Source: Deltaproteobacteria bacterium (GTDB taxonomy: Bacteria > Desulfobacterota > Binatia > UBA12015). Taken from it: a stretch of DNA of 52,929 nucleotides. Location: NCBI GenBank assembly GCA_016874795.1, contig VGTG01000016.1, positions 1-52,929 of the forward strand. The letters run 5' to 3'. The position numbers and the translations under genes were made by a program. The notes under the pieces were generated by a model that saw nothing but the letters and a program-made list of their open reading frames with translations, did not search any database and was not told the DNA's origin. Positions 1 to 52,929 of this stretch are shown here, piece after piece. Each line of letters opens with the position of its first letter. Position 1 is the first letter of the stretch.

Positions 1-124
1 CCTCGGACCGGAGGGCGACGCAGGCGTACTTGAACAGTACGTCGAGGAGCCCGGAGGGAGAAGCTCGCGAAGATTCGGTGCTATCGGCCGCCGCAGTAGG
101 GATCTGGTGAGAAATGCAGGCTAG
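1..124 (-). mobile_element. Partial copy of a 180-bp IS630-like MITE (left edge)
   Basis: Bases 1-124 are identical to 49372-49495, the second half of the complete element at 49313-49492 plus its TAG flank. This copy ends in the same inverted terminus and CTAG junction (121-124). Its other half lies outside the window. On the minus strand the NRPS frame enters the element in frame at the CTA of CTAG and meets no stop before the window edge. The window begins inside a repeat, so an assembly break at an unresolved repeat is a possible explanation for the edge. Confidence 0.85.
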
Positions 125-2297
125 GACCGTCGGAAGCGACGTGACGTCGATCCTTTGCTCGACGAGCCAGCGGCGCAGCGCGCGCGGATCGGCGCGCACC
201 TCCTGCGGCGGAACGTGGATGCTCGCGCCGACGGCGAGGTACGGCCAGAGATCGACGACCGCCGCGTCGAAGCCGACGCCGGCGATCATCGTGGTCCGCG
301 CCGCGGGCGAGAGGTCGAGCCGCCGGCGATAGAACGCGACGAGGTTCGCGAGGCTCCGGTGCTCGACGAGCACGCCCTTCGGAAGACCGGTCGAGCCGGA
401 GGTGTAGATGACGTACGCGAGATTCCGCGGGCCGAGGGACTCGATCACCGGCGCTTCGCGCGGCTCGTCCGCGGCGAGCGCGCCCAGGTCGTCCACCGCG
501 AGCACCGGAAGCGAGAGCTCCGCGAGGGCGCGCACCCGCTCGGGTTGCGTCAGGAGGACGTGCGCCGAAGAGTCCTCGACGAGGAAGCGAATCCGCTCCG
601 GCGGATTCGCGGGGTCGATCGGCACGTAGGCGCCGCCGGCCCGCAGCACCGCGAGGAGCGCGATCGGCAGCGCACGCGAACGCTCCATGCAGACGGCGAC
701 GCGAATTTCGGGCCCGACGCCTTCGCGCCGCAGGAGATGCGCGATCTGGTTCGCGCGGCGGTCGAGATCTCCATAGAGGAGCGCGCCCTCGCTCGAAGCG
801 ACCGCGAGGGCGACCGGCGTCCGGACGGCCTGCTCCGCGACGAGATCGTGGACGAGCCGGTCCTCGGGAAACGGCGCATCCGTTTGGTTCCATTCGACCA
901 CGATGCGACGGCGCTCCGCTTCGTCGAGCGCGCGCGGCGTCGCGGCTTCTCCCGCGAGCCCGCTTACCGGCGCGATCTCGTCGAGGCGCGGGCCCGGATC
1001 GGCGACCGCGAGGACCGGCCGATCCCGGTGCGCGGGCATCGCGCAGAGCATGCTCTCCAGGTGCTCGACCATCCACTCGGCGGCGCACGCGTCGAGCTCC
1101 GGACGCTCGTAGAGGAGGCCGATGTGCAGCCGATCGTCGAGACGCGTGCCGAGGCACGGATACTCGCTCCGCTCGAGAAGCTCGAAGCTCCGCTTCTGCC
1201 ACGCCTCACCGCGCGTTCGCAGGAGCGAGTCGAAGACGAAGCTCTCCGCGACGCTGATCGTGCGGAAGAGATCGAAGCCCTTCTCGAAGCCGAGCCAACC
1301 GAGGATCGCCGACAGCGGCACGTGCTCGTGCGGCCGAAGTGCCATGGATTGCTGCCGCAGGGCGCGCAGCAGGTCGGGCATCCGTGTCTCGCTGCCGATC
1401 TCGGCGCGCGCCGGGAGCGTGTTGATGAGAAGTCCGACCATCGAGCCGATGCCGGGAACCGGGACGTAGCGGCAGGCGCGCGTCGCTCCGAAGACGACCG
1501 TGTCGCTCCCCTGGAGTCGGCGCAGGACCGTGCTCCATGCGGCCTGCACGAGGGTGTGGATCGTGCAGTCCTGCTCGCGCGCGAGCTCCTGGAGTGCCGT
1601 CGTGCGCTCGACGGAAAGCACCGCGTGGACTTCGCCCGACTCGCGCCTTCCCCCTCGCTCGCCGCCGAGAACGAGCCGGCGTTGCGGCTCGACGCCGGCG
1701 AGAGCCGTCCGGAAGAAGTCCGCGTGCTCGGACGGATCCTGCGCGAGCAGCCACTCGACGTAGCTCTCGAACGGCGCCGGCGGTGCGAGCTCGACCGTGC
1801 GTCGATCGCGGCCCGCCTCGTAGAGCGCGAACACCTCCTCGAGAAGGAGTGCCAGCGAGCGGCCGTCGACGAGAGCGTGATGGATCGTCCACAGGACCCG
1901 GTGGTCGCGCTCGCCCGCACGGACCAGCGTCACGCGGAGGAGCGGCGCGCGCGCGAGGTCGAAGCCGCGGGCGCGATCCGCCTCGACGAGAGCTTCGATC
2001 CGCGCCTCGCGCTCGGCGGGTCCGAGCCCGCGAAGATCGATCCGCTCGAACGGCAGCTCGACCTCCTCGTGCACCGTCTGCGTCGACTCGGCCGAGTGCT
2101 CGAGCGCGAAGCTCGTCCGGAGAACGTCGTGACGGGCGACGAGGTCCCGCCAGGCCTGCTCGAAAACGCGATCGTCGAGCTCTTCTTCGAGCTTGCCGAG
2201 CATCTGGAGGATGTAATGGACCCGCTTCCGCCCCGACGATGCTCTGGACGAGCATCGTGCGCTGCATGGGCGTGAGGGGATAGCTCCGGACGCTCAT
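125..2297 (-). pseudogene. Non-ribosomal peptide synthetase, condensation plus partial adenylation domain, frameshifted and interrupted
   Basis: The ATG at 2297 opens with SYPLTPMQRTML, a typical condensation-domain start. The frame then shifts by one base near the CCCC run at 2231-2234 (GGGG on the coding strand). In the next frame a full condensation domain follows, with the catalytic HHALVDG motif near 1880. An adenylation domain comes next, with core motifs AGGAYVPIDP (A2) and YTSGSTGLPKGV (A3) and a following FDAAVVDLW stretch. Homology stops after VTSLPTVL, where the reading frame enters the repeat at 1-124. The A5-A10 motifs and carrier domain are not in the window. In life this would activate and condense an amino acid for a peptide natural product. 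The single extra base and the truncation suggest a dead gene, though the indel could be a sequencing error in a G run. No other biosynthetic gene lies nearby in the window. Confidence 0.8.
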
Positions 2298-2357
2298 GCC
2301 TGGTTATCGGCCGAAGGCGGTCGTCCTGAAGCGGGGCGAGCCCCCGTCGGTCGTGGG

Positions 2358-3497
2358 CTACTGCGCGGCTACGGTGGCCCGAACGGTCCGGAGCTCGCCG
2401 TTCCGGAGGATCGTCAGTGTGATCGTCTGGCCGACCGGCAGCATGCCGATCCGGTTGCGGAGCTGGGTCGAGGACACGATCGGCGTCCCGTCCATGTCGA
2501 CGATCACGTCGCCGCGCTCGATCCCGGCGCGCTCGGCCGCCGATTCGTTCGCGACCTCGCTCACGAGCGCCCCGGAGCCGGCCTGCGCCAGACCCATCGC
2601 CTCCGCGAGGTCCGGCGTGAGCGTCTGGACGACGAGGCCGAGGCGGCCGCGGCGCACCTCGCCGTGCGCGATGATCTGGTCCATCACGTTCCGGGCCATG
2701 TTGCTCGGCACCGCGAAGCCGATCCCGACGCTGCTCCCGGCCGGCGCGAGGATCGCCGAGTTGAGCCCGACCAGACGGCCGCGGCTGTCGACGAGCGCAC
2801 CGCCGGAGTTGCCGGGATTGATCGAGGCGTCCGTCTGGATGAAGTCCTCGTACCCCTCGGGGATGAGGCCGGTCCGCCCGAGCGCGCTGACGATGCCGGA
2901 GGTCGCGGTCTGCCCGAGACCGAACGGATTGCCGATCGCGACGACGAAGTCGCCGACCTTGAGCTTCGAGCTGTCGCCGAACTCGATCTGCTTCAAGCCC
3001 GCGGCGTCGATCTTGAGGAGCGCGACGTCCGTGTCGGGGTCGCTACCGAGGACCTGGGCGTCGAGCTGCCGCCCGTCGAGCAAGGTGACCCGGACCTGCT
3101 CCGCGCCCTCGATGACGTGCTGGTTCGTCAGGATGTAGCCGCTGGTCGCGTTGACGATCACGCCGGAGCCGGCGCTGACGACTTCCTGATCGGGTAGCGG
3201 GTCGACCGGCTGATCCTCCTCGGGGATGCCGAAGAAGCGGCGGAAGAACGGATCCTCGAGGAGAAGGTTGCGACGGGCGGGAACGCGCGAGCGGACGGAG
3301 ATGTTGGCCACCGCCGGCGTGACGCGCTCGAGCATCGGGGCGATGGTGACGATCCCGTCCCGGTCGATCGTCGCGGCGCCCTTCGGCGGGACCTCCGCCG
3401 CCTCTCCCGGCGCGGACTTGCGGCTGGTCGCTGGCGCGCAGGCGAACGCCAGCACCGCGAGCATCCCGAGTGCGCCCAGGGCCCACCTGTCTACCAA
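2358..3497 (-). CDS. HtrA/DegP-like serine protease with one PDZ domain, lipoprotein
   Basis: The product is 379 aa. The N-terminus ends in a lipobox (LAFAC, Cys20), so it is probably anchored in a membrane facing the periplasm. The trypsin-like domain carries His127 (TNQHVI), Asp157 (DTDVALL) and Ser231 (GNSGG). A single PDZ domain occupies about residues 270-375. The start codon is TTG, with a GAGGGGG purine run about 8 bases upstream. Members of this family degrade or sense misfolded envelope proteins. One PDZ domain and a membrane anchor resemble DegS more than DegP, but the protease core is generic. A second protease of this type lies at 9778-10875. The NRPS start is 60 bases downstream on the same strand, which is probably coincidental. 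Confidence 0.9.
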   Translation of the reverse strand: MVDRWALGALGMLAVLAFACAPATSRKSAPGEAAEVPPKGAATIDRDGIVTIAPMLERVTPAVANISVRSRVPARRNLLLEDPFFRRFFGIPEEDQPVDPLPDQEVVSAGSGVIVNATSGYILTNQHVIEGAEQVRVTLLDGRQLDAQVLGSDPDTDVALLKIDAAGLKQIEFGDSSKLKVGDFVVAIGNPFGLGQTATSGIVSALGRTGLIPEGYEDFIQTDASINPGNSGGALVDSRGRLVGLNSAILAPAGSSVGIGFAVPSNMARNVMDQIIAHGEVRRGRLGLVVQTLTPDLAEAMGLAQAGSGALVSEVANESAAERAGIERGDVIVDMDGTPIVSSTQLRNRIGMLPVGQTITLTILRNGELRTVRATVAAQ

Positions 3498-3657
3498 CCG
3501 CGCGTCCCCCTCTCTGGATTGCCGGCACGTCCGCCCGACGCCTTCGAGCGTGCCGGCCCGGCGGCCCCAGAGCTACCAAAGTTCGCTGCGCATCACCATG
3601 GTGTCGGCCCTCAGACGACCGTCGACACCCACTCTCGGAGTGCCATAGGATGCGTCC

Positions 3658-4113
3658 ATGCCGACCGAGCCAACGGAACGCTACTTCGACCTCGAAGCGG
3701 CGAACGCGCTCGTGCCGCGGCTGAACGAGATCTTCGAAGTCGTACGCGGCGAGATACAGGCGGCGCGCGCCGCGCTGCGCGGCCTGGAGGGAGCGGGACA
3801 TCCCGTCGACGACACCGATCGGGTCTGCGTCGACCCGGACGCGCCTTCGAACGTGCAAGCGATGCAGCGCGAGCTCCTCGCGCGCTCGCGCAGCATCTCG
3901 GAGCGCGTCGAGGAGGTGACGGAGCTCGGCGCGCACGTGAAGGCGATCGACGGCCTCGTCGACTTCCCGAGCCGCTACGGCGGACGCGTCGTTCTCCTCT
4001 GCTGGCGCTTCCCCGAGCCCGTGATCGCGTTCTGGCACGACACGGAAACCGGCTTCGCCGGACGTCAGCCGGTGCGGGATCCGGACGCGTTCGAAGGCGA
4101 CTACCTGCAGTAG
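3658..4113 (+). CDS. DUF2203 family protein
   Basis: This 151-aa protein begins YFDLEAANALVPRLNEI and ends with VDFPSRYGGRVVLLCWRFPEP and a GFAGRQP stretch. These are the conserved ends of the DUF2203 family, whose function is unknown. The middle is a helical, charged segment. The ATG at 3658 places the domain right at the N-terminus, as usual for the family. The stop lies 5 bases before the SDR gene at 4119, so the two are probably co-transcribed. Its promoter must lie in the 160-base gap shared with the divergent protease, where I see no clear consensus. Confidence 0.85.
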   Translation: MPTEPTERYFDLEAANALVPRLNEIFEVVRGEIQAARAALRGLEGAGHPVDDTDRVCVDPDAPSNVQAMQRELLARSRSISERVEEVTELGAHVKAIDGLVDFPSRYGGRVVLLCWRFPEPVIAFWHDTETGFAGRQPVRDPDAFEGDYLQ

Positions 4114-4118
4114 CGGCG

Positions 4119-4874
4119 ATGCGAGGGCTCGAAGGAAAGACGATCCTCGTCACGGGCGGGGCGAGCGGGATCGGACGCGCGATCTGCCTCCGTCTCGGAA
4201 GCGAGGGAGCCCGAGTCGGCGTCGTCGATCTCGACCAAGCGGGAGCGGAGAGCTGCGCGAGCGAGATCCGCGCGGCGGGCGGCACGAGCTGGGCCGGCGA
4301 AGCGGACATCCGCGACGCGGCGGCAGTCGAGCGCGCGGTCGCGGGCTTCGTCGCGTCCGCAGGATCGGTGCAGGGTCTCGTCAACAACGCGGGCTGGGAC
4401 GAGGCGAAGCCTTTCATCGAAACGGCGCCGGCCCTCTGGCGGAAGGTGATCGACGTGAACCTGCTCGGCCCCGTCCAGATGACGCACGCGGTGCTCGGCC
4501 GCATGCTCGAGGCGGGCGCGGGACGGATCGTCAGCATCGCCTCGGATGCGGGACGCGTCGGCTCGTCGGGCGAGGCGGTCTACGCCGGCGCGAAGGGCGG
4601 CGTGATCGCCTTCATGAAGGCCGTCGCCCGTGAGGTCGCGCGCACCGGCATCACGTTGAACACGGTCTGCCCCGGCCCGACCGACTCGCGCCTCTTCCGG
4701 GGCTTCGATGCGACCGGCAAGCTTGCTGCTGCGCTCGAGCGCGCGATCCCGATGGGCCGGCTCGGCCAGCCCGACGACATCCCCGGCGTGATCGCGTTCC
4801 TTCTGAGCGACGACGCCGCCTTCATCACCGGCCAGACGATCAGCGTGTCCGGTGGTCTCACCATGCACGGCTAG
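4119..4874 (+). CDS. Short-chain dehydrogenase/reductase (SDR), BadH-like
   Basis: The product is 251 aa, the usual classical SDR length. It has the cofactor motif TGGASGIG near residue 12, the VNNAG motif near 87 and the Ser / Tyr-x3-Lys catalytic set (YAGAK near 157). It ends with the ITGQTISVSGG signature. The middle (NNAGWDEAKPF, VNLLGPVQMTH) resembles 2-hydroxycyclohexanecarboxyl-CoA dehydrogenases, so an acyl-CoA or cyclic alcohol substrate is plausible. I chose the ATG at 4119 because upstream codons in the frame overlap DUF2203 and are not SDR-like. It heads a run with the oxidoreductase at 4916 and the CoA-transferase at 5785. Confidence 0.9.
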   Translation: MRGLEGKTILVTGGASGIGRAICLRLGSEGARVGVVDLDQAGAESCASEIRAAGGTSWAGEADIRDAAAVERAVAGFVASAGSVQGLVNNAGWDEAKPFIETAPALWRKVIDVNLLGPVQMTHAVLGRMLEAGAGRIVSIASDAGRVGSSGEAVYAGAKGGVIAFMKAVAREVARTGITLNTVCPGPTDSRLFRGFDATGKLAAALERAIPMGRLGQPDDIPGVIAFLLSDDAAFITGQTISVSGGLTMHG

Positions 4875-4915
4875 TTTCGAATAGATCGAACCGATCGGAC
4901 AAGCGGAGTCTGGAA

Positions 4916-5788
4916 ATGCGCTTCTCGTTCGCCGAATCGATGTGCGACGTCACCCACTACGTTCCGCTGGCGAAGACCGCGGAGGATGCGGGCTGGGATT
5001 CCTTCGTGATCCCGGACAGCGTCTGCTACCCGAAGACCTCGGACTCGAAGTATCCGTACACGCCGGACGGCGAACGCGAGTTCCTCGAGGACAGGCCCTT
5101 CATCGAGCCGTTCTCCCTGATCCCGGCGCTCGGCGCCGTGACCAGCCGGCTTCGCTTCACGACGTTCGTCGTCAAGCTACCGATCCGGCACCCGGTCCTC
5201 GTCGCCAAGTCCGCTTCTTCGGTCGCGGTGATGACGGGCGACCGCTTCGGCTTCGGCGTCGGCCTGAGCCCCTGGCCGGACGACTTCCGCATCATGAACG
5301 CGCAGTGGGAGCACCGCGGCACGCGCATGGACGAGATGATCGAGATCATCCGCGGCCTCTGCGCCGGCGGCTTCTACGAGTTTCGCGGCCGCTTCTACGA
5401 TCTCGAGGCGATCAAGATCTGCCCGACGCCGGCGAAGCCGATCCCGATCCTGATCGGCGGTCACTCGGAAGCGGCACTCAAGCGCGCCGCGCGGATCGGC
5501 GACGGCTGGATGCACGCGGGCGGCGATCCCCAGGCGCTCGAGCGCTACTTGAAGCGGCTGAACGAGCTGCGGCGGGAGTACGGGCGCGAGAAGACGCCGT
5601 TCGAGAACCACGTCATCTCGCTCGATGCCTACACCGCCGACGGCGTTCGCCGTCTCGAGGACGCCGGCATCACCGACGTGATCGTCGGGTTCCGCGACAT
5701 GTATCGCGGTCCCGACCTGCCGTTGCAGAGCAAGATCGACATGCTGCGGCAGTACGCGGATACCGTGATCGCGAGGGTTCGCGCATGA
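4916..5788 (+). CDS. LLM-class (probably F420-dependent) flavin/deazaflavin oxidoreductase
   Basis: The 290-aa product has the luciferase-like TIM-barrel features. These are an N-terminal MRFSFAES strand, a DRFGFGVGLSPWPDDF stretch near residue 120 and the IPILIGGHSEAALKRAARIGDGW signature region near 185-205. Family members reduce or oxidise small molecules with F420H2 or FMNH2. A GGAG element precedes the ATG at a short distance. The stop overlaps the next start as ATGA, so translation with the CoA-transferase is coupled. With the upstream SDR this looks like a catabolic module acting on a CoA-linked or to-be-activated carboxylic acid. The substrate cannot be read from the sequence. Confidence 0.88.
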   Translation: MRFSFAESMCDVTHYVPLAKTAEDAGWDSFVIPDSVCYPKTSDSKYPYTPDGEREFLEDRPFIEPFSLIPALGAVTSRLRFTTFVVKLPIRHPVLVAKSASSVAVMTGDRFGFGVGLSPWPDDFRIMNAQWEHRGTRMDEMIEIIRGLCAGGFYEFRGRFYDLEAIKICPTPAKPIPILIGGHSEAALKRAARIGDGWMHAGGDPQALERYLKRLNELRREYGREKTPFENHVISLDAYTADGVRRLEDAGITDVIVGFRDMYRGPDLPLQSKIDMLRQYADTVIARVRA

Positions 5789-7149
5789 GCGAGGTGAAGC
5801 GGCGTACGGCCCGGGAACCCGCCCGGCGCATCTCGCCCGAGGAAGCGGCCGCCCTCGTCCAGCCGGGGATGTGGGTCGATCTCGGCGGTGTGAACTCGCA
5901 ACCGGAGCTCTTCGATCGTGCTCTGGCGGCGCGGGCAAAGGAGCTCCGCGACGTCCGTGTGCGCTCGTGTCTTTCGATACGGCCGCTGGCGGTCCTGGAA
6001 GCCGATCCGGAGGGCAGAGCTTTCCACTCCTACAACTGGCACTTCAGCGCCTACGACCGGGCGAAGCACGACGCCGGCCTCTGCGTCTACATTCCTCTCA
6101 ACCTCGGCGAGGTGCCGGACTACTACCGCCGCTTCATCGAGCCGGCGGACATCGTCGTCGTCCGGACGACGCCGATGGACGACGGCGGCATGTTCAACTT
6201 CGGCCCGACCAATGCCTGGCTGCGTGCCGCGCTGGAGCAAGCGAAGACGGTGATCGTCGAGGCTTCGCCCGGCCTGCCGTACGTCCACGGCGTGGAGAAC
6301 GGCGTCCACGTGAGCGAGGTCGACTACGTCGTCGAGGGCACCGATCTCCCGCCGACGGAACTCGGAAGCCCACCGTTGACGGACGTCGATCGCGCCGTCG
6401 CGAGTCGGATCGTCCCGGAGATCGAGGACGGCGCTTGCATCCAGATCGGCATCGGCGGCATGCCGAACGCGGTCTGCACGATCCTCGCGGCGAGCGGGGT
6501 ACGCGATCTCGGCGTCCACACGGAGATGCTCACGAGCGGCATCGTCGACCTGCTCGACGCCGGCTGTGTCACGGGTGCGCGGAAGCAGCTCGATCCCGGA
6601 AAGATCGTCTTCACCTTCGCGCTGGGCTCGAAGCGCATGTACGAAGCGATCACGCGCAATCCCGACGCGCTCTGCTGCCCGGTCGACTACACGAACATGC
6701 CGCACATCATCATGCAGAACGAGCGGATGGTGTCGATCAACAACACGACGCAGATGGACCTGCAGGGCCAAGCCGCTTCGGAATCGAACGGCCATCGCCA
6801 TCTGACCGGAACCGGCGGCCAGCTCCAGTTCGTGCGTGGCGCCTACGCTTCGAAGGGCGGGAAGTCGTTCATGCTTCTGTCGTCGACCTACGAGCGCAAG
6901 GGCGTCCGCAAGAGCCGCATCGTCCTGAATCTCACGCCGGGAAACATCGTCACGACGCCGCGCTCCGACGTGATGTACGTCGTGACGGAGTACGGCATGA
7001 CGAACCTCAAGGGAAAGTCCGTGGCCGACCGCGCGAAGGCGATGATCTCTCTCGCCCACCCGGACTTCCGCGAAGGGCTCGAGCGCGAAGCCTACGAGAA
7101 CGGGCTTCTGCCGCGCTGGGTGTCGCCCGGCGGGCGCGGAGCCTCGTAA
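5785..7149 (+). CDS. Acetyl-CoA hydrolase/CoA-transferase family protein (4-hydroxybutyrate/butyrate CoA-transferase type)
   Basis: The 454-aa length fits Cat1/AbfT-type CoA-transferases. The N-terminal half contains VDLGGVNSQP. The C-terminal half has the IGIGGMPNAV glycine loop and GVHTEM, in which Glu247 should be the catalytic glutamate that forms the glutamyl-CoA thioester. It ends with YVVTEYGMTNLKGKS, also family typical. The start overlaps the stop of the F420-type gene (ATGA). The expected reaction is CoA exchange between acetyl-CoA (or another acyl-CoA) and a carboxylate, which would activate the substrate of the module. Hydrolase activity is the alternative. Confidence 0.9.
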   Translation: MSEVKRRTAREPARRISPEEAAALVQPGMWVDLGGVNSQPELFDRALAARAKELRDVRVRSCLSIRPLAVLEADPEGRAFHSYNWHFSAYDRAKHDAGLCVYIPLNLGEVPDYYRRFIEPADIVVVRTTPMDDGGMFNFGPTNAWLRAALEQAKTVIVEASPGLPYVHGVENGVHVSEVDYVVEGTDLPPTELGSPPLTDVDRAVASRIVPEIEDGACIQIGIGGMPNAVCTILAASGVRDLGVHTEMLTSGIVDLLDAGCVTGARKQLDPGKIVFTFALGSKRMYEAITRNPDALCCPVDYTNMPHIIMQNERMVSINNTTQMDLQGQAASESNGHRHLTGTGGQLQFVRGAYASKGGKSFMLLSSTYERKGVRKSRIVLNLTPGNIVTTPRSDVMYVVTEYGMTNLKGKSVADRAKAMISLAHPDFREGLEREAYENGLLPRWVSPGGRGAS

Positions 7150-7152
7150 CGC

Positions 7153-8052
7153 TCATCGGTAGTTCGGGGCGAGACCGGCGCACGGCCAGGCGGCCTGCAC
7201 CAGGCGGCCCGACGAGGAGAGCGTCACGTACGCCGTGCGGAGGTCGTCGCCGCCGAAGCAGACGTTCGTCGTCAGCGGGTCGTCGGTCGCGAAGTGCTCG
7301 ACCTTCTTTCCGTCCGGGGAGATCCGCGTGACGCCGCCGTTGATGATCGTCGCGACGCAGACGTGGCCCTCGCCGTCGACCGCGAGCGAGTCGAAGAACT
7401 GGTAGCCGCCGACGCCGACGACGCACTCGTCGGTCGGCAGGCGCCGCGCGAGGACGCCCGGAGCCGAGACGTCGTACCCGAAGATCCGCCCCGTGAACGT
7501 CTCGGCGACGTAGACCCGCTTTCCATCCGGAGAGAGCCCGATCCCGTTCGGCGTCGTGATCGGGAAGACGAGCTCGCGAATCAGCGAGCCGTCCGCCTTC
7601 GCGTAGTAGACCGCGCCGCGATCCATGACGCGGCCGCGTCCCTTGCCGAGGTCGGTGAAGTAGAAGCCGCCGTCCCGGTCGAAGACGAGGTCGTTCGGCC
7701 CGCAGAGGGGATGCCCGTCGCACTCCGTGTACAGGGTCTCGACGCGCCCGGTCGCGAGGTCGACGGCTTCGATCCGCCCGCCCGAGTAGTCGTCGGGCTG
7801 ATCGCCGGGATAGAGAAGGTCCCCGAAGCGGTGCCACTGGAAGCCGCCGTTGTTGCACACGTAGCAGCGGCCGTCCGGCCCGATCGCCGCACCGTTCGGC
7901 CCGCCACCGAGCTCCGCGATGACCTCGATGCGCCCGTTCGCGACGCGGCTCAGCGTGCCGCGCTCGATCTCGACCAGGACGATGCTTCCGTCCGGCATCG
8001 CGATCGGGCCCTCGGGGAAACGAAGACCGGAGACGACGGGCTCCCAATGCAT
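7153..8052 (-). CDS. SMP-30/gluconolactonase/LRE family protein
   Basis: The product is 299 aa. It is a six-bladed beta-propeller of the SMP-30 family, with LRFPEGPI at the start, GPNGAAIGPDGRCYVCNN, GPNDLVFD, TTPNGIGLSPDGKRVYV and FFDSLAVDGEGH. The glutamate, asparagines and aspartate expected to bind the divalent metal are in these motifs. Members hydrolyse sugar or aromatic lactones. A strong AAGGAGG ribosome site lies 6 bases before the ATG at 8052 and decides the start. The gene is convergent with the CoA-transferase (3-base gap), with no hairpin between them. It lies 29 bases downstream of the hypothetical gene at 8082. Confidence 0.9.
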   Translation of the reverse strand: MHWEPVVSGLRFPEGPIAMPDGSIVLVEIERGTLSRVANGRIEVIAELGGGPNGAAIGPDGRCYVCNNGGFQWHRFGDLLYPGDQPDDYSGGRIEAVDLATGRVETLYTECDGHPLCGPNDLVFDRDGGFYFTDLGKGRGRVMDRGAVYYAKADGSLIRELVFPITTPNGIGLSPDGKRVYVAETFTGRIFGYDVSAPGVLARRLPTDECVVGVGGYQFFDSLAVDGEGHVCVATIINGGVTRISPDGKKVEHFATDDPLTTNVCFGGDDLRTAYVTLSSSGRLVQAAWPCAGLAPNYR

Positions 8053-8081
8053 GGCGACCTCCTTCGTGGTCGGTGCGAGCC

Positions 8082-8852
8082 CTATCGCGAACCCGGCGTC
8101 GTCGCCAGCCGCGCGCGCTCCTCGGGGGCCGCGCCGAGCATCATCGCGTGCCAGCCGAGAAGACGCGCGAAGCCCTCGACGTGACGCACGAGGAGGAGCT
8201 GATCGAGCGTCAAGCGCGGCGTCTTCCCGAACCACTCGCGGACGAGACGGCGCAGGTCGCCGTTTCCGGCGCCGGACTGCACGGCCATGTCGACGTCGAC
8301 CGCGCTCTCGAGACGAGGGGCGAGCTCGCCGCGCAGCGCTCGTCGCGCTTCGGCGTGCTCGAGCACGCGCTGCACGCGGCTCGCGCTCGGACGAGCGTCG
8401 CCGCCGAGGAGGAAGCGCGCGACGGCAGGACGGCGCACGTGCGGAATCCACTCCGCGACCGTCGGTTCGTCGCGTCCGGGGAAGATCTCGCGCGCGACCG
8501 CGAGGAGGCTCGCGTCGCCGAACCCCGCCGCGATCGCGTCGTACGGGGAGACGGGACGATCGAGCACGTCGCGGAGACCGTCGCGAAGCCGCCGCTGCTC
8601 GCCGACGAAGCGCACGAGGTCGCGGATCGAGGGATCGTGAAGCTCGCGCAGCAGGTGCTCGACGCGGACCACCTCGCGATGGAGCCGCGTGCGGGCGAGG
8701 CTCTCGAACCACGCAGCCGGCAGGCCGACGTGCTCGGCGTCGGCGGCGGTCACGACCTCGTCGACGAGCGGCTCGAACTCGTGCTCGCGCCGCCGAGCTT
8801 CGCGCTCGGCGCGAAGCCAGGCGAGGGGCGAGAGCGTTCGCGGACGACGCAT
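8082..8852 (-). CDS. Hypothetical protein, arginine-rich and helical
   Basis: I do not recognise this 256-aa protein. It starts MRRPRTLSPLAWLRAEREARRRE and is rich in Arg, Glu and Leu, with long predicted helices and no signal peptide or membrane segment. An alternative in-frame TTG at 8888 would add 12 residues. The ATG at 8852 is preferred, although no good ribosome site precedes either. Repeated DEPTVAEWIPHVRRP- and TPRLTLDQLLLVRHVEGF-like stretches look globular rather than coiled coil. It may be co-transcribed with the downstream lactonase. Base composition is like that of its neighbours. Confidence 0.6.
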   Translation of the reverse strand: MRRPRTLSPLAWLRAEREARRREHEFEPLVDEVVTAADAEHVGLPAAWFESLARTRLHREVVRVEHLLRELHDPSIRDLVRFVGEQRRLRDGLRDVLDRPVSPYDAIAAGFGDASLLAVAREIFPGRDEPTVAEWIPHVRRPAVARFLLGGDARPSASRVQRVLEHAEARRALRGELAPRLESAVDVDMAVQSGAGNGDLRRLVREWFGKTPRLTLDQLLLVRHVEGFARLLGWHAMMLGAAPEERARLATTPGSR

Positions 8853-8974
8853 CGCCGGAAACCAATCAACTGCCGTCTCCGCGCGCAAGGGGCTGCCGGA
8901 GCGAGCACCCCGCTTTCGCTTGACTCTCCTCAGCCGCCGCCGTAGCGGCGTTGGAAGCGGACGAGAGACGAGCG

Positions 8975-9769
8975 ATGCGGATCGACGCGGGAACGAGCGG
9001 CTACAGCTACAAGGAGTGGTGCGGACCGTTCTACCCGGAGAAGACCGCGGCCGCCGACATGCTCGCCTTCTACGGCGAGCGCCTTCCGAGCGTCGAGATC
9101 AACAATACGTTCTACCGGCTGCCCAAGGCGAGCGTGCTCGAGGCCTGGGCCGGCCAGGTCCCCGACGGCTTCCGCTTCGCGATCAAGGCTTCGCGCCGCA
9201 TCACGCACATCAAGCGCCTGAAGGAGGTCGCGGACGAGACGGCGTACCCCTTGCGGACGGTCGATTCGCTCGGCGCGAAGCTCGGCGCCCTCCTCTTCCA
9301 GCTCCCGCCGAATCTCCGCTGCGATCTCGAGAAGCTCGACGCGTTCCTCGCCGTGCTGCCCGAGGGGACGCGCGCCGCGTTCGAGTTCCGTCACGACTCG
9401 TGGCGCGACGCCGCGGTGCACGACCGCTTGCGCGCGCGGAACTTCGCGCTCGTCGTCGTCGACGACGAGGACGCGCCGACGCCCGAGATCGAGCCGACCG
9501 CGCGCTGGGGCTACCTCCGCCTTCGTCGCCCGGGCTACGACGCAGAGGCGCTTCGCGGCTGGTCGGAGCGCATCCAGGCGCAGCCGTGGGACGAAGCGTT
9601 CGTCTACTTCAAGCACGAGGACGCGGGCGCGGGACCGCGCATGGCGGGAGAGCTCCTCGCCCTCACGGGAGCTTCGGCGAAGCGCGCACCGGCGGAGGAG
9701 CCGCGCGCGGAGAGCGAGGCGCCCGCGAAAGCGAGCAAGCGCGCCACGACATCGCGCTCGTCCTCGTAG
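8975..9769 (+). CDS. DUF72 family protein
   Basis: The product is 264 aa from the ATG at 8975. It opens with IDAGTSGYSYKEWCGPFYP and has VEINNTFYRLP, FRFAIKASRRITH, FEFRHDSW and WGYLRLRR, all conserved in the DUF72 (YecE-like) TIM-barrel family of unknown function. The last 40 residues are a low-complexity Ala/Lys/Ser/Glu tail not expected in the family. A TTG at 8951 would add eight residues without domain support. The gene ends 9 bases from the convergent protease at 9778. Confidence 0.88.
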   Translation: MRIDAGTSGYSYKEWCGPFYPEKTAAADMLAFYGERLPSVEINNTFYRLPKASVLEAWAGQVPDGFRFAIKASRRITHIKRLKEVADETAYPLRTVDSLGAKLGALLFQLPPNLRCDLEKLDAFLAVLPEGTRAAFEFRHDSWRDAAVHDRLRARNFALVVVDDEDAPTPEIEPTARWGYLRLRRPGYDAEALRGWSERIQAQPWDEAFVYFKHEDAGAGPRMAGELLALTGASAKRAPAEEPRAESEAPAKASKRATTSRSSS

Positions 9770-9777
9770 CTGGCTCC

Positions 9778-10875
9778 TCAAAGAGTCACGTCGACGTCCA
9801 TCTGCTCACGGCCGCGGGCGATGGTCACGCGTACCGTGTCGCCCTCCTCGCGCCGCTCGAGCGCCAGCACCAGGTCGTGCGAGCTCGCGATCCGCGCGCC
9901 CTCGACGGCGAGGATGCGATCGCCGAGCTCCAGGCGTCCACGCGAATCGCGACGCGTCGGTCGAAGCCCGGCGCGCGCGGCGCCACTTCCTGGCGTGACC
10001 TCGAGGACGAGGACGCCGCCGACGCCGAGCCGGCGCGACACCTGCGGCGCCGCGACGTGCACGCCGAGCTGCGCGCGACGGAGCGAGCCGTGCTGGATCA
10101 GCTCGTCGACGACCCACGTCACCGTGTCGACGGGAATCGCGAAGCCGATCCCGGAGTCCGCGCCGGAGGGGCTGTAGATCGCCGTGTTCACGCCGATCAA
10201 TCGCCCGCGGCTGTCGAGGAGCGGGCCGCCGGAGTTGCCCGGGTTGATCGCCGCGTCGGTCTGGATCACGTCGCGGATCGGCATCGCCGAGGGCGAGCGG
10301 ATCTCGCGCCCGAGCGCGCTGATCACGCCGGTCGTGAGCGTGTGGTCGAGCCCGAAGGGATTGCCGATCGCGTGGACGCGCTGGCCGACGAGCAGGCTCT
10401 CGGAGCGTCCGAGCGGCACGGGGTGGAGCGACTCGGGCGGCGCTTCGATGTCGAGCACCGCGATGTCCTTCTCCGGCGCCACGCCGACGAGCCGCGCCTC
10501 GAACGTCGACTGGTCCGAGAGCGTCACCCGCGCGCGGTCGGCGCCGCGGATGACGTGGAAGTTCGTGACGATGTGGCCCTCGCGATCCCAGACGAGGCCG
10601 GAGCCAGCACCTTGCGGGACCGCGCGGTCGTCGAGCCGGAGCGCTCCGCGCCGGGCGCTCAGCGAGGTGATGAAGACGACCGAGGGCGAGGCCCTCTCGA
10701 AGAGGCCGACGGTCGCCTGCTCCTCCGCGTCGAGGTCCGAGCCGACGGCAACCGGCGCCGTCGCGCCGGACCTGCCGCGATGAAGCACGGCGGTCGCTCC
10801 CGCGCCGATGGCTGCTCCGAGGAGCGACCCGATCACCACCGGCGCGAGGAGGGCCAACCCTTCCCGTATCCGCAT
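9778..10875 (-). CDS. HtrA-like trypsin-type serine protease with PDZ domain, membrane-anchored
   Basis: This 365-aa protein has an N-terminal membrane anchor (residues about 9-30) with no lipobox. A trypsin-like domain follows, with His107 (TNFHVI), Asp137 (EKDIAVL) and Ser215 (GNSGGPLLDS). A PDZ domain spans about 270-360, with VLVLEVTPGSGAARAGL. It is a paralogue in type of the lipoprotein at 2358-3497 but diverged outside the catalytic blocks. A periplasmic quality-control or stress role is likely by family. GGGAG lies about 8 bases before the ATG. A strong hairpin (10889-10910) stands just upstream of that site. Confidence 0.9.
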   Translation of the reverse strand: MRIREGLALLAPVVIGSLLGAAIGAGATAVLHRGRSGATAPVAVGSDLDAEEQATVGLFERASPSVVFITSLSARRGALRLDDRAVPQGAGSGLVWDREGHIVTNFHVIRGADRARVTLSDQSTFEARLVGVAPEKDIAVLDIEAPPESLHPVPLGRSESLLVGQRVHAIGNPFGLDHTLTTGVISALGREIRSPSAMPIRDVIQTDAAINPGNSGGPLLDSRGRLIGVNTAIYSPSGADSGIGFAIPVDTVTWVVDELIQHGSLRRAQLGVHVAAPQVSRRLGVGGVLVLEVTPGSGAARAGLRPTRRDSRGRLELGDRILAVEGARIASSHDLVLALERREEGDTVRVTIARGREQMDVDVTL

Positions 10876-10888
10876 CCGAGTCTCCCGA

Positions 10889-10910
10889 GGACGCCCGCCC
10901 TCGGGCGTCC
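10889..10910 (-). terminator. Hairpin between SCP2 gene and protease gene
   Basis: GGACGCCCG pairs with CGGGCGTCC across a CCCT loop (9-bp perfect stem). It lies about 55 bases after the SCP2 stop on the minus strand, with no U-tract. It also ends 13 bases before the protease start, so a leader role is possible. Confidence 0.5.
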
Positions 10911-10964
10911 CTCCACTTCAGGAGAGAAACAGACGCGAGACGAAAAGGTTCTATTCGATCCGGG

Positions 10965-11369
10965 CTACTCCGTCAGGTCCTTGATCTTCTGATCGAGCTC
11001 TTTCTGGGCGTCGTTCTTCGGCGGAGGCGGCATCATGATCTTCGTCATGTCGCCGTCGACCTTGATCTTTCCGGACATGAAGGCCTGCATCGCCGCAGCC
11101 TGGTCCTGCTGGACGACCAGGGTCTTCGCCGTCTGGTAGTCGGTCGTGACGGTCACCTCGGGATTGTCGAGGTGGCCCTTGCCGATGACCGCCTTGCCCG
11201 ACGTCGTGTCGAGGTGGGTCTTCACGGTGCCGTCGCCGAACGGGGCGCCGTTCACCACCTGGTTCAGGCGCATCTTGACGAGCGGTGCCGGAACCTTGTC
11301 GGCGTACTCGCCCTGCAGGGCCGTGACCGCGTCGAGCCACTCATTCGAAAGGAAGGCGTGCTTCGCCAT
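10965..11369 (-). CDS. SCP2 sterol-binding-like protein
   Basis: The 134-aa product fits the SCP2 fold. Its central region (GTVKTHLDTTSGKAVIGKGHLDNPEVTVTTDY) and the segment AAMQAFMSGKIKVDGDMTKIM match the conserved lipid-binding core, in which the last strand/helix carries the KIKVDGD signature. Such proteins bind lipids or acyl-CoA-like ligands and often accompany fatty-acid or steroid metabolism. A GGAGGA ribosome site precedes the ATG at 11369. It stands alone between the minus-strand protease and the plus-strand MtaB gene. Confidence 0.85.
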   Translation of the reverse strand: MAKHAFLSNEWLDAVTALQGEYADKVPAPLVKMRLNQVVNGAPFGDGTVKTHLDTTSGKAVIGKGHLDNPEVTVTTDYQTAKTLVVQQDQAAAMQAFMSGKIKVDGDMTKIMMPPPPKNDAQKELDQKIKDLTE

Positions 11370-11492
11370 TGAAAATCCTCCGTAGGATGGGAGCCGAGAT
11401 GAAGCTTGGCCTCTTTACTGCGACCAGACCCGGACTGCCAGAGGCTGCGGCGGGGAAGTCCGCCGAGCGGGCGATCGCACCGCCCGTCCGGC

Positions 11493-11536
11493 GTCGCGGA
11501 AAGCCGCGTGACAGGTCGCGGAAAGCCGCGTGACAG
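11493..11536 (+). repeat. 22-bp direct tandem repeat, two exact copies
   Basis: The unit running from GTCGCGGAAAG to CGTGACAG occurs at 11493-11514 and again at 11515-11536 without mismatch. Each copy holds the short stem CGCGG AAAG CCGCG. It sits in the 198-base gap upstream of mtaB and might be a duplicated operator or a replication slip. Confidence 0.75.
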
Positions 11537-11567
11537 ATGGAGGCCCATCCCCGATAGTCCGAACGCG

Positions 11568-12857
11568 ATGGCCGAAGAGCCCGAGATCGTCACCTTCGGC
11601 TGCCGGCTGAACGCCTACGAGAGCGAGGTGATCCGCGAGCTGGCGCGCACCGCCGGCGTCGGTCCGCTCGTCGTGGTGAACACGTGCGCGGTCACGGCGG
11701 AGGCGGAGCGGCAGGCGCGCCAGGCGATCCGGAGCGTCCGCCGCCGGCGGCCCGAGGCACGCGTCGTCGTCACGGGCTGCGCCGCACAGATCCACCCGAG
11801 GCGCTTCGCCGAGATGCCCGAGGTCGACCTCGTCCTGGGAAACGGGGAGAAGCTCGAGCGCGAGACCTGGAGCGACGCTTTCACGGACTTGCCTTCTCCG
11901 GAGGGTACGGGCGCCCGCGTCCGGGTCGGCGACATCGCGGCGGTGCGCGAGACCGCTTCGCACCTCGTCACGGGCTTCGCCGAGCACACACGGGCGTTCG
12001 TGCAGGTGCAGAACGGCTGCGATCACCGCTGCACCTTCTGCATCATCCCGTTCGGCCGCGGCCCTTCGCGCTCCGTTCCGGGAGATCAGGTCGTGGCGCA
12101 GGTGCGGCAGCTCGCCGAAGCGGGCGTCGGCGAGGTCGTGCTCTCGGGCGTCGATCTGACGGCGTACGGCGAGGACCTCCCGGTCCGTGCACGGCTCGGG
12201 ACGCTCGTGCGGCGGATCCTGCGCGAGGTTCCGGCCCTTCGCCGGCTGCGGCTCTCGTCTCTCGACCCCGTCGAGATCGACGAGGAGCTCTGGGACGTCC
12301 TCGCCGACGAGCCGCGGCTGATGCCGCATCTGCACCTGAGCCTGCAGGCCGGCGACGACGTCGTGCTGAAGCGGATGAAGCGGCGACACGTGCGCGCGGA
12401 CGCGCTCGCCGCCGCCGAGCGCGCGCGACGCGCTCGGCCCGACGTCGCGCTCGGCGCGGATCTGATCGCCGGCTTCCCGACGGAAAGCGACACGATGTTC
12501 GATCGCACGCTGGCGCTCGTCGAGGATCTCGGCCTCGTCTACCTGCACGTCTTCCCCTACTCACCACGCCCCGGGACACCGGCCGCGCGGATGCCGCAGA
12601 TTTCCGGGCCCGTGCGGAAGGAGCGTGCAGCGCGGCTTCGCGCCGCCGGCGAAGCGGCGCTCGGGCGCTTCCTCACGGCGAAGATCGGCGCGAGCGCCGA
12701 TCTCCTGATGGAGTCCGGCGACCTCGGGCGGACCGAGGACTTCGCGCTCGTCCGCGTCACGGACGGCGCGCCGGCAGGCTCGTTCGTGCGCGTCCGGATC
12801 GAAGGAATCGAAGGAGAGCGGCTCGTCGGACGCGGCGACGTCGAGACCAGCGCGTGA
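11568..12857 (+). CDS. mtaB: tRNA (N6-L-threonylcarbamoyladenosine(37)-C2)-methylthiotransferase MtaB-like
   Basis: The 429-aa product has the methylthiotransferase order UPF0004 / radical SAM / TRAM-like tail. The auxiliary iron-sulfur cluster cysteines are Cys12 (TFGCRLN), Cys40 (NTCAVT) and Cys71 (TGCAAQ). The radical SAM triad is Cys151, Cys155 and Cys158 (CDHRCTFC). GVDLTAYGEDL, HLSLQAGDD and DLIAGFPTESD follow in the usual places. TFGCRLNAYES fits MtaB better than MiaB or RimO. The enzyme adds a methylthio group to t6A37 of ANN-decoding tRNAs. The ATG at 11568 gives the canonical N-terminus. The stop overlaps the GTG of the GH31 gene (GTGA). Confidence 0.9.
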   Translation: MAEEPEIVTFGCRLNAYESEVIRELARTAGVGPLVVVNTCAVTAEAERQARQAIRSVRRRRPEARVVVTGCAAQIHPRRFAEMPEVDLVLGNGEKLERETWSDAFTDLPSPEGTGARVRVGDIAAVRETASHLVTGFAEHTRAFVQVQNGCDHRCTFCIIPFGRGPSRSVPGDQVVAQVRQLAEAGVGEVVLSGVDLTAYGEDLPVRARLGTLVRRILREVPALRRLRLSSLDPVEIDEELWDVLADEPRLMPHLHLSLQAGDDVVLKRMKRRHVRADALAAAERARRARPDVALGADLIAGFPTESDTMFDRTLALVEDLGLVYLHVFPYSPRPGTPAARMPQISGPVRKERAARLRAAGEAALGRFLTAKIGASADLLMESGDLGRTEDFALVRVTDGAPAGSFVRVRIEGIEGERLVGRGDVETSA

Positions 12858-15007
12858 GCCGTCCCCCCTCGATCGTCTCGATCGTCGAGATCGTCGCCCT
12901 CGGCGCGATCGTCGCGGCTTCGCTCGGGGCATGCGGCGACGACGACGGCGGGTCGAGCGAGCCGATCGCTCTCGAATCGTCGGCGGCGACGGTCGCGATC
13001 GAGCGCACCCCATTCCGGATCGACCTGCACGACCGCGTGAGCGGCGAACGCCTGACGCGCGGGCGGGCCGAGGAGTCGCTGTGGTACGAGCGCGCCGGCG
13101 AGCGCGTCCCGCTCGGCGACGTCGTCGGCGCGGAGGCGACTCCGGACGGCGTCGTTCTGCGCGTCGCCGCCGGCGCGGACGATCCCGCGACCGTCATGCT
13201 CCGCTTCGTCACACCGCGGACGCTCGAGGTCGTGCTCGACCCGGCCGCGCCGGAAACGGCGACCGCGTTCGGCGCCGCGTGGGAGTCTCCCACGGACGAA
13301 GCGATCTATGGCTTGACGGAGCGTCCGCGCGACTCGCCGCTGCTCGCCCCCGGCGTGATCGACGTGCCCGTCGAGGACACGCGTCCCGTCGACGCCGGGA
13401 CGCTGGATCGGCGCGGCGAGACGGTCGAGATGTTCATCCGCCCGACCTTCTCGCTCTACGCGCCGTTCCATCACTCGTCGCGCGGCTACGGCCTCGCGGT
13501 GAGCGGCACGACGCCGGGCTCGTACGACGTCGCCGCGAGCGAGCCGGACGTCGTCCGCTTCCGATTCGAGGCGGGAACGACCCCGGAGAGCCGGCGGCTC
13601 CGCTTCCATCTCTTCGTCGGCCCGGAGCACGCGACGATCCTCGACGAGTACACGCGTCTCACCGGCCGGCCGCTCGTGCCGCCGGACTGGGCCTTCCTGC
13701 CGTGGCGCTGGCGCGGCGAGCTCGAGGTCGGACCGCCGGCGATGCTCGACGGCGTCGCGATGAACGCTCAGCTCGTGGAAGACGTGACCATGTTCGAGCG
13801 GCTCGGCATCCCCGCAGGCGTCTACATGCTCGACCGTCCCGTCCTCGAGGGCGAATTCGGCTTCGCGCGCTTCGCGTGGGACGAGGAGCGGCTTCCGAAC
13901 GCGCGCGCGATGCTCGAAGCGCTCCGCCGCCGCGGCTACCGCCTGGTCACGTGGAGCTCGACGTGGACCTGCGGCGCCGGTCCCGACGACAACGGCGCCG
14001 CCGCGCAGGAGCTCGGGTTCGTCGCGCCGGGTCCCGTCCAGACGCCGCATTGCGCGGACGTCGGCGGCACGAGCTTCCTTCTCGACGTCACGAGCGCCGA
14101 GGCGCGCCGCTGGTGGAAGGAGCGGCTTCGCGACTTCGCCGTCGGCGAGGGTCTCGACGGCTTCAAGCTCGACCGCGGCGAAGAGCACATCCCGTCCGCG
14201 ACGACCGACGTCTGGGCGGACGGACGAAACGGCCGCGAAGTGCACAACGACTACGTCGTGCTGCAGACGGCACTCCACTACGAAGCGCTCGCGGAGGCGC
14301 GGCCCGACGGCGATTTCGTGCTCTTCACGCGCTCCGGCTACACGGGCACGCAGCGGCACTCGATCGTCTGGGGCGGCGACATCCCGGCGAGCGAGGACTT
14401 CGGTGCGGGCAAGGGAACCGACCTCGGCCTTCGCGCGGCGATCCTCGGACAGCTCCGCGCCGCGTTCCTCGGCTTCCCGATCTGGGGCTCGGACACGGGC
14501 GGCTACTACGAGTTCAAGGACCGCGAGGTCTTCGCGCGCTGGCTCGAGTTCAGCGCGTTCTCCGGGATCATGGAAGTCGGCGGCGTCGGCGCGCACGCGC
14601 CCTGGGACATGCCGACGGAGCCCCGGTACGACGAGGAGATGATCGAGATCTACCGCCGCTACTCGCGGGTCCGCGTCGCGCTCGCGGGCTATCTCGCGGA
14701 AGCGGCGCGCGAAGCGGGCGCCACCGGGATGCCACTCGCGCGGCCTCTCGTCTTCCTCGACCGGAGCGATCCCGAGCTGCGCGATCTCTGGGACGAGTGG
14801 ATGCTCGGCCCGGACTTCCTCGTCGCTCCGGTCTGGCGGAGCGGTGCGCGCTCCCGCGAGGTGTACTTCCCGCGCGGCTCGTGGCGGAGCTGGTGGGATC
14901 CGTCGGAGACCTTCACAGGACCGGCGCGCGTCACCGTGCAGGTGCCGCTCGACCGCATTCCGGTGTACGTACGGGAAGGCGCCGACGTGCCTTCCCCACC
15001 GAGCTGA
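12854..15007 (+). CDS. Glycoside hydrolase family 31 lipoprotein
   Basis: Starting at the GTG that overlaps the mtaB stop, the product is 717 aa. Its signal peptide ends in LGAC, a lipobox. The catalytic barrel has the GH31 nucleophile motif FKLDRGE with Asp440, and WGGDIPASEDF with Asp509 as the likely acid/base. The 69-residue spacing fits GH31. Upstream lie the N-terminal beta-sandwich (IYGLTERPRDS, PFHHSSRGYGLAV) and the PPDWAFLPWRWRGE barrel entry. The C-terminal beta domain contains DFLVAPVW. Family activities include alpha-glucosidase, alpha-xylosidase and sulfoquinovosidase, and the sequence alone does not decide among them. A surface or periplasmic role in glycan turnover is likely. 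The coupling to a tRNA-modifying enzyme is odd and probably only positional. Confidence 0.9.
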   Translation: MSRPPSIVSIVEIVALGAIVAASLGACGDDDGGSSEPIALESSAATVAIERTPFRIDLHDRVSGERLTRGRAEESLWYERAGERVPLGDVVGAEATPDGVVLRVAAGADDPATVMLRFVTPRTLEVVLDPAAPETATAFGAAWESPTDEAIYGLTERPRDSPLLAPGVIDVPVEDTRPVDAGTLDRRGETVEMFIRPTFSLYAPFHHSSRGYGLAVSGTTPGSYDVAASEPDVVRFRFEAGTTPESRRLRFHLFVGPEHATILDEYTRLTGRPLVPPDWAFLPWRWRGELEVGPPAMLDGVAMNAQLVEDVTMFERLGIPAGVYMLDRPVLEGEFGFARFAWDEERLPNARAMLEALRRRGYRLVTWSSTWTCGAGPDDNGAAAQELGFVAPGPVQTPHCADVGGTSFLLDVTSAEARRWWKERLRDFAVGEGLDGFKLDRGEEHIPSATTDVWADGRNGREVHNDYVVLQTALHYEALAEARPDGDFVLFTRSGYTGTQRHSIVWGGDIPASEDFGAGKGTDLGLRAAILGQLRAAFLGFPIWGSDTGGYYEFKDREVFARWLEFSAFSGIMEVGGVGAHAPWDMPTEPRYDEEMIEIYRRYSRVRVALAGYLAEAAREAGATGMPLARPLVFLDRSDPELRDLWDEWMLGPDFLVAPVWRSGARSREVYFPRGSWRSWWDPSETFTGPARVTVQVPLDRIPVYVREGADVPSPPS

Positions 15008-15018
15008 GCAAGGAGGAA

Positions 15019-15480
15019 ATGGTGTACGACCTGCTGGCGATCGAGGAGATCAAGCGGCTCAAGTACAAGTACATGCGCTGTCTCGACCAGAAGCGTTGGG
15101 AAGAGATGGCGGAGTGCTTCGTCGAGGGCGCGACCGCCGCGTACAGCGGCGGCAAGTACACGTTCGAGGGACGCGCTTCGATCCTCGACTTCTTCTCGAA
15201 GGCGATGGGGCGCCCGACCGTTCTTTCGAGCCACCGCGTCCACCACCCCGAGATCGATCTCACGAGCGAGACGACGGCGAAGGGTACGTGGGCACTCGAG
15301 GACGTCTTCATCGACGAGGACGCCGGCGTGACCGTACGCGGCGCGGCCTTCTACGAGGACCAGTACGTCAAGGTCGGCGGCGCGTGGAAGATCAAGCATA
15401 CCGGCTACTCGCGGACGTACGAGGAGATCGAGAACCGGAAGCAGATGCCCTGGCTGACGATCTCGCAGCGCGCGAGCTGA
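15019..15480 (+). CDS. SnoaL-like (NTF2 fold) protein
   Basis: The product is 153 aa. A perfect AGGAGGA site precedes the ATG at 15019 by only 2 bases after the SD-like run, within 12 bases of the GH31 stop. The sequence (LLAIEEIKRLKYKYMRCLDQKRWEEMAECFVE, then GGAWKIKHTGYSRTYEE) fits the SnoaL_4 type of NTF2-like proteins, in which Tyr/Asp/His residues line a small-molecule pocket. Members act as cyclases, isomerases or dehydratases, or have unknown substrates. A second NTF2-like gene lies at 16074, with a VOC-fold gene between them. Confidence 0.82.
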   Translation: MVYDLLAIEEIKRLKYKYMRCLDQKRWEEMAECFVEGATAAYSGGKYTFEGRASILDFFSKAMGRPTVLSSHRVHHPEIDLTSETTAKGTWALEDVFIDEDAGVTVRGAAFYEDQYVKVGGAWKIKHTGYSRTYEEIENRKQMPWLTISQRAS

Positions 15481-15490
15481 GGAGGCAACG

Positions 15491-15610
15491 ATGATCCCTG
15501 AGACCCTCCGGACGCGAAGCGCGCGGACGAGCGAAGCGAGCGGAGAGTGGGGGTCCCGTCGGGCTTCGCCCGATGGGGGAGAGGGGCGGCGCCCCTCTCG
15601 ATTCGAATGA
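15491..15610 (+). CDS. 39-codon ORF created by an inserted hairpin element, coupled to the VOC gene
   Basis: GGAGG at 15481-15485 is placed 5 bases before the ATG at 15491. The ORF runs through the inserted element (MIPETLRTRSARTSEASGEW at the start) and stops at the TGA at 15608, which overlaps the ATG of the VOC gene at 15607 (ATGA). The encoded peptide is low-complexity Arg/Ser/Gly and has no relatives that I recognise. The likely role is to keep ribosomes moving into the VOC gene, which lost its own ribosome site to the insertion. Expression is inferred. Confidence 0.45.
   Translation: MIPETLRTRSARTSEASGEWGSRRASPDGGEGRRPSRFE
15496..15606 (+). mobile_element. 111-bp hairpin element flanked by ATGAT duplications
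   Basis: The stretch contains two perfect hairpins. TCGGGC-TTC-GCCCGA lies at 15559-15573. GAGAGGGGC-GGC-GCCCCTCTC lies at 15579-15599. GCGAAGCG..GCGAAGCG repeats precede them. It is bounded by ATGAT at 15491-15495 and ATGAT at 15607-15611, as expected for a 5-base target duplication. Removing 111 bases plus one ATGAT restores a normal SD-spacer-ATG for the VOC gene. No terminal inverted repeat ties it to a named family. Confidence 0.6.
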
Positions 15611-16077
15611 TGCGGTTCAACCACATGGAGTTGACGCTGGCGCCGGGGACGCTCGACGACGAGATGCGCCGCCGGATCGGCTCGTTCTACGGCGACATCT
15701 TCGGCTGGTCCTCGATGAACGTGCGCGTCGTCGGTCAGGACGCATTCCTTCTGAGCGTCGACCCGACGACGAGCCAGTTCCTCCTCGTCGCCGAGAGCCC
15801 GAAGCCGATGCAGTCGCCGGGCTACGATCACCTCGGCCTCCTCCTGGAGACGCGCTCGGAGGTCGACGGCCTGCTCGAGCGCTGCCGCGCGTTCCAGCAG
15901 AAAGACGACCGCGTGCAGATCAAGGAGTACGAGGACCTGCTGCAGGGTCCGCTGACGGTACACGCGTTCTACGTCAAGCACCTCCTGCCGATCTGGTTCG
16001 ACGTGCAGTGCATGGAGTGGCGGCCGGGGGCCGAGCCGCGGGACCGCTGGACGTACGGCCCGGCGCAGCGATCGTGA
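15607..16077 (+). CDS. VOC-fold (glyoxalase/bleomycin-resistance-like) protein
   Basis: The 156-aa product starts MMRFNHMELTLAPGTLDDEMRRRIGSFY, a beta-alpha unit in which GSFYGDIFGW matches the 'FYxxvFGw' turn of VOC modules. YDHLGLLLETRSEVDGLLERC follows at the second metal-site position. The metal ligands of lyase members are only partly present, so the activity is unclear. The start is ATG at 15607 or 15610. Neither has its own ribosome site because of the insertion upstream. The stop overlaps the GTG of the next gene (GTGA). It lies between two NTF2-fold genes. Confidence 0.78.
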   Translation: MMRFNHMELTLAPGTLDDEMRRRIGSFYGDIFGWSSMNVRVVGQDAFLLSVDPTTSQFLLVAESPKPMQSPGYDHLGLLLETRSEVDGLLERCRAFQQKDDRVQIKEYEDLLQGPLTVHAFYVKHLLPIWFDVQCMEWRPGAEPRDRWTYGPAQRS

Positions 16078-16604
16078 AGCTCGATCCCAGCAAGACGTGG
16101 CGGAAGGTCGAGGAGCGCCTCGGACGCGAGACGAACCCGCGCCTGCGGCGAAACCTCGAGCTCGTCCTCGCGCACATGAAGGCGGAAGCCTCCGGCGATC
16201 TCGAGGCGCTGATGCGCACGGTCTCTCCCGGAGCGCACTATCACGCGTACGGGACGGAGGAGCCGTTCCTCAGCCCGAAGGGGAAGGACGCCGTCCGCGC
16301 GTTCTACGAGGCGTTCGTCGGCTCGGGCGCGTTCCGCCTCGAGTTCGACCTCGACCGGCTCGTCGTCGACGAGGACTGCATCCTCACCGAGGGGACGATG
16401 CGGATCGCGTATCCCGGCGCGACGCTCCGCGCGATGGGGCACGAGGTCGACGACCCCGAAGCGTTCTACCTCTACGAGTCGCGCATGGCCGTGATCTGGC
16501 CGTTCGACCGCGACGGCCTCGTGGTCGGCGAGGACAGCTACACCGCGACCGACGGCTTCCGTGGCATCGCCGACCGAAAGATCAAGCTCGAAGACATTGC
16601 GTGA
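16074..16604 (+). CDS. NTF2/SnoaL-like protein
   Basis: The product is 176 aa from a GTG overlapping the VOC stop. The sequence has the NTF2-like pattern: LVLAHMKAEASGDLEALMRTVSP, then GKDAVRAFYEAFVGSG, a strand pair around LVVDEDCILTEGTM and VIWPFDRDGLVVGEDSY. The long helix plus curved sheet fits polyketide-cyclase-like or SnoaL folds. No substrate can be named. It ends the plus-strand run that began with mtaB, before a strong hairpin at 16617-16653. Confidence 0.78.
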   Translation: MKLDPSKTWRKVEERLGRETNPRLRRNLELVLAHMKAEASGDLEALMRTVSPGAHYHAYGTEEPFLSPKGKDAVRAFYEAFVGSGAFRLEFDLDRLVVDEDCILTEGTMRIAYPGATLRAMGHEVDDPEAFYLYESRMAVIWPFDRDGLVVGEDSYTATDGFRGIADRKIKLEDIA

Positions 16605-16616
16605 GGCGAGAGCGGA

Positions 16617-16653
16617 GGCGGGCGCGACGCCGTCCTCCGGCGCCGCGCCCGCC
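16617..16653. terminator. Bidirectional hairpin terminator candidate
   Basis: A 10-bp GC-only stem (GGCGGGCGCG pairing with CGCGCCCGCC, 16617-16626 / 16644-16653) lies between two convergent genes, the NTF2-like gene and the subtilase. No T-run follows on either strand. Confidence 0.55.
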
Positions 16654-16659
16654 CGCCGC

Positions 16660-18624
16660 TCACTGCACGTCCCAGGCGATCCCGAACCAGCTCCAGGCAC
16701 CTTTCTTCGCGGAGAACTTCCGGACCTTGATCGTGTAGGTCTCGCCCGGCTCGGCGGCGAACTCGGCGATCTCGTACGTGTTGTCCCAGGACTGGGCGAC
16801 GGCGACCCGCTGGCCGCTCGAGTCGACGACGTGCACGTCGAGGTCCAAGCCGAGGACCGAAGCGAAGACCTCCTCCGCGCCGCTGCCGTCGACCGTGACC
16901 GTGCTGTCCCAGGCGAGCGCGACCTTGACGTGCGAGGGGCCGAACGCCGGGACCTCGACCTTCCACGTCTTCTTCGCAAAGCCGGTCCGCGCGAAGCTCG
17001 TCGAGGCGAAGAAGGTTCCGATGTCGAAGCCCTGCTCCAGCGCCTTCCCCGCGTAGCGATGGCCGGCGATCTCACGCGCGCGCTCCACGTTCAGCGCCCC
17101 GGCGCCGTCGAACGCGTCGTTGCCACTACGAACGTCCTCCCACCAGCCATTCGGCGCATCCGCGGCGTCGCCGCCGCCGGAAGCCTGGCCCGCATGCTCG
17201 GGGACGTTCACGTTCGCGCCCGCGAAGAGGAGAGCGCGATTCGCCTCCGGCCAGAAGCGCAGCACCGAGCGCGCGTCCTGCAGGAGAGCGACCGAGCCCG
17301 CGACCGCAGGCGAGGCCATGCTCGTCCCGCCCATCACGAGGCCGACGGCGTCGACGTTCGTGCCGTTCGCGGAGAGCTCGGGCAGCTCGCGGTCGCCGTG
17401 CGGGCTCGTCGGATTCACGAAGCAGCTCGAAGCGCTCATCTCGCTCGCGTCGTCGTCGTGGTTGCCGATCGAGATGGAGTTGAACCCCTTGTGGTTGACG
17501 AACTCGTCGAGCACGTCGTTGCCGCCTTCGAAGCAGCTCGTTCCGCTCCCGCACCAGTTGCCGGCGGCCTGAACGATCGTCGGCCACGGGTAGTGCATCA
17601 CCTTGTAGTCCTTGTAGAGGTCGTCGGCCTGGATGCCGTCGCCGATCTCGGCCGCGCGATGGAAGCTCTGATTGATCACCGAGACGCGCTCGTCGTCGAT
17701 CGCCCAGTCGAGCGCATCGAGGCTCGTCGTGTCGGCGGAGAACATCGAAGCTGCCGGCGCGAAGCCGGACACGGCGGTCGTGTTCCGGATGATGCCGGTC
17801 ACGTGACGCGAGTGCTGCCGCGCGTTGCAGGCGATCCCTTCCGAATCGGAGAAGCTGTCCTCGATCACGAGGTCGGACGTGTCATCCGGGCAGTTCTCCC
17901 AGACCGCGACCTCGATGCCGTCGCCGTCGATCCCCGTCGCGATCACGTCGTCGGCGTGCGCGACGCTCATCGCGGTCGCCAGGTCCTCGCGGCCCTTTTC
18001 GTCGTGGGCGAGGAGCATGCGCACGACGCCGTTCCCCGCGAGCTCCTTCACGCGAGCGCCGCTCAGGTCGGCGACGACGAACGGCGATCCGGCGCGATCC
18101 TCGCGCAGCTCCTTTTCGACGAGGGCGAGCTTGGCGAGCACCTCCGCCTTCGCGCGGAGGAACACCTCGAGGCTCTTCGCGTACTTCGACTCGAGGTCGG
18201 CGACGACGGAGTCGGGCTTCTCCGGCAGGTCGGTCGGGCGGTCGAGGGTCTCGATCGGCTTCACCGCGAGCCAGATCATCGTCGGATGGATGCCGCTCGG
18301 CTTCGCGTCGATCTGCGAGCGCAGCGCCGGGTGGATCTTCCCGAGCTTCTTGAACGTCGCCACGTACGCGGCTCGGACCTTCGCCGCCGGCTGGCTCCGG
18401 CCGGCCGCGTCGAAGGCGAGCTCCTCGAAGGTGCCGTCGCCGTAGTCGAGCTTCGCGAGCGTGTAGATCTTCTTTCCGACCTCGAGCACCGTCGCGTGCC
18501 CGACGAACGGCAGGAACGAGTCCGGAATCTTCGGGGCTTCGCGAGCGAAGCCCGCGCGTGCGGACGCGAGCTGCGCGATCAGCGAGGCGAGAGCGACGAG
18601 GGACTTGTGCCAGCTTCGAGCCAT
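16660..18624 (-). CDS. Secreted subtilisin-like (S8) serine protease with Glu at the usual Asp position
   Basis: The product is 654 aa from the ATG at 18624, with GGAGGAAGG a few bases upstream. A signal peptide covers about residues 1-27. A long N-terminal region (28-225) could be a propeptide. The S8 core has His274 in HSRHVTG, the oxyanion Asn356 in AAGN and the nucleophile Ser435 in GGTSMASPAVAGS. The first triad position reads VAVWENCP, so Glu243 stands where Asp is normal. The C-terminal 100 residues form a beta-sandwich (YEIAEFAAEPGETYTIKVRKF) like pre-peptidase C-terminal domains. Activity with Glu is uncertain. The enzyme is exported. It is divergent from the hexapeptide-repeat protein across a palindrome-rich 330-base gap. 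Confidence 0.85.
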   Translation of the reverse strand: MARSWHKSLVALASLIAQLASARAGFAREAPKIPDSFLPFVGHATVLEVGKKIYTLAKLDYGDGTFEELAFDAAGRSQPAAKVRAAYVATFKKLGKIHPALRSQIDAKPSGIHPTMIWLAVKPIETLDRPTDLPEKPDSVVADLESKYAKSLEVFLRAKAEVLAKLALVEKELREDRAGSPFVVADLSGARVKELAGNGVVRMLLAHDEKGREDLATAMSVAHADDVIATGIDGDGIEVAVWENCPDDTSDLVIEDSFSDSEGIACNARQHSRHVTGIIRNTTAVSGFAPAASMFSADTTSLDALDWAIDDERVSVINQSFHRAAEIGDGIQADDLYKDYKVMHYPWPTIVQAAGNWCGSGTSCFEGGNDVLDEFVNHKGFNSISIGNHDDDASEMSASSCFVNPTSPHGDRELPELSANGTNVDAVGLVMGGTSMASPAVAGSVALLQDARSVLRFWPEANRALLFAGANVNVPEHAGQASGGGDAADAPNGWWEDVRSGNDAFDGAGALNVERAREIAGHRYAGKALEQGFDIGTFFASTSFARTGFAKKTWKVEVPAFGPSHVKVALAWDSTVTVDGSGAEEVFASVLGLDLDVHVVDSSGQRVAVAQSWDNTYEIAEFAAEPGETYTIKVRKFSAKKGAWSWFGIAWDVQ

Positions 18625-18744
18625 CGGTCCTTCCTCCGGGCGCTCGCGCTCGCCGCTCCGTTGCGGCCGAGGCGAGGCATCGCGCGCGGTCCTTGCAGCC
18701 GCGGTGCCATGCGAAGGGGGCGGGATCGCCGGCTGCGACGCAGG

Positions 18745-18848
18745 AAATCCGCGGATTTTTGCCGGCGGCCTCGAGGCGGCGCGAAGAGAGAGGCGCACAC
18801 GCGGGTTGGCGGCCGCCAACCGCGCGCAGCGGGTCCGGTGATCGGACC
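18745..18848. promoter_or_regulatory. Palindrome cluster in the 330-base divergent intergenic region
   Basis: Three perfect inverted repeats lie between the subtilase and the repeat-protein gene. AAATCCGCGGATTT is at 18745-18758. GGTTGGCGGCCGCCAACC is at 18804-18821. GGTCCG-GTGAT-CGGACC is at 18832-18848. Their position between divergent starts suits operators controlling both genes. No clear -35/-10 pair stands out and no other gene is visible in the gap 18625-18954. Confidence 0.4.
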
Positions 18849-18954
18849 GGGCCCTTCGGACCGGAAGGTCGCTCTCGCGCTCAAGCGTCTGCTCGGACTT
18901 TCCGATGCCCCGTCCAGGGATCGGCGGCGAGCCGGAGCTCGCCCGGAGGCGCGC

Positions 18955-19470
18955 ATGCGACGTTCGAAGCTCCCGGCACTCTGCTTCACGGCGGCACTCG
19001 GCGCTCTCGTTGCCCTCGGCGGCGCAGCGAACGCTCGAGCCGACGATGCCGCGACCGCCCCGAGCGGAGCCGGGAGCGGAGCCGGTGCGGCGAGCGGAGC
19101 CGGTGCGGCGAACGGAGCCGGTGCGGCGAACGGTTCCGGTGCGGCGAACGGTTCCGGTGCGGCGAACGGTTCCGGCGCGGCGAACGGTTCCGGCGCGGCG
19201 AACGGTTCCGGTGCGGCGAACGGTTCCGGCGCGGCGAACGGTTCCGGCGCGGCGCAGGCGCTCGGTCGAGCGATCCTCGCTCGACCCGGCGGCACGGAGC
19301 AGGTCCTCTCGCTCCAGGACGACCCGAACGTGAAGAGCCTCCTCGCCGATCCCGAAGCGATGCGCGCGATCGAGAGCGGCGATCTGGGCGCGCTTCTCCG
19401 CGACGGCCGCATCGAAGCGCTGATGAAGCACCCGACGGTCCGCTCGCTCTCCGACGGTCTCCAGAAGTAG
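18955..19470 (+). CDS. Secreted small protein with GAANGS hexapeptide repeats
   Basis: The 171-aa product has a signal peptide (MRRSKLPALCFTAALGALVALGG, cleavage after ARA near residue 29). A stretch of about 55 residues of GAxNGS-type hexapeptides follows, then an 80-residue folded tail with DDPNVKSLLADPEAMRAIESGDLGAL and LMKHPTVRSL. The tail is amphipathic and helical, somewhat like STI1/DP-type motifs, but I cannot name a family. GGAGG precedes the ATG. The Gly/Ala/Asn/Ser linker is probably flexible and extracellular. The divergent neighbour is a secreted subtilase, so a substrate, inhibitor or partner relation is conceivable but unproven. Confidence 0.7.
   Translation: MRRSKLPALCFTAALGALVALGGAANARADDAATAPSGAGSGAGAASGAGAANGAGAANGSGAANGSGAANGSGAANGSGAANGSGAANGSGAANGSGAAQALGRAILARPGGTEQVLSLQDDPNVKSLLADPEAMRAIESGDLGALLRDGRIEALMKHPTVRSLSDGLQK
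19084..19245 (+). repeat. 18-bp in-frame tandem repeat (nine units)
   Basis: Nine consecutive 18-mers of the form GGYGCGGCGAACGGTTCC encode Gly-Ala-Ala-Asn-Gly-Ser. The first two units carry GGAGCC in place of GGTTCC, and later ones differ only by T/C at the third base. Near identity at DNA level suggests recent expansion or slippage. Confidence 0.9.
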
Positions 19471-19571
19471 GCCGCAACCCGAGACACCAAACCCTCCGCG
19501 CGAAGCGCGGCCGTCGTTCTGACGACCCAACCCCTTGCCCCGCCGGTGGAACTCTCGCATCACAGGGCGCG

Positions 19572-21011
19572 GTGCCGGATCTCCTCGACCAGCCGCTCGT
19601 GCCGACGATCGCGGGCGCCGTGCTCCTGATCGCAGAGCTCGTCGCGATCGCGTACGTCGTCGCCTACAAGGAGCACTCGACCTCCGCTCTCGCGTGGTCG
19701 TTCGCGATCCTCCTCCTGCCGGCGCTCGGGCTGATCCTCCTCGTCCTGTTCGGACGAGATCGATTGCCGCGGCGGCTCGCCGGCAAGGCGGATCACACCG
19801 AGGCGTTTCGGCTGCGGCTTCCCGACGAGAGCGCCGCCGACGCCGCGGAGGACGTCTACGAGGGCTGGGGCGGCGTGAGCCAGGTCGCGCGCGCCTGCGG
19901 CGCCTCCCCGATGCGCGCCGGGAACCTCGTGACGTTCCTCGCGACCGGAGAAGCCGCCTTCCGCGCCGTGCGAAGCGCGATCGCCGAAGCCCGCCATCAC
20001 GTGCACGTCGAGGAGTACATCTTCCGCAACGACAAGCTCGGCGGCGAGCTGCTCGCGCTTCTCATCGAGAAGGCGAAGGCGGGCGTCGAGGTGCGGCTCC
20101 TCGTCGACGCGATCGGGACGACCGGCGAGCGAGGTCTCTTCCGCGAGCTCCGGCGCGCGGGCGGAACCGGCGCGATCTTCCTGCCGCTCAATCCCTTCCG
20201 GCGCGTCTTCGCGCCGAACCATCGCAATCATCGGAAGATCATCGTCTGCGACGGCCGCGTCGGCTTTCTCGGCGGCATGAACGTCGGCGACGAGTACTTC
20301 GGCCTCGGGCTCGGCGCGCGCCACTGGTCGGACGCGCACCTGCAGCTCGAAGGACCGAGCGTGCACGACCTGCAGCGCGTGTTCGTGCGCGACTGGGACT
20401 TCGCCGCCGGCGAGGAAATCGCGGGTGAAGCCTACTTCCCGATCGCGGAGCCGCGTGGGACGGCACACGTGCAGGTCGTCGCGAGCGGACCGGACGAGCT
20501 CGTCAACTCGACGCGGCAGGTCCTCTTCACGGCGATCAACGGCGCCGAGCGACGGCTGGTCGTCTCGAGTCCCTACCTCGTCCCGGACATGGCGCTCCGC
20601 GACGCGATCCGGAACGCCGCCCTGCGCGGCGTCGACGTCGCGCTTCTCACCCAGGGACGTCCGCCGGAGAACTGGCTCACCTACCTGTGCTCGCGCTTCT
20701 ACTGGGAGGACTGGCTCCGCGCGGGCGTGCGCATCTTCGAGTACCAGCGCGGCATCCTGCACGCGAAGGCGATGGTCGCGGACTCGCGCTGGGCGACGAT
20801 CGGCTCGGCGAACCTCGACAACCGGAGCCTCGATCTGAACTTCGAGATCCAGGGGCTGATCGAGGACCCGGAGACGGTCGCCGTGATCGCCGCGCACTTC
20901 GACGGCGAGCTCGCGGACGCGCGCGAGGTCACGCTCGACGAGTACCTCGCACGCCCGTTCGCGATGCGCGTCCTCGAGTCGGTCGTCCGCCTCGGCGCGC
21001 CGCTCCTTTGA
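19572..21011 (+). CDS. Cardiolipin synthase-like phospholipase D family protein
   Basis: The product is 479 aa from the GTG at 19572, the usual length of bacterial cardiolipin synthases. Two N-terminal membrane helices (about 9-30 and 38-58) precede two PLD domains. Their HKD motifs are NHRKIIVCDG near residue 220 and LHAKAMVADSRWATIGSANLDNRS near 400. Members join two phosphatidylglycerols, or use other donors, at the inner membrane. The start is a choice: the GTG gives the correct N-terminal helix length but has no ribosome site. A hairpin (21022-21041) ends the gene. Confidence 0.87.
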   Translation: MPDLLDQPLVPTIAGAVLLIAELVAIAYVVAYKEHSTSALAWSFAILLLPALGLILLVLFGRDRLPRRLAGKADHTEAFRLRLPDESAADAAEDVYEGWGGVSQVARACGASPMRAGNLVTFLATGEAAFRAVRSAIAEARHHVHVEEYIFRNDKLGGELLALLIEKAKAGVEVRLLVDAIGTTGERGLFRELRRAGGTGAIFLPLNPFRRVFAPNHRNHRKIIVCDGRVGFLGGMNVGDEYFGLGLGARHWSDAHLQLEGPSVHDLQRVFVRDWDFAAGEEIAGEAYFPIAEPRGTAHVQVVASGPDELVNSTRQVLFTAINGAERRLVVSSPYLVPDMALRDAIRNAALRGVDVALLTQGRPPENWLTYLCSRFYWEDWLRAGVRIFEYQRGILHAKAMVADSRWATIGSANLDNRSLDLNFEIQGLIEDPETVAVIAAHFDGELADAREVTLDEYLARPFAMRVLESVVRLGAPLL

Positions 21012-21021
21012 AAGGACGGGA

Positions 21022-21041
21022 CGCGCGGTTTCCGCCGCGCG
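21022..21041. terminator. Hairpin between convergent genes
   Basis: CGCGCGG and CCGCGCG form a 7-bp stem around TTTCCG. It lies 10 bases after the cardiolipin synthase stop and 13 before the stop of the convergent lipoprotein gene, so it may serve both. Confidence 0.5.
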
Positions 21042-21054
21042 CCCCGCCTCGCTT

Positions 21055-22869
21055 CTACTGCTCGTCGATCGGGTACGGGAGGAGATCGACCTCGGCGCCC
21101 GGCACCGTCGGATCGATGAACTGCGCACCGAAGAGGACGAACATCTCGTTCTCGGTGCTCTCGCCGAAGGTGATGTTGCAGGCGTCGCAGAAGCCGTCAC
21201 CGGCGCCCGGCGACGTGTCGCACGCGGCGTCGTCGTCCTCGCCGTTGCACGGCTCGCCGATCATGCCCTCGTTCACGCACGCGACCGGCTTGCACGCGCC
21301 GACGAACTCCTGCGCGACCGGCGGCACGCGCGAAGAACGCGTGACCGCGACCGGGTCGAACGACCCGTCCTCGCGGAGGCCGTTGTTGTACGTGCCGCAG
21401 TACACCGCCGTGCGGTCCGCCGGGTTCGGCGAATCGAAGGCGAGAGGCGGATCGTAGCGGCCCTGCACCGGATCGCTGTAGTCGAAGTTCTCGTAGATCA
21501 TGGTGCCGTCCGGCGCCGTCACCCAGAAGCGCTCGCCGCGCTGGTGGTTGTGGCCGAACAGGTGGAAGACGCGCGAGCCGATCGGGAAGACGTGGTTCTG
21601 GCAGAACGTCTCTCGCGTGAACGGCGGGTTGTTCGGCCTCGCGATCGCGGAGAAGTTGCTGATCCGGAGCGTCTGATGCACCTGCTCCGTCGCGAAGTAG
21701 TAGTTGACGCGGCCGTTCATCTGGTGATCGGCCGTGGTCAGGTTGAACGCATGCGCGTTCCAGTAGAGCACGCCCTTCATCGAGAGCTGCTGGAAGACGC
21801 CGCTCGGGAAATCGAAGAAGCTCTGCGCAGAAGGTGCGCCGCCGACGATCTGCGCCGGCTCGCCGCCCGTCGGCGGGCCGTAGCCGTTGCAGGCGAACGA
21901 GGCGACGAGCTCGCTTCCGCAGACACTGTTCTCACCGCAGAACGGGATGTCCTTCGGATCGCAGACCTCGCCGTCCTTCACGCCGCCGTAGCAGGTCCAC
22001 GTCCCGAACGACTCGTCGTTCACGTCGATGCCGCCGGGCTGGAGGTTGAGAGGCGAGTAGTAGAGCAGCAGGTGGTGGCTCTGCGGGTCCTGCCGGACCT
22101 CGATCGAGCGGAAGCGGAAGAGCGCGCCGGTCGGGTCCTTGAACTCCTCGGGCGTCTGATCGGTGAAGTCGTAGTACGTCGCGAGGCAGCCCTCGAACTC
22201 GCTGCCTTTCGCGAGGTCCCACGGCGGCATCACGAACTGCACGCCGGTGCCGGGCTCGGGCGGGTCGAGCGGCTCGATCGTGATCGGTCCCGGATCGGGC
22301 AGGCAGCCGTCGATCAGATCCTCGGAGCCGAGGACCGTCTCGCTCTCCGGCGCTCCGGCGTAGATCCAGAGGCGCAGGAGCTCGAGATCGTCGTCGCTGA
22401 TCGCCGGCAGATTGTTCGGCATCGGCGACCCTGCGATCGTCCACTGCCCCGGCTGGGTCTTCGCCGCGACCTTGAGCCAGAGGTAGCTGCGCTCACGGTC
22501 GCCCGGCGTGACGAGCGGAATCGACGAGCCGGTCGAGGGCCGCTCGTAGACGTTGTCGTAGGCGACGTCCGGACGGAGGTCGAGGCCGCCCGAAGCGGCG
22601 CTGCCGTGGCAGATGTCCTGCGTGCAGCCGTGGCGCTCGAAGATGACGTCCTGGATCGCTTCGAACGTGCTGTCGTACGACTTGCCGCCGTCCTCGCACG
22701 TCGGATCGACCGGACCGGGGCTCGGTGTGGGTCCGGGAGGCGGAGGAGGCTCGACCGGGGCACCGCCGCCCGAGCCGCCACCGCCGCCACAGGCGACGAG
22801 CAGCGTCAGGACCGGTAGGACCACCAGCCAGCGAAGGAAACCGTTCTGCGCCGAGCTCCGAGACGACAT
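21055..22869 (-). CDS. Lipoprotein with C-x4-CHG domain and copper type II monooxygenase-like (PHM fold) region
   Basis: The product is 604 aa. Signal peptide and lipobox (LVAC, Cys27) are followed by a Gly/Pro linker. Next comes a cytochrome-like region with Cys82, Cys87 and His88 (C-x4-C-H-G) and MPNN near 150. The C-terminal two-thirds resemble copper type II ascorbate-dependent monooxygenases: adjacent His265-His266 (QSHHLLLYY), His373/His382, and His440-x-His442 (FGHNHQRG). These are like the CuH and CuM ligands of peptidylglycine hydroxylase. Additional paired cysteines suggest disulfides outside the cytoplasm. A hydroxylation or other oxidation role is inference. The ATG at 22869 is preferred over upstream codons because it starts the signal peptide. 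The 343-base gap upstream is shared with the divergent CocE-like gene. Confidence 0.75.
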   Translation of the reverse strand: MSSRSSAQNGFLRWLVVLPVLTLLVACGGGGGSGGGAPVEPPPPPGPTPSPGPVDPTCEDGGKSYDSTFEAIQDVIFERHGCTQDICHGSAASGGLDLRPDVAYDNVYERPSTGSSIPLVTPGDRERSYLWLKVAAKTQPGQWTIAGSPMPNNLPAISDDDLELLRLWIYAGAPESETVLGSEDLIDGCLPDPGPITIEPLDPPEPGTGVQFVMPPWDLAKGSEFEGCLATYYDFTDQTPEEFKDPTGALFRFRSIEVRQDPQSHHLLLYYSPLNLQPGGIDVNDESFGTWTCYGGVKDGEVCDPKDIPFCGENSVCGSELVASFACNGYGPPTGGEPAQIVGGAPSAQSFFDFPSGVFQQLSMKGVLYWNAHAFNLTTADHQMNGRVNYYFATEQVHQTLRISNFSAIARPNNPPFTRETFCQNHVFPIGSRVFHLFGHNHQRGERFWVTAPDGTMIYENFDYSDPVQGRYDPPLAFDSPNPADRTAVYCGTYNNGLREDGSFDPVAVTRSSRVPPVAQEFVGACKPVACVNEGMIGEPCNGEDDDAACDTSPGAGDGFCDACNITFGESTENEMFVLFGAQFIDPTVPGAEVDLLPYPIDEQ

Positions 22870-23110
22870 GCGCACACTCCACCCGGGCCCCGGCGGCTTC
22901 GCGAAATGCCGGGCCCCAGCCAGTCGATACATCGCTTCTAGGCTGAAATTCGCACAGGAGGGCGTGATCAAGCAACGGCCGCCAGACGCGCGAGCCGGCC
23001 GGGCCGGCGAGCGGTCGAGCGCGCCCGCTGAACGGTCGGGTCGAAGGAGGCCTGGACGGGGAACCCGGGCCGTTCAGCCCGAGAAACGGGCACTCGGGTC
23101 GTAAGGCGCG

Positions 23111-23138
23111 TTGACAGGCTCGTCGGCGCATCTCTAGG
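23111..23138 (+). promoter_or_regulatory. Candidate sigma-70 promoter for the CocE-like gene
   Basis: TTGACA at 23111-23116 is an exact -35 consensus. Sixteen bases later TCTAGG stands at the -10 position, a poor but acceptable match. The ATG lies about 70 bases downstream. The rest of the 22870-23213 gap holds only short GC hairpins such as GCCCG-AGAAA-CGGGC near 23080. Confidence 0.4.
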
Positions 23139-23213
23139 TTCGGCAGCTCGCGGAAGGGCCGTCTGGCCGCGAGATCGCCCTCGAGACTCGACCGAACCAA
23201 GGAGCCAGCTCTG

Positions 23214-25469
23214 ATGAGAACCCCTGCCCGCGCAGCAACCCGAGCCCTCTCGAGGACCCTCGTTCTCGCCTCCCTTCTGGCGCTCGCCGCGTGCGGCAAC
23301 GACCGCAAGAGCACGCCCCCGACGGGGCCGACCCCGAGCCCCGGGCCGACGTCCTCGCCGGCACCCGTCGCGGAGTACGAGGCGCACGGCAGCGTCGAGC
23401 AGGTCTGGCTGCGCGACGCCACGCCCGGAACCGAGCTCCGTCTCGTCGACGCGAGCGGCGCCGTCGCGCAGACCGGCACGGCCGACGCGCAGGGCACGCT
23501 GATCTTCCGGAACGTCGCGGCGGGCACGTATCGGGTCGCCGCCGGCTCCGGCGGCGAGGCCCGCTCGTCCGACGAGATTCGCGTTACGACCGCGGACGAA
23601 GCGCCACCCCAGTCCCTCTACGACGAGCAGGACATCGGCCCGGGCTACGGCTACCTCGAGACGCGCGACGGAACGCTCCTCGCGATCAACGTGATCCTCC
23701 CCGGACCGCCCGAGGGCGCGCCGTACCCGACGCTGATCGAGTACTCGGGCTACGACCCCGCGAACGCCGACACGCCGCAGCCGAGCACGTTGATCGGCGT
23801 CGCCCTCGGCTACGCGGTCGTCGGCGTCAACATGCGCGGCACCGGCTGCTCCGGCGGCGCGTTCCAGTTCTTCGAGACGCTGCAGACGACCGACGGCTAC
23901 GACGCGGTCGAGGCGATCGCCGCGCAGCCGTGGGTGAAAGATCACGACGTCGGCATGATCGGCATCTCGTATCCCGGCATCAGCCAGCTCTTCACGGCAT
24001 GGCGCCGTCCGCCGAGCCTGATCGCGATCGCTCCCCTCTCCGTCGTCTCCGACACGGGCCGCGGCACCCTGTTCCCCGGCGGCATCCTGAACAACGGCTT
24101 CGCGGTCGCGTGGGCCGAAGGTCGGAGGAACGACGCGATGCCGGGCGGACAGCCGTGGTCGCAGAAGCGCATGGACGAGGGCGACGAGGTCTGCATCGAC
24201 AACCAGATCCTCCGCGGCCAGACGCCCGACATCCTCGAGATGATCGACGACAACCGGTTCTACGTCCCCGAGGTCGCCGATCCCGTCTCGCCCTACACGT
24301 TCGTGCAGAACATCGACGTGCCCGTCTATCTCGCGGGCGCGTGGCAGGACGAGCAGACGGGCGGCTACTTCCCGACGATGCTCGACCGCTTCACCGGCAC
24401 CGATCGCGTGCACTTCACGATGACGAACGGCGGGCATACGGACTCGCTCGGTCCCGTCGTTTTCACGCGCTGGATGGAGTTCATCGATCTCTACGTCGGC
24501 AAGCGCATTCCGAAGCGTCCCGCGACGGTTCCCCTGATCACCGACGTCCTCGCCGGCGACATCTTCCGCGTCGAGGACCTGCCGCTCGAGCCCGAGCGCT
24601 ACGACGACGTCTCGTCCCTCGAGGAAGCCCTCGCTCGCTTCGAGGCGGAGAAGCCGGTTCGCGTGCTCTTCGAGAACGGCGCCGGCGCGGATCCGGGCGC
24701 ACCCTACCCGAGCTTCGAGATGAGCTTCGACGCCTGGCCGATCCCCGAGGTGCAGGCGACGACTTGGTACTTGACGGAGGACGGCCGGCTTTCTCCCGAA
24801 GAGCCGACGAGCGACGGCGCGGACGGCTTCCTTCACGACACCTCGCTTTCGCAGAAGACGACGCTCGCGTCCGGAAGCCCTTGGGAAGCCCTCCCGGGCT
24901 GGGACTGGACCGCGCGCGCGCCGGGGACGTTCCTCGCCTACACGACCGACGAGCTCGAAGAGGACATGGTGTTCGTCGGCTCCGGCAGCGTCGATCTCTG
25001 GTTCGAGTCGACGGCGACCGACACGGACGTCCAGGTCACGCTCGCGGAAGTCCGACCGGACGGGAACGAGGTCCTCGTGCAGAATGGCTGGCTCCGCGCG
25101 AGCCGGCGGGTCTTGGACGAAGCCGTCTCGACGGAGCTTCGGCCCGTCTCGACGCACCGGGAAGCCGACGCGGCAGAGCTGCCGGCCGGCGAGCCCGCGC
25201 TCCTGCGGGTGGAGATCTTCCCGTTCGCGCACCCGTTCCGCGCGGGCTCGCGGATCCGCCTCTACGTCGAGACGCCCGGCGGGACCCGTCCCGAATGGCG
25301 ATGGGAGACCCTCGAATTCGACGGCGAGGTCACGAACACGATCGAGCGCTCGGCCGCGCACCCGTCCCGCGTCGTCCTCCCTCTCGTCCCGTCGGTCGAG
25401 ATTCCGACGCCTCTTCCCGCTTGTCCCTCGCTGCGCGGTCAGCCATGCCGACCGGATCCGCTCGCCTGA
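23214..25469 (+). CDS. CocE/NonD-type (X-Pro dipeptidyl-peptidase-like) hydrolase lipoprotein
   Basis: The 751-aa product has a lipobox (LALAAC), a Pro/Thr/Ser linker and a small beta domain (about 60-125) that looks like a carboxypeptidase-regulatory fold. An alpha/beta-hydrolase of the S15/CocE family follows. The predicted triad is Ser252 (GISYPGIS), Asp379 (WQDEQTGG) and His408 (GGHTDS). The C-terminal jelly-roll domain ends with FPFAHPFRAGSRIRLYVETPGG. CocE-type enzymes hydrolyse esters or amides such as beta-lactams, peptides or cocaine. The outer-surface location suggests scavenging. AAGGAG is placed about 10 bases before the ATG. The lipoprotein next door is divergent. Confidence 0.87.
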   Translation: MRTPARAATRALSRTLVLASLLALAACGNDRKSTPPTGPTPSPGPTSSPAPVAEYEAHGSVEQVWLRDATPGTELRLVDASGAVAQTGTADAQGTLIFRNVAAGTYRVAAGSGGEARSSDEIRVTTADEAPPQSLYDEQDIGPGYGYLETRDGTLLAINVILPGPPEGAPYPTLIEYSGYDPANADTPQPSTLIGVALGYAVVGVNMRGTGCSGGAFQFFETLQTTDGYDAVEAIAAQPWVKDHDVGMIGISYPGISQLFTAWRRPPSLIAIAPLSVVSDTGRGTLFPGGILNNGFAVAWAEGRRNDAMPGGQPWSQKRMDEGDEVCIDNQILRGQTPDILEMIDDNRFYVPEVADPVSPYTFVQNIDVPVYLAGAWQDEQTGGYFPTMLDRFTGTDRVHFTMTNGGHTDSLGPVVFTRWMEFIDLYVGKRIPKRPATVPLITDVLAGDIFRVEDLPLEPERYDDVSSLEEALARFEAEKPVRVLFENGAGADPGAPYPSFEMSFDAWPIPEVQATTWYLTEDGRLSPEEPTSDGADGFLHDTSLSQKTTLASGSPWEALPGWDWTARAPGTFLAYTTDELEEDMVFVGSGSVDLWFESTATDTDVQVTLAEVRPDGNEVLVQNGWLRASRRVLDEAVSTELRPVSTHREADAAELPAGEPALLRVEIFPFAHPFRAGSRIRLYVETPGGTRPEWRWETLEFDGEVTNTIERSAAHPSRVVLPLVPSVEIPTPLPACPSLRGQPCRPDPLA

Positions 25470-25688
25470 GGCTCCCCGGCAAAGCGCACGCTTCAGCACC
25501 TGCTTTCGTGCAGGTCTGCAACGAAGAATCTGTCTTGTTGAGTCCGTTGCGGCCGTGTTACGCCGGACCGGTCTGTCACGATTCGGGCCGGATTCTCCGG
25601 CCCCTTACCGCCATACGCTGACGAGCGGACACGGCTCCTGCCTGTCAAAACCGAATACCGACCTCGGCTCGTCTTTGGGAGGGATCAC

Positions 25689-28541
25689 GTGTTTCGGTTG
25701 AACAACCTTCGGATCGGATTCGGCCTCCTGGTCGCGACGCTCCTGGTCGCGGCTCCCGCCCTGGCGACGGTGCCGAGCGACCTCTGCCTCGGGAACCCCT
25801 GCGTCGTCAATACCAACGTCACGATCGATCCCGGATCGGATCTGAACTTCGGCGGCCGAAGCCTGCACTTCGCCGGGGGCGTCACGGTTCGCGTGGGCGA
25901 GGGAGTCGCGCCTCGCACCGTGATCATCACGGCCGACAACATCCTCTTCCAGGCTGGCGCCCGGATCCTCGGTGATCCGAGCGGAGCGTCGAACAACGGC
26001 GACCGTGCCGACGTGACTCTCATCACCACGGTGGGAAGCTTCGAGATGCAGTCCGTCGGCTCGACGCGCTCCGCGATCGACGTCCGCGCCGACGCGATCG
26101 ACGCCGGCAACATCACGATCGAGGCTGCGACGAACGCGATCATCGGCGGCAACCTGTTCGCGACCGCGCAGGCGGAAGACGCGAGCGGCGGCTCGATCGA
26201 GGTGATCGCGGGCGGAACGGTCACGACGACTCAGGAAGTCAGCGCCGCCGCGGGCGGCGTCTTCGCCGGCGGCGGCGAGGTGACTTTCGTGGCCAACGGC
26301 AACGTGACCCTCTCGGCCAAGGTCTCGACCGAGGGCTCGGACTTCGGCGGCGGCGACATGGCGATCACGTCGACGACCGGCAAGGTGACGATCGGCGGCC
26401 TGATGCTTCTGAGCGGCGGCAACCCCGACGGCGAGGCCGGCGAGCTCGACATCGAGGCCGGAACCGACGTCGAGATCCTCGCGGCGGCGGAGATTCGCAG
26501 CAAGGGCGGCGCCGGTCCCGACGAGGACTGCGGCGACGGCGGCGCGGTGCTCGTCATCGCCGGCGGCAGCATGATCGTGCGTGGCCCGGTCAACCTGAAC
26601 GGCGGGTTCCAGTGCTTCGGCGGCGACTTCGACGTCCAGGCGGGTCTCGACTTCACGCAGGACGCGACCGGCGTCGTTTCCACCGAGACGGCCGGCGCCT
26701 TCGGCTCCGCGGGCGGCGTCTTCATCACGGCCGGCCGCAACGCGCTGCTGCGCTCGATCGACGGGTCCTCGGCGGGCTTCGGCGCCGACATCCAGGTCAC
26801 CACCGTGTCCTCGATCGAGGTACGGGACCGCGTCACGGCGCGGTCGACCGGTTCGGAAGGCGTCGGTGGACGCATCGACCTCACCTCGTGCTCCGTGAGC
26901 GTCCTCGCTCCGGACGGCGAGCTCGACACGCGCGGAGCGTTCGGCTTCTCGCAGTTCGGCTCGAACTTCATCCGCGCGAGCGGCCCGATGATCATCTCGG
27001 GCAAGCTGCAGGCGACCGACACCGCGTTCACCGACGGCGTGAACCTGCTCCGCTACAAGACGGTCCTCCCCACCGTGACCGGGCCGGTGTCCCCGGCAGC
27101 GACGATCGTGCAGGACAACACCCTCCTCGACTGCGCGAACTCCTGCGGCGACGGCACCGTGACCGAGCCCGAGGAGTGCGACGACGACAACATCGTGAGC
27201 TGTGACGGCTGCTCCTCGAGCTGCCAGCTCGACATGATCTGCGGCGACGGCACGCAGGAGTGCGGCGAGCAGTGCGACGACGGAAACGACATCCCGGGCG
27301 ACGGCTGCGAGCCCGACTGCACCCCGACCGGCCAGAACAACGAAGGCGTCCTGATCCAGGGCAGCGGAAAGTTCGGCTGCCAATTCGAGTGGCTCCTCCA
27401 GATCGGCGATCCCGCGATCGACAAGAAGGGTGAGCCGAGCTCGAAGCAGGAGTGCATCGACGGCGACTTCGAGTGTGACGCCGACGGCGCGATCGACAAC
27501 AGCTGCACGTTCGTCCTCGCCCCGTGCGCCAACGTCGACGACGAAGACCTCGCCGAGTGCAACCCGGCCGATTCGATCAACAAGATCACGATCAAGAAAC
27601 CGCTTCCTGGAGCAGGCAACGATCCGGCGAATCTGGCGAACGCGCAGAACATGCTCGACAGCCTCGAGACCTTCAACACGACGATCGTCGCGGACGGCGA
27701 CACCCTGCAGTCCGGAGGTCCGGTCGCCGGGGTCAGCGTCTGTGGTCCGTCGTTCGAGGCGGTCATTCCCTTCGACGGGAAGTCCGGCAAGCGGAAGTTC
27801 AAGGTCCGCACGGACAGCGTCGGCGGCAAGACGGGCAGCAACGGCACGGTGCAGCTGAAGTGCCTCCGCAACGACGCCATCTGCGGCAACGACGAGACCG
27901 AGCCGGGCGAGATCTGCGACGACGGCAACACGAACAGCTGTGACGGCTGCTCGTCGGCCTGCCGCCTCGAGGAGTGCGGCAACGGCACGATCGAGTGTGC
28001 CGAGCAGTGCGACGACGGCGATCTGAACGGCACCTCCGGGAGCCGTTGCAGCAACGAGTGCACGCGCGAGCCTCCGGCGTTCCGGATCCGTGGCAGCGGC
28101 TCGAAGAAGGGCGACTGCGCCATGCAGTGGTCCATCGAGATGTCGCCCGCGAGCGTCCAGAACGACAAGGACGGCCTGCCGCGGAGCCTCCAGTCCTGCA
28201 CGCCGGGCGACCCGAGCTGCGACCTCGATCCGGCGGCGGGCTGCCAGATGGACTTCTGGACCTGCTTCGGAGCGGACAATCCGGCGATCGCCTGCTCGGC
28301 GACGGCGGTGAACTTCGCCGAGGTGTCGCGTCCGAAGACCAACGCGAAGACGGCCTGGGAGCTCGCGGCGCGGCAGTCCGCGCAGGCGGCGCTCGCGGGC
28401 GTCACCTTCCCGGCGGGACCGGGCGAAGTCTGCACCAGCGGCTATCGCGTGGACATCCCGTCCGGCGAGACGCTGAAGATCGGCATGAAGGCCGACGCGG
28501 CGAAGAAGGACTCGGACGTCCTCAAGATCAGCTGCGAGTGA
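25689..28541 (+). CDS. Large secreted protein: beta-helix-like region, cysteine-rich repeats and two copies of an unnamed domain
   Basis: The 950-aa product starts at a GTG preceded by GGGAGG, with a signal peptide cleaved near residue 27 (ALA). Residues about 40-470 are Gly/Asp/Thr-rich repeating strands (ITIEAATNAIIGGNL, SGGSIEVIAGGTV) like a right-handed beta-helix. Cysteine-rich repeats follow (CGDGTVTEPEECDD, CGDGTQECGEQCDDGNDIPGDGC), as in DUF4215/myxococcal repeats. About residues 555-725 and 795-950 are two related domains. Each begins with a GSGK/GSGS..C box (IQGSGKFGCQFEWL, IRGSGSKKGDCAMQW), has C..GD..CD, C-x-F and ASIC-like segments, and ends in LKCL or LKISC. They are separated by another cysteine-rich pair. 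The protein is probably surface-exposed and disulfide-rich. No catalytic motif is evident. A strong hairpin follows the stop. Confidence 0.8.
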   Translation: MFRLNNLRIGFGLLVATLLVAAPALATVPSDLCLGNPCVVNTNVTIDPGSDLNFGGRSLHFAGGVTVRVGEGVAPRTVIITADNILFQAGARILGDPSGASNNGDRADVTLITTVGSFEMQSVGSTRSAIDVRADAIDAGNITIEAATNAIIGGNLFATAQAEDASGGSIEVIAGGTVTTTQEVSAAAGGVFAGGGEVTFVANGNVTLSAKVSTEGSDFGGGDMAITSTTGKVTIGGLMLLSGGNPDGEAGELDIEAGTDVEILAAAEIRSKGGAGPDEDCGDGGAVLVIAGGSMIVRGPVNLNGGFQCFGGDFDVQAGLDFTQDATGVVSTETAGAFGSAGGVFITAGRNALLRSIDGSSAGFGADIQVTTVSSIEVRDRVTARSTGSEGVGGRIDLTSCSVSVLAPDGELDTRGAFGFSQFGSNFIRASGPMIISGKLQATDTAFTDGVNLLRYKTVLPTVTGPVSPAATIVQDNTLLDCANSCGDGTVTEPEECDDDNIVSCDGCSSSCQLDMICGDGTQECGEQCDDGNDIPGDGCEPDCTPTGQNNEGVLIQGSGKFGCQFEWLLQIGDPAIDKKGEPSSKQECIDGDFECDADGAIDNSCTFVLAPCANVDDEDLAECNPADSINKITIKKPLPGAGNDPANLANAQNMLDSLETFNTTIVADGDTLQSGGPVAGVSVCGPSFEAVIPFDGKSGKRKFKVRTDSVGGKTGSNGTVQLKCLRNDAICGNDETEPGEICDDGNTNSCDGCSSACRLEECGNGTIECAEQCDDGDLNGTSGSRCSNECTREPPAFRIRGSGSKKGDCAMQWSIEMSPASVQNDKDGLPRSLQSCTPGDPSCDLDPAAGCQMDFWTCFGADNPAIACSATAVNFAEVSRPKTNAKTAWELAARQSAQAALAGVTFPAGPGEVCTSGYRVDIPSGETLKIGMKADAAKKDSDVLKISCE

Positions 28542-28551
28542 CGGAAGCGGC

Positions 28552-28580
28552 GGCGGGGGCCTCCTCGAGAGGCCCCCGCC
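28552..28580 (+). terminator. Strong hairpin terminator after the large secreted protein
   Basis: GGCGGGGGCCTC pairs perfectly with GAGGCCCCCGCC around CTCGA, a 12-bp stem 10 bases after the stop. A second short GC stem (CCGCCC..GGGCGG type) follows. There is no U-tract. Confidence 0.7.
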
Positions 28581-28664
28581 CGCCCCATTCGGGCGGAGGA
28601 GCTTCTGCTCCTCGTCTCGGCTCCGCGGGTCCGGTAGCGTGTCGGGCTTCGGCGGTCCCGTACG

Positions 28665-29606
28665 ATGAAAGCCTCCGAGAGCGGTCTCTGGTCCAACGCA
28701 CGTCAGCTCGTCGCCGAGCTGCGCAGCTATCGCTGGAACAGTGGAGCCTACGTCTCGACGGAGGCGCCGATCCTCCTCGGCGGATGCGGCCGGAGCGGAA
28801 CGACGCTCCTTCGCGTCATCCTCGACTCCCACTCCCAAGTCTGCTGCGGGCCGGAGTCGGAGCTCTTCGCCGCGACGACGCGGCTCAATCCAGGCAGCGC
28901 CGGGGCGCAGCGGCTCTCCCGGAAGTTCGACATCCCCGAGGAGCGCCTCGACGCGCTGATACGCGAGTCATCGAGCCGGGCAGAGCTGATCGACCGCTTC
29001 TTCGGCGTCTACCGCGCGCAGAGCGGAAAGCAGATCTGGGCCGACAAGACACCGCGCAACATCCAGGTCCTGCCCTTCATCCTGGAGCACTTCCCGCGCG
29101 CACGGATCGTGCACGTGATCCGCGACGGCCGCGACGTCGCGTGCTCGCTCCGCACGCATCCCCGCCACCGCGTGGTCGACGGGAAGCTCGTCAAGCTCGA
29201 CACGTGGAACCCGATCGAGGACTGCATCGCCCGCTGGGTGAACGACGTCCAGGACGGCCTCCGGCTCCGCGGCGATCCCCGCTACCACGAGCTTCGCTAC
29301 GAGGACGTGATCCTCGCGACGGAGCCGACGCTGCGAAAGCTCCTCACGTTCCTCGAGCTGCCCTGGGAGCCTGCGGTCATGAGCTTCCACGAGGTGCAGT
29401 CGGCCTCGCGCGATCCGCTCAAGTTCGCGCAGAACCCCGAGGCGACGAAGCCGCTGCAGAGCTCGTCGATCGGCCGCTGGCAGCGCGACCTCTCGTCGGA
29501 CGACCTCGAGATCGTGATGCGCGCGGCGGGTCCGTTGCTGCGCGAGCTCGGCTATCCGGACGACCGGCAAGACGCTGCCGGCGCCGACCAGCAGCCGATG
29601 GCCTAG
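28665..29606 (+). CDS. PAPS-dependent sulfotransferase family protein
   Basis: The product is 313 aa. The 5'-phosphosulfate loop is GGCGRSGTTLLRVIL near residue 40. The 3'-phosphate motif is VIRDGRDVACS near 150, with a following Arg/His region (LRTHPRH). A WADKTPRN segment lies between them. Family members move sulfate from PAPS to sugars, lipids or peptides. There is no signal peptide, so it should act in the cytosol. It stands alone, with hairpin 28552-28580 behind and the convergent methyltransferase 8 bases ahead. No PAPS synthesis genes are in the window. Confidence 0.88.
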   Translation: MKASESGLWSNARQLVAELRSYRWNSGAYVSTEAPILLGGCGRSGTTLLRVILDSHSQVCCGPESELFAATTRLNPGSAGAQRLSRKFDIPEERLDALIRESSSRAELIDRFFGVYRAQSGKQIWADKTPRNIQVLPFILEHFPRARIVHVIRDGRDVACSLRTHPRHRVVDGKLVKLDTWNPIEDCIARWVNDVQDGLRLRGDPRYHELRYEDVILATEPTLRKLLTFLELPWEPAVMSFHEVQSASRDPLKFAQNPEATKPLQSSSIGRWQRDLSSDDLEIVMRAAGPLLRELGYPDDRQDAAGADQQPMA

Positions 29607-29614
29607 CCTATAGC

Positions 29615-30418
29615 CTAGCGGACTTGCTGGGCCGCGCCCGTCATCGGCACGAAGCGAACGCCGAGGACGGACTCGTACTCGAGGCCGTTCTCGCCTCGCG
29701 TCACGACGACGAGCTCCTGCGCGAAGCGGCCGACCGGCGCGACGAGCCGGCCGCGGGGTGCGAGCTGATCGAGGAGCGGCTGCGGAATCTTCAGCGGAGC
29801 CGCGGTGAGGACGATCGCATCGAACGGCGCTTCCTCGGGCCAGCCGGCGTAGCCGTCGCCGTGGCGCACGGTCACGTCGTCGTAGCCGAGATCGCGCAGG
29901 AGCTGCGCCGCGCTCTTCGCGAGCGGCTCTACGATCTCGATCGTCCACACGCGCGCGCCCATCTCCGCGAGGATCGCCGCCTGGTAGCCGGAGCCGGTGC
30001 CAACCTCGAGCACGCGATCGCCCGGCTCCACACGCGCGAGCTCGCTCATGATGGCGACGATGTACGGCTGGCTGATCGTCTGGCCGTGGCCGATCTGCAC
30101 CGGGTAGTCGCCGTGGGCTTCGGCGAGGCGATCCTCCGGCAGGAACCGATCGCGTGGCACGCGGCGCATCGCCGCGAGGACGGCCGGATCGTCGACGCCG
30201 CGCGACTCGATCTGCTCGCGGACCATGCGATCGCGCTCGAGAGCGACGGCGTCGTCGGCCGACGGTGGGGGTACAGAGCCGGATGACGCGGAGGTCGCTT
30301 CCGCGGCTGGCGTCCGCGAAGGAGGCGCGGTGTCTCGTCCTGCGGTGGGGCAGCCCGCCGCGAAGAGGACGAGCGCGATCGCGGGGAGCACGCACGGCAA
30401 GAGCACGCGACGCCGCAT
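29615..30418 (-). CDS. pcm: Protein-L-isoaspartate O-methyltransferase, predicted lipoprotein
   Basis: The 267-aa product contains the complete PIMT pattern: MVREQIESRGVDDPAVLAAM, PQ-like VQIGHGQTISQPYIVA, the SAM loop EVGTGSGYQAAILAE and the final ELVVVTR. Unusually, an N-terminal signal with lipobox (LFAAGC) and a Ser/Pro/Thr linker of about 30 residues precede the domain, so the enzyme would work outside the cytoplasm, where SAM supply is unclear. The ATG at 30418 is chosen because it starts this signal and follows the NDH stop by only 8 bases. Repair of damaged Asp/Asn in envelope proteins is the presumed role. Confidence 0.85.
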   Translation of the reverse strand: MRRRVLLPCVLPAIALVLFAAGCPTAGRDTAPPSRTPAAEATSASSGSVPPPSADDAVALERDRMVREQIESRGVDDPAVLAAMRRVPRDRFLPEDRLAEAHGDYPVQIGHGQTISQPYIVAIMSELARVEPGDRVLEVGTGSGYQAAILAEMGARVWTIEIVEPLAKSAAQLLRDLGYDDVTVRHGDGYAGWPEEAPFDAIVLTAAPLKIPQPLLDQLAPRGRLVAPVGRFAQELVVVTRGENGLEYESVLGVRFVPMTGAAQQVR

Positions 30419-30426
30419 GGCCCCGG

Positions 30427-31689
30427 TCACTCGGGCGGTGCCGACGAGGACGGCTCCTCGGGCGGCCCCGTGATCAATCGCGCACCCCGGTCCCACGAGA
30501 CGTACGCCCAGGCCCACTCGACGAGCACGAGGAGCCGGTTCCGGAACCCGATCAAGTAGAAGATGTGGATCAGGAGCCAGGCGAGCCAGGCGATCAGCCC
30601 GGAGAGCTGCAACCGGCCGAGGTCCGCGACCGCAGCCCCGCGGCCGATCGTCGCGAGCAGCCCCTTGTCGACGTAGTGGAACGGCTCGAGCGGCCGGCCC
30701 GCGAGCGCGTTCTCGACGTTCCGCGCCGCGTGGTGCCCCTCCTGCATCGCGGCCGGCGCGACGCCGGGCACGATCCTCCCGTCCTGCTCGAGGATGGCGA
30801 GATCGCCGATCACGAAGACGTCGTCGTGACCCGGGATCGTCAAGTCGGGTCGCACGCGCACGCGGCCCGCGCGGTCGAGCGGGGCGCCGAGAGCCCGCCC
30901 GAGCGGCGAAGCGGAGACGCCTGCGGCCCAGAGCACCGTCCGCGCCTCGATTCGCTCGCCGTCCACCTCGACGCCGTGCTCGTCGACGGCCGTGACGCGC
31001 GCACCCGTCCGGACCTCGACGCCGAGCTTCTCGAGATGGCAGCGCGCCTTCGCCGAGAGCTCCGGCGGAAAGGTCGGCAGGACGCGATCGACGCCCTCGA
31101 CGAGGATGACGCGCGCCTCGGCCGGATCGATCCGTCGGAAGTCGCGCGCGAGCGTGTGACGCGAGATCTCCGCGAGAGCGCCCGCCAGCTCCGCGCCCGT
31201 CGGTCCCGCGCCGACGACGACGAACGTGAGCCAGGCCGCGTGCCGCGCCGGATCCTCGAAGCGCTCGGCCGCCTCATACGCGAGGAGCACCCGCCGGCGA
31301 ATCTCGAGCGCGTCCTCGATCGTCTTCAAGCCGGGCGCGTCCTTCGCCCACGCGTCGTTGCCGAAGTACGACTCTCGCGCGCCCGAGGCGACGATCAGGA
31401 AGTCGTACGGCTGCTCGCCGTCCTCGAGGAGGACACGCTTTCGCTCGAGGTCGAAGCCTTTCACCTCGGCGAGGAACACCTTCAGGTTCTTCTGCGAGCG
31501 GAAGATGCGCCGGATCGGATAGGCGATGTCGCTCGGATTCAGCGCCGCGGTCGCGACCTGATAGAGCAGTGGCTGGAACAGATGATGATTGCGCCGGTCG
31601 AGGAGCACGACCTCGACCGGTGCGCGTCGGAGCGCGCGTGCCGCCCGGAGGCCGCCGAAGCCGCCTCCCACGATCACGGCACGTTTCAC
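30427..31689 (-). CDS. ndh: Type II NADH dehydrogenase-like FAD oxidoreductase
   Basis: The product is 420 aa from a GTG at 31689. FAD binding is shown by VIVGGGFGGLRAA at the N-terminus and VFVIGDLA near 290. NAD(P)H binding is shown by VVVGAGPTGAELAG near 155. HHLFQPLLYQVATAALNPSDIA is the NDH-2 family box. The C-terminal 60 residues contain a hydrophobic amphipathic helix (LIAWLAWLLIHIFYLIGF), as used for membrane docking. The enzyme passes electrons from NADH to quinone without pumping protons. It lies between the F420-type gene (25-base gap) and pcm (8-base gap) on the same strand. Confidence 0.88.
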   Translation of the reverse strand: MKRAVIVGGGFGGLRAARALRRAPVEVVLLDRRNHHLFQPLLYQVATAALNPSDIAYPIRRIFRSQKNLKVFLAEVKGFDLERKRVLLEDGEQPYDFLIVASGARESYFGNDAWAKDAPGLKTIEDALEIRRRVLLAYEAAERFEDPARHAAWLTFVVVGAGPTGAELAGALAEISRHTLARDFRRIDPAEARVILVEGVDRVLPTFPPELSAKARCHLEKLGVEVRTGARVTAVDEHGVEVDGERIEARTVLWAAGVSASPLGRALGAPLDRAGRVRVRPDLTIPGHDDVFVIGDLAILEQDGRIVPGVAPAAMQEGHHAARNVENALAGRPLEPFHYVDKGLLATIGRGAAVADLGRLQLSGLIAWLAWLLIHIFYLIGFRNRLLVLVEWAWAYVSWDRGARLITGPPEEPSSSAPPE

Positions 31690-31713
31690 GGTCTCGGCTT
31701 CACGGCTCCCGCT

Positions 31714-32670
31714 TCACGACTCCGCGTGCGGGGCGACTTCGGTCGCGAACGCTTCGAGCTGCTCGCAGAGCTCGTCGCACGAGCGCGCGCGGAAGCGCAC
31801 GCCGACGTGCGAGACGCCGAGCTTGCGCGCGCTCCAGATCGGCTCGAGCAGACGCTCGGCGGAGCCGGTCAGCGTTCCTTCCGGCACCGTCCACGACGGC
31901 TCGCCGACGTACATCCAGGGCGCGTTCATCCCGATGTCGATCGGCGCGCCGCCGCGCTTCTTCTCGCGGTGCGAGCGGACGAGATCGATCGCGGCGGCCA
32001 TGCCCATCGCCGGTGGGCCCTGCGGAAGCCAGCCGTCGCCGCGCTCCGCGGCGCGGCGCAGAGCGGCCTCCGTCGAGCCGCCGACCCAGATCGGCGGACG
32101 CGGCTTCTGCACCGGACGCGGCTGCTGTCCGAGGTCGCGGTACGACCAGGTCGGTCCCTCGAACGAGGGGTACTCGCTCCGGAAGGCGTCGGCGACGGCG
32201 TCGATCGCCTCGTCGAGGAGCTTCCCGCGACGGCGGAAATCGATGCCGAGCGCTTCGAACTCCTTCTCGACGTGGCCCGCTCCGACGCCGAGGATCAGCC
32301 GCCCGTCCGACAGCGCGTCGACCGTCGCGTACGACTTCGCCGTGACGAGCGGGTGCCGGTACGGCAGCACCGCGACGTACGAGAGGAGACGGATCCGCGC
32401 CGTCGCCGCCGCGACGAAGCCGAGCGTCGCGACGGTGTCGTACCAGACGGTCGACATCGCGGGGGCCAGATCGCGCGGCACCGCGACGTGATCGGAGACC
32501 GCGAGATAGAAGTAGCCCGCGCGATCGCAGACCTCCGCGATGCGCCGGATCTCCGCGGTGCCGGCGCCGCTCTCCCAGCCCTGCGCGAACGCCTTGCTCT
32601 GCGCGGCGATCGGGAGATGGATTCCGAAGACGAGCTTTCCGGGCGGAACGACGGAGACGGAGTCCTGCAT
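31714..32670 (-). CDS. LLM-class, TIGR03619-like F420-dependent oxidoreductase
   Basis: The 318-aa product has the luciferase-like barrel with LVFGIHLPI at the N-terminus, SDHVAVP, the family block IRLLSYVAVLPYRHPLVTAKSYATVDALSDGRLILGVGAGHVEKEFEALG and IWVGGSTEAALRRAAERGDGWLP. The YRHPL and GVGAGW/H-EFEALG boxes are typical of the TIGR03619 group. A likely cofactor is F420, but no F420 biosynthesis gene is in the window. GGGAG precedes the ATG. It heads the run with ndh and pcm. It is a distant paralogue of the gene at 4916. Confidence 0.87.
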   Translation of the reverse strand: MQDSVSVVPPGKLVFGIHLPIAAQSKAFAQGWESGAGTAEIRRIAEVCDRAGYFYLAVSDHVAVPRDLAPAMSTVWYDTVATLGFVAAATARIRLLSYVAVLPYRHPLVTAKSYATVDALSDGRLILGVGAGHVEKEFEALGIDFRRRGKLLDEAIDAVADAFRSEYPSFEGPTWSYRDLGQQPRPVQKPRPPIWVGGSTEAALRRAAERGDGWLPQGPPAMGMAAAIDLVRSHREKKRGGAPIDIGMNAPWMYVGEPSWTVPEGTLTGSAERLLEPIWSARKLGVSHVGVRFRARSCDELCEQLEAFATEVAPHAES

Positions 32671-32710
32671 CGCTCCCGAGCCTAGCTCGATGCTTCGCGT
32701 GGTTCTACAT

Positions 32711-32790
32711 CGCGCTCCTTCGCGCTCCTTCGCGCACCCTCGCGCACCTTCGCGCTACGTCGCGTTCCTTCGCGCTACGTCGCGTTCCGG
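32711..32790. repeat. Ten-base tandem array, eight imperfect units
   Basis: Consecutive decamers of the form CGCGCTCCTT (variants CGCGCACCTT, CGCGCTACGT, CGCGTTCCTT) run from the 5' leader of the F420-type gene into the last codons and stop of the alpha/beta-hydrolase gene. On the minus strand the unit reads AAGGAGCGCG, a ribosome-site-like sequence. Confidence 0.8.
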
Positions 32791-34757
32791 GCGAGGAACG
32801 CCGCGAGAGCCGCGATGATCGGGTTGTCGGCGTCGTCCTCGGCCGTCAGCACGTCGACGTGCGTGAAGCCCTCGGCGAGGACGACCTCGAAGCCGCCCGC
32901 GGCGTTCCCGTACGTCGGGAACGCCGGGTTCGGAGAGTCCGCGTCGACGATGCGCGGCGTGCCGTCGCAGCTCAGCGCCGTGCACGGAGCGATGCTGCTC
33001 GCGAACGGGATCCACGCGGCCGGCACGGTCGTGAGGCCGTTCGTCCCGCCGACCGCGAACACGGGCACGTCGATCGCCGGCGCCTGCGTCAAGTTCGCGA
33101 TGTCGCGCCGGCCGCGCCCGACCGAGAGCGCGGTGGAGTCGAGGTTCACGCCCTGCGAGCAATCGGAGTCCTGGTCGCAGCTCGCTCCCACGTCGCCGAC
33201 GACGCACGTCCCGCCGTCGCAATCGCCCCCGACGGACGTGACGCCGAGGCCGGAGCTCGGGTAGTAGAGGTCGATGAAGTTCGTCTGCCCCTGGTAGAAC
33301 GCACGCGTGAGGCGATCGAAGCGGGTCGCCTCCCTCTCTTGGCCCCACACGCCGGCCGGAAGCGTCGTCGGCTGCGGCCCGTTGTTCGGCAGGACGCTCG
33401 CGGGAAGCGGGCCCTCGGTGACGTCCTGCCAGGTGACGAGGCCGTCGACGACCGGACCCGGCGCGCCGACCGAGGTCGCGAGGAACGAAGCGAGCGCCGC
33501 GAGCGAGCCGTCGTCGTCGATGAAGCCGCCGAGACCGCCGAGCGCGGTCGACGGCGGGAGGATCCGCAGCGTCGCGAGGTCCGGGACCTTCTCGACCGCG
33601 GTATTGTCGGGCGCGCCCTGCGGCACGTTCGGCAGCAATCGCCCGCCGTCGGGATCGGTCGCGGCCTGGATCGCGACGATCTCCGACGTCGCGAGGATGC
33701 GCGCGTTCAGGATGCCCGCGACGACGGCGTACGCGGTCGTCGGAAGAGTGCACTTGGGAGGCCTCTGCCCCGCGCAGTCGTCCGCCTCGGTCGCGATCGT
33801 GCACGCCGTCAAGCCGTCCACGCAGCGGGGCGCGTTGTCGCGCACGGCGCCGAAGAGTCCGCCGTCGAACTTCGCCTCGATCCGATCGAGCGTGTCCTCG
33901 CTCAGGTCGGCGTTCGTGGTCGAGCCGCCGCCACCCTCGAGAAGGACGAGACCGCGCACCTTCGCGTAGCCCGGATCGGGCGCGCCCGCTCCCGAGAGGT
34001 TGAAGTCGGTCGCGGCATAGCGCGCGGCGAAGCCCCCGCCCGCGGAGTGTCCGCCGAGGAACACGTTCTGATTCCGCGCCGCGCGGCGCGCCTCTTCGAC
34101 GACGGCGTCGATGTCCTGCGAGAAGACCTGCGGCGTCCAATTCGCGATGAAGGGCACGTCGCCCTGCGTGTCGTGGAACTGCGCGCGACGGTTCGGTCCG
34201 GCCGCGAGCTTCGGATGCAGCGGAAGGCCGAGCTCGCCGCCGAAGAACCAGTCGAGCGCGATCTGCCCGTCGAGCTCCTCCTCGGCGATGTCCGCGCCGG
34301 CGAGGTCCTCGAGCTGATTCGATCGCCGATCGATGCCCCACACCTCCACGCTCTGCCCTTCGTCGTGCGAGCGCCGGATCAGGTTCTCCGCGAGGATCGC
34401 GAAGTTGCCTGCGCCGCCTTCGAAGCCGGGCACGAGGATGAGGATCGCGTCCGGCTGGAGCTCGCGTCCTGCCATGCGCCAGCGCGTGTAGCGCGCGCGG
34501 TTCAACGTGAAGTCCGAGCCGCCGAACTGCGCGAGGAGCTTCGGGCTCGTCACCGCCACGCCAGGCGATCCCGGCGTGTCGGCGGGCGCGGCCCGGCTCG
34601 GGATGTCGAAGGTCTCCTGGTCGATCGAACCATCGTCGGAAGAGCTGCTGCAGCCGCCGGCTCCGAGCGCCACGAGGAGTGCGGCGAACGTCGTTGCACG
34701 AAGGGCTCGCTCGCTCTTCGACGAGCCGAGAGGGGTACGGGGGCGTTCGTGGATCAT
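32775..34757 (-). CDS. Alpha/beta-hydrolase-fold lipoprotein
   Basis: The product is 660 aa from the ATG at 34757, with AAGGAG 7 bases upstream. A lipobox (GAGGC) ends the signal peptide. An oxyanion region (ILILVPGFEGG) is followed by the nucleophile elbow GGHSAGGG near residue 225, a late Asp and GFTHVDV with the likely His near 635. A Cys-rich insertion (CDGGTCVVGDVGASCDQDSDC) suggests disulfides. The protein is far longer than a simple esterase because of an insertion of about 250 residues between nucleophile and His. Substrate unknown. The final codons lie in a decamer array that also supplies the stop. Confidence 0.75.
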   Translation of the reverse strand: MIHERPRTPLGSSKSERALRATTFAALLVALGAGGCSSSSDDGSIDQETFDIPSRAAPADTPGSPGVAVTSPKLLAQFGGSDFTLNRARYTRWRMAGRELQPDAILILVPGFEGGAGNFAILAENLIRRSHDEGQSVEVWGIDRRSNQLEDLAGADIAEEELDGQIALDWFFGGELGLPLHPKLAAGPNRRAQFHDTQGDVPFIANWTPQVFSQDIDAVVEEARRAARNQNVFLGGHSAGGGFAARYAATDFNLSGAGAPDPGYAKVRGLVLLEGGGGSTTNADLSEDTLDRIEAKFDGGLFGAVRDNAPRCVDGLTACTIATEADDCAGQRPPKCTLPTTAYAVVAGILNARILATSEIVAIQAATDPDGGRLLPNVPQGAPDNTAVEKVPDLATLRILPPSTALGGLGGFIDDDGSLAALASFLATSVGAPGPVVDGLVTWQDVTEGPLPASVLPNNGPQPTTLPAGVWGQEREATRFDRLTRAFYQGQTNFIDLYYPSSGLGVTSVGGDCDGGTCVVGDVGASCDQDSDCSQGVNLDSTALSVGRGRRDIANLTQAPAIDVPVFAVGGTNGLTTVPAAWIPFASSIAPCTALSCDGTPRIVDADSPNPAFPTYGNAAGGFEVVLAEGFTHVDVLTAEDDADNPIIAALAAFLARNAT

Positions 34758-35060
34758 GCTGTGCTCCTTGCCAAGCGGTCGCGGACGGCGGTTCCGGAAC
34801 GCTCCACAGAACAGCGATCGAGGGAACTTGTCCATAGGGGATTCACCCCAAGCCGCGCGACGCGCTCGAACGGCCGCGCTCGAGCGGCCTCGTGTGGCTC
34901 CGACCGGTGGAGACCCTTCCCGCGAGCGACGCTCGCGCGATCCTGCGCTTCGTCGGCGACACCTACGAGGCCGGTTGATCCGCATCACGCTGAACCGGGA
35001 CGCTCTCGTGGAGTGGCTTTGCCGGAAGCGACGCCCCCGACCCCGCGGGGCGGGATCCCG
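34758..35060 (+). other. Gap with apparent decayed reading frames
   Basis: No intact gene is visible in these 303 bases. Protein-like stretches occur in two plus-strand frames. One reads GLVWLRPVETLPASDARAIL and ends at the TGA at 34977. The other reads RITLNRDALVEWL near 34980-35020, in a different frame from the LuxR-type gene that follows. They look like the broken N-terminal part of that regulator or of another gene. Confidence 0.35.
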
Positions 35061-35384
35061 ATGCCGCAGCGGCCGCTCGTCGTCGAGAGCGAGGCGGGAC
35101 GGCTCGAGGTCCGCTTTCTCCGCGGACGAGATCGACGGCTCCTCGTCCTGCGCGAGCGCGCGACGCGCATCGAGCCGCGACGTCTCGAGAGCCTCCGCCT
35201 CACACGGCGTCAAGCCGAGGTGCTCGCCTTCGTCGCGCAGGGCAAGGCCAACGGCGAGATCGCGAGCCTTCTCGGCATCAGTCCCAACACCGTCGCGCGC
35301 CACGTCGAGGCGATCTTCGGGGCGCTCGGCGTGCAGACGCGCACCGCCGCCGCGGCCGCCGCCTTCGCGCATCCGACCGCGTGA
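35061..35384 (+). CDS. LuxR-type HTH protein, probably the C-terminal remnant of a longer regulator
   Basis: The 107-aa product ends with a clear LuxR/GerE HTH: LTRRQAEVLAFVAQGKANGEIASLLGISPNTVARHVEAIFGALGV. The preceding part (LVVESEAGRLEVRFLRGRDRRLLVLRE) is the segment found just before the HTH in longer soluble LuxR-type regulators. Those have another 150-250 residues in front, and here only broken frames are seen. Starts possible are the ATG at 35061 or the GTG at 35013. It could still bind DNA if expressed. The flanking hydrolase gene is divergent. Confidence 0.6.
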   Translation: MPQRPLVVESEAGRLEVRFLRGRDRRLLVLRERATRIEPRRLESLRLTRRQAEVLAFVAQGKANGEIASLLGISPNTVARHVEAIFGALGVQTRTAAAAAAFAHPTA

Positions 35385-35417
35385 GAGAGACGGCGTCGCC
35401 GTCCCTGCGAAGACGAA

Positions 35418-36134
35418 CTACGTCGCGCGCTGGTCGAGCAGGTGCTGGTAGCGCGCGAGGACGTTGCGGACGTAGCGGCTCTTCCTGACGCGCGATTCCG
35501 GCATGTTCGCAACGCGCGTCGGTCCGAGGTTGTACGCCGCTATCGCCACGTGCGGATCGTCGAAGTGCTCGCCGAGCTGATTCAGGTACGCGAGCCCGAC
35601 GTTGACGTTGAAGTCCGGCTCGAGAAGCTTCTGCGAGCCCGACCACTCGAGACCTGCTTCGAGCGCGACGGCGCGCGCGGTCGACGGTCGCACCTGGATG
35701 AGACCGAGCGCGCCTCGTGGACTCTTCGCCGTCGGCGAGCACGTGCTCTCCACCTCGACCATCGCTTGCACGAAGAGCGGATCGAAGCCGTAGCGTCGTG
35801 CGTTGCTCTCGACCGCGTCGGCGATCTGCCAGCGCTTCTCGTCCGACAGCGTCGAGCGGCATTCGCCGACGGCGTCGTAAATTGACGCAATCGCGTGCAC
35901 CGGCTTCGTGCGAAGATCCGCCGGGATCGCCCCGGCCGCTCCCAGGTGCCGTGGCAGCGCCACCAGCAGACCCGCGACCGCGAAGGCCATGGTGCCCCGC
36001 AGAAAGCGCGCACTCCGGCGACGGCTCCCCGTCGCCGACTCCGGGACGGAAGTAGAAATGGGCTGCAGCACGACGTCTGCAGCGCGCTCGAGCTCCGGCG
36101 AGCCGGGCCGAGCGTTGCCGCTCGAGATCAACAC
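35418..36134 (-). CDS. Lytic transglycosylase (SLT domain) protein
   Basis: The 238-aa product carries the SLT domain. The catalytic Glu is in MVEVESTCSPTAKS, followed by GALGLIQVRPSTA, VGLAYLNQL and IAAYNLGP. Cleavage of peptidoglycan with 1,6-anhydro products is expected. The N-terminus is unclear. The GTG at 36134 gives a basic stretch before the hydrophobic segment MAFAVAGLLVALPRHLGAAGA, while the ATG at 35990 would start at that segment without an Arg n-region. A cysteine pair (Cys near 92 and in ESTCSP) may be a disulfide. GACGGCG-T-CGCCGTC at about 35389-35403 may terminate this gene and the LuxR-type gene. Confidence 0.82.
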   Translation of the reverse strand: MLISSGNARPGSPELERAADVVLQPISTSVPESATGSRRRSARFLRGTMAFAVAGLLVALPRHLGAAGAIPADLRTKPVHAIASIYDAVGECRSTLSDEKRWQIADAVESNARRYGFDPLFVQAMVEVESTCSPTAKSPRGALGLIQVRPSTARAVALEAGLEWSGSQKLLEPDFNVNVGLAYLNQLGEHFDDPHVAIAAYNLGPTRVANMPESRVRKSRYVRNVLARYQHLLDQRAT

Positions 36135-36270
36135 AGCTTCGTGGGTTGATGGGCACGTCGGGCGAGCCGACGCGCTGCATCAAGTTACTGGAGCGCACCG
36201 TGGCGCGATAGAGCAAATCTTCTGATTTCTCGAAGAAGCCGTGCTGATCGCCATGCCCGGTCCTGTGAGA

Positions 36271-37023
36271 TCAGGCGCGAAGCGCCTTCGCCGGATCGAG
36301 GCCGAGCTCCCGCACGGCGTCCGCCAGGGCGGTCGGAGGAGGCGCCTCCACGTCGAGGAATCCGCCCGAAGGGTGCGGCAGCCGAAGCCGCCAGGCGTGC
36401 AAGAGAAGGGACCGGTCTGCGGAGCGCGCGACGGATGCGCGTGTGTCCGGATCGTTCGCTTGACGGTACACCGTGTCGCCCACGATCGGATGGCCGAGGG
36501 CGGCGAGGTGGACGCGGATCTGGTGGAGGCGGCCGGTCTCGATGCGGCAGACGACCAGGCTCCGCCCCCGCGCGCGCCCGAGGACCCGCCAGTGCGTCAC
36601 GGCGTCGACGCCGGCCGGATCGGGAACGCTCACGAGGAGATCGCCACGGCGCATCTGCCGGAGACGAAGGCGACAGGTGCCTTCGCCGCGCGGCGCGCCC
36701 TCGACGATCGTCAAGTAGCTCTTCTCGACCCGTCGGTTCGAGAAGGCGTCACGCAGCGAGTCGTAGGCCGGGGCCGTCAGAGCGAAGGCGACGAGGCCGC
36801 TCGTGGCGCGGTCGAGCCGGTGCAGGAGCCCATAGTCACGCCGGGCTCCGAGCCGCGCGAGCGCCGCGCCGTACTCGGCGAAGACGCCGTTCAGCAGGGT
36901 ATCGCGGTCGTGGCCGCGGCCCGGCAGCGTCACCCGTCCGCGCGGCTTCGCGACGACCAGCACCTCTCCGTCGACGTGCACCGTGTCGAACGTCACGCGG
37001 GGGTTGGACGCCGGAACGGGCAT
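36271..37023 (-). CDS. RluA-family pseudouridine synthase
   Basis: From the ATG at 37023 the product is 250 aa. It has the RluA pattern LVVAKPRGRVTLPG, the catalytic HRLDRATSGLVAFA (the Asp is the nucleophile-type residue), VEKSYLTIVEG and RIETGRLHQIRVHLAALGHPIVGD. No S4 domain is present, so it is the short form that modifies rRNA or tRNA. Earlier starts at 37068 or 37170 would add residues with no family match. The start is uncertain because no ribosome site is seen. Divergent from the glycosyltransferase at 37119. Confidence 0.87.
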   Translation of the reverse strand: MPVPASNPRVTFDTVHVDGEVLVVAKPRGRVTLPGRGHDRDTLLNGVFAEYGAALARLGARRDYGLLHRLDRATSGLVAFALTAPAYDSLRDAFSNRRVEKSYLTIVEGAPRGEGTCRLRLRQMRRGDLLVSVPDPAGVDAVTHWRVLGRARGRSLVVCRIETGRLHQIRVHLAALGHPIVGDTVYRQANDPDTRASVARSADRSLLLHAWRLRLPHPSGGFLDVEAPPPTALADAVRELGLDPAKALRA

Positions 37024-37118
37024 GCCGGAGGTTACCAGGTATTCCGCGACGCCTCTCGCGCTCCGCATGCATTCTGCCGAGCCTTGGGTCGGCGGCTTGG
37101 CCGTCGTAAAGGGGATGA

Positions 37119-38285
37119 ATGACGGCCTCGATCGCCAGGACGGGCGAAGCGCTCGAGCGAGCGACTTCACCCGCTCCGCTGCCCTCGGCGGTCTTGACGC
37201 ATCACTGGCTCGTGCGCCCGCGCGGCGGCGAGAAGGTGCTCGAGGCCCTCAGCGAGCTCGTGCCGGATGCCGAGATCTACACGCTCGTCTACGACGCGGC
37301 CGGGATGGGCGATTCGCCGCTCACGCGGCGTCGCGTGCACACCTCGGTCCTGCAGCGGCTTCCCGGAGGGACACGCCACTACCCTCGCCTGCTTCCGGTC
37401 CTGCCCTGGGCCGCCCGCCGGATGCGTCTCCCCGACGTCGACCTCGTCGTGTGCTCCGACGCCTCCGTCGCGAAGGCGATGCAGGCGTCCGAGCGCAGCA
37501 CCGTCGTCTGCTACTGCCACTCTCCGATGCGGTACGCGTACGAGGCGGCGCTGCACCGCGAGTACCGCGACACGCTGCCTCTTCCGGTGCGTCCCTTCTG
37601 GGGTCTCGTCACCGCGGCCGCGCGGAGCATCGACCGTCGCGCGGCCCGCCGCGTCGATCTCTTCGTCGCGAACTCCGCACACGTCGCGCGCCGGATCGAG
37701 CGCGTATACGGCCGCCGCGCCGTCGTCGTGTTCCCGCCCGTCGACGTACCGGCGGCTCCGGTGATCGGCACGCGCGACGACTTCTATCTCTGCATCGGCT
37801 ATCACACGCGCTACAAGCGCCTCGACCTCGCGGTCGAGGCCTGTCGCCGCCTCGGACGACGTCTCGTCGCGATCGGAACGGGACCCGAGGTCGATCGGCT
37901 TCGCTTGCGACGCGCGCCGAACGTCGAGGTCCTCGACTGGCAGCCCGACGCGGTCGTGCACGAGCACCTCGCGCGCGCCCGCGGGCTCCTCTTCCCCGGC
38001 GAGGAGGACTTCGGGATCGTCCCCGTCGAGGCGTTCTCGCGGGGCTGTCCGGTGGCCGCATACGCGATCGGCGGAGCGACCGAAACAGTCGAGCCGGGCG
38101 TCACCGGCGTGTGGTTCGAGCGCCAGAGCGCGGACGACCTCGTCGCGGCGATGCGCCGTCTCGAAGCGACCGAGTTCGATCCCGAGGCGATGCATCGATC
38201 GGCGCAGCGCTTCGCGCGCGACCGATTCCTCGCGGAGATGCGCGAGGTGCTCGCGGGCGCGCTCGCGGGCCGCTTGCGCTCGTGA
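37119..38285 (+). CDS. GT4-type glycosyltransferase
   Basis: The 388-aa product has a GT-B architecture. The N-terminal domain holds HHWLVRPRGGEKVLEAL and YCHSPMRYAYE, a signature of the WbaZ-like subgroup of GT4. The C-terminal donor domain holds LCIGYHTRYKRLDLAVEA and PGEEDFGIVPVEAFSRGCPVAA, the retaining-enzyme E-x7-E motif. GDP- or UDP-sugar use cannot be told. There is no signal or membrane segment. The stop overlaps the GTG of the RibD-C-like gene (GTGA). A role in cell-surface glycan assembly fits the nearby remnant and membrane protein. Confidence 0.88.
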   Translation: MTASIARTGEALERATSPAPLPSAVLTHHWLVRPRGGEKVLEALSELVPDAEIYTLVYDAAGMGDSPLTRRRVHTSVLQRLPGGTRHYPRLLPVLPWAARRMRLPDVDLVVCSDASVAKAMQASERSTVVCYCHSPMRYAYEAALHREYRDTLPLPVRPFWGLVTAAARSIDRRAARRVDLFVANSAHVARRIERVYGRRAVVVFPPVDVPAAPVIGTRDDFYLCIGYHTRYKRLDLAVEACRRLGRRLVAIGTGPEVDRLRLRRAPNVEVLDWQPDAVVHEHLARARGLLFPGEEDFGIVPVEAFSRGCPVAAYAIGGATETVEPGVTGVWFERQSADDLVAAMRRLEATEFDPEAMHRSAQRFARDRFLAEMREVLAGALAGRLRS

Positions 38286-39070
38286 CTCTCTCGGCGGAGG
38301 CGGAGATCGAAGCGCTCCTCGGCGGAGATCCAGCGGCCGATCACGGCGTGATCCAGGTGACCTCCGTCACCCGGCCTCGCGACGCGGCCGCGCCGCTCGA
38401 GACGATCGCCGTCGGACCGGACGCTCCGCGCAGCGCGACCGACCGCTTCCTCCTGAGTCTCGCGCGAGCGCGCGCCGACGCGATCGTGACGACGGGCAAG
38501 ATCCTGCGCGCCGAGCCCGACGTGCGACACTCGCCCCTCGGCTCGACCGAAGAGATCGAAGCGCTGCGACGATGGCGGCACGACCACCTCGCGAAACGAG
38601 ACGAGCCGTGGAGCGTCGTCCTGTCGCGCGGCACGTCCCTCGATCTCGACCATCCGCTCTTCCGGCCGCCGGCGCGGCCGCTCCTCCTCGTGCCCGAGGA
38701 GACGGCGCGAAGGATCGAGCCCGCCGCGCGAGCCGCGGGGATTCGCGTCCTCGGACGGCCCGAGCCTTCCCTCGAGGATTCTCTCGCCGTCCTGGCCGCG
38801 GATTTCGGCTGCGAGACGATCACCGTCGAGGCCGGTCCGAGCACGAGTCGAAGTCTGTGGGGCTCGCCAACTCGCGTGGACGAGCTCCTCCTGTCGATCT
38901 TCGAGGAGCACGAGGACGTTCCTCGCGCGGGCGCCTTCTCGACGGAGGCACGGCTCGAAGCCGCGCTCGGACGGCCGCGCGCTTCGCAGTCGCGGGTCGA
39001 GGAGAGCGGCCTCTGGACGTTCCGCCGCTACCGGCGAAACCGCCTCGCCCCATGCGGGTCGGACGGCTAA
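38282..39070 (+). CDS. RibD C-terminal/dihydrofolate-reductase-fold protein
   Basis: The product is 262 aa from the GTG overlapping the previous stop. The pattern TDRFLLSLARARADAIVTTGKILRAEPD matches the RibD-C/HTP-reductase substrate region. ITVEAGPSTSRSLW matches the glycine-containing loop (normally EGG/EAG-x-x-L). Members reduce riboflavin intermediates or related pterin-like compounds with NADPH. No other rib gene is near, and coupling to a glycosyltransferase is unexpected. Function remains open. Confidence 0.72.
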   Translation: MTLSAEAEIEALLGGDPAADHGVIQVTSVTRPRDAAAPLETIAVGPDAPRSATDRFLLSLARARADAIVTTGKILRAEPDVRHSPLGSTEEIEALRRWRHDHLAKRDEPWSVVLSRGTSLDLDHPLFRPPARPLLLVPEETARRIEPAARAAGIRVLGRPEPSLEDSLAVLAADFGCETITVEAGPSTSRSLWGSPTRVDELLLSIFEEHEDVPRAGAFSTEARLEAALGRPRASQSRVEESGLWTFRRYRRNRLAPCGSDG

Positions 39071-39097
39071 GCTCGACGCCGGCCGCGCTTTTCGCCC

Positions 39098-41032
39098 ATG
39101 ACGCCTCTTTCGGATCCGTCTCACCCAGCGGCCGTCTGCGCCCGCGTCGCCGCATGGATCGTCGTCGCCTTCGCGCTCGGCACGGCCCTCCTGCACGCGA
39201 GCCCGCCGCCGCGCGCTTCGTTTCCGCTCGCGCGAGACGGCCGCTCGCGCGATCTCCTCTGCGACCTCGATCGCAAGCTCGCGAGAGCGCCGATGCGTCA
39301 CGAGCGCGACCTCACGCGCGCCTGCGGAGACGCACCGACGTCGAGCGCGCGCGTGTTCTCGGTCGGAGACGACCGGCGGCGCGGTCTCGTCCTGCGCGCC
39401 GGAGACCACCTCGAGCTGCTCGTCGATCCGGGCGAAGCGGAGCAGCTTCGCTTCGCCGCCGCCGCGCTCGGAAAGAGCGACCAGATGGATCTCCGCATCG
39501 CGCTCGGCGAGGGCGAGGATGCAGCCGTGCGGACCGAGCGCGTCGAGAAGGCGAAGGGCTGGATCTCGGGCGAGATCGCCGTGCCCGCGGGTGCGACGAA
39601 TCCGATGCGCGTCTCGATCGACGTGTCCGCACCGCGTCGTCGCGCGCGGAACGCGCGCCTCGTCCTCGCAACGCCGCGCCTCGTCGAGCCGCCCGCGGAT
39701 CGTCCGGGTGGTGCGCGCAACGTCCTCGTCTACCTGATCGACACTCTTCGCGCGGATCACACGAGCGTCTACGGATACGGGCGCGACACCACGCCGCGTC
39801 TCGCAGCGCTCGCGCGGGACGGCGTCGTCTTCGAGCGCGCCTACAGCACCGCCGCGCGCACGCGTCCCGCGACCGCGAGCCTCTTGACGGGACTCTTTCC
39901 GAGCCGCCACAACGCCCGTCTGGGGCGCGGCCTCTCGGCCGACGTCGAGACCCTCGCGGAGCGCCTGCGCGACGGCGGCTGGTCGACGTGGGCATTCATC
40001 GCGAACGGCAACGTGTTCGCGCACGGGCTCGAGTTCGAGCAGGGCTTCGATCGCTTTTACGCGGTACGCGGCGGGCGTCTCGACAACCACGCCCGGAGCG
40101 AGGACATCAACGAGGTTCTCTTCCCGCATCTTCGCGAGCACCGGGACGAGCCCTTCTTCCTCTACGTGCACGCGATCGACCCGCACTCACCCTACGACGC
40201 GCCGCCCGAGTGGCAGGTCTTCCGCGATCCCGCGTACACGGGGAAGGTCGTCCCGGCGGAGACGAAGTCACGCATCCTCGGGAAGGCCGGTCTCGACGAG
40301 CGCGACGTCCAGCACGTCCGAGACCTCTACGACGAGGACGTCCACTACCAGGACGCGATGCTCGGCGCGCTCCTCGACGAGCTCGACCGGCTCGGCGAGC
40401 TCGACGACACGCTGGTGATCGTCGTCGCCGATCACGGAGAGGAGTTCCACGACCACGGGGCCTGGGAGCACGGCAACCGCCTGTACGAAGAGCAGATCCA
40501 CGTGCCGCTCGTCGTGCGGATCCCGCACGCGCCGGACCTCGCTGGACGCCGGATCGCGGCGCCGATCTCGATCGTCGACGTGATGCCGACCCTGCTTGCG
40601 TGGTACGGCCTCCCGCCCGTCGCCGAGAGCCAGGGGCACGACGTGAGCGCGCTCCTCGACGAGCGCCCCGCAGCTTCGGAGTCGCCGGCTCCGCGACCGA
40701 TCTACGCGGAGGAGAAGCAGGGTCCGCCCGCGGGCGATCTGCGGACGCTCCTCTCGGGACGCTGGAAGCTGATCCGGCGGTCCGAAGGGCCGCTCGACGA
40801 CGCGACGACGAAGTACGAGCTCTTCGATCTCACCGCGGACCCGGACGAGAAGAGCAACCGGAGCGACGCCGAGGCGGAGCACGCCGACGTCCTGCGGAAG
40901 CGGCTCGCGACGTGGACCCAGCACACGCCGTCGGAGGCCATCGCTCGACCCACCGTCGAGATCGACGAGGAAACCCGCCGCCAGCTCCAAGCGCTCGGCT
41001 ACGCCGTCGACGAGGGCGACCGGCTCGAGTGA
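39098..41032 (+). CDS. Sulfatase-fold enzyme lacking the formylglycine Cys/Ser, membrane-anchored
   Basis: The 644-aa product has an N-terminal membrane helix (about 16-35) and a beta-rich N-terminal domain. The sulfatase/alkaline-phosphatase-superfamily core follows, with metal ligands Asp215 (YLIDTLRADH), Asp445 and His446 (VADHGEEFHDHG). Where sulfatases have Cys/Ser-x-Pro-x-Arg, it reads T255-R-P-A-T, so formylglycine cannot form. A Thr nucleophile is known in phosphotransferase members such as LtaS/EptA. A phosphatase or phosphotransferase may therefore be more likely than a sulfatase. It begins 27 bases after the RibD-C-like gene. Confidence 0.8.
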   Translation: MTPLSDPSHPAAVCARVAAWIVVAFALGTALLHASPPPRASFPLARDGRSRDLLCDLDRKLARAPMRHERDLTRACGDAPTSSARVFSVGDDRRRGLVLRAGDHLELLVDPGEAEQLRFAAAALGKSDQMDLRIALGEGEDAAVRTERVEKAKGWISGEIAVPAGATNPMRVSIDVSAPRRRARNARLVLATPRLVEPPADRPGGARNVLVYLIDTLRADHTSVYGYGRDTTPRLAALARDGVVFERAYSTAARTRPATASLLTGLFPSRHNARLGRGLSADVETLAERLRDGGWSTWAFIANGNVFAHGLEFEQGFDRFYAVRGGRLDNHARSEDINEVLFPHLREHRDEPFFLYVHAIDPHSPYDAPPEWQVFRDPAYTGKVVPAETKSRILGKAGLDERDVQHVRDLYDEDVHYQDAMLGALLDELDRLGELDDTLVIVVADHGEEFHDHGAWEHGNRLYEEQIHVPLVVRIPHAPDLAGRRIAAPISIVDVMPTLLAWYGLPPVAESQGHDVSALLDERPAASESPAPRPIYAEEKQGPPAGDLRTLLSGRWKLIRRSEGPLDDATTKYELFDLTADPDEKSNRSDAEAEHADVLRKRLATWTQHTPSEAIARPTVEIDEETRRQLQALGYAVDEGDRLE

Positions 41033-41117
41033 ACCTCGTGCGCCGGCGGGGATGCGCCGGTGCTTCCGCCTGACTCCGCGAAGCGGCTGCGCTACTTTGG
41101 GCGACGGTGTCCGCCGC

Positions 41118-41402
41118 TCATCTCCTCGGCGTCTCGATCCCGCGTTCGGGACACGGCTCGAGGGCGTAGTGCTCGCGCTCGGCTTCTTCGAGGCGATCGG
41201 AGTAGAAGCGGCACAGGGCGTGGACGTTCACGTCGAGCGACGGCGGGTGCCGCTGGTCGTGCTTCGAGAGTCGCCACGTGTCCCAAGCGAAGCCGCTGTA
41301 GTGGAAGCAGGCGAGCGGTTCGCCGTCTACGGTCCACGCGTTCTCGGGTCCGCCGTCGAGCGCGCTCCGGCGGAGCGGCCGCTCGTGCAGATTCCAGTAG
41401 GC
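41118..41402 (-). pseudogene. C-terminal remnant of a capsule-type glycosyltransferase
   Basis: Read on the minus strand, 41402-41118 encodes AYWNLHERPL..DGGPENAWTVDGEPLACFHYSGFAWDTWRLSKHDQR, then a charged tail and TGA. AYWNLHER and GEPL-FHxSGF-LSKH are the hallmark C-terminal boxes of polysaccharide glycosyltransferases of this kind. No ATG, GTG or TTG start occurs upstream in frame before 41447, and the sequence before TAYWNLHER is not related. The N-terminal part is missing, where the plus-strand membrane protein gene now begins. It fills most of the 413-base gap 41033-41446. The rest of that gap shows no other signal. Confidence 0.6.
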
Positions 41403-41446
41403 GGTCGATGGAGTCCGAAGCGCGATCGTACTAAGCGCTTCGTGCG

Positions 41447-43716
41447 ATGGATGGAGATCGAGACGGCGAAGGGCCGAGCTGGCCGTGGGTGCTCGCGAGC
41501 TACGTTGCGGTGTTCCTGCTGCTCGCGATCCGGCTCGTGCTCGTGTTCCCGGAAGCGATCCCGGTCCGGCTGGACCTGAGCGACGCGCACGTCATCACCT
41601 GGGTCCTCGCCTGGGTCGCGCACAGCCTCGCCGTCGATCCAGGCCGGGTGTTCGACGCGAACATCTCGTTTCCCGCGCAGGGGCAGCTCGTCGGGATGGA
41701 CCATCTCTTCGGCGCGCAGGTCCTCTACGCGCCGATCTACGCCTTGACGGGGAACCCGGTCCTCTCCGCGAACCTCGTCGCGTTCCTCAGCTATCCGCTC
41801 GCGGCGCTCGGGATGGAGCGGCTCCTGCGGGAGCTTCGCGTGCCGCCGGTGGTCCGCTGGGTGACGGGCTTCGCCTTCGCCCTCGGCCTCTCGCGCGTGC
41901 CGTTCAACCTGAACCTGATCCCGTTCTCGAATCTCTACCTTCCTTGGACCGCGCTCGCCTTGACGCGCCTCCGCTCGCGCCCGACCGTGCCGCGCGCGGT
42001 CGTCCTGCTGCTCGCCTTCGGGCTCGCGATCTTCGCGTCGTTCTACGAGGCGGTGCTCGTCGGTCTGACGTGCGCGGTCTGGGGCGCCTTCGAGCTCGCG
42101 CGCGGCGGCGAAAGGCGCGGCCGCTTCGTCGGGCTGGCGCTCGGCTCGGCGGGAGTCGCGGGAGTGCTCCTGCTGCTCGCGATCACGCCCTACTTCACGC
42201 ACGTGGGCGGCTCGGCGAGTGCCCTCGCCGACTTCCAGCTGCCGATGCCGACCGGCGGCTGGGCGATGAACGCCTGGCTCGTTCTCGGCCTCGGCGCGCC
42301 GTCCGTCGGGAAGACGCCGCGTCTGCCGATCGAGGTCGCGACTCTTCTCGTGGCGGCGCTGCTCGCGCTCGTCGCTTGGGCGACGGGCTCGCGCACCGCG
42401 CGCCGCATCGTGCCGGTCGCTCTGACGCTCTGGCTCCTCGGCGCGATCCTCTCGTACGGCTATCCCGGCGGCCTGGCGCCGCTGATCCAGGCTTCGCCGC
42501 TCCGCATGATCCGCTACCTGCACCGCTACGCGGTGATCGGGGAGTTCGGACTTCTGCTCCTCCTCGCGGTCGGGCTCACGGCGCTCCGCGACTGGCTCGG
42601 GACGCGCGCGGCCGCGGTCGCTTCGGTGGCGCTGGTCGCGATCGTTCTCGTCGGGCGCGGCGTCCCCTTCGCGAGCTCGCCGATGCACGTCGTCGGGCTC
42701 GCGAAGAACGCCGCCGTCTACGATGCCGTCGCCGAGGTCCTGAAGGACGAGGGCGGCGGACCGCTCCTCGAGCTTCCGATCTTCGGCATGCTACCCGGGC
42801 AGACCGATCGCGCGACGACGCTCGAGCCGGACGCGATGCTGGCGAGCACGCGGCACTGGTGGCAGACGCCGGCCGCGCACACGAGCGATCACGCGCCGCA
42901 GCGCTGGTTCTTCATGAACACGGTCGCCGCCCTGCCGGCGTGGTGGGCGCTCGAAGACCTGATCGACTTGACGCACGTCCGCTGGCTCCTGCTGCGGCCT
43001 GCCGAGTACTGGCGGCCGGCGGAAGCGAGAGAGACGACGGAGAAGTTCCTCCGCAAGGCACCCGACGTCGAGGTGATGTGGAAGAACGACGACGGGTGGC
43101 TCCTCTTCCGGCTCGACCGGATGCCGCGCCATCGCGCGTGGTTCGAGGCGGCGAAGAAGGCGGAGAGGGGGAACGGACGCTCCTCGGGACGCCGCTCGAG
43201 CCGCTCCCGGAAGCGTCCGCGATCGGCATCGTCCGCGCCGATCCCGCGAAGCCGCCGGAGATCCAGGGCGGCAAGGTCGTGCTGCGCCTCCTCGTCGAGA
43301 ACGAGGGCGATCGCACCTGGCCGGCGACACCGCTTCCGACCGGGGCCCTCACGCTCGACGGGCGGCTCGGCGTGCCGCGCTCGCTGAAGCACACGGTCGC
43401 GCTCGTCGCGCGGTGGTGGAGCGTTCCCTCCGATCCGGCGGCGGAGCCGAAGCTTCTCTCCGAGTCGAGCCAGACGCTTCGCCGCGACGTCGACCCGGGC
43501 GAGGAGATCCGCCAGCTCTTCGGGGCGACCGTGCCGAAGGAGGAGGGCGTCTACGACCTCGAGGTGCACGTCGTGCAGATCGACGGCGCCCGCTTCGCCG
43601 CGCCCGGCAACGCCCCGCTTCGCGCGCGTGTCCGCGTCGATGCAGATGGGGTCCGGTTCGTTACGCCGCAATCGGACCCAGGCTCCGAAGTCAGCCTGGG
43701 TGCAGATACGCCGTAA
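41447..43716 (+). pseudogene. Polytopic membrane protein (GT39/GT-C-like), frame broken near 43170
   Basis: From the ATG at 41447 the first 570 codons give a membrane protein with about 10-12 hydrophobic segments. It has an acidic loop (RLDLSDAHVITWVLAW) and HRYAVIGEFGLLLLLAVGLTAL, like membrane mannosyl/arabinosyl (GT-C) transferases. After AAKKAERG the frame must move by -1 at the run of five G's (43167-43171), continuing as GERTLLGTPLEPLPEASA and on to a beta-sandwich-like C-terminal domain ending at the TAA at 43714. The last 22 codons lie in the palindrome at 43648-43729. A one-base G-run error would restore a normal gene of about 755 codons, so it may not be a real pseudogene. Confidence 0.7.
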
Positions 43717-43729
43717 CGAACCGGACCCC
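43648..43729. repeat. 82-bp REP-like double palindrome
   Basis: GGGGTCCGGTTCGTTACG (43648-43665) and its exact complement (43712-43729) form an 18-bp outer stem. Inside, ACCCAGGCT (43676-43684) pairs with AGCCTGGGT (43693-43701). GGGGTC-type termini are like REP sequences mobilised by Y1 (RAYT) transposases; this is inference. It encodes the C-terminus and stop of the membrane protein and abuts the stop of the convergent gene, so it may also terminate both transcripts. Confidence 0.75.
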
Positions 43730-44860
43730 CTACAGCTTCGCGAGGAGCTCCTTTCGCTTCTCGGCGTACTCGGACTCCGAGATCAGCTCGGACTCGAACA
43801 GCTCCTTCAGCTCGACGAGGCGTTCCCGGATCCGGCCGCCCGCGCGGCGGTCGGCGCCGTCGCCGGCAGCTTCTCCGGCCGGGGCGCTCGCGACGTCGCC
43901 CTCGGCGCCCGCTCCACCCGTCTCGTGGGCGAGGCTCCGATACCGCTTGATCACCTCGACGACCTCGGCGGCCTTCTTCTCCGCCGATCCCCACGAGGAG
44001 ACAGAGAAGAGCGCGACACCGCTCTCCGCGCCGGAGCGGAAGCTGATCGACAGGTACCAGATCGTGACCGTGTCGACCCGCGAGCGCGCCCCGAGCGGGA
44101 GGGGTCCGCCGACACCCGGCGGTTGGCTCGCGGCGAGCTTCAGCACCGCGGAACGATTCTTCTCCCCGGGCGGGATGAGACGCGTGTCCGTCGTCACCTC
44201 GATCGCCGTGATGTCCGCGAGCGAGATACGCTCAGGAGGAAGCGAGCCGACGTGGAACTCGACGTGATCCCTCGTCACGACGAAACGCCCTTCGGTCGGT
44301 TGCACGAGGCCGCGGAGACCGCGGATGTACATGATCCCCTGGAAGTCGACGGGAGCAAACTCCGCCAGAGCTTCTTCCTCGCGCTCGCCCCGCGCTCCGG
44401 GCGCATCTTCGCGCGACACGCTCGAAGCGTCGCTCGACTCGGCCCCGTCGCTCGCCGCGCTCCCCCGGCTCGCGGCCTCGGGAGCCGCGGCGCCGTTCGC
44501 CATCGCACCGTTTCGCCCCGCCCCGGAGCGGAGCTCCTCGAGCGCGGTGCGAACGTACTCGAACTCGTCCCGCCGCTGCATGACGAAGCGAATCACGCGC
44601 TGCGGACACTCGACCTCGACGGACGAATCCGCGTCGCCGACCGCGACGCGCGTCATCGTGCGGATCGGAATCTCGTGGAACGCGACGCCGCCGCGGAAGC
44701 GCCCCTCGCCGTAGAACGCGACACGACGGTCGGTGGCGACCAGCACTCCCTTCAACCGCTCCGACTCGCGTTCGAGCGTGCCCCGCCCCCAGGCGAGCAC
44801 GTCCTCGTTGAAGTCGAGCTTGTTGGTCAGGAACCGGCGCAGAGCATACGGCTCCCGCAT
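43730..44860 (-). CDS. PH-domain-like protein with C-terminal SHOCT motif
   Basis: The product is 376 aa with AAGGAGG a few bases before the ATG at 44860. Residues about 15-100 form a bacterial PH-like domain (GVLVATDRRVAFYGEG, IPIRTMTRV). A low-complexity linker (about 115-160) and a second PH-like part (GRFVVTRDHVEFHVGS, ISLADITAIEV) follow. The end, IRERLVELKELFESELISESEYAEKRKELLAKL, is a SHOCT motif. No membrane segment. Such proteins may bind membranes or oligomerise, and the function is unknown. The stop's last G directly joins the REP-like palindrome. Confidence 0.75.
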   Translation of the reverse strand: MREPYALRRFLTNKLDFNEDVLAWGRGTLERESERLKGVLVATDRRVAFYGEGRFRGGVAFHEIPIRTMTRVAVGDADSSVEVECPQRVIRFVMQRRDEFEYVRTALEELRSGAGRNGAMANGAAAPEAASRGSAASDGAESSDASSVSREDAPGARGEREEEALAEFAPVDFQGIMYIRGLRGLVQPTEGRFVVTRDHVEFHVGSLPPERISLADITAIEVTTDTRLIPPGEKNRSAVLKLAASQPPGVGGPLPLGARSRVDTVTIWYLSISFRSGAESGVALFSVSSWGSAEKKAAEVVEVIKRYRSLAHETGGAGAEGDVASAPAGEAAGDGADRRAGGRIRERLVELKELFESELISESEYAEKRKELLAKL

Positions 44861-45019
44861 CGGATCCTCCTTACCGCGGGGCTCTCGCGAAACATGCGCC
44901 GATTTTACAACCCGTCCGGATCGCGCGACAAGGCCGTTTCTCCACGTCGTTGCGGTCCGCCTCCCGGATCGATTCTGCTACAACAAGCGCTCCGGCGGAA
45001 CGGCAGGGACGCCTGCGAG

Positions 45020-46525
45020 GTGGTGCGGAAGGAGGGGAAGACGGTCGCGGAGTGGAGTGGCCTTCGCACGCGCGGCGCTGCGTGCTCGCTGGCCGCGGGC
45101 CTCGCGTCCGCGCTGGCGGGCTGCGCTTTCTTCGCTCCGCGGCCGACGGAGGAGAGCTTCCGGGAGCGCATGGTCGTCGCGCCCGCACCGCGTGCCGCGA
45201 GCGGAAGTGCGACCGAGAAGCCGAGCGCTCCGCCCAGGACCGTAGGCGAGCTGCGCGCGGTGCCTCCGCCGGCGCGAGCGATCTCGCTGTCCGAAGCGGT
45301 AGAGTTCGCGCACCAGCTGAGCCCGCGACTGCGCGCGGTCGAGCAGCGGGTCGCTCGAGCGCGCGGCGATCGCACGGTCGCCTTCGCCGGATTCCTGCCC
45401 GAAGTCTGGGCAGTGTACCGGCACATCGAGGGCACGGAGGAGTTCAGCTTGCCGACGATCCCGACGGAGGTCGGAAACGTCGCCTACGGCGGCGAAGCCG
45501 ATCGCTTCCGTCAAGCCGAGCTCGGCATCCAGTGGCTCGTCTGGGACTTCGGCCGTACGCCCGGCCGCTACGGGCAGGCGGAAGCCGCAGCCGACATCGC
45601 AGCGCTGCAGTTCGACCGCGCGAAGCAGACGGTCGCGTTCGAGGTCGCCGACGCCTACTACGCGCTTCTCCGCGCCCGCGCCGAGCGCGCGATCGCGGCG
45701 GAGGCGGTGCGCGACGCGGAGTCCATCCTGCGCGACTCGCGGAATTTCCTCGAGTACGGCGACGCGCTCGAAGAAGGCGTCCTCCGGGCCGACGTGCAGC
45801 TCGCGCGCATGCAGCTCGCGCTCGTGCGCGCCCGGGCCGACGAGGCGATCGCCCGCGCTGCGCTCAACCGCTCGATCGGGTTCCAGATCGGAGCGCCGAT
45901 CGAGATCGTCGACGCGCAGAGCGAGCCGTCGTTCGACCGCCCTCTCGAGGAATGCATGGACCTCGCCGTCGACCACCGGGACGAGCTCCGCGTCGCACTG
46001 CGCGCGATCGATTCGTCGCAGCTCGGCGTCGGAGCGGCACAGGCCGCCTTCTTCCCTCGCGTCGTCGTTGGTGGCACGGGAATCCACGTGGACCGGGACG
46101 GGCCGCCGATCGAGGAGAACGTCTTCACCGGCGGCGTGCGCCTCGAGCTCGCGCTCTTCGACGGCGGGCGGCGCGTCGGCGAGCTGCAGGGGGCGACGGC
46201 GGACGCACAGGAAGCGATCGCGCGCGCCGAGCAGATCTGCGATGCCGTCGCCTACGAGGTCGTGGCGGCGCACGTGCGCATCGAGGAGTGCAGAGAGCGG
46301 ATCCGCCTGGGTCGGACGGCGGTCTCGCACGCGCGCGAAACGCTCCGCGTCGAGACGAACCGCTTCAAGAGCGGCGATGCGACGCCGACGGACATGGTCG
46401 ACGCGGAGCTTGCGCTCGTCCGCTCGCAGCAGGACTACTACGACGCCCTCTACGACTACCAGCTCGCGCTCGCGCGCCTCGAGTACGCGACCGGGACGTC
46501 CCTCGCGATCGGAGGCACCCCGTGA
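45020..46525 (+). CDS. Outer membrane efflux protein (TolC/OprM-like lipoprotein)
   Basis: About 501 aa from the GTG at 45020. The lipobox LAGC is at about residue 33. Two OEP halves are seen: AISLSEAVEFAHQLSPRLRAVEQRVARARG with a heptad helix pattern, and the DQLGVGAAQAAFFPRVVVGG region later. LELALFDGGRRVGEL lies near the second hairpin. Members form trimeric channels through the outer membrane. The start is uncertain: a GGAGGGG run lies inside the coding frame, not in front of it, and GTG at 45023 is an alternative. The stop overlaps the MFP start (GTGA). The 160-base gap upstream has no evident gene. Confidence 0.85.
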   Translation: MVRKEGKTVAEWSGLRTRGAACSLAAGLASALAGCAFFAPRPTEESFRERMVVAPAPRAASGSATEKPSAPPRTVGELRAVPPPARAISLSEAVEFAHQLSPRLRAVEQRVARARGDRTVAFAGFLPEVWAVYRHIEGTEEFSLPTIPTEVGNVAYGGEADRFRQAELGIQWLVWDFGRTPGRYGQAEAAADIAALQFDRAKQTVAFEVADAYYALLRARAERAIAAEAVRDAESILRDSRNFLEYGDALEEGVLRADVQLARMQLALVRARADEAIARAALNRSIGFQIGAPIEIVDAQSEPSFDRPLEECMDLAVDHRDELRVALRAIDSSQLGVGAAQAAFFPRVVVGGTGIHVDRDGPPIEENVFTGGVRLELALFDGGRRVGELQGATADAQEAIARAEQICDAVAYEVVAAHVRIEECRERIRLGRTAVSHARETLRVETNRFKSGDATPTDMVDAELALVRSQQDYYDALYDYQLALARLEYATGTSLAIGGTP

Positions 46526-47727
46526 GGAGTGGCGGCCTTCGCTGGCTCGCGTGGGGACTCCTCGCGCTCGCGGTGCTCTGGGTGGGAAGCTTCCTCCTCG
46601 AGCCGTTCACGCACTCGATCACGCGCGACGCGTTCGTCGAATCGCATCTCGTGAACGTCGCCCCGCAGGTGCCGGGGACGATCGTCGAGGTCTACGCGCA
46701 GGAGCAGGAGCGCGTCCGCGCCGGCCAGGTGCTCGCGCGCGTCGATCCCGCGACCTACGCGAGCGAGGTCGAGCTCCGGGAGGCGGCGCTCGCGGCCGCC
46801 GAGGAGGCGCATCGCAAGGCCGAGTCGGATCTCGCCGTTCTCACCGGCGCGGTCCCGCGTCGGATCGTGATCGCGCGCCTCGCGCTCGCACGTGCTCTCG
46901 AGAGCGAGGTCGAGGCCGGGCACGCCGTCGAAGCGGCCGGAGCGAACGCGACGATGGCTCGCGAGGACGAGAAGCGATACGTCGCCCTCGCGCGCGACGG
47001 CTCTTCGACGACGCGGCGCCGCCAGGAAGCGACGCGCGAGCTCCACACCGCGGAAGCGGAGCTCGGCATCGCGGAGCAGAAGCTCGCGAGCGCGCGCCAC
47101 GCGGGACGTGAAGCGGAAGCGCGCCTCGAGCTCGCGAACCTCGGCGACCTCGAGATCGAGGCGGGACGCCGCGCGGTCTCGGAGACCGCGCGAAAGCGGG
47201 ACGAGGCCGGGCGTGCGCTCGAGCTCGCCCGCGTCCGCCTCGCGTACACGGAGATCACGGCGCCGTACGACGCGGTGATCGCGAAGAAGTGGCGGCACGT
47301 CGGCGACTACGCCGGCGCGGGGGAGCCGATCTTCAGCGTGTACGATCCGTCGTTCCTCTACGTGACGGCGAACCTGCCCGAGGACGAGCTCGACGGCGTC
47401 GCCCCGGGAAACGAAGCGCGGCTCGACGTCGCGGCGTACGACGGCTCCTTTCGCGGTCGCGTTCTCTGGGTCGGCTCCGCGACGGACGCGAAGTTCTCGC
47501 TGATCCCGCGCGACGTCTCCGCGGGCGAGTTCACCTACATCGTGCAGCGCGTGCCGGTCCGCATCTGGATCGAGCGCGACGACCGCTTCGCGCTTCTGAA
47601 GCCGGGGCTCTCCGTCCGCGCCGTGATCGCGCACGGAGACGGCGATCCCGAGTGGGCCGCGGAGGCGCTCCGCGAGGAAGCGCGGCTCGAAGGGCTCGCG
47701 AAGCCGATCGCGGAGGTTCTGCCGTGA
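46522..47727 (+). CDS. HlyD/EmrA-type membrane fusion protein
   Basis: 401 aa from a GTG overlapping the OMF stop. One N-terminal membrane helix (about 5-27) is followed by the biotinyl-lipoyl half-motif VNVAPQVPGTIVEVYAQEQERVRAGQVLARVDP, a long helical hairpin (70-235) and the second half-motif ITAPYDAVIAKKWRHVGDYAGAGEPIF. A beta-barrel follows (LPEDELDGVAPGNEARLDV). It would bridge the inner-membrane pump and the outer-membrane channel. Coupled to both neighbours by 4-base overlaps. Confidence 0.9.
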   Translation: MRSGGLRWLAWGLLALAVLWVGSFLLEPFTHSITRDAFVESHLVNVAPQVPGTIVEVYAQEQERVRAGQVLARVDPATYASEVELREAALAAAEEAHRKAESDLAVLTGAVPRRIVIARLALARALESEVEAGHAVEAAGANATMAREDEKRYVALARDGSSTTRRRQEATRELHTAEAELGIAEQKLASARHAGREAEARLELANLGDLEIEAGRRAVSETARKRDEAGRALELARVRLAYTEITAPYDAVIAKKWRHVGDYAGAGEPIFSVYDPSFLYVTANLPEDELDGVAPGNEARLDVAAYDGSFRGRVLWVGSATDAKFSLIPRDVSAGEFTYIVQRVPVRIWIERDDRFALLKPGLSVRAVIAHGDGDPEWAAEALREEARLEGLAKPIAEVLP

Positions 47728-49313
47728 GCGAAGCCCGGCTCGCCGGGCATCCTCTGCGTCTCGGGCCGCGCCGCTGGAGCACGATCTGGGGAACGCTCCC
47801 TGGAGTCGCTCTCGCGATGCTGCATTCGAGCGTCCTCGACCTGCCGCGCACGGACTTCATCGATGCCCTCCACGCCGACCGCTACCGGATCTACTGGATC
47901 ATCGGGAGCTACCTGGTCGGCGCCGCCACGGGGATGGCGTCGACGTCGCTCTTCGCCTCGCGGCACGGCCTGCGCCGCGCGTACCTCGGTGCGCTCGCCG
48001 TCTTCACCGTGGCGAGCACGTCCTGCGTCTTCGCCTCGACCGTCGAGGGCATGGTGCTGCCGCGGCTCGTCTCCGGCTACGCGATGGGGCTCATGATTTC
48101 GAGCGCGATGCTGCTCCTCTGGCGGGAGTTCGCAGACGACCGCGAGCTCGCGATGACGCTCTACGGAATGGGCGTGTACCTCTCGAGCCTCGTCGGAGCG
48201 GTGATCGGCGGCCTACTCCTCTTCGAGTTCCCCTGGCGGACGATCTTTGCGCTCGACCTGCCGCTCGGGCTCGCCGCATGGCTCGCGAGCCGGAGGCTCC
48301 TGCCCGAGGACGCGCACGCGGGCCACACCGTACCCGACGGCTCCGGAGCCCGCTTGGCGGAGCACGCTCGCTTCGACCTCTTCGGCTTCGCCGTCTTCGC
48401 GATCTGGGTCGTGTCGATGGTCGTCGTCCTCGCCTTCGGCCAGTGGTGGGGGTGGTTCGACTCGCCTTCCTTCGTGCCGTGGTTCGTCATCTGCGCGGTC
48501 TCGTTCCTCTCGTTCGTCGCCTGGGGACTCGCGAGCCCGGCGCCGCTGATCGACCTGCGGCCGCTCGGCGAGCGGAATTTCGGGCTCGGACTCACGCTGA
48601 AGGCGCTCTTCAGCATCGACTTCTTCGTCGTGCTCTCGCTCCTGTCCGGCTACATGATCGACCTGCGCGGCTATCAGTGGTGGCAAGGCGGCGCCGTCCT
48701 GCTCTGCGGGGCGGCGACGATGCTCGCGGCGATGCTCGCGAGCGCGCGATTCGGACGCGACGAAACGCGGAAGCTCCGGATGTTCCTCGGCATGGCGTTG
48801 ATGGCGGCGATGACGTGGCGGATCTCCGCCGTCGATCTCTACACGAGCAAGCTCTGGCTCGCGGGCGCGCTCGCGATCTGGGGAGTCGGCGCCGGGGCCG
48901 CGATCGGGCCGATCATGCTGACGACGTTTGCGGGCGTTCCGCCGTCGACGCTGCTCCGTGCCGCGGGCGTCTTCAACATCTTCCGGAGCCTGCCGGTCTT
49001 CGCCGTCGGCTCGATGCTGCTCGTCTTCTTCACGTGGCAGACGGACGGACACTTCGACCGACTACGGCTGCGAATCACCTACAACCGGCCGCTCGTCGAG
49101 GAGACGCTGCAACGGACCGCGCGGCACGCGACCGAGCGCGGGAGTCCCATTGGTGTCGACGCGAAGCGCGCCCACGCCGTGCTCACGGGATGGGTGCACC
49201 GGAACGCGCGCGCGTTCGCACTCGAGGACGTGCTGCGCGTGCTGTCACTCTTGACCGCGACGAGCCTGCTGCTGATCCCCCTGCTCCGGCCACCTCCGGC
49301 AGAGAACGTCTAG
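47724..49313 (+). CDS. DHA2-type MFS efflux pump (EmrB-like)
   Basis: 529 aa from a GTG overlapping the MFP stop. About 14 membrane helices are expected. LPRTDFIDALHADRYRIYWIIGSYLV replaces the usual DHA2 opening, while GYAMGLMISSAMLLLWREF and PWRTIFALDLPLGLAAWLASRRLLPE are typical. An extracellular helical loop (DGHFDRLRLRITYNRPLVEETLQR) precedes the last helix, as in EmrB-like pumps. With the OMF and MFP it forms a complete tripartite drug or toxin exporter. The TAG stop is the original CTAG site in which the MITE at 49313 has inserted. Confidence 0.88.
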   Translation: MSEARLAGHPLRLGPRRWSTIWGTLPGVALAMLHSSVLDLPRTDFIDALHADRYRIYWIIGSYLVGAATGMASTSLFASRHGLRRAYLGALAVFTVASTSCVFASTVEGMVLPRLVSGYAMGLMISSAMLLLWREFADDRELAMTLYGMGVYLSSLVGAVIGGLLLFEFPWRTIFALDLPLGLAAWLASRRLLPEDAHAGHTVPDGSGARLAEHARFDLFGFAVFAIWVVSMVVVLAFGQWWGWFDSPSFVPWFVICAVSFLSFVAWGLASPAPLIDLRPLGERNFGLGLTLKALFSIDFFVVLSLLSGYMIDLRGYQWWQGGAVLLCGAATMLAAMLASARFGRDETRKLRMFLGMALMAAMTWRISAVDLYTSKLWLAGALAIWGVGAGAAIGPIMLTTFAGVPPSTLLRAAGVFNIFRSLPVFAVGSMLLVFFTWQTDGHFDRLRLRITYNRPLVEETLQRTARHATERGSPIGVDAKRAHAVLTGWVHRNARAFALEDVLRVLSLLTATSLLLIPLLRPPPAENV

Positions 49314-49492
49314 CCTGCATTTCTCACCAGATCACGTCGCGAGGCGGTCGAGAGTGCGGAAGATTCGCGAGCCTCGGACCGGAGGGCGACGCAGGCGTAC
49401 TTGAACAGTACGTCGAGGAGCCCGGAGGGAGAAGCTCGCGAAGATTCGGTGCTATCGGCCGCCGCAGTAGGGATCTGGTGAGAAATGCAGGC
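49313..49492 (+). mobile_element. 180-bp non-coding MITE with 21-bp terminal inverted repeats, IS630-like target
   Basis: Termini are GCCTGCATTTCTCACCAGAT (49313-) and its exact complement (49472-49492). TA stands on each side (49311-49312 and 49493-49494) within CTA-element-TAG, the pattern IS630-family transposons leave at CTAG. A CGTACT-TGAAC-AGTACG hairpin lies in the middle. It has no transposase gene. Identical over 124 bases to the partial copy at 1-124. Since the element starts with G, the stop codon TAG of the MFS gene is preserved. Confidence 0.85.
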
Positions 49493-49536
49493 TAGTCACC
49501 GCCATGGCGAGCGGCCGGACTCCCGAAGGCGGGAGC

Positions 49537-49716
49537 ATGATCATCGCGTCGCTCCTGATCCTCACCCTGTTCTTCACGGGCTACTGGATCTACGACTACG
49601 CACGCCTCGGCGCTCCGCCGTGGGGGATCGTGACGTGGTTCGGCTACGCCGCTCTGGTCGTGATCGTCGCCGGAATCTTCTTCGTGCGGCGCGGCCGGAC
49701 GCGGCGCGAGCCCTGA
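49537..49716 (+). CDS. Small two-helix membrane protein
   Basis: From ATG at 49537 the product is 59 aa: MIIASLLILTLFFTGYWIYDY is one membrane helix, then an APPWG turn and a second helix (WFGYAALVVIVAGIFFV) and a basic tail RRGRTRRE. An ATG at 49504 would add 11 polar residues. The AAGGCGGGAG run just before 49537 supports the shorter form. No family recognised. It is the first gene after the MITE and might once have belonged to the efflux operon. Confidence 0.6.
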   Translation: MIIASLLILTLFFTGYWIYDYARLGAPPWGIVTWFGYAALVVIVAGIFFVRRGRTRREP

Positions 49717-49738
49717 AGGCCCCGGAAGCGTCGAGCCG

Positions 49739-49882
49739 TCACGCGCCGCCGAAGCGTCGCGCGAGGTAGGCGCGCATGCGCTCGATCCCGTGGTCCGCAG
49801 CCTCGCCGGGGAACGGAGCGCTCGGATCGAATCCGCTCACCGCCCGAGCTTCGGCCGCGCGCGACGACGCGTCAAGGATCAA
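49739..49882 (-). CDS. Possible 47-codon ORF or fragment overlapping the upstream stop (TTGA)
   Basis: A TTG at 49882 overlaps the TGA of the gene at 49879-50268. The frame reads DASSRAAEARAVSGFDPSAP then FPGEAADHGIERMRAYLARRFGG and a stop. The sequence looks protein-like, especially the last 20 residues, and stop/start overlap is common here. It may instead be a C-terminal fragment of a lost gene. I do not recognise it. Confidence 0.3.
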   Translation of the reverse strand: MILDASSRAAEARAVSGFDPSAPFPGEAADHGIERMRAYLARRFGGA

Positions 49883-50268
49883 GCTCGCCGGCGCGGCGGG
49901 ATCGGGTAGGTCGCGTCGAGCAGATGATTGCGGCGGATGCCGATCGCCTCGCGGTGAATGCGGAGCTCGAGCCGAGCGGCGAGCGCCTCGTCGCGCAGAC
50001 GATTGAAGTCGGCGATCTGCTTGCGACGATCACGCGGTGTGGATGCTTCCTCGATCTCGCGGGAAGCGACCTCGAGGCGCAGGAGCGCGTAGTCGACCTT
50101 CTCTCCCGCGCGGCCGAGCGCCGCAGCAATCTCGCCGACGATCTCCGTCTCGAGCTGCTGCTGCGCCTGTGCGGGATCGACGCGGCGCCGGAGGCGATCG
50201 AGGTACGGGCTCGAGAAGCCGGAGTCTCCCAGCTCCCGCACCAGCGACTTCCAGGGCGGCTCGCGCAC
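49879..50268 (-). CDS. Conserved hypothetical helical protein
   Basis: 129 aa from the GTG at 50268. It reads REPPWKSLVRELGDSGFSSPYL, then a helical middle (QQQLETEIVGEIAAALGRAGEKVDYALLRLEVA) and FNRLRDEALAARLELRIHREAIG, ending YPIPPRRRA. No membrane segment or cofactor motif. It begins 20 bases after the YihY stop on the same strand, so they are probably co-transcribed. Function unknown. Confidence 0.6.
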   Translation of the reverse strand: MREPPWKSLVRELGDSGFSSPYLDRLRRRVDPAQAQQQLETEIVGEIAAALGRAGEKVDYALLRLEVASREIEEASTPRDRRKQIADFNRLRDEALAARLELRIHREAIGIRRNHLLDATYPIPPRRRA

Positions 50269-50288
50269 GGAAACGACCCGCTCGCCGC

Positions 50289-51584
50289 TCAGGACCGCTC
50301 GCCGGAGGCGCGCACCACGCCGACGCTGCGCGCGGGGGTCGCGCGAGCCGACTCCTCCGGCGGTCCGGCGAGGAGATCCGCGAGCGTCACACCCGCGAGC
50401 TCCGCCTGGCGCCCGTGACGCGCACGCTGGAGCACCGCTGCGACGCGAGGGTCGAGCGAAAGCGCGCCGGCATCCGACTCGATCAGCGCGGTGACCGCGC
50501 CGAGGGTGATCGACGCGGGATCGCGTGCGAGCGCATACGTCGCCGGGGCTCCCGCGATCTCGATCAGGACGCCGCCGGCGCGAAGTCGCTCCGCCGCATC
50601 CTCGATCACGCTCGGCTCGAAGCGAAGCTCGCGCGCGATGTCGCGCACTGCGACGCCCCCGCCCTCCCCCTGGAAACGCTCCGCGGCGCGCAGCACGAGC
50701 TGCAGACCGACGGTCCACCGCGGCGGCGCGGCCGCTTCGCCGCGCGCGCCGTCGACGCCGAACTCGAGCACCGCCGCGATCTCCGCGCCGGCGAGGACGA
50801 TCGTCCAGCTCACGTAGATCCACACGAGAGTGACCGGAAGCTGCGCGAGCGCCCCGTAGATCAGGTTCGCACGCACCACGCCGATCTGGAGCTGCACGTA
50901 ACCGACCTGTACGAGCTGCCACGAGATCCCCGCGGCGAGAGCGGCGATCGCGATCGCGCGGAAGTCCGGACGTCGGTTCGGCATCACGATGTAGACGATG
51001 CCGAGGGCGAGCACGTTGAAGCCGTACGGGACGAGCCGCAGCACCTGCGCCGCGGCTTCACCGATTACGCGGTTCGCGAGGAGCCAGCGGAGAGTCTGCT
51101 GCTCCGCGAGGAACGAGGTCACGCCGACCGCCGCGAGGAGCAGGAACGGCGTCAGGAGAACGACGCTCAGGTAGTCGCTGAGCTTCCGCCACCAGACGCG
51201 CCCCGAGCGCACGCGCCAGATGTGATTGAGGCTCGATTCGACGTTCCCCAGGACCGAGATCGCGGTGAACAGGAGCGCGACGACGCCGAGCGTCGTGAGC
51301 GTCCCGAGGTTCGTCCCCTCGACGAACGCGACGATCTGCTCCGTCACCTCCGGACTGAGCCCGAGGCGCGTCAGGAGCCAGTGCTCGAGCCGCCCCTGCG
51401 CGCCGAGCCCCTTCAGGACCGCGAACATCAGCGCCATCAGCGGGACGATCGACAGCAGCGTCGTGTACGTCAGCGCCGAGGCGTGAAGGAGACAGCCGTC
51501 CGCGTAGTACCGCAGAGCGAGCACACGGAGGAATTCCCAGGCCCGCCGCAGCAGACCTCGGGGCTCACCGCGTCCGGTGGTCAT
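50289..51584 (-). CDS. YihY/virulence-factor BrkB-family (UPF0761) membrane protein with C-terminal winged-helix-like domain
   Basis: 431 aa from the ATG at 51584. Six membrane helices: HASALTYTTLLSIVPLMALMFAV, TLTTLGVVALLFTAISVLGNVE, LSVVLLTPFLLLAAVGVTSFL, LVPYGFNVLALGIVYIVMPNR, AIAIAALAAGISWQLVQVGYV and LIYGALAQLPVTLVWIYVSWTIVL are as in YihY. The family was once called RNase BN, but that role is not accepted. Residues about 300-370 (LQLVLRAAERFQGEGGGVAVRDIARELRFEPSVIEDAAERLRAGGVLIE) look like a winged helix, common in the longer members. The Ala-rich tail is variable. Confidence 0.85.
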   Translation of the reverse strand: MTTGRGEPRGLLRRAWEFLRVLALRYYADGCLLHASALTYTTLLSIVPLMALMFAVLKGLGAQGRLEHWLLTRLGLSPEVTEQIVAFVEGTNLGTLTTLGVVALLFTAISVLGNVESSLNHIWRVRSGRVWWRKLSDYLSVVLLTPFLLLAAVGVTSFLAEQQTLRWLLANRVIGEAAAQVLRLVPYGFNVLALGIVYIVMPNRRPDFRAIAIAALAAGISWQLVQVGYVQLQIGVVRANLIYGALAQLPVTLVWIYVSWTIVLAGAEIAAVLEFGVDGARGEAAAPPRWTVGLQLVLRAAERFQGEGGGVAVRDIARELRFEPSVIEDAAERLRAGGVLIEIAGAPATYALARDPASITLGAVTALIESDAGALSLDPRVAAVLQRARHGRQAELAGVTLADLLAGPPEESARATPARSVGVVRASGERS

Positions 51585-51747
51585 CGGCGGTTTCGTTTTG
51601 ACACAGCGGACTGTCTGGAGAAAGCCGCGGCACCTCTTGCCTATCGGCACTTCGGGGCGGATACTCGCCCCCGGGAGGGACGCCGCGTCTGCGGCTGCAT
51701 CCTCCTCGACTCTTTCGCAAACGCATCGAACGATCGGGAGGTGCACG

Positions 51748-52287
51748 ATGATGACCGACAGCATCATCGAGGAAGAGGCTGCCATCGCGGCCGAGCAGGC
51801 CGAAGAGCATCAGGGGATCGAGTCGCGAATCCTCGGGCGACCGATCGGCGTGCTTCCCGATCTCCGCGCGCCGATCCAGGTCGATCGCCGCGCGAGCCTC
51901 CGCTCCGTGATCGACCGCATGAACGAGGAGCGGATCGGCTGCGTCCTCGTCGTCGAGCAGGGGCGACTCGTCGGAGTCTTCACCGAGCGCGACGTCCTGA
52001 CGAAGGTCGTCGGCACGGCGATCGACCTCCACCGCACGGCCGTCGAGGACCTGATGACACGAGACCCCGAGTGCTTGACGCTCGACGACGGCATCGCCTA
52101 CGCGCTCAACAAGATGACGATCGGCGGGTTCCGGCACGTGCCGCTCGTCGACGCCCTCGGACGACCGACGGGCGTCGTCGCGATGCGTCACATCGTCGAG
52201 TACCTGGTCGACCTCTTCCCGCGCAGCATCCTCAACTTGCCGCCGTCGCCGGACCTCGCGATCGCACGCACGCGCGAAGGCGCGTGA
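51748..52287 (+). CDS. CBS-domain protein
   Basis: 179 aa, ATG at 51748 behind GGGAGG at 51736-51741. Two CBS modules are seen: APIQVDRRASLRSVIDRMNEERIGCVLVVEQGRLVGVFTERDVL and EDLMTRDPECLTLDDGIAYALNKMTIGGFRHVPLVDALGRPTGVVAMRHIV. No other domain. A Bateman pair of this kind usually binds adenine nucleotides and regulates a partner. The last 100 bases overlap the end of the convergent methyltransferase gene. Confidence 0.88.
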   Translation: MMTDSIIEEEAAIAAEQAEEHQGIESRILGRPIGVLPDLRAPIQVDRRASLRSVIDRMNEERIGCVLVVEQGRLVGVFTERDVLTKVVGTAIDLHRTAVEDLMTRDPECLTLDDGIAYALNKMTIGGFRHVPLVDALGRPTGVVAMRHIVEYLVDLFPRSILNLPPSPDLAIARTREGA

Positions 52288-52802
52288 GCCTGCTCGTGGT
52301 CGAGGAGCCAGCGCTTCCTCTCGAGCCCGAAGCCGTAGCCCGTGAGTGATCCGTTCGCGCCGACCAGGCGGTGACACGGGATCACGATCGCGATCGGGTT
52401 GGCGCCGTTCGCCGCACCGACGGCGCGGCCGGCGCCCGGAGCGCCGATCGCACGCGCGACCGTGCCGTAGCTCGCCGTCGTCCCGGCCCTGACCTCGCGA
52501 AGCGCCGACCAGACGCGGTTCTGGAACTCCGTCCCGCCGGGATCGACGGCGATGCGTGACAGCGCCGCGAAGCGTCCCGCGAAGTACTCCTTCAGCGCCG
52601 TCGTCGCGCGCAGGCCGCTCGCGGGCTCGATCCGGGCGCCTTGGAACCGTCGCGCGAGAGCCGCTTTCGTCCTTGCGCGTCCGTCGGCGAACACGAGGGA
52701 GCAGAGCCGCTCGCCACGCGTGACGAGGACGATCTTCCCGATCGGCGTGTCGAGCTCCTCGCGACGGAGAAGCGCCTTCTTGCCATCCGTCATCCGCTTC
52801 AT
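52188..52802 (-). CDS. ogt: Methylated-DNA--protein-cysteine S-methyltransferase
   Basis: 204 aa from the ATG at 52802. The active-site box is IVIPCHRLVGANGSLTGYGFG with Cys143. The arginine finger helix is SYGTVARAIGAPGAGRAVG. It removes O6-alkyl groups from guanine by a suicide transfer. The usual length is about 165-180 aa. The last 30 or so residues (SRVRAIARSGDGGKLRM) have no family match and are antisense to the CBS gene. A short-form Ogt without Ada domain. Confidence 0.88.
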   Translation of the reverse strand: MKRMTDGKKALLRREELDTPIGKIVLVTRGERLCSLVFADGRARTKAALARRFQGARIEPASGLRATTALKEYFAGRFAALSRIAVDPGGTEFQNRVWSALREVRAGTTASYGTVARAIGAPGAGRAVGAANGANPIAIVIPCHRLVGANGSLTGYGFGLERKRWLLDHEQAHAPSRVRAIARSGDGGKLRMLRGKRSTRYSTM

Positions 52803-52929
52803 TCGCTAGTGCACCGCCGTCGAGATAGCGTCAACATCTTACCGCCCCTCGACGCCCCTCGCGGCGTCACACCTCCTCGAAATATGCCAGATATTCCTTC
52901 GTCGGCGTTCCTTGCGAGGGACGCCGATG
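52803..52929. other. Right-edge sequence, no gene seen
   Basis: I see no gene in these 127 bases. They hold the ogt promoter region and an AT-richer patch (GAAATATGCCAGATATTCC) than the rest of the window. A gene may start to the right. Confidence 0.4.

Follow-up and report, generated by a model that had tools for sequence, protein, structure and literature searches.

The SnoaL-VOC junction

The window analysed here is the whole 52,929-nucleotide stretch presented above, and all coordinates refer to it. Within it, a SnoaL-like gene is followed by GGAGG (15481-15485), CAACG and ATGAT (15491-15495), then by 111 bases and a second ATGAT (15607-15611) that opens a VOC-like gene, so that each of the letters described in the first-pass annotation is found in its place. 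The features of the junction are as follows.

15019-15480, plus strand: upstream SnoaL-like gene (Pfam SnoaL_4, E = 6e-32), with its TGA stop at 15478-15480; its orthologue in the same-genus genome G001 adjoins VOC
15481-15485, plus strand: GGAGG, 5 bases 5' of the leader ATG
15491-15610, plus strand: leader ORF of 39 codons, whose TGA overlaps the VOC start as ATGA
15496-15606, plus strand: inserted stretch, the 111 bases between both ATGAT, delimited from the sequence
15496-15504, plus strand: left arm of the insert, from the flank profile
15505-15600, plus strand: core of the insert, matching covariance model R1 at 84.7 bits, the sole R1 match in the window
15508-15526, plus strand: position of hairpin 1, placed by the family consensus hairpin and imperfect in the window copy
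15555-15577, plus strand: hairpin 2, CCCGTCGGGC-TTC-GCCCGATGGG, 10 bp with one G.T pair
15579-15599, plus strand: hairpin 3, GAGAGGGGC-GGC-GCCCCTCTC, 9 bp, perfect
15601-15606, plus strand: tail of the insert, from the flank profile
15607-16077, plus strand: VOC-like gene, starting with ATGATG at the element's right end; placed by orthologue starts and Glyoxalase matches

The VOC label derives from sub-threshold Glyoxalase matches in 6/6 sequences (the window protein, E = 0.037, and five orthologues; best E = 0.0095), the window protein having no Pfam match at E 0.001. The orthologue N-termini read M-(L/I)-R-F-N-H-M-E, with two extra residues in G001, and R-F-N-H-M-E is common to all five and to the protein that starts at 15607; because the N-termini match there, the complete natural VOC start lies to the right of the insert. 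Judged from its letters and position, GGAGG is presumably the former ribosome-binding site of VOC. The 39-codon leader described in the first-pass annotation is confirmed at 15491-15610, with its TGA inside the ATGATG of the VOC start. Both of the hairpins that it called perfect are present, but only hairpin 3 is perfect, hairpin 2 containing the G.T pair.

The empty site sought for comparison was found in G001, where SnoaL and VOC lie adjacent and without the element. There, the two genes are joined by TAA, 12 bases and ATG, against 126 bases between stop and start in the window; as G001 belongs to the same genus and has no match to the repeat, the window stretch is an insertion relative to it. 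The comparison was extended to 30 G001 loci returned by one joined query, giving 24 locus-copy pairs (23 copies), of which 8 were set aside with the left gene unmatched and 16, with both neighbours matched, were kept. The net gain over G001 is 95-138 bases at 12 of these 16 syntenic sites, and the median of all 16 is 112.5. Four sites are outliers: at one (gain 61) the gene finder had extended the left gene as far as the element's interior, two (64 and 70) have long gaps in G001, and the gain of 221 includes a second, MITE-like repeat.

Copy number and distribution of the repeat

A genome search with the 111 bases gave many further copies, and the stretch belongs to a dispersed, high-copy, structured repeat, in line with the earlier view of it as an inserted element. 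The own genome, a 360-contig draft, contains at least 43 BLAST matches to the inserted stretch (a lower bound, from 40 of 212 first-look candidates scored) and at least 118 matches at E <= 0.001 to R1, a model built from 37 copies (likewise a lower bound, from 150 of 21500 candidates). With the copy at L044 as query, 44 other matches were obtained, most of them 87-98% identical, and some of the spread is therefore recent.

Scoring the best 106 candidates per genome, R1 matches were found in 5 of 38 relatives (G006, at least 71; G010, at least 41; G032, at least 32; G025, at least 23; G005, at least 3; own genome in the same run, at least 103), and none were found among the 106 scored in each of the same-genus genomes G001-G003. 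The element is thus present in four Binatia genera, its own and three others, one of these with only 3 copies. Among 147 other genomes of the class, 5, in two further genera, match at E <= 1e-7 in a scan with stricter filters, which missed G005. A scan with one 27-base pattern returned 24 stretches from MAGs labelled Candidatus Binatia, Deltaproteobacteria, 'bacterium' and Myxococcales; those from the Myxococcales MAG (L276) and from 'bacterium' MAGs, including L264, have no R1 match. Plasmids, phages and viral contigs, queried with a single copy or a single pattern, gave no element match. Rfam gave no match up to E 5 for window positions 14900-16200 and, for six other loci, a single match of 14.6 bits, below the cut-off of 40 that membership would take. 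No such family appears among the matches listed for the open-access literature on Binatota palindromes and on repeat coupling and placement.

Small intergenic repeats are common, and a second, unrelated one lies at window positions 49314-49491: a MITE-like element of 178 bases with CTAG on both sides and 20-base terminal inverted repeats (CCTGCATTTCTCACCAGATC). It has at least 40 full-length matches in the genome, with 40 of 286 candidates scored, and as these are ~99% identical it spread in a very recent burst. The window itself (1-120) begins inside another copy, and at L041, L150, L151, L154 and L159 the right end of this MITE lies ~0-25 bases from the left end of the hairpin element. The left flanks at L013, L018 and L157 have a short motif in common just upstream of the hairpin element, GCGAGC..AGCTCGCCAC, perhaps another palindromic repeat.

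Structure, ends and candidate mobiliser

The core comprises ~97 bases and three hairpins, to which short arms are added. In the window copy, hairpin 1 is absent from the predicted fold and the folding energy has z = -1.48; since 16 of 200 dinucleotide shuffles fold equally well, folding energy alone would not reveal the element. RNAalifold, applied to the own-genome copies, gave 29 pairs, 5 of them changed on both sides, with a covariation term of 0.11; this being near zero, the own-genome set by itself is weak evidence of structure. In the third sub-family, several hairpin-2 pairs are broken. Across 138 copies from six genomes, hairpins 1, 2 and 3 display 13, 40 and 21 distinct 6-bp arm pairs, and a stem of at least 6 bp is present at the hairpin 1 position in 121. 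When arms were swapped between copies, pairing fell to 0.49, 0.57 and 0.77, respectively, from an own pairing that is 1.00 by construction, the stems being the best paired stretches and some picks representing other registers. The hairpin stems vary among copies yet remain paired.

Beyond the core, 83 copies have in common only an AT-rich tail of 9 bases and, more weakly, the left arm. A search for terminal inverted repeats that would close the structure, as in MITE or ERIC elements, found none, the complementarity of the ends lying below that of shuffles.

A search for a protein that moves the element found none. A Y1 transposase family is multi-copy in the own genome (13 Pfam matches, at least 23 by profile A2), and was considered as a RAYT-like mobiliser. 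Scoring 74 candidates in each genome, profile A2 matched at least 23 times in G000, 24 in G025 and 13 in G032, and did not match in G006 or G010, although both are element-rich; 20 Y1 loci yielded one partial element copy (E = 0.0018) and one chance-level match (E = 0.83). The Y1 genes neither flank the element nor track it across genomes, and were rejected. The divergent multi-copy Y1 (IS200/RAYT-like) genes at L078-L089, a family abundant in G025 and G032 as well, share up to ~200 bases upstream, and in the rows examined no common downstream flank past the gene end was seen.

Placement relative to genes

For gene context, copies with the same right flank were counted once and a called gene was required on either side, using 250 bases on both sides for 91 own copies or 300 bases for 74 copies; contig-edge, partial and some tandem matches were left out. 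Genes were called with our own codon-usage gene finder, and start positions are predictions. The orientations of the neighbours of the 91 own-genome copies, relative to the element, are +- in 37, ++ in 31, -- in 19 and -+ in 4. Convergent gaps are enriched (28/68 with the element versus 17/130 without, p = 1e-5) and divergent gaps are depleted (2/68 versus 23/130, p = 0.003); element-free gaps have medians of 27 (convergent), 30.5 (co-directional) and 162 (divergent).

The distances to the neighbours are short. Of 56 copies whose right-hand gene is on the minus strand, 40 have its stop codon at -5 to +6 relative to the core end, and several of these genes have what we take to be natural C-termini (RadC and a P-II protein among them, as identified from the letters); in other genomes the minus neighbour's stop falls at -3 to 12 in 26 of 28. 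When the right-hand gene is on the plus strand, the start lies 0-11 bases from the core end in 14 of 35. Overall, the copies lie close against the ends of genes, and most separate convergent or co-directional neighbours. Tandem copies at C8, and at C54 and C164, include pieces of neighbouring genes and are for that reason read as tandem duplications. Tandem element copies are seen at L009 (1562-1789), L036 and L033, with units that reach into the beginning of the downstream gene.

Frames through the element at start-adjacent copies

The first-pass annotation attached weight to an open frame through the element. The frame is present and, as described below, a coupled leader recurs, but openness itself is cheap: the three forward frames of the GC-rich core are free of stops in 70, 102 and 100 of 114 copies (61, 89 and 88%), and with stops lacking in most copies an open frame alone means little. 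We considered the frames in relation to the neighbouring genes at 13 start-adjacent copies, defined by a plus-strand stop no more than 60 bases upstream and a plus-strand start no more than 25 bases downstream; 20 further own-genome regions and 33 usable copies elsewhere added none to the set.

A frame that initiates at a start codon in the gap and runs through the core is found in 12 of the 13, versus 12 of 38 copies outside the set (Fisher p = 2e-4; 8/27 convergent and 4/11 ++ with a distant start). More specifically, 8 of the 13 have a frame of 38-49 codons that opens directly behind the upstream stop and closes in an NTGA overlap with the downstream start: the window, L020, L032, L037, L038, L039, L133 and L134. 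Besides the window, 7 of 12 start-adjacent copies are thus bridged in the same manner, including every one with an NTGA start (8 of the 13 when the window is counted), and in all eight the frame starts at most 13 bases from the upstream stop. The overlapping or near stop-start arrangement of a coupled leader is accordingly present in the window, as ATGA, and in 8/13 of the set. No tight bridge is seen at L044, L010 or L016.

Permuting the left flanks within the start-adjacent set gave p = 0.0065 and 0.010, and 0.012 without the window copy, a p of about 0.01 that rests on n = 13, on one genome and on the starts of a self-written gene finder. With left flanks drawn from convergent copies with gaps of at least 15, 2.9 bridges are expected, and 0 of 4000 draws reached 8. 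With ATG starts only, 4 of 13 are bridged, which is not significant (p = 0.22). In the bases examined, a clear Shine-Dalgarno precedes the leader start in the window and at L039 only; the remaining bridging leaders have GTG or TTG starts and weak sites. NTGA starts make up 8/13 of the start-adjacent set versus 0.32 of 130 other starts, and the bridge pattern may be due in part to the element's right end rather than to the leader. In G001, the gaps from stop to likely start at the L020, L134, L039 and window loci are 5, 7, 11 and 12 bases, and no 4-base overlap occurs; if G001 shows the ancestral state, these four NTGA overlaps were not simply inherited.

Interpretation of the bridged copies

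On balance, we lean towards the reading that the window holds a repeat copy bridged by the leader ORF, such that termination-reinitiation would reach VOC. Insertion of the element would have separated the VOC gene from its own Shine-Dalgarno; the short frame, which begins shortly past the SnoaL stop, would use the former ribosome site, cross the stop-poor core and end in ATGA on the VOC start. The operon would thereby regain only close stop-start junctions, at which ribosomes would terminate and then reinitiate. In the six pairs tested in one report (PMC10666635), a gap of ~20 nt nearly abolishes reinitiation and coupling requires an overlap or a very short gap; an insert of ~110 bases would therefore be expected to uncouple an operon pair, and the window copy may be tolerated because the bridging frame restores close stop-start junctions on both sides. 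From the letters, we infer that the frame may be translated and coupled to VOC, and that selection, among insertions or later changes, may lie behind the recurrence. More tentatively, the pattern may extend to a mobile family whose stop-poor core would serve as a ready-made bridging cistron, surviving in operons by restored coupling.

The start of VOC could instead owe its rescue to the element's own sequence, an alternative that we consider doubtful. At the foot of hairpin 3 lies a stretch of purines, GGGGGAG in the window and GGAGGAG in many copies, that, once the hairpin folds, could act as a ribosome site ~7 unpaired bases from the start, leaving the leader ORF incidental; the tail spacing in the alignment fits, and starts are abutted by sense copies (16 of 35 right-hand plus starts within 30 bases) and rarely by antisense ones (2/23). 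However, most aligned copies have these purines in their core irrespective of the surrounding genes, and so give no sign of a link to starts; the bases concerned are engaged in hairpins 2 and 3, and the bridging of all 8 NTGA starts would be left unexplained. Nor do we think it probable that the element is chiefly an RNA-level 3'-end structure, a REP/ERIC-like mRNA stabiliser or terminator kept after stop codons, with the start-adjacent insertions as mildly harmful passengers and the bridges a product of chance and GC-rich composition. The excess in convergent gaps, the scarcity in divergent ones and the varying yet paired stems favour such a role, as does the placement of REPs elsewhere, for which unidirectional and convergent gene pairs are described as the main sites (PMC3733652), whereas the exact bridges exceed the expectation from convergent left ends (8 versus 2.9).

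The first-pass annotation had explained the restored start codon by a 5-base duplication of ATGAT, and transposon-like insertion with such a target duplication now appears very improbable. ATGAT does flank the window copy on both sides, as TTGATC does at L037, and with offsets ignored the own-copy flanks have a mean shared word of 5.24 against 4.79 in shuffled pairs (sd 0.10, 84 copies) and 131 shared 6-mers against 67 expected, an excess due in part to the tandem copies that these sets still included. At matching offsets, however, repeats are in no significant excess over shuffled pairs, either in 83 own copies (p = 0.07-0.40) or in 117 copies from all genomes (p = 0.115-0.46). The family tail is frequently CGAATGA or CGATGA, and at L020, where the element likewise abuts an ATGATG start, the 40 bases to the left contain no ATGAT. 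As a signature of the element, the duplication is not supported. With none found at matching offsets, the best account of the paired ATGAT in the window is coincidence, or a tail motif of the CGAATGA or CGATGA type beside a start codon.

If the bridging reading is true, an element that severs a gene from its ribosome site and is itself bridged would show how operon insertions are rescued, and new small translated frames would arise naturally from bridging mini-cistrons. For the distance rule of termination-reinitiation, a single genome supplies a ready series of 13 start-adjacent copies.

Comparison with known systems

We read the element as a new REP/ERIC-like repeat family that stands out by its recurrent bridging mini-cistrons. 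Rickettsia palindromic elements are repeats tolerated by staying open for translation, in frame inside proteins; the likeness lies in being open for translation, whereas the frame here is separate from both genes. The resemblance to REP/BIME sequences (GTAG, CGTC, RAYT-associated), described as small, high-copy intergenic palindromes with convergent or co-directional placement (PMC3733652), is that the element is likewise high-copy, intergenic and scarce in divergent gaps. Unlike a REP, a 20-40-base palindrome with a GTAG/CGTC tag, it has a core of ~97 bases with three hairpins and lacks the tag, the flank profile of 83 copies containing no conserved tetranucleotide. With ERIC and RU-1, the enterobacterial small mobile sequences (103-168 bp), it has in common the size class, the intergenic location and the open frames, but its frames bridge two genes and end on the next start, where those of ERIC/RU-1 fuse into proteins (PMC2759123); no target duplication was seen, and the comparison is one of descriptions. 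Finally, the end of the leader and the start of VOC share 4 bases, as in ATGA termination-reinitiation, a stop-start overlap given as one of the two commonest (PMC10666635); unlike in the usual ATGA coupling, the upstream partner is a frame from an inserted repeat and not an older gene.
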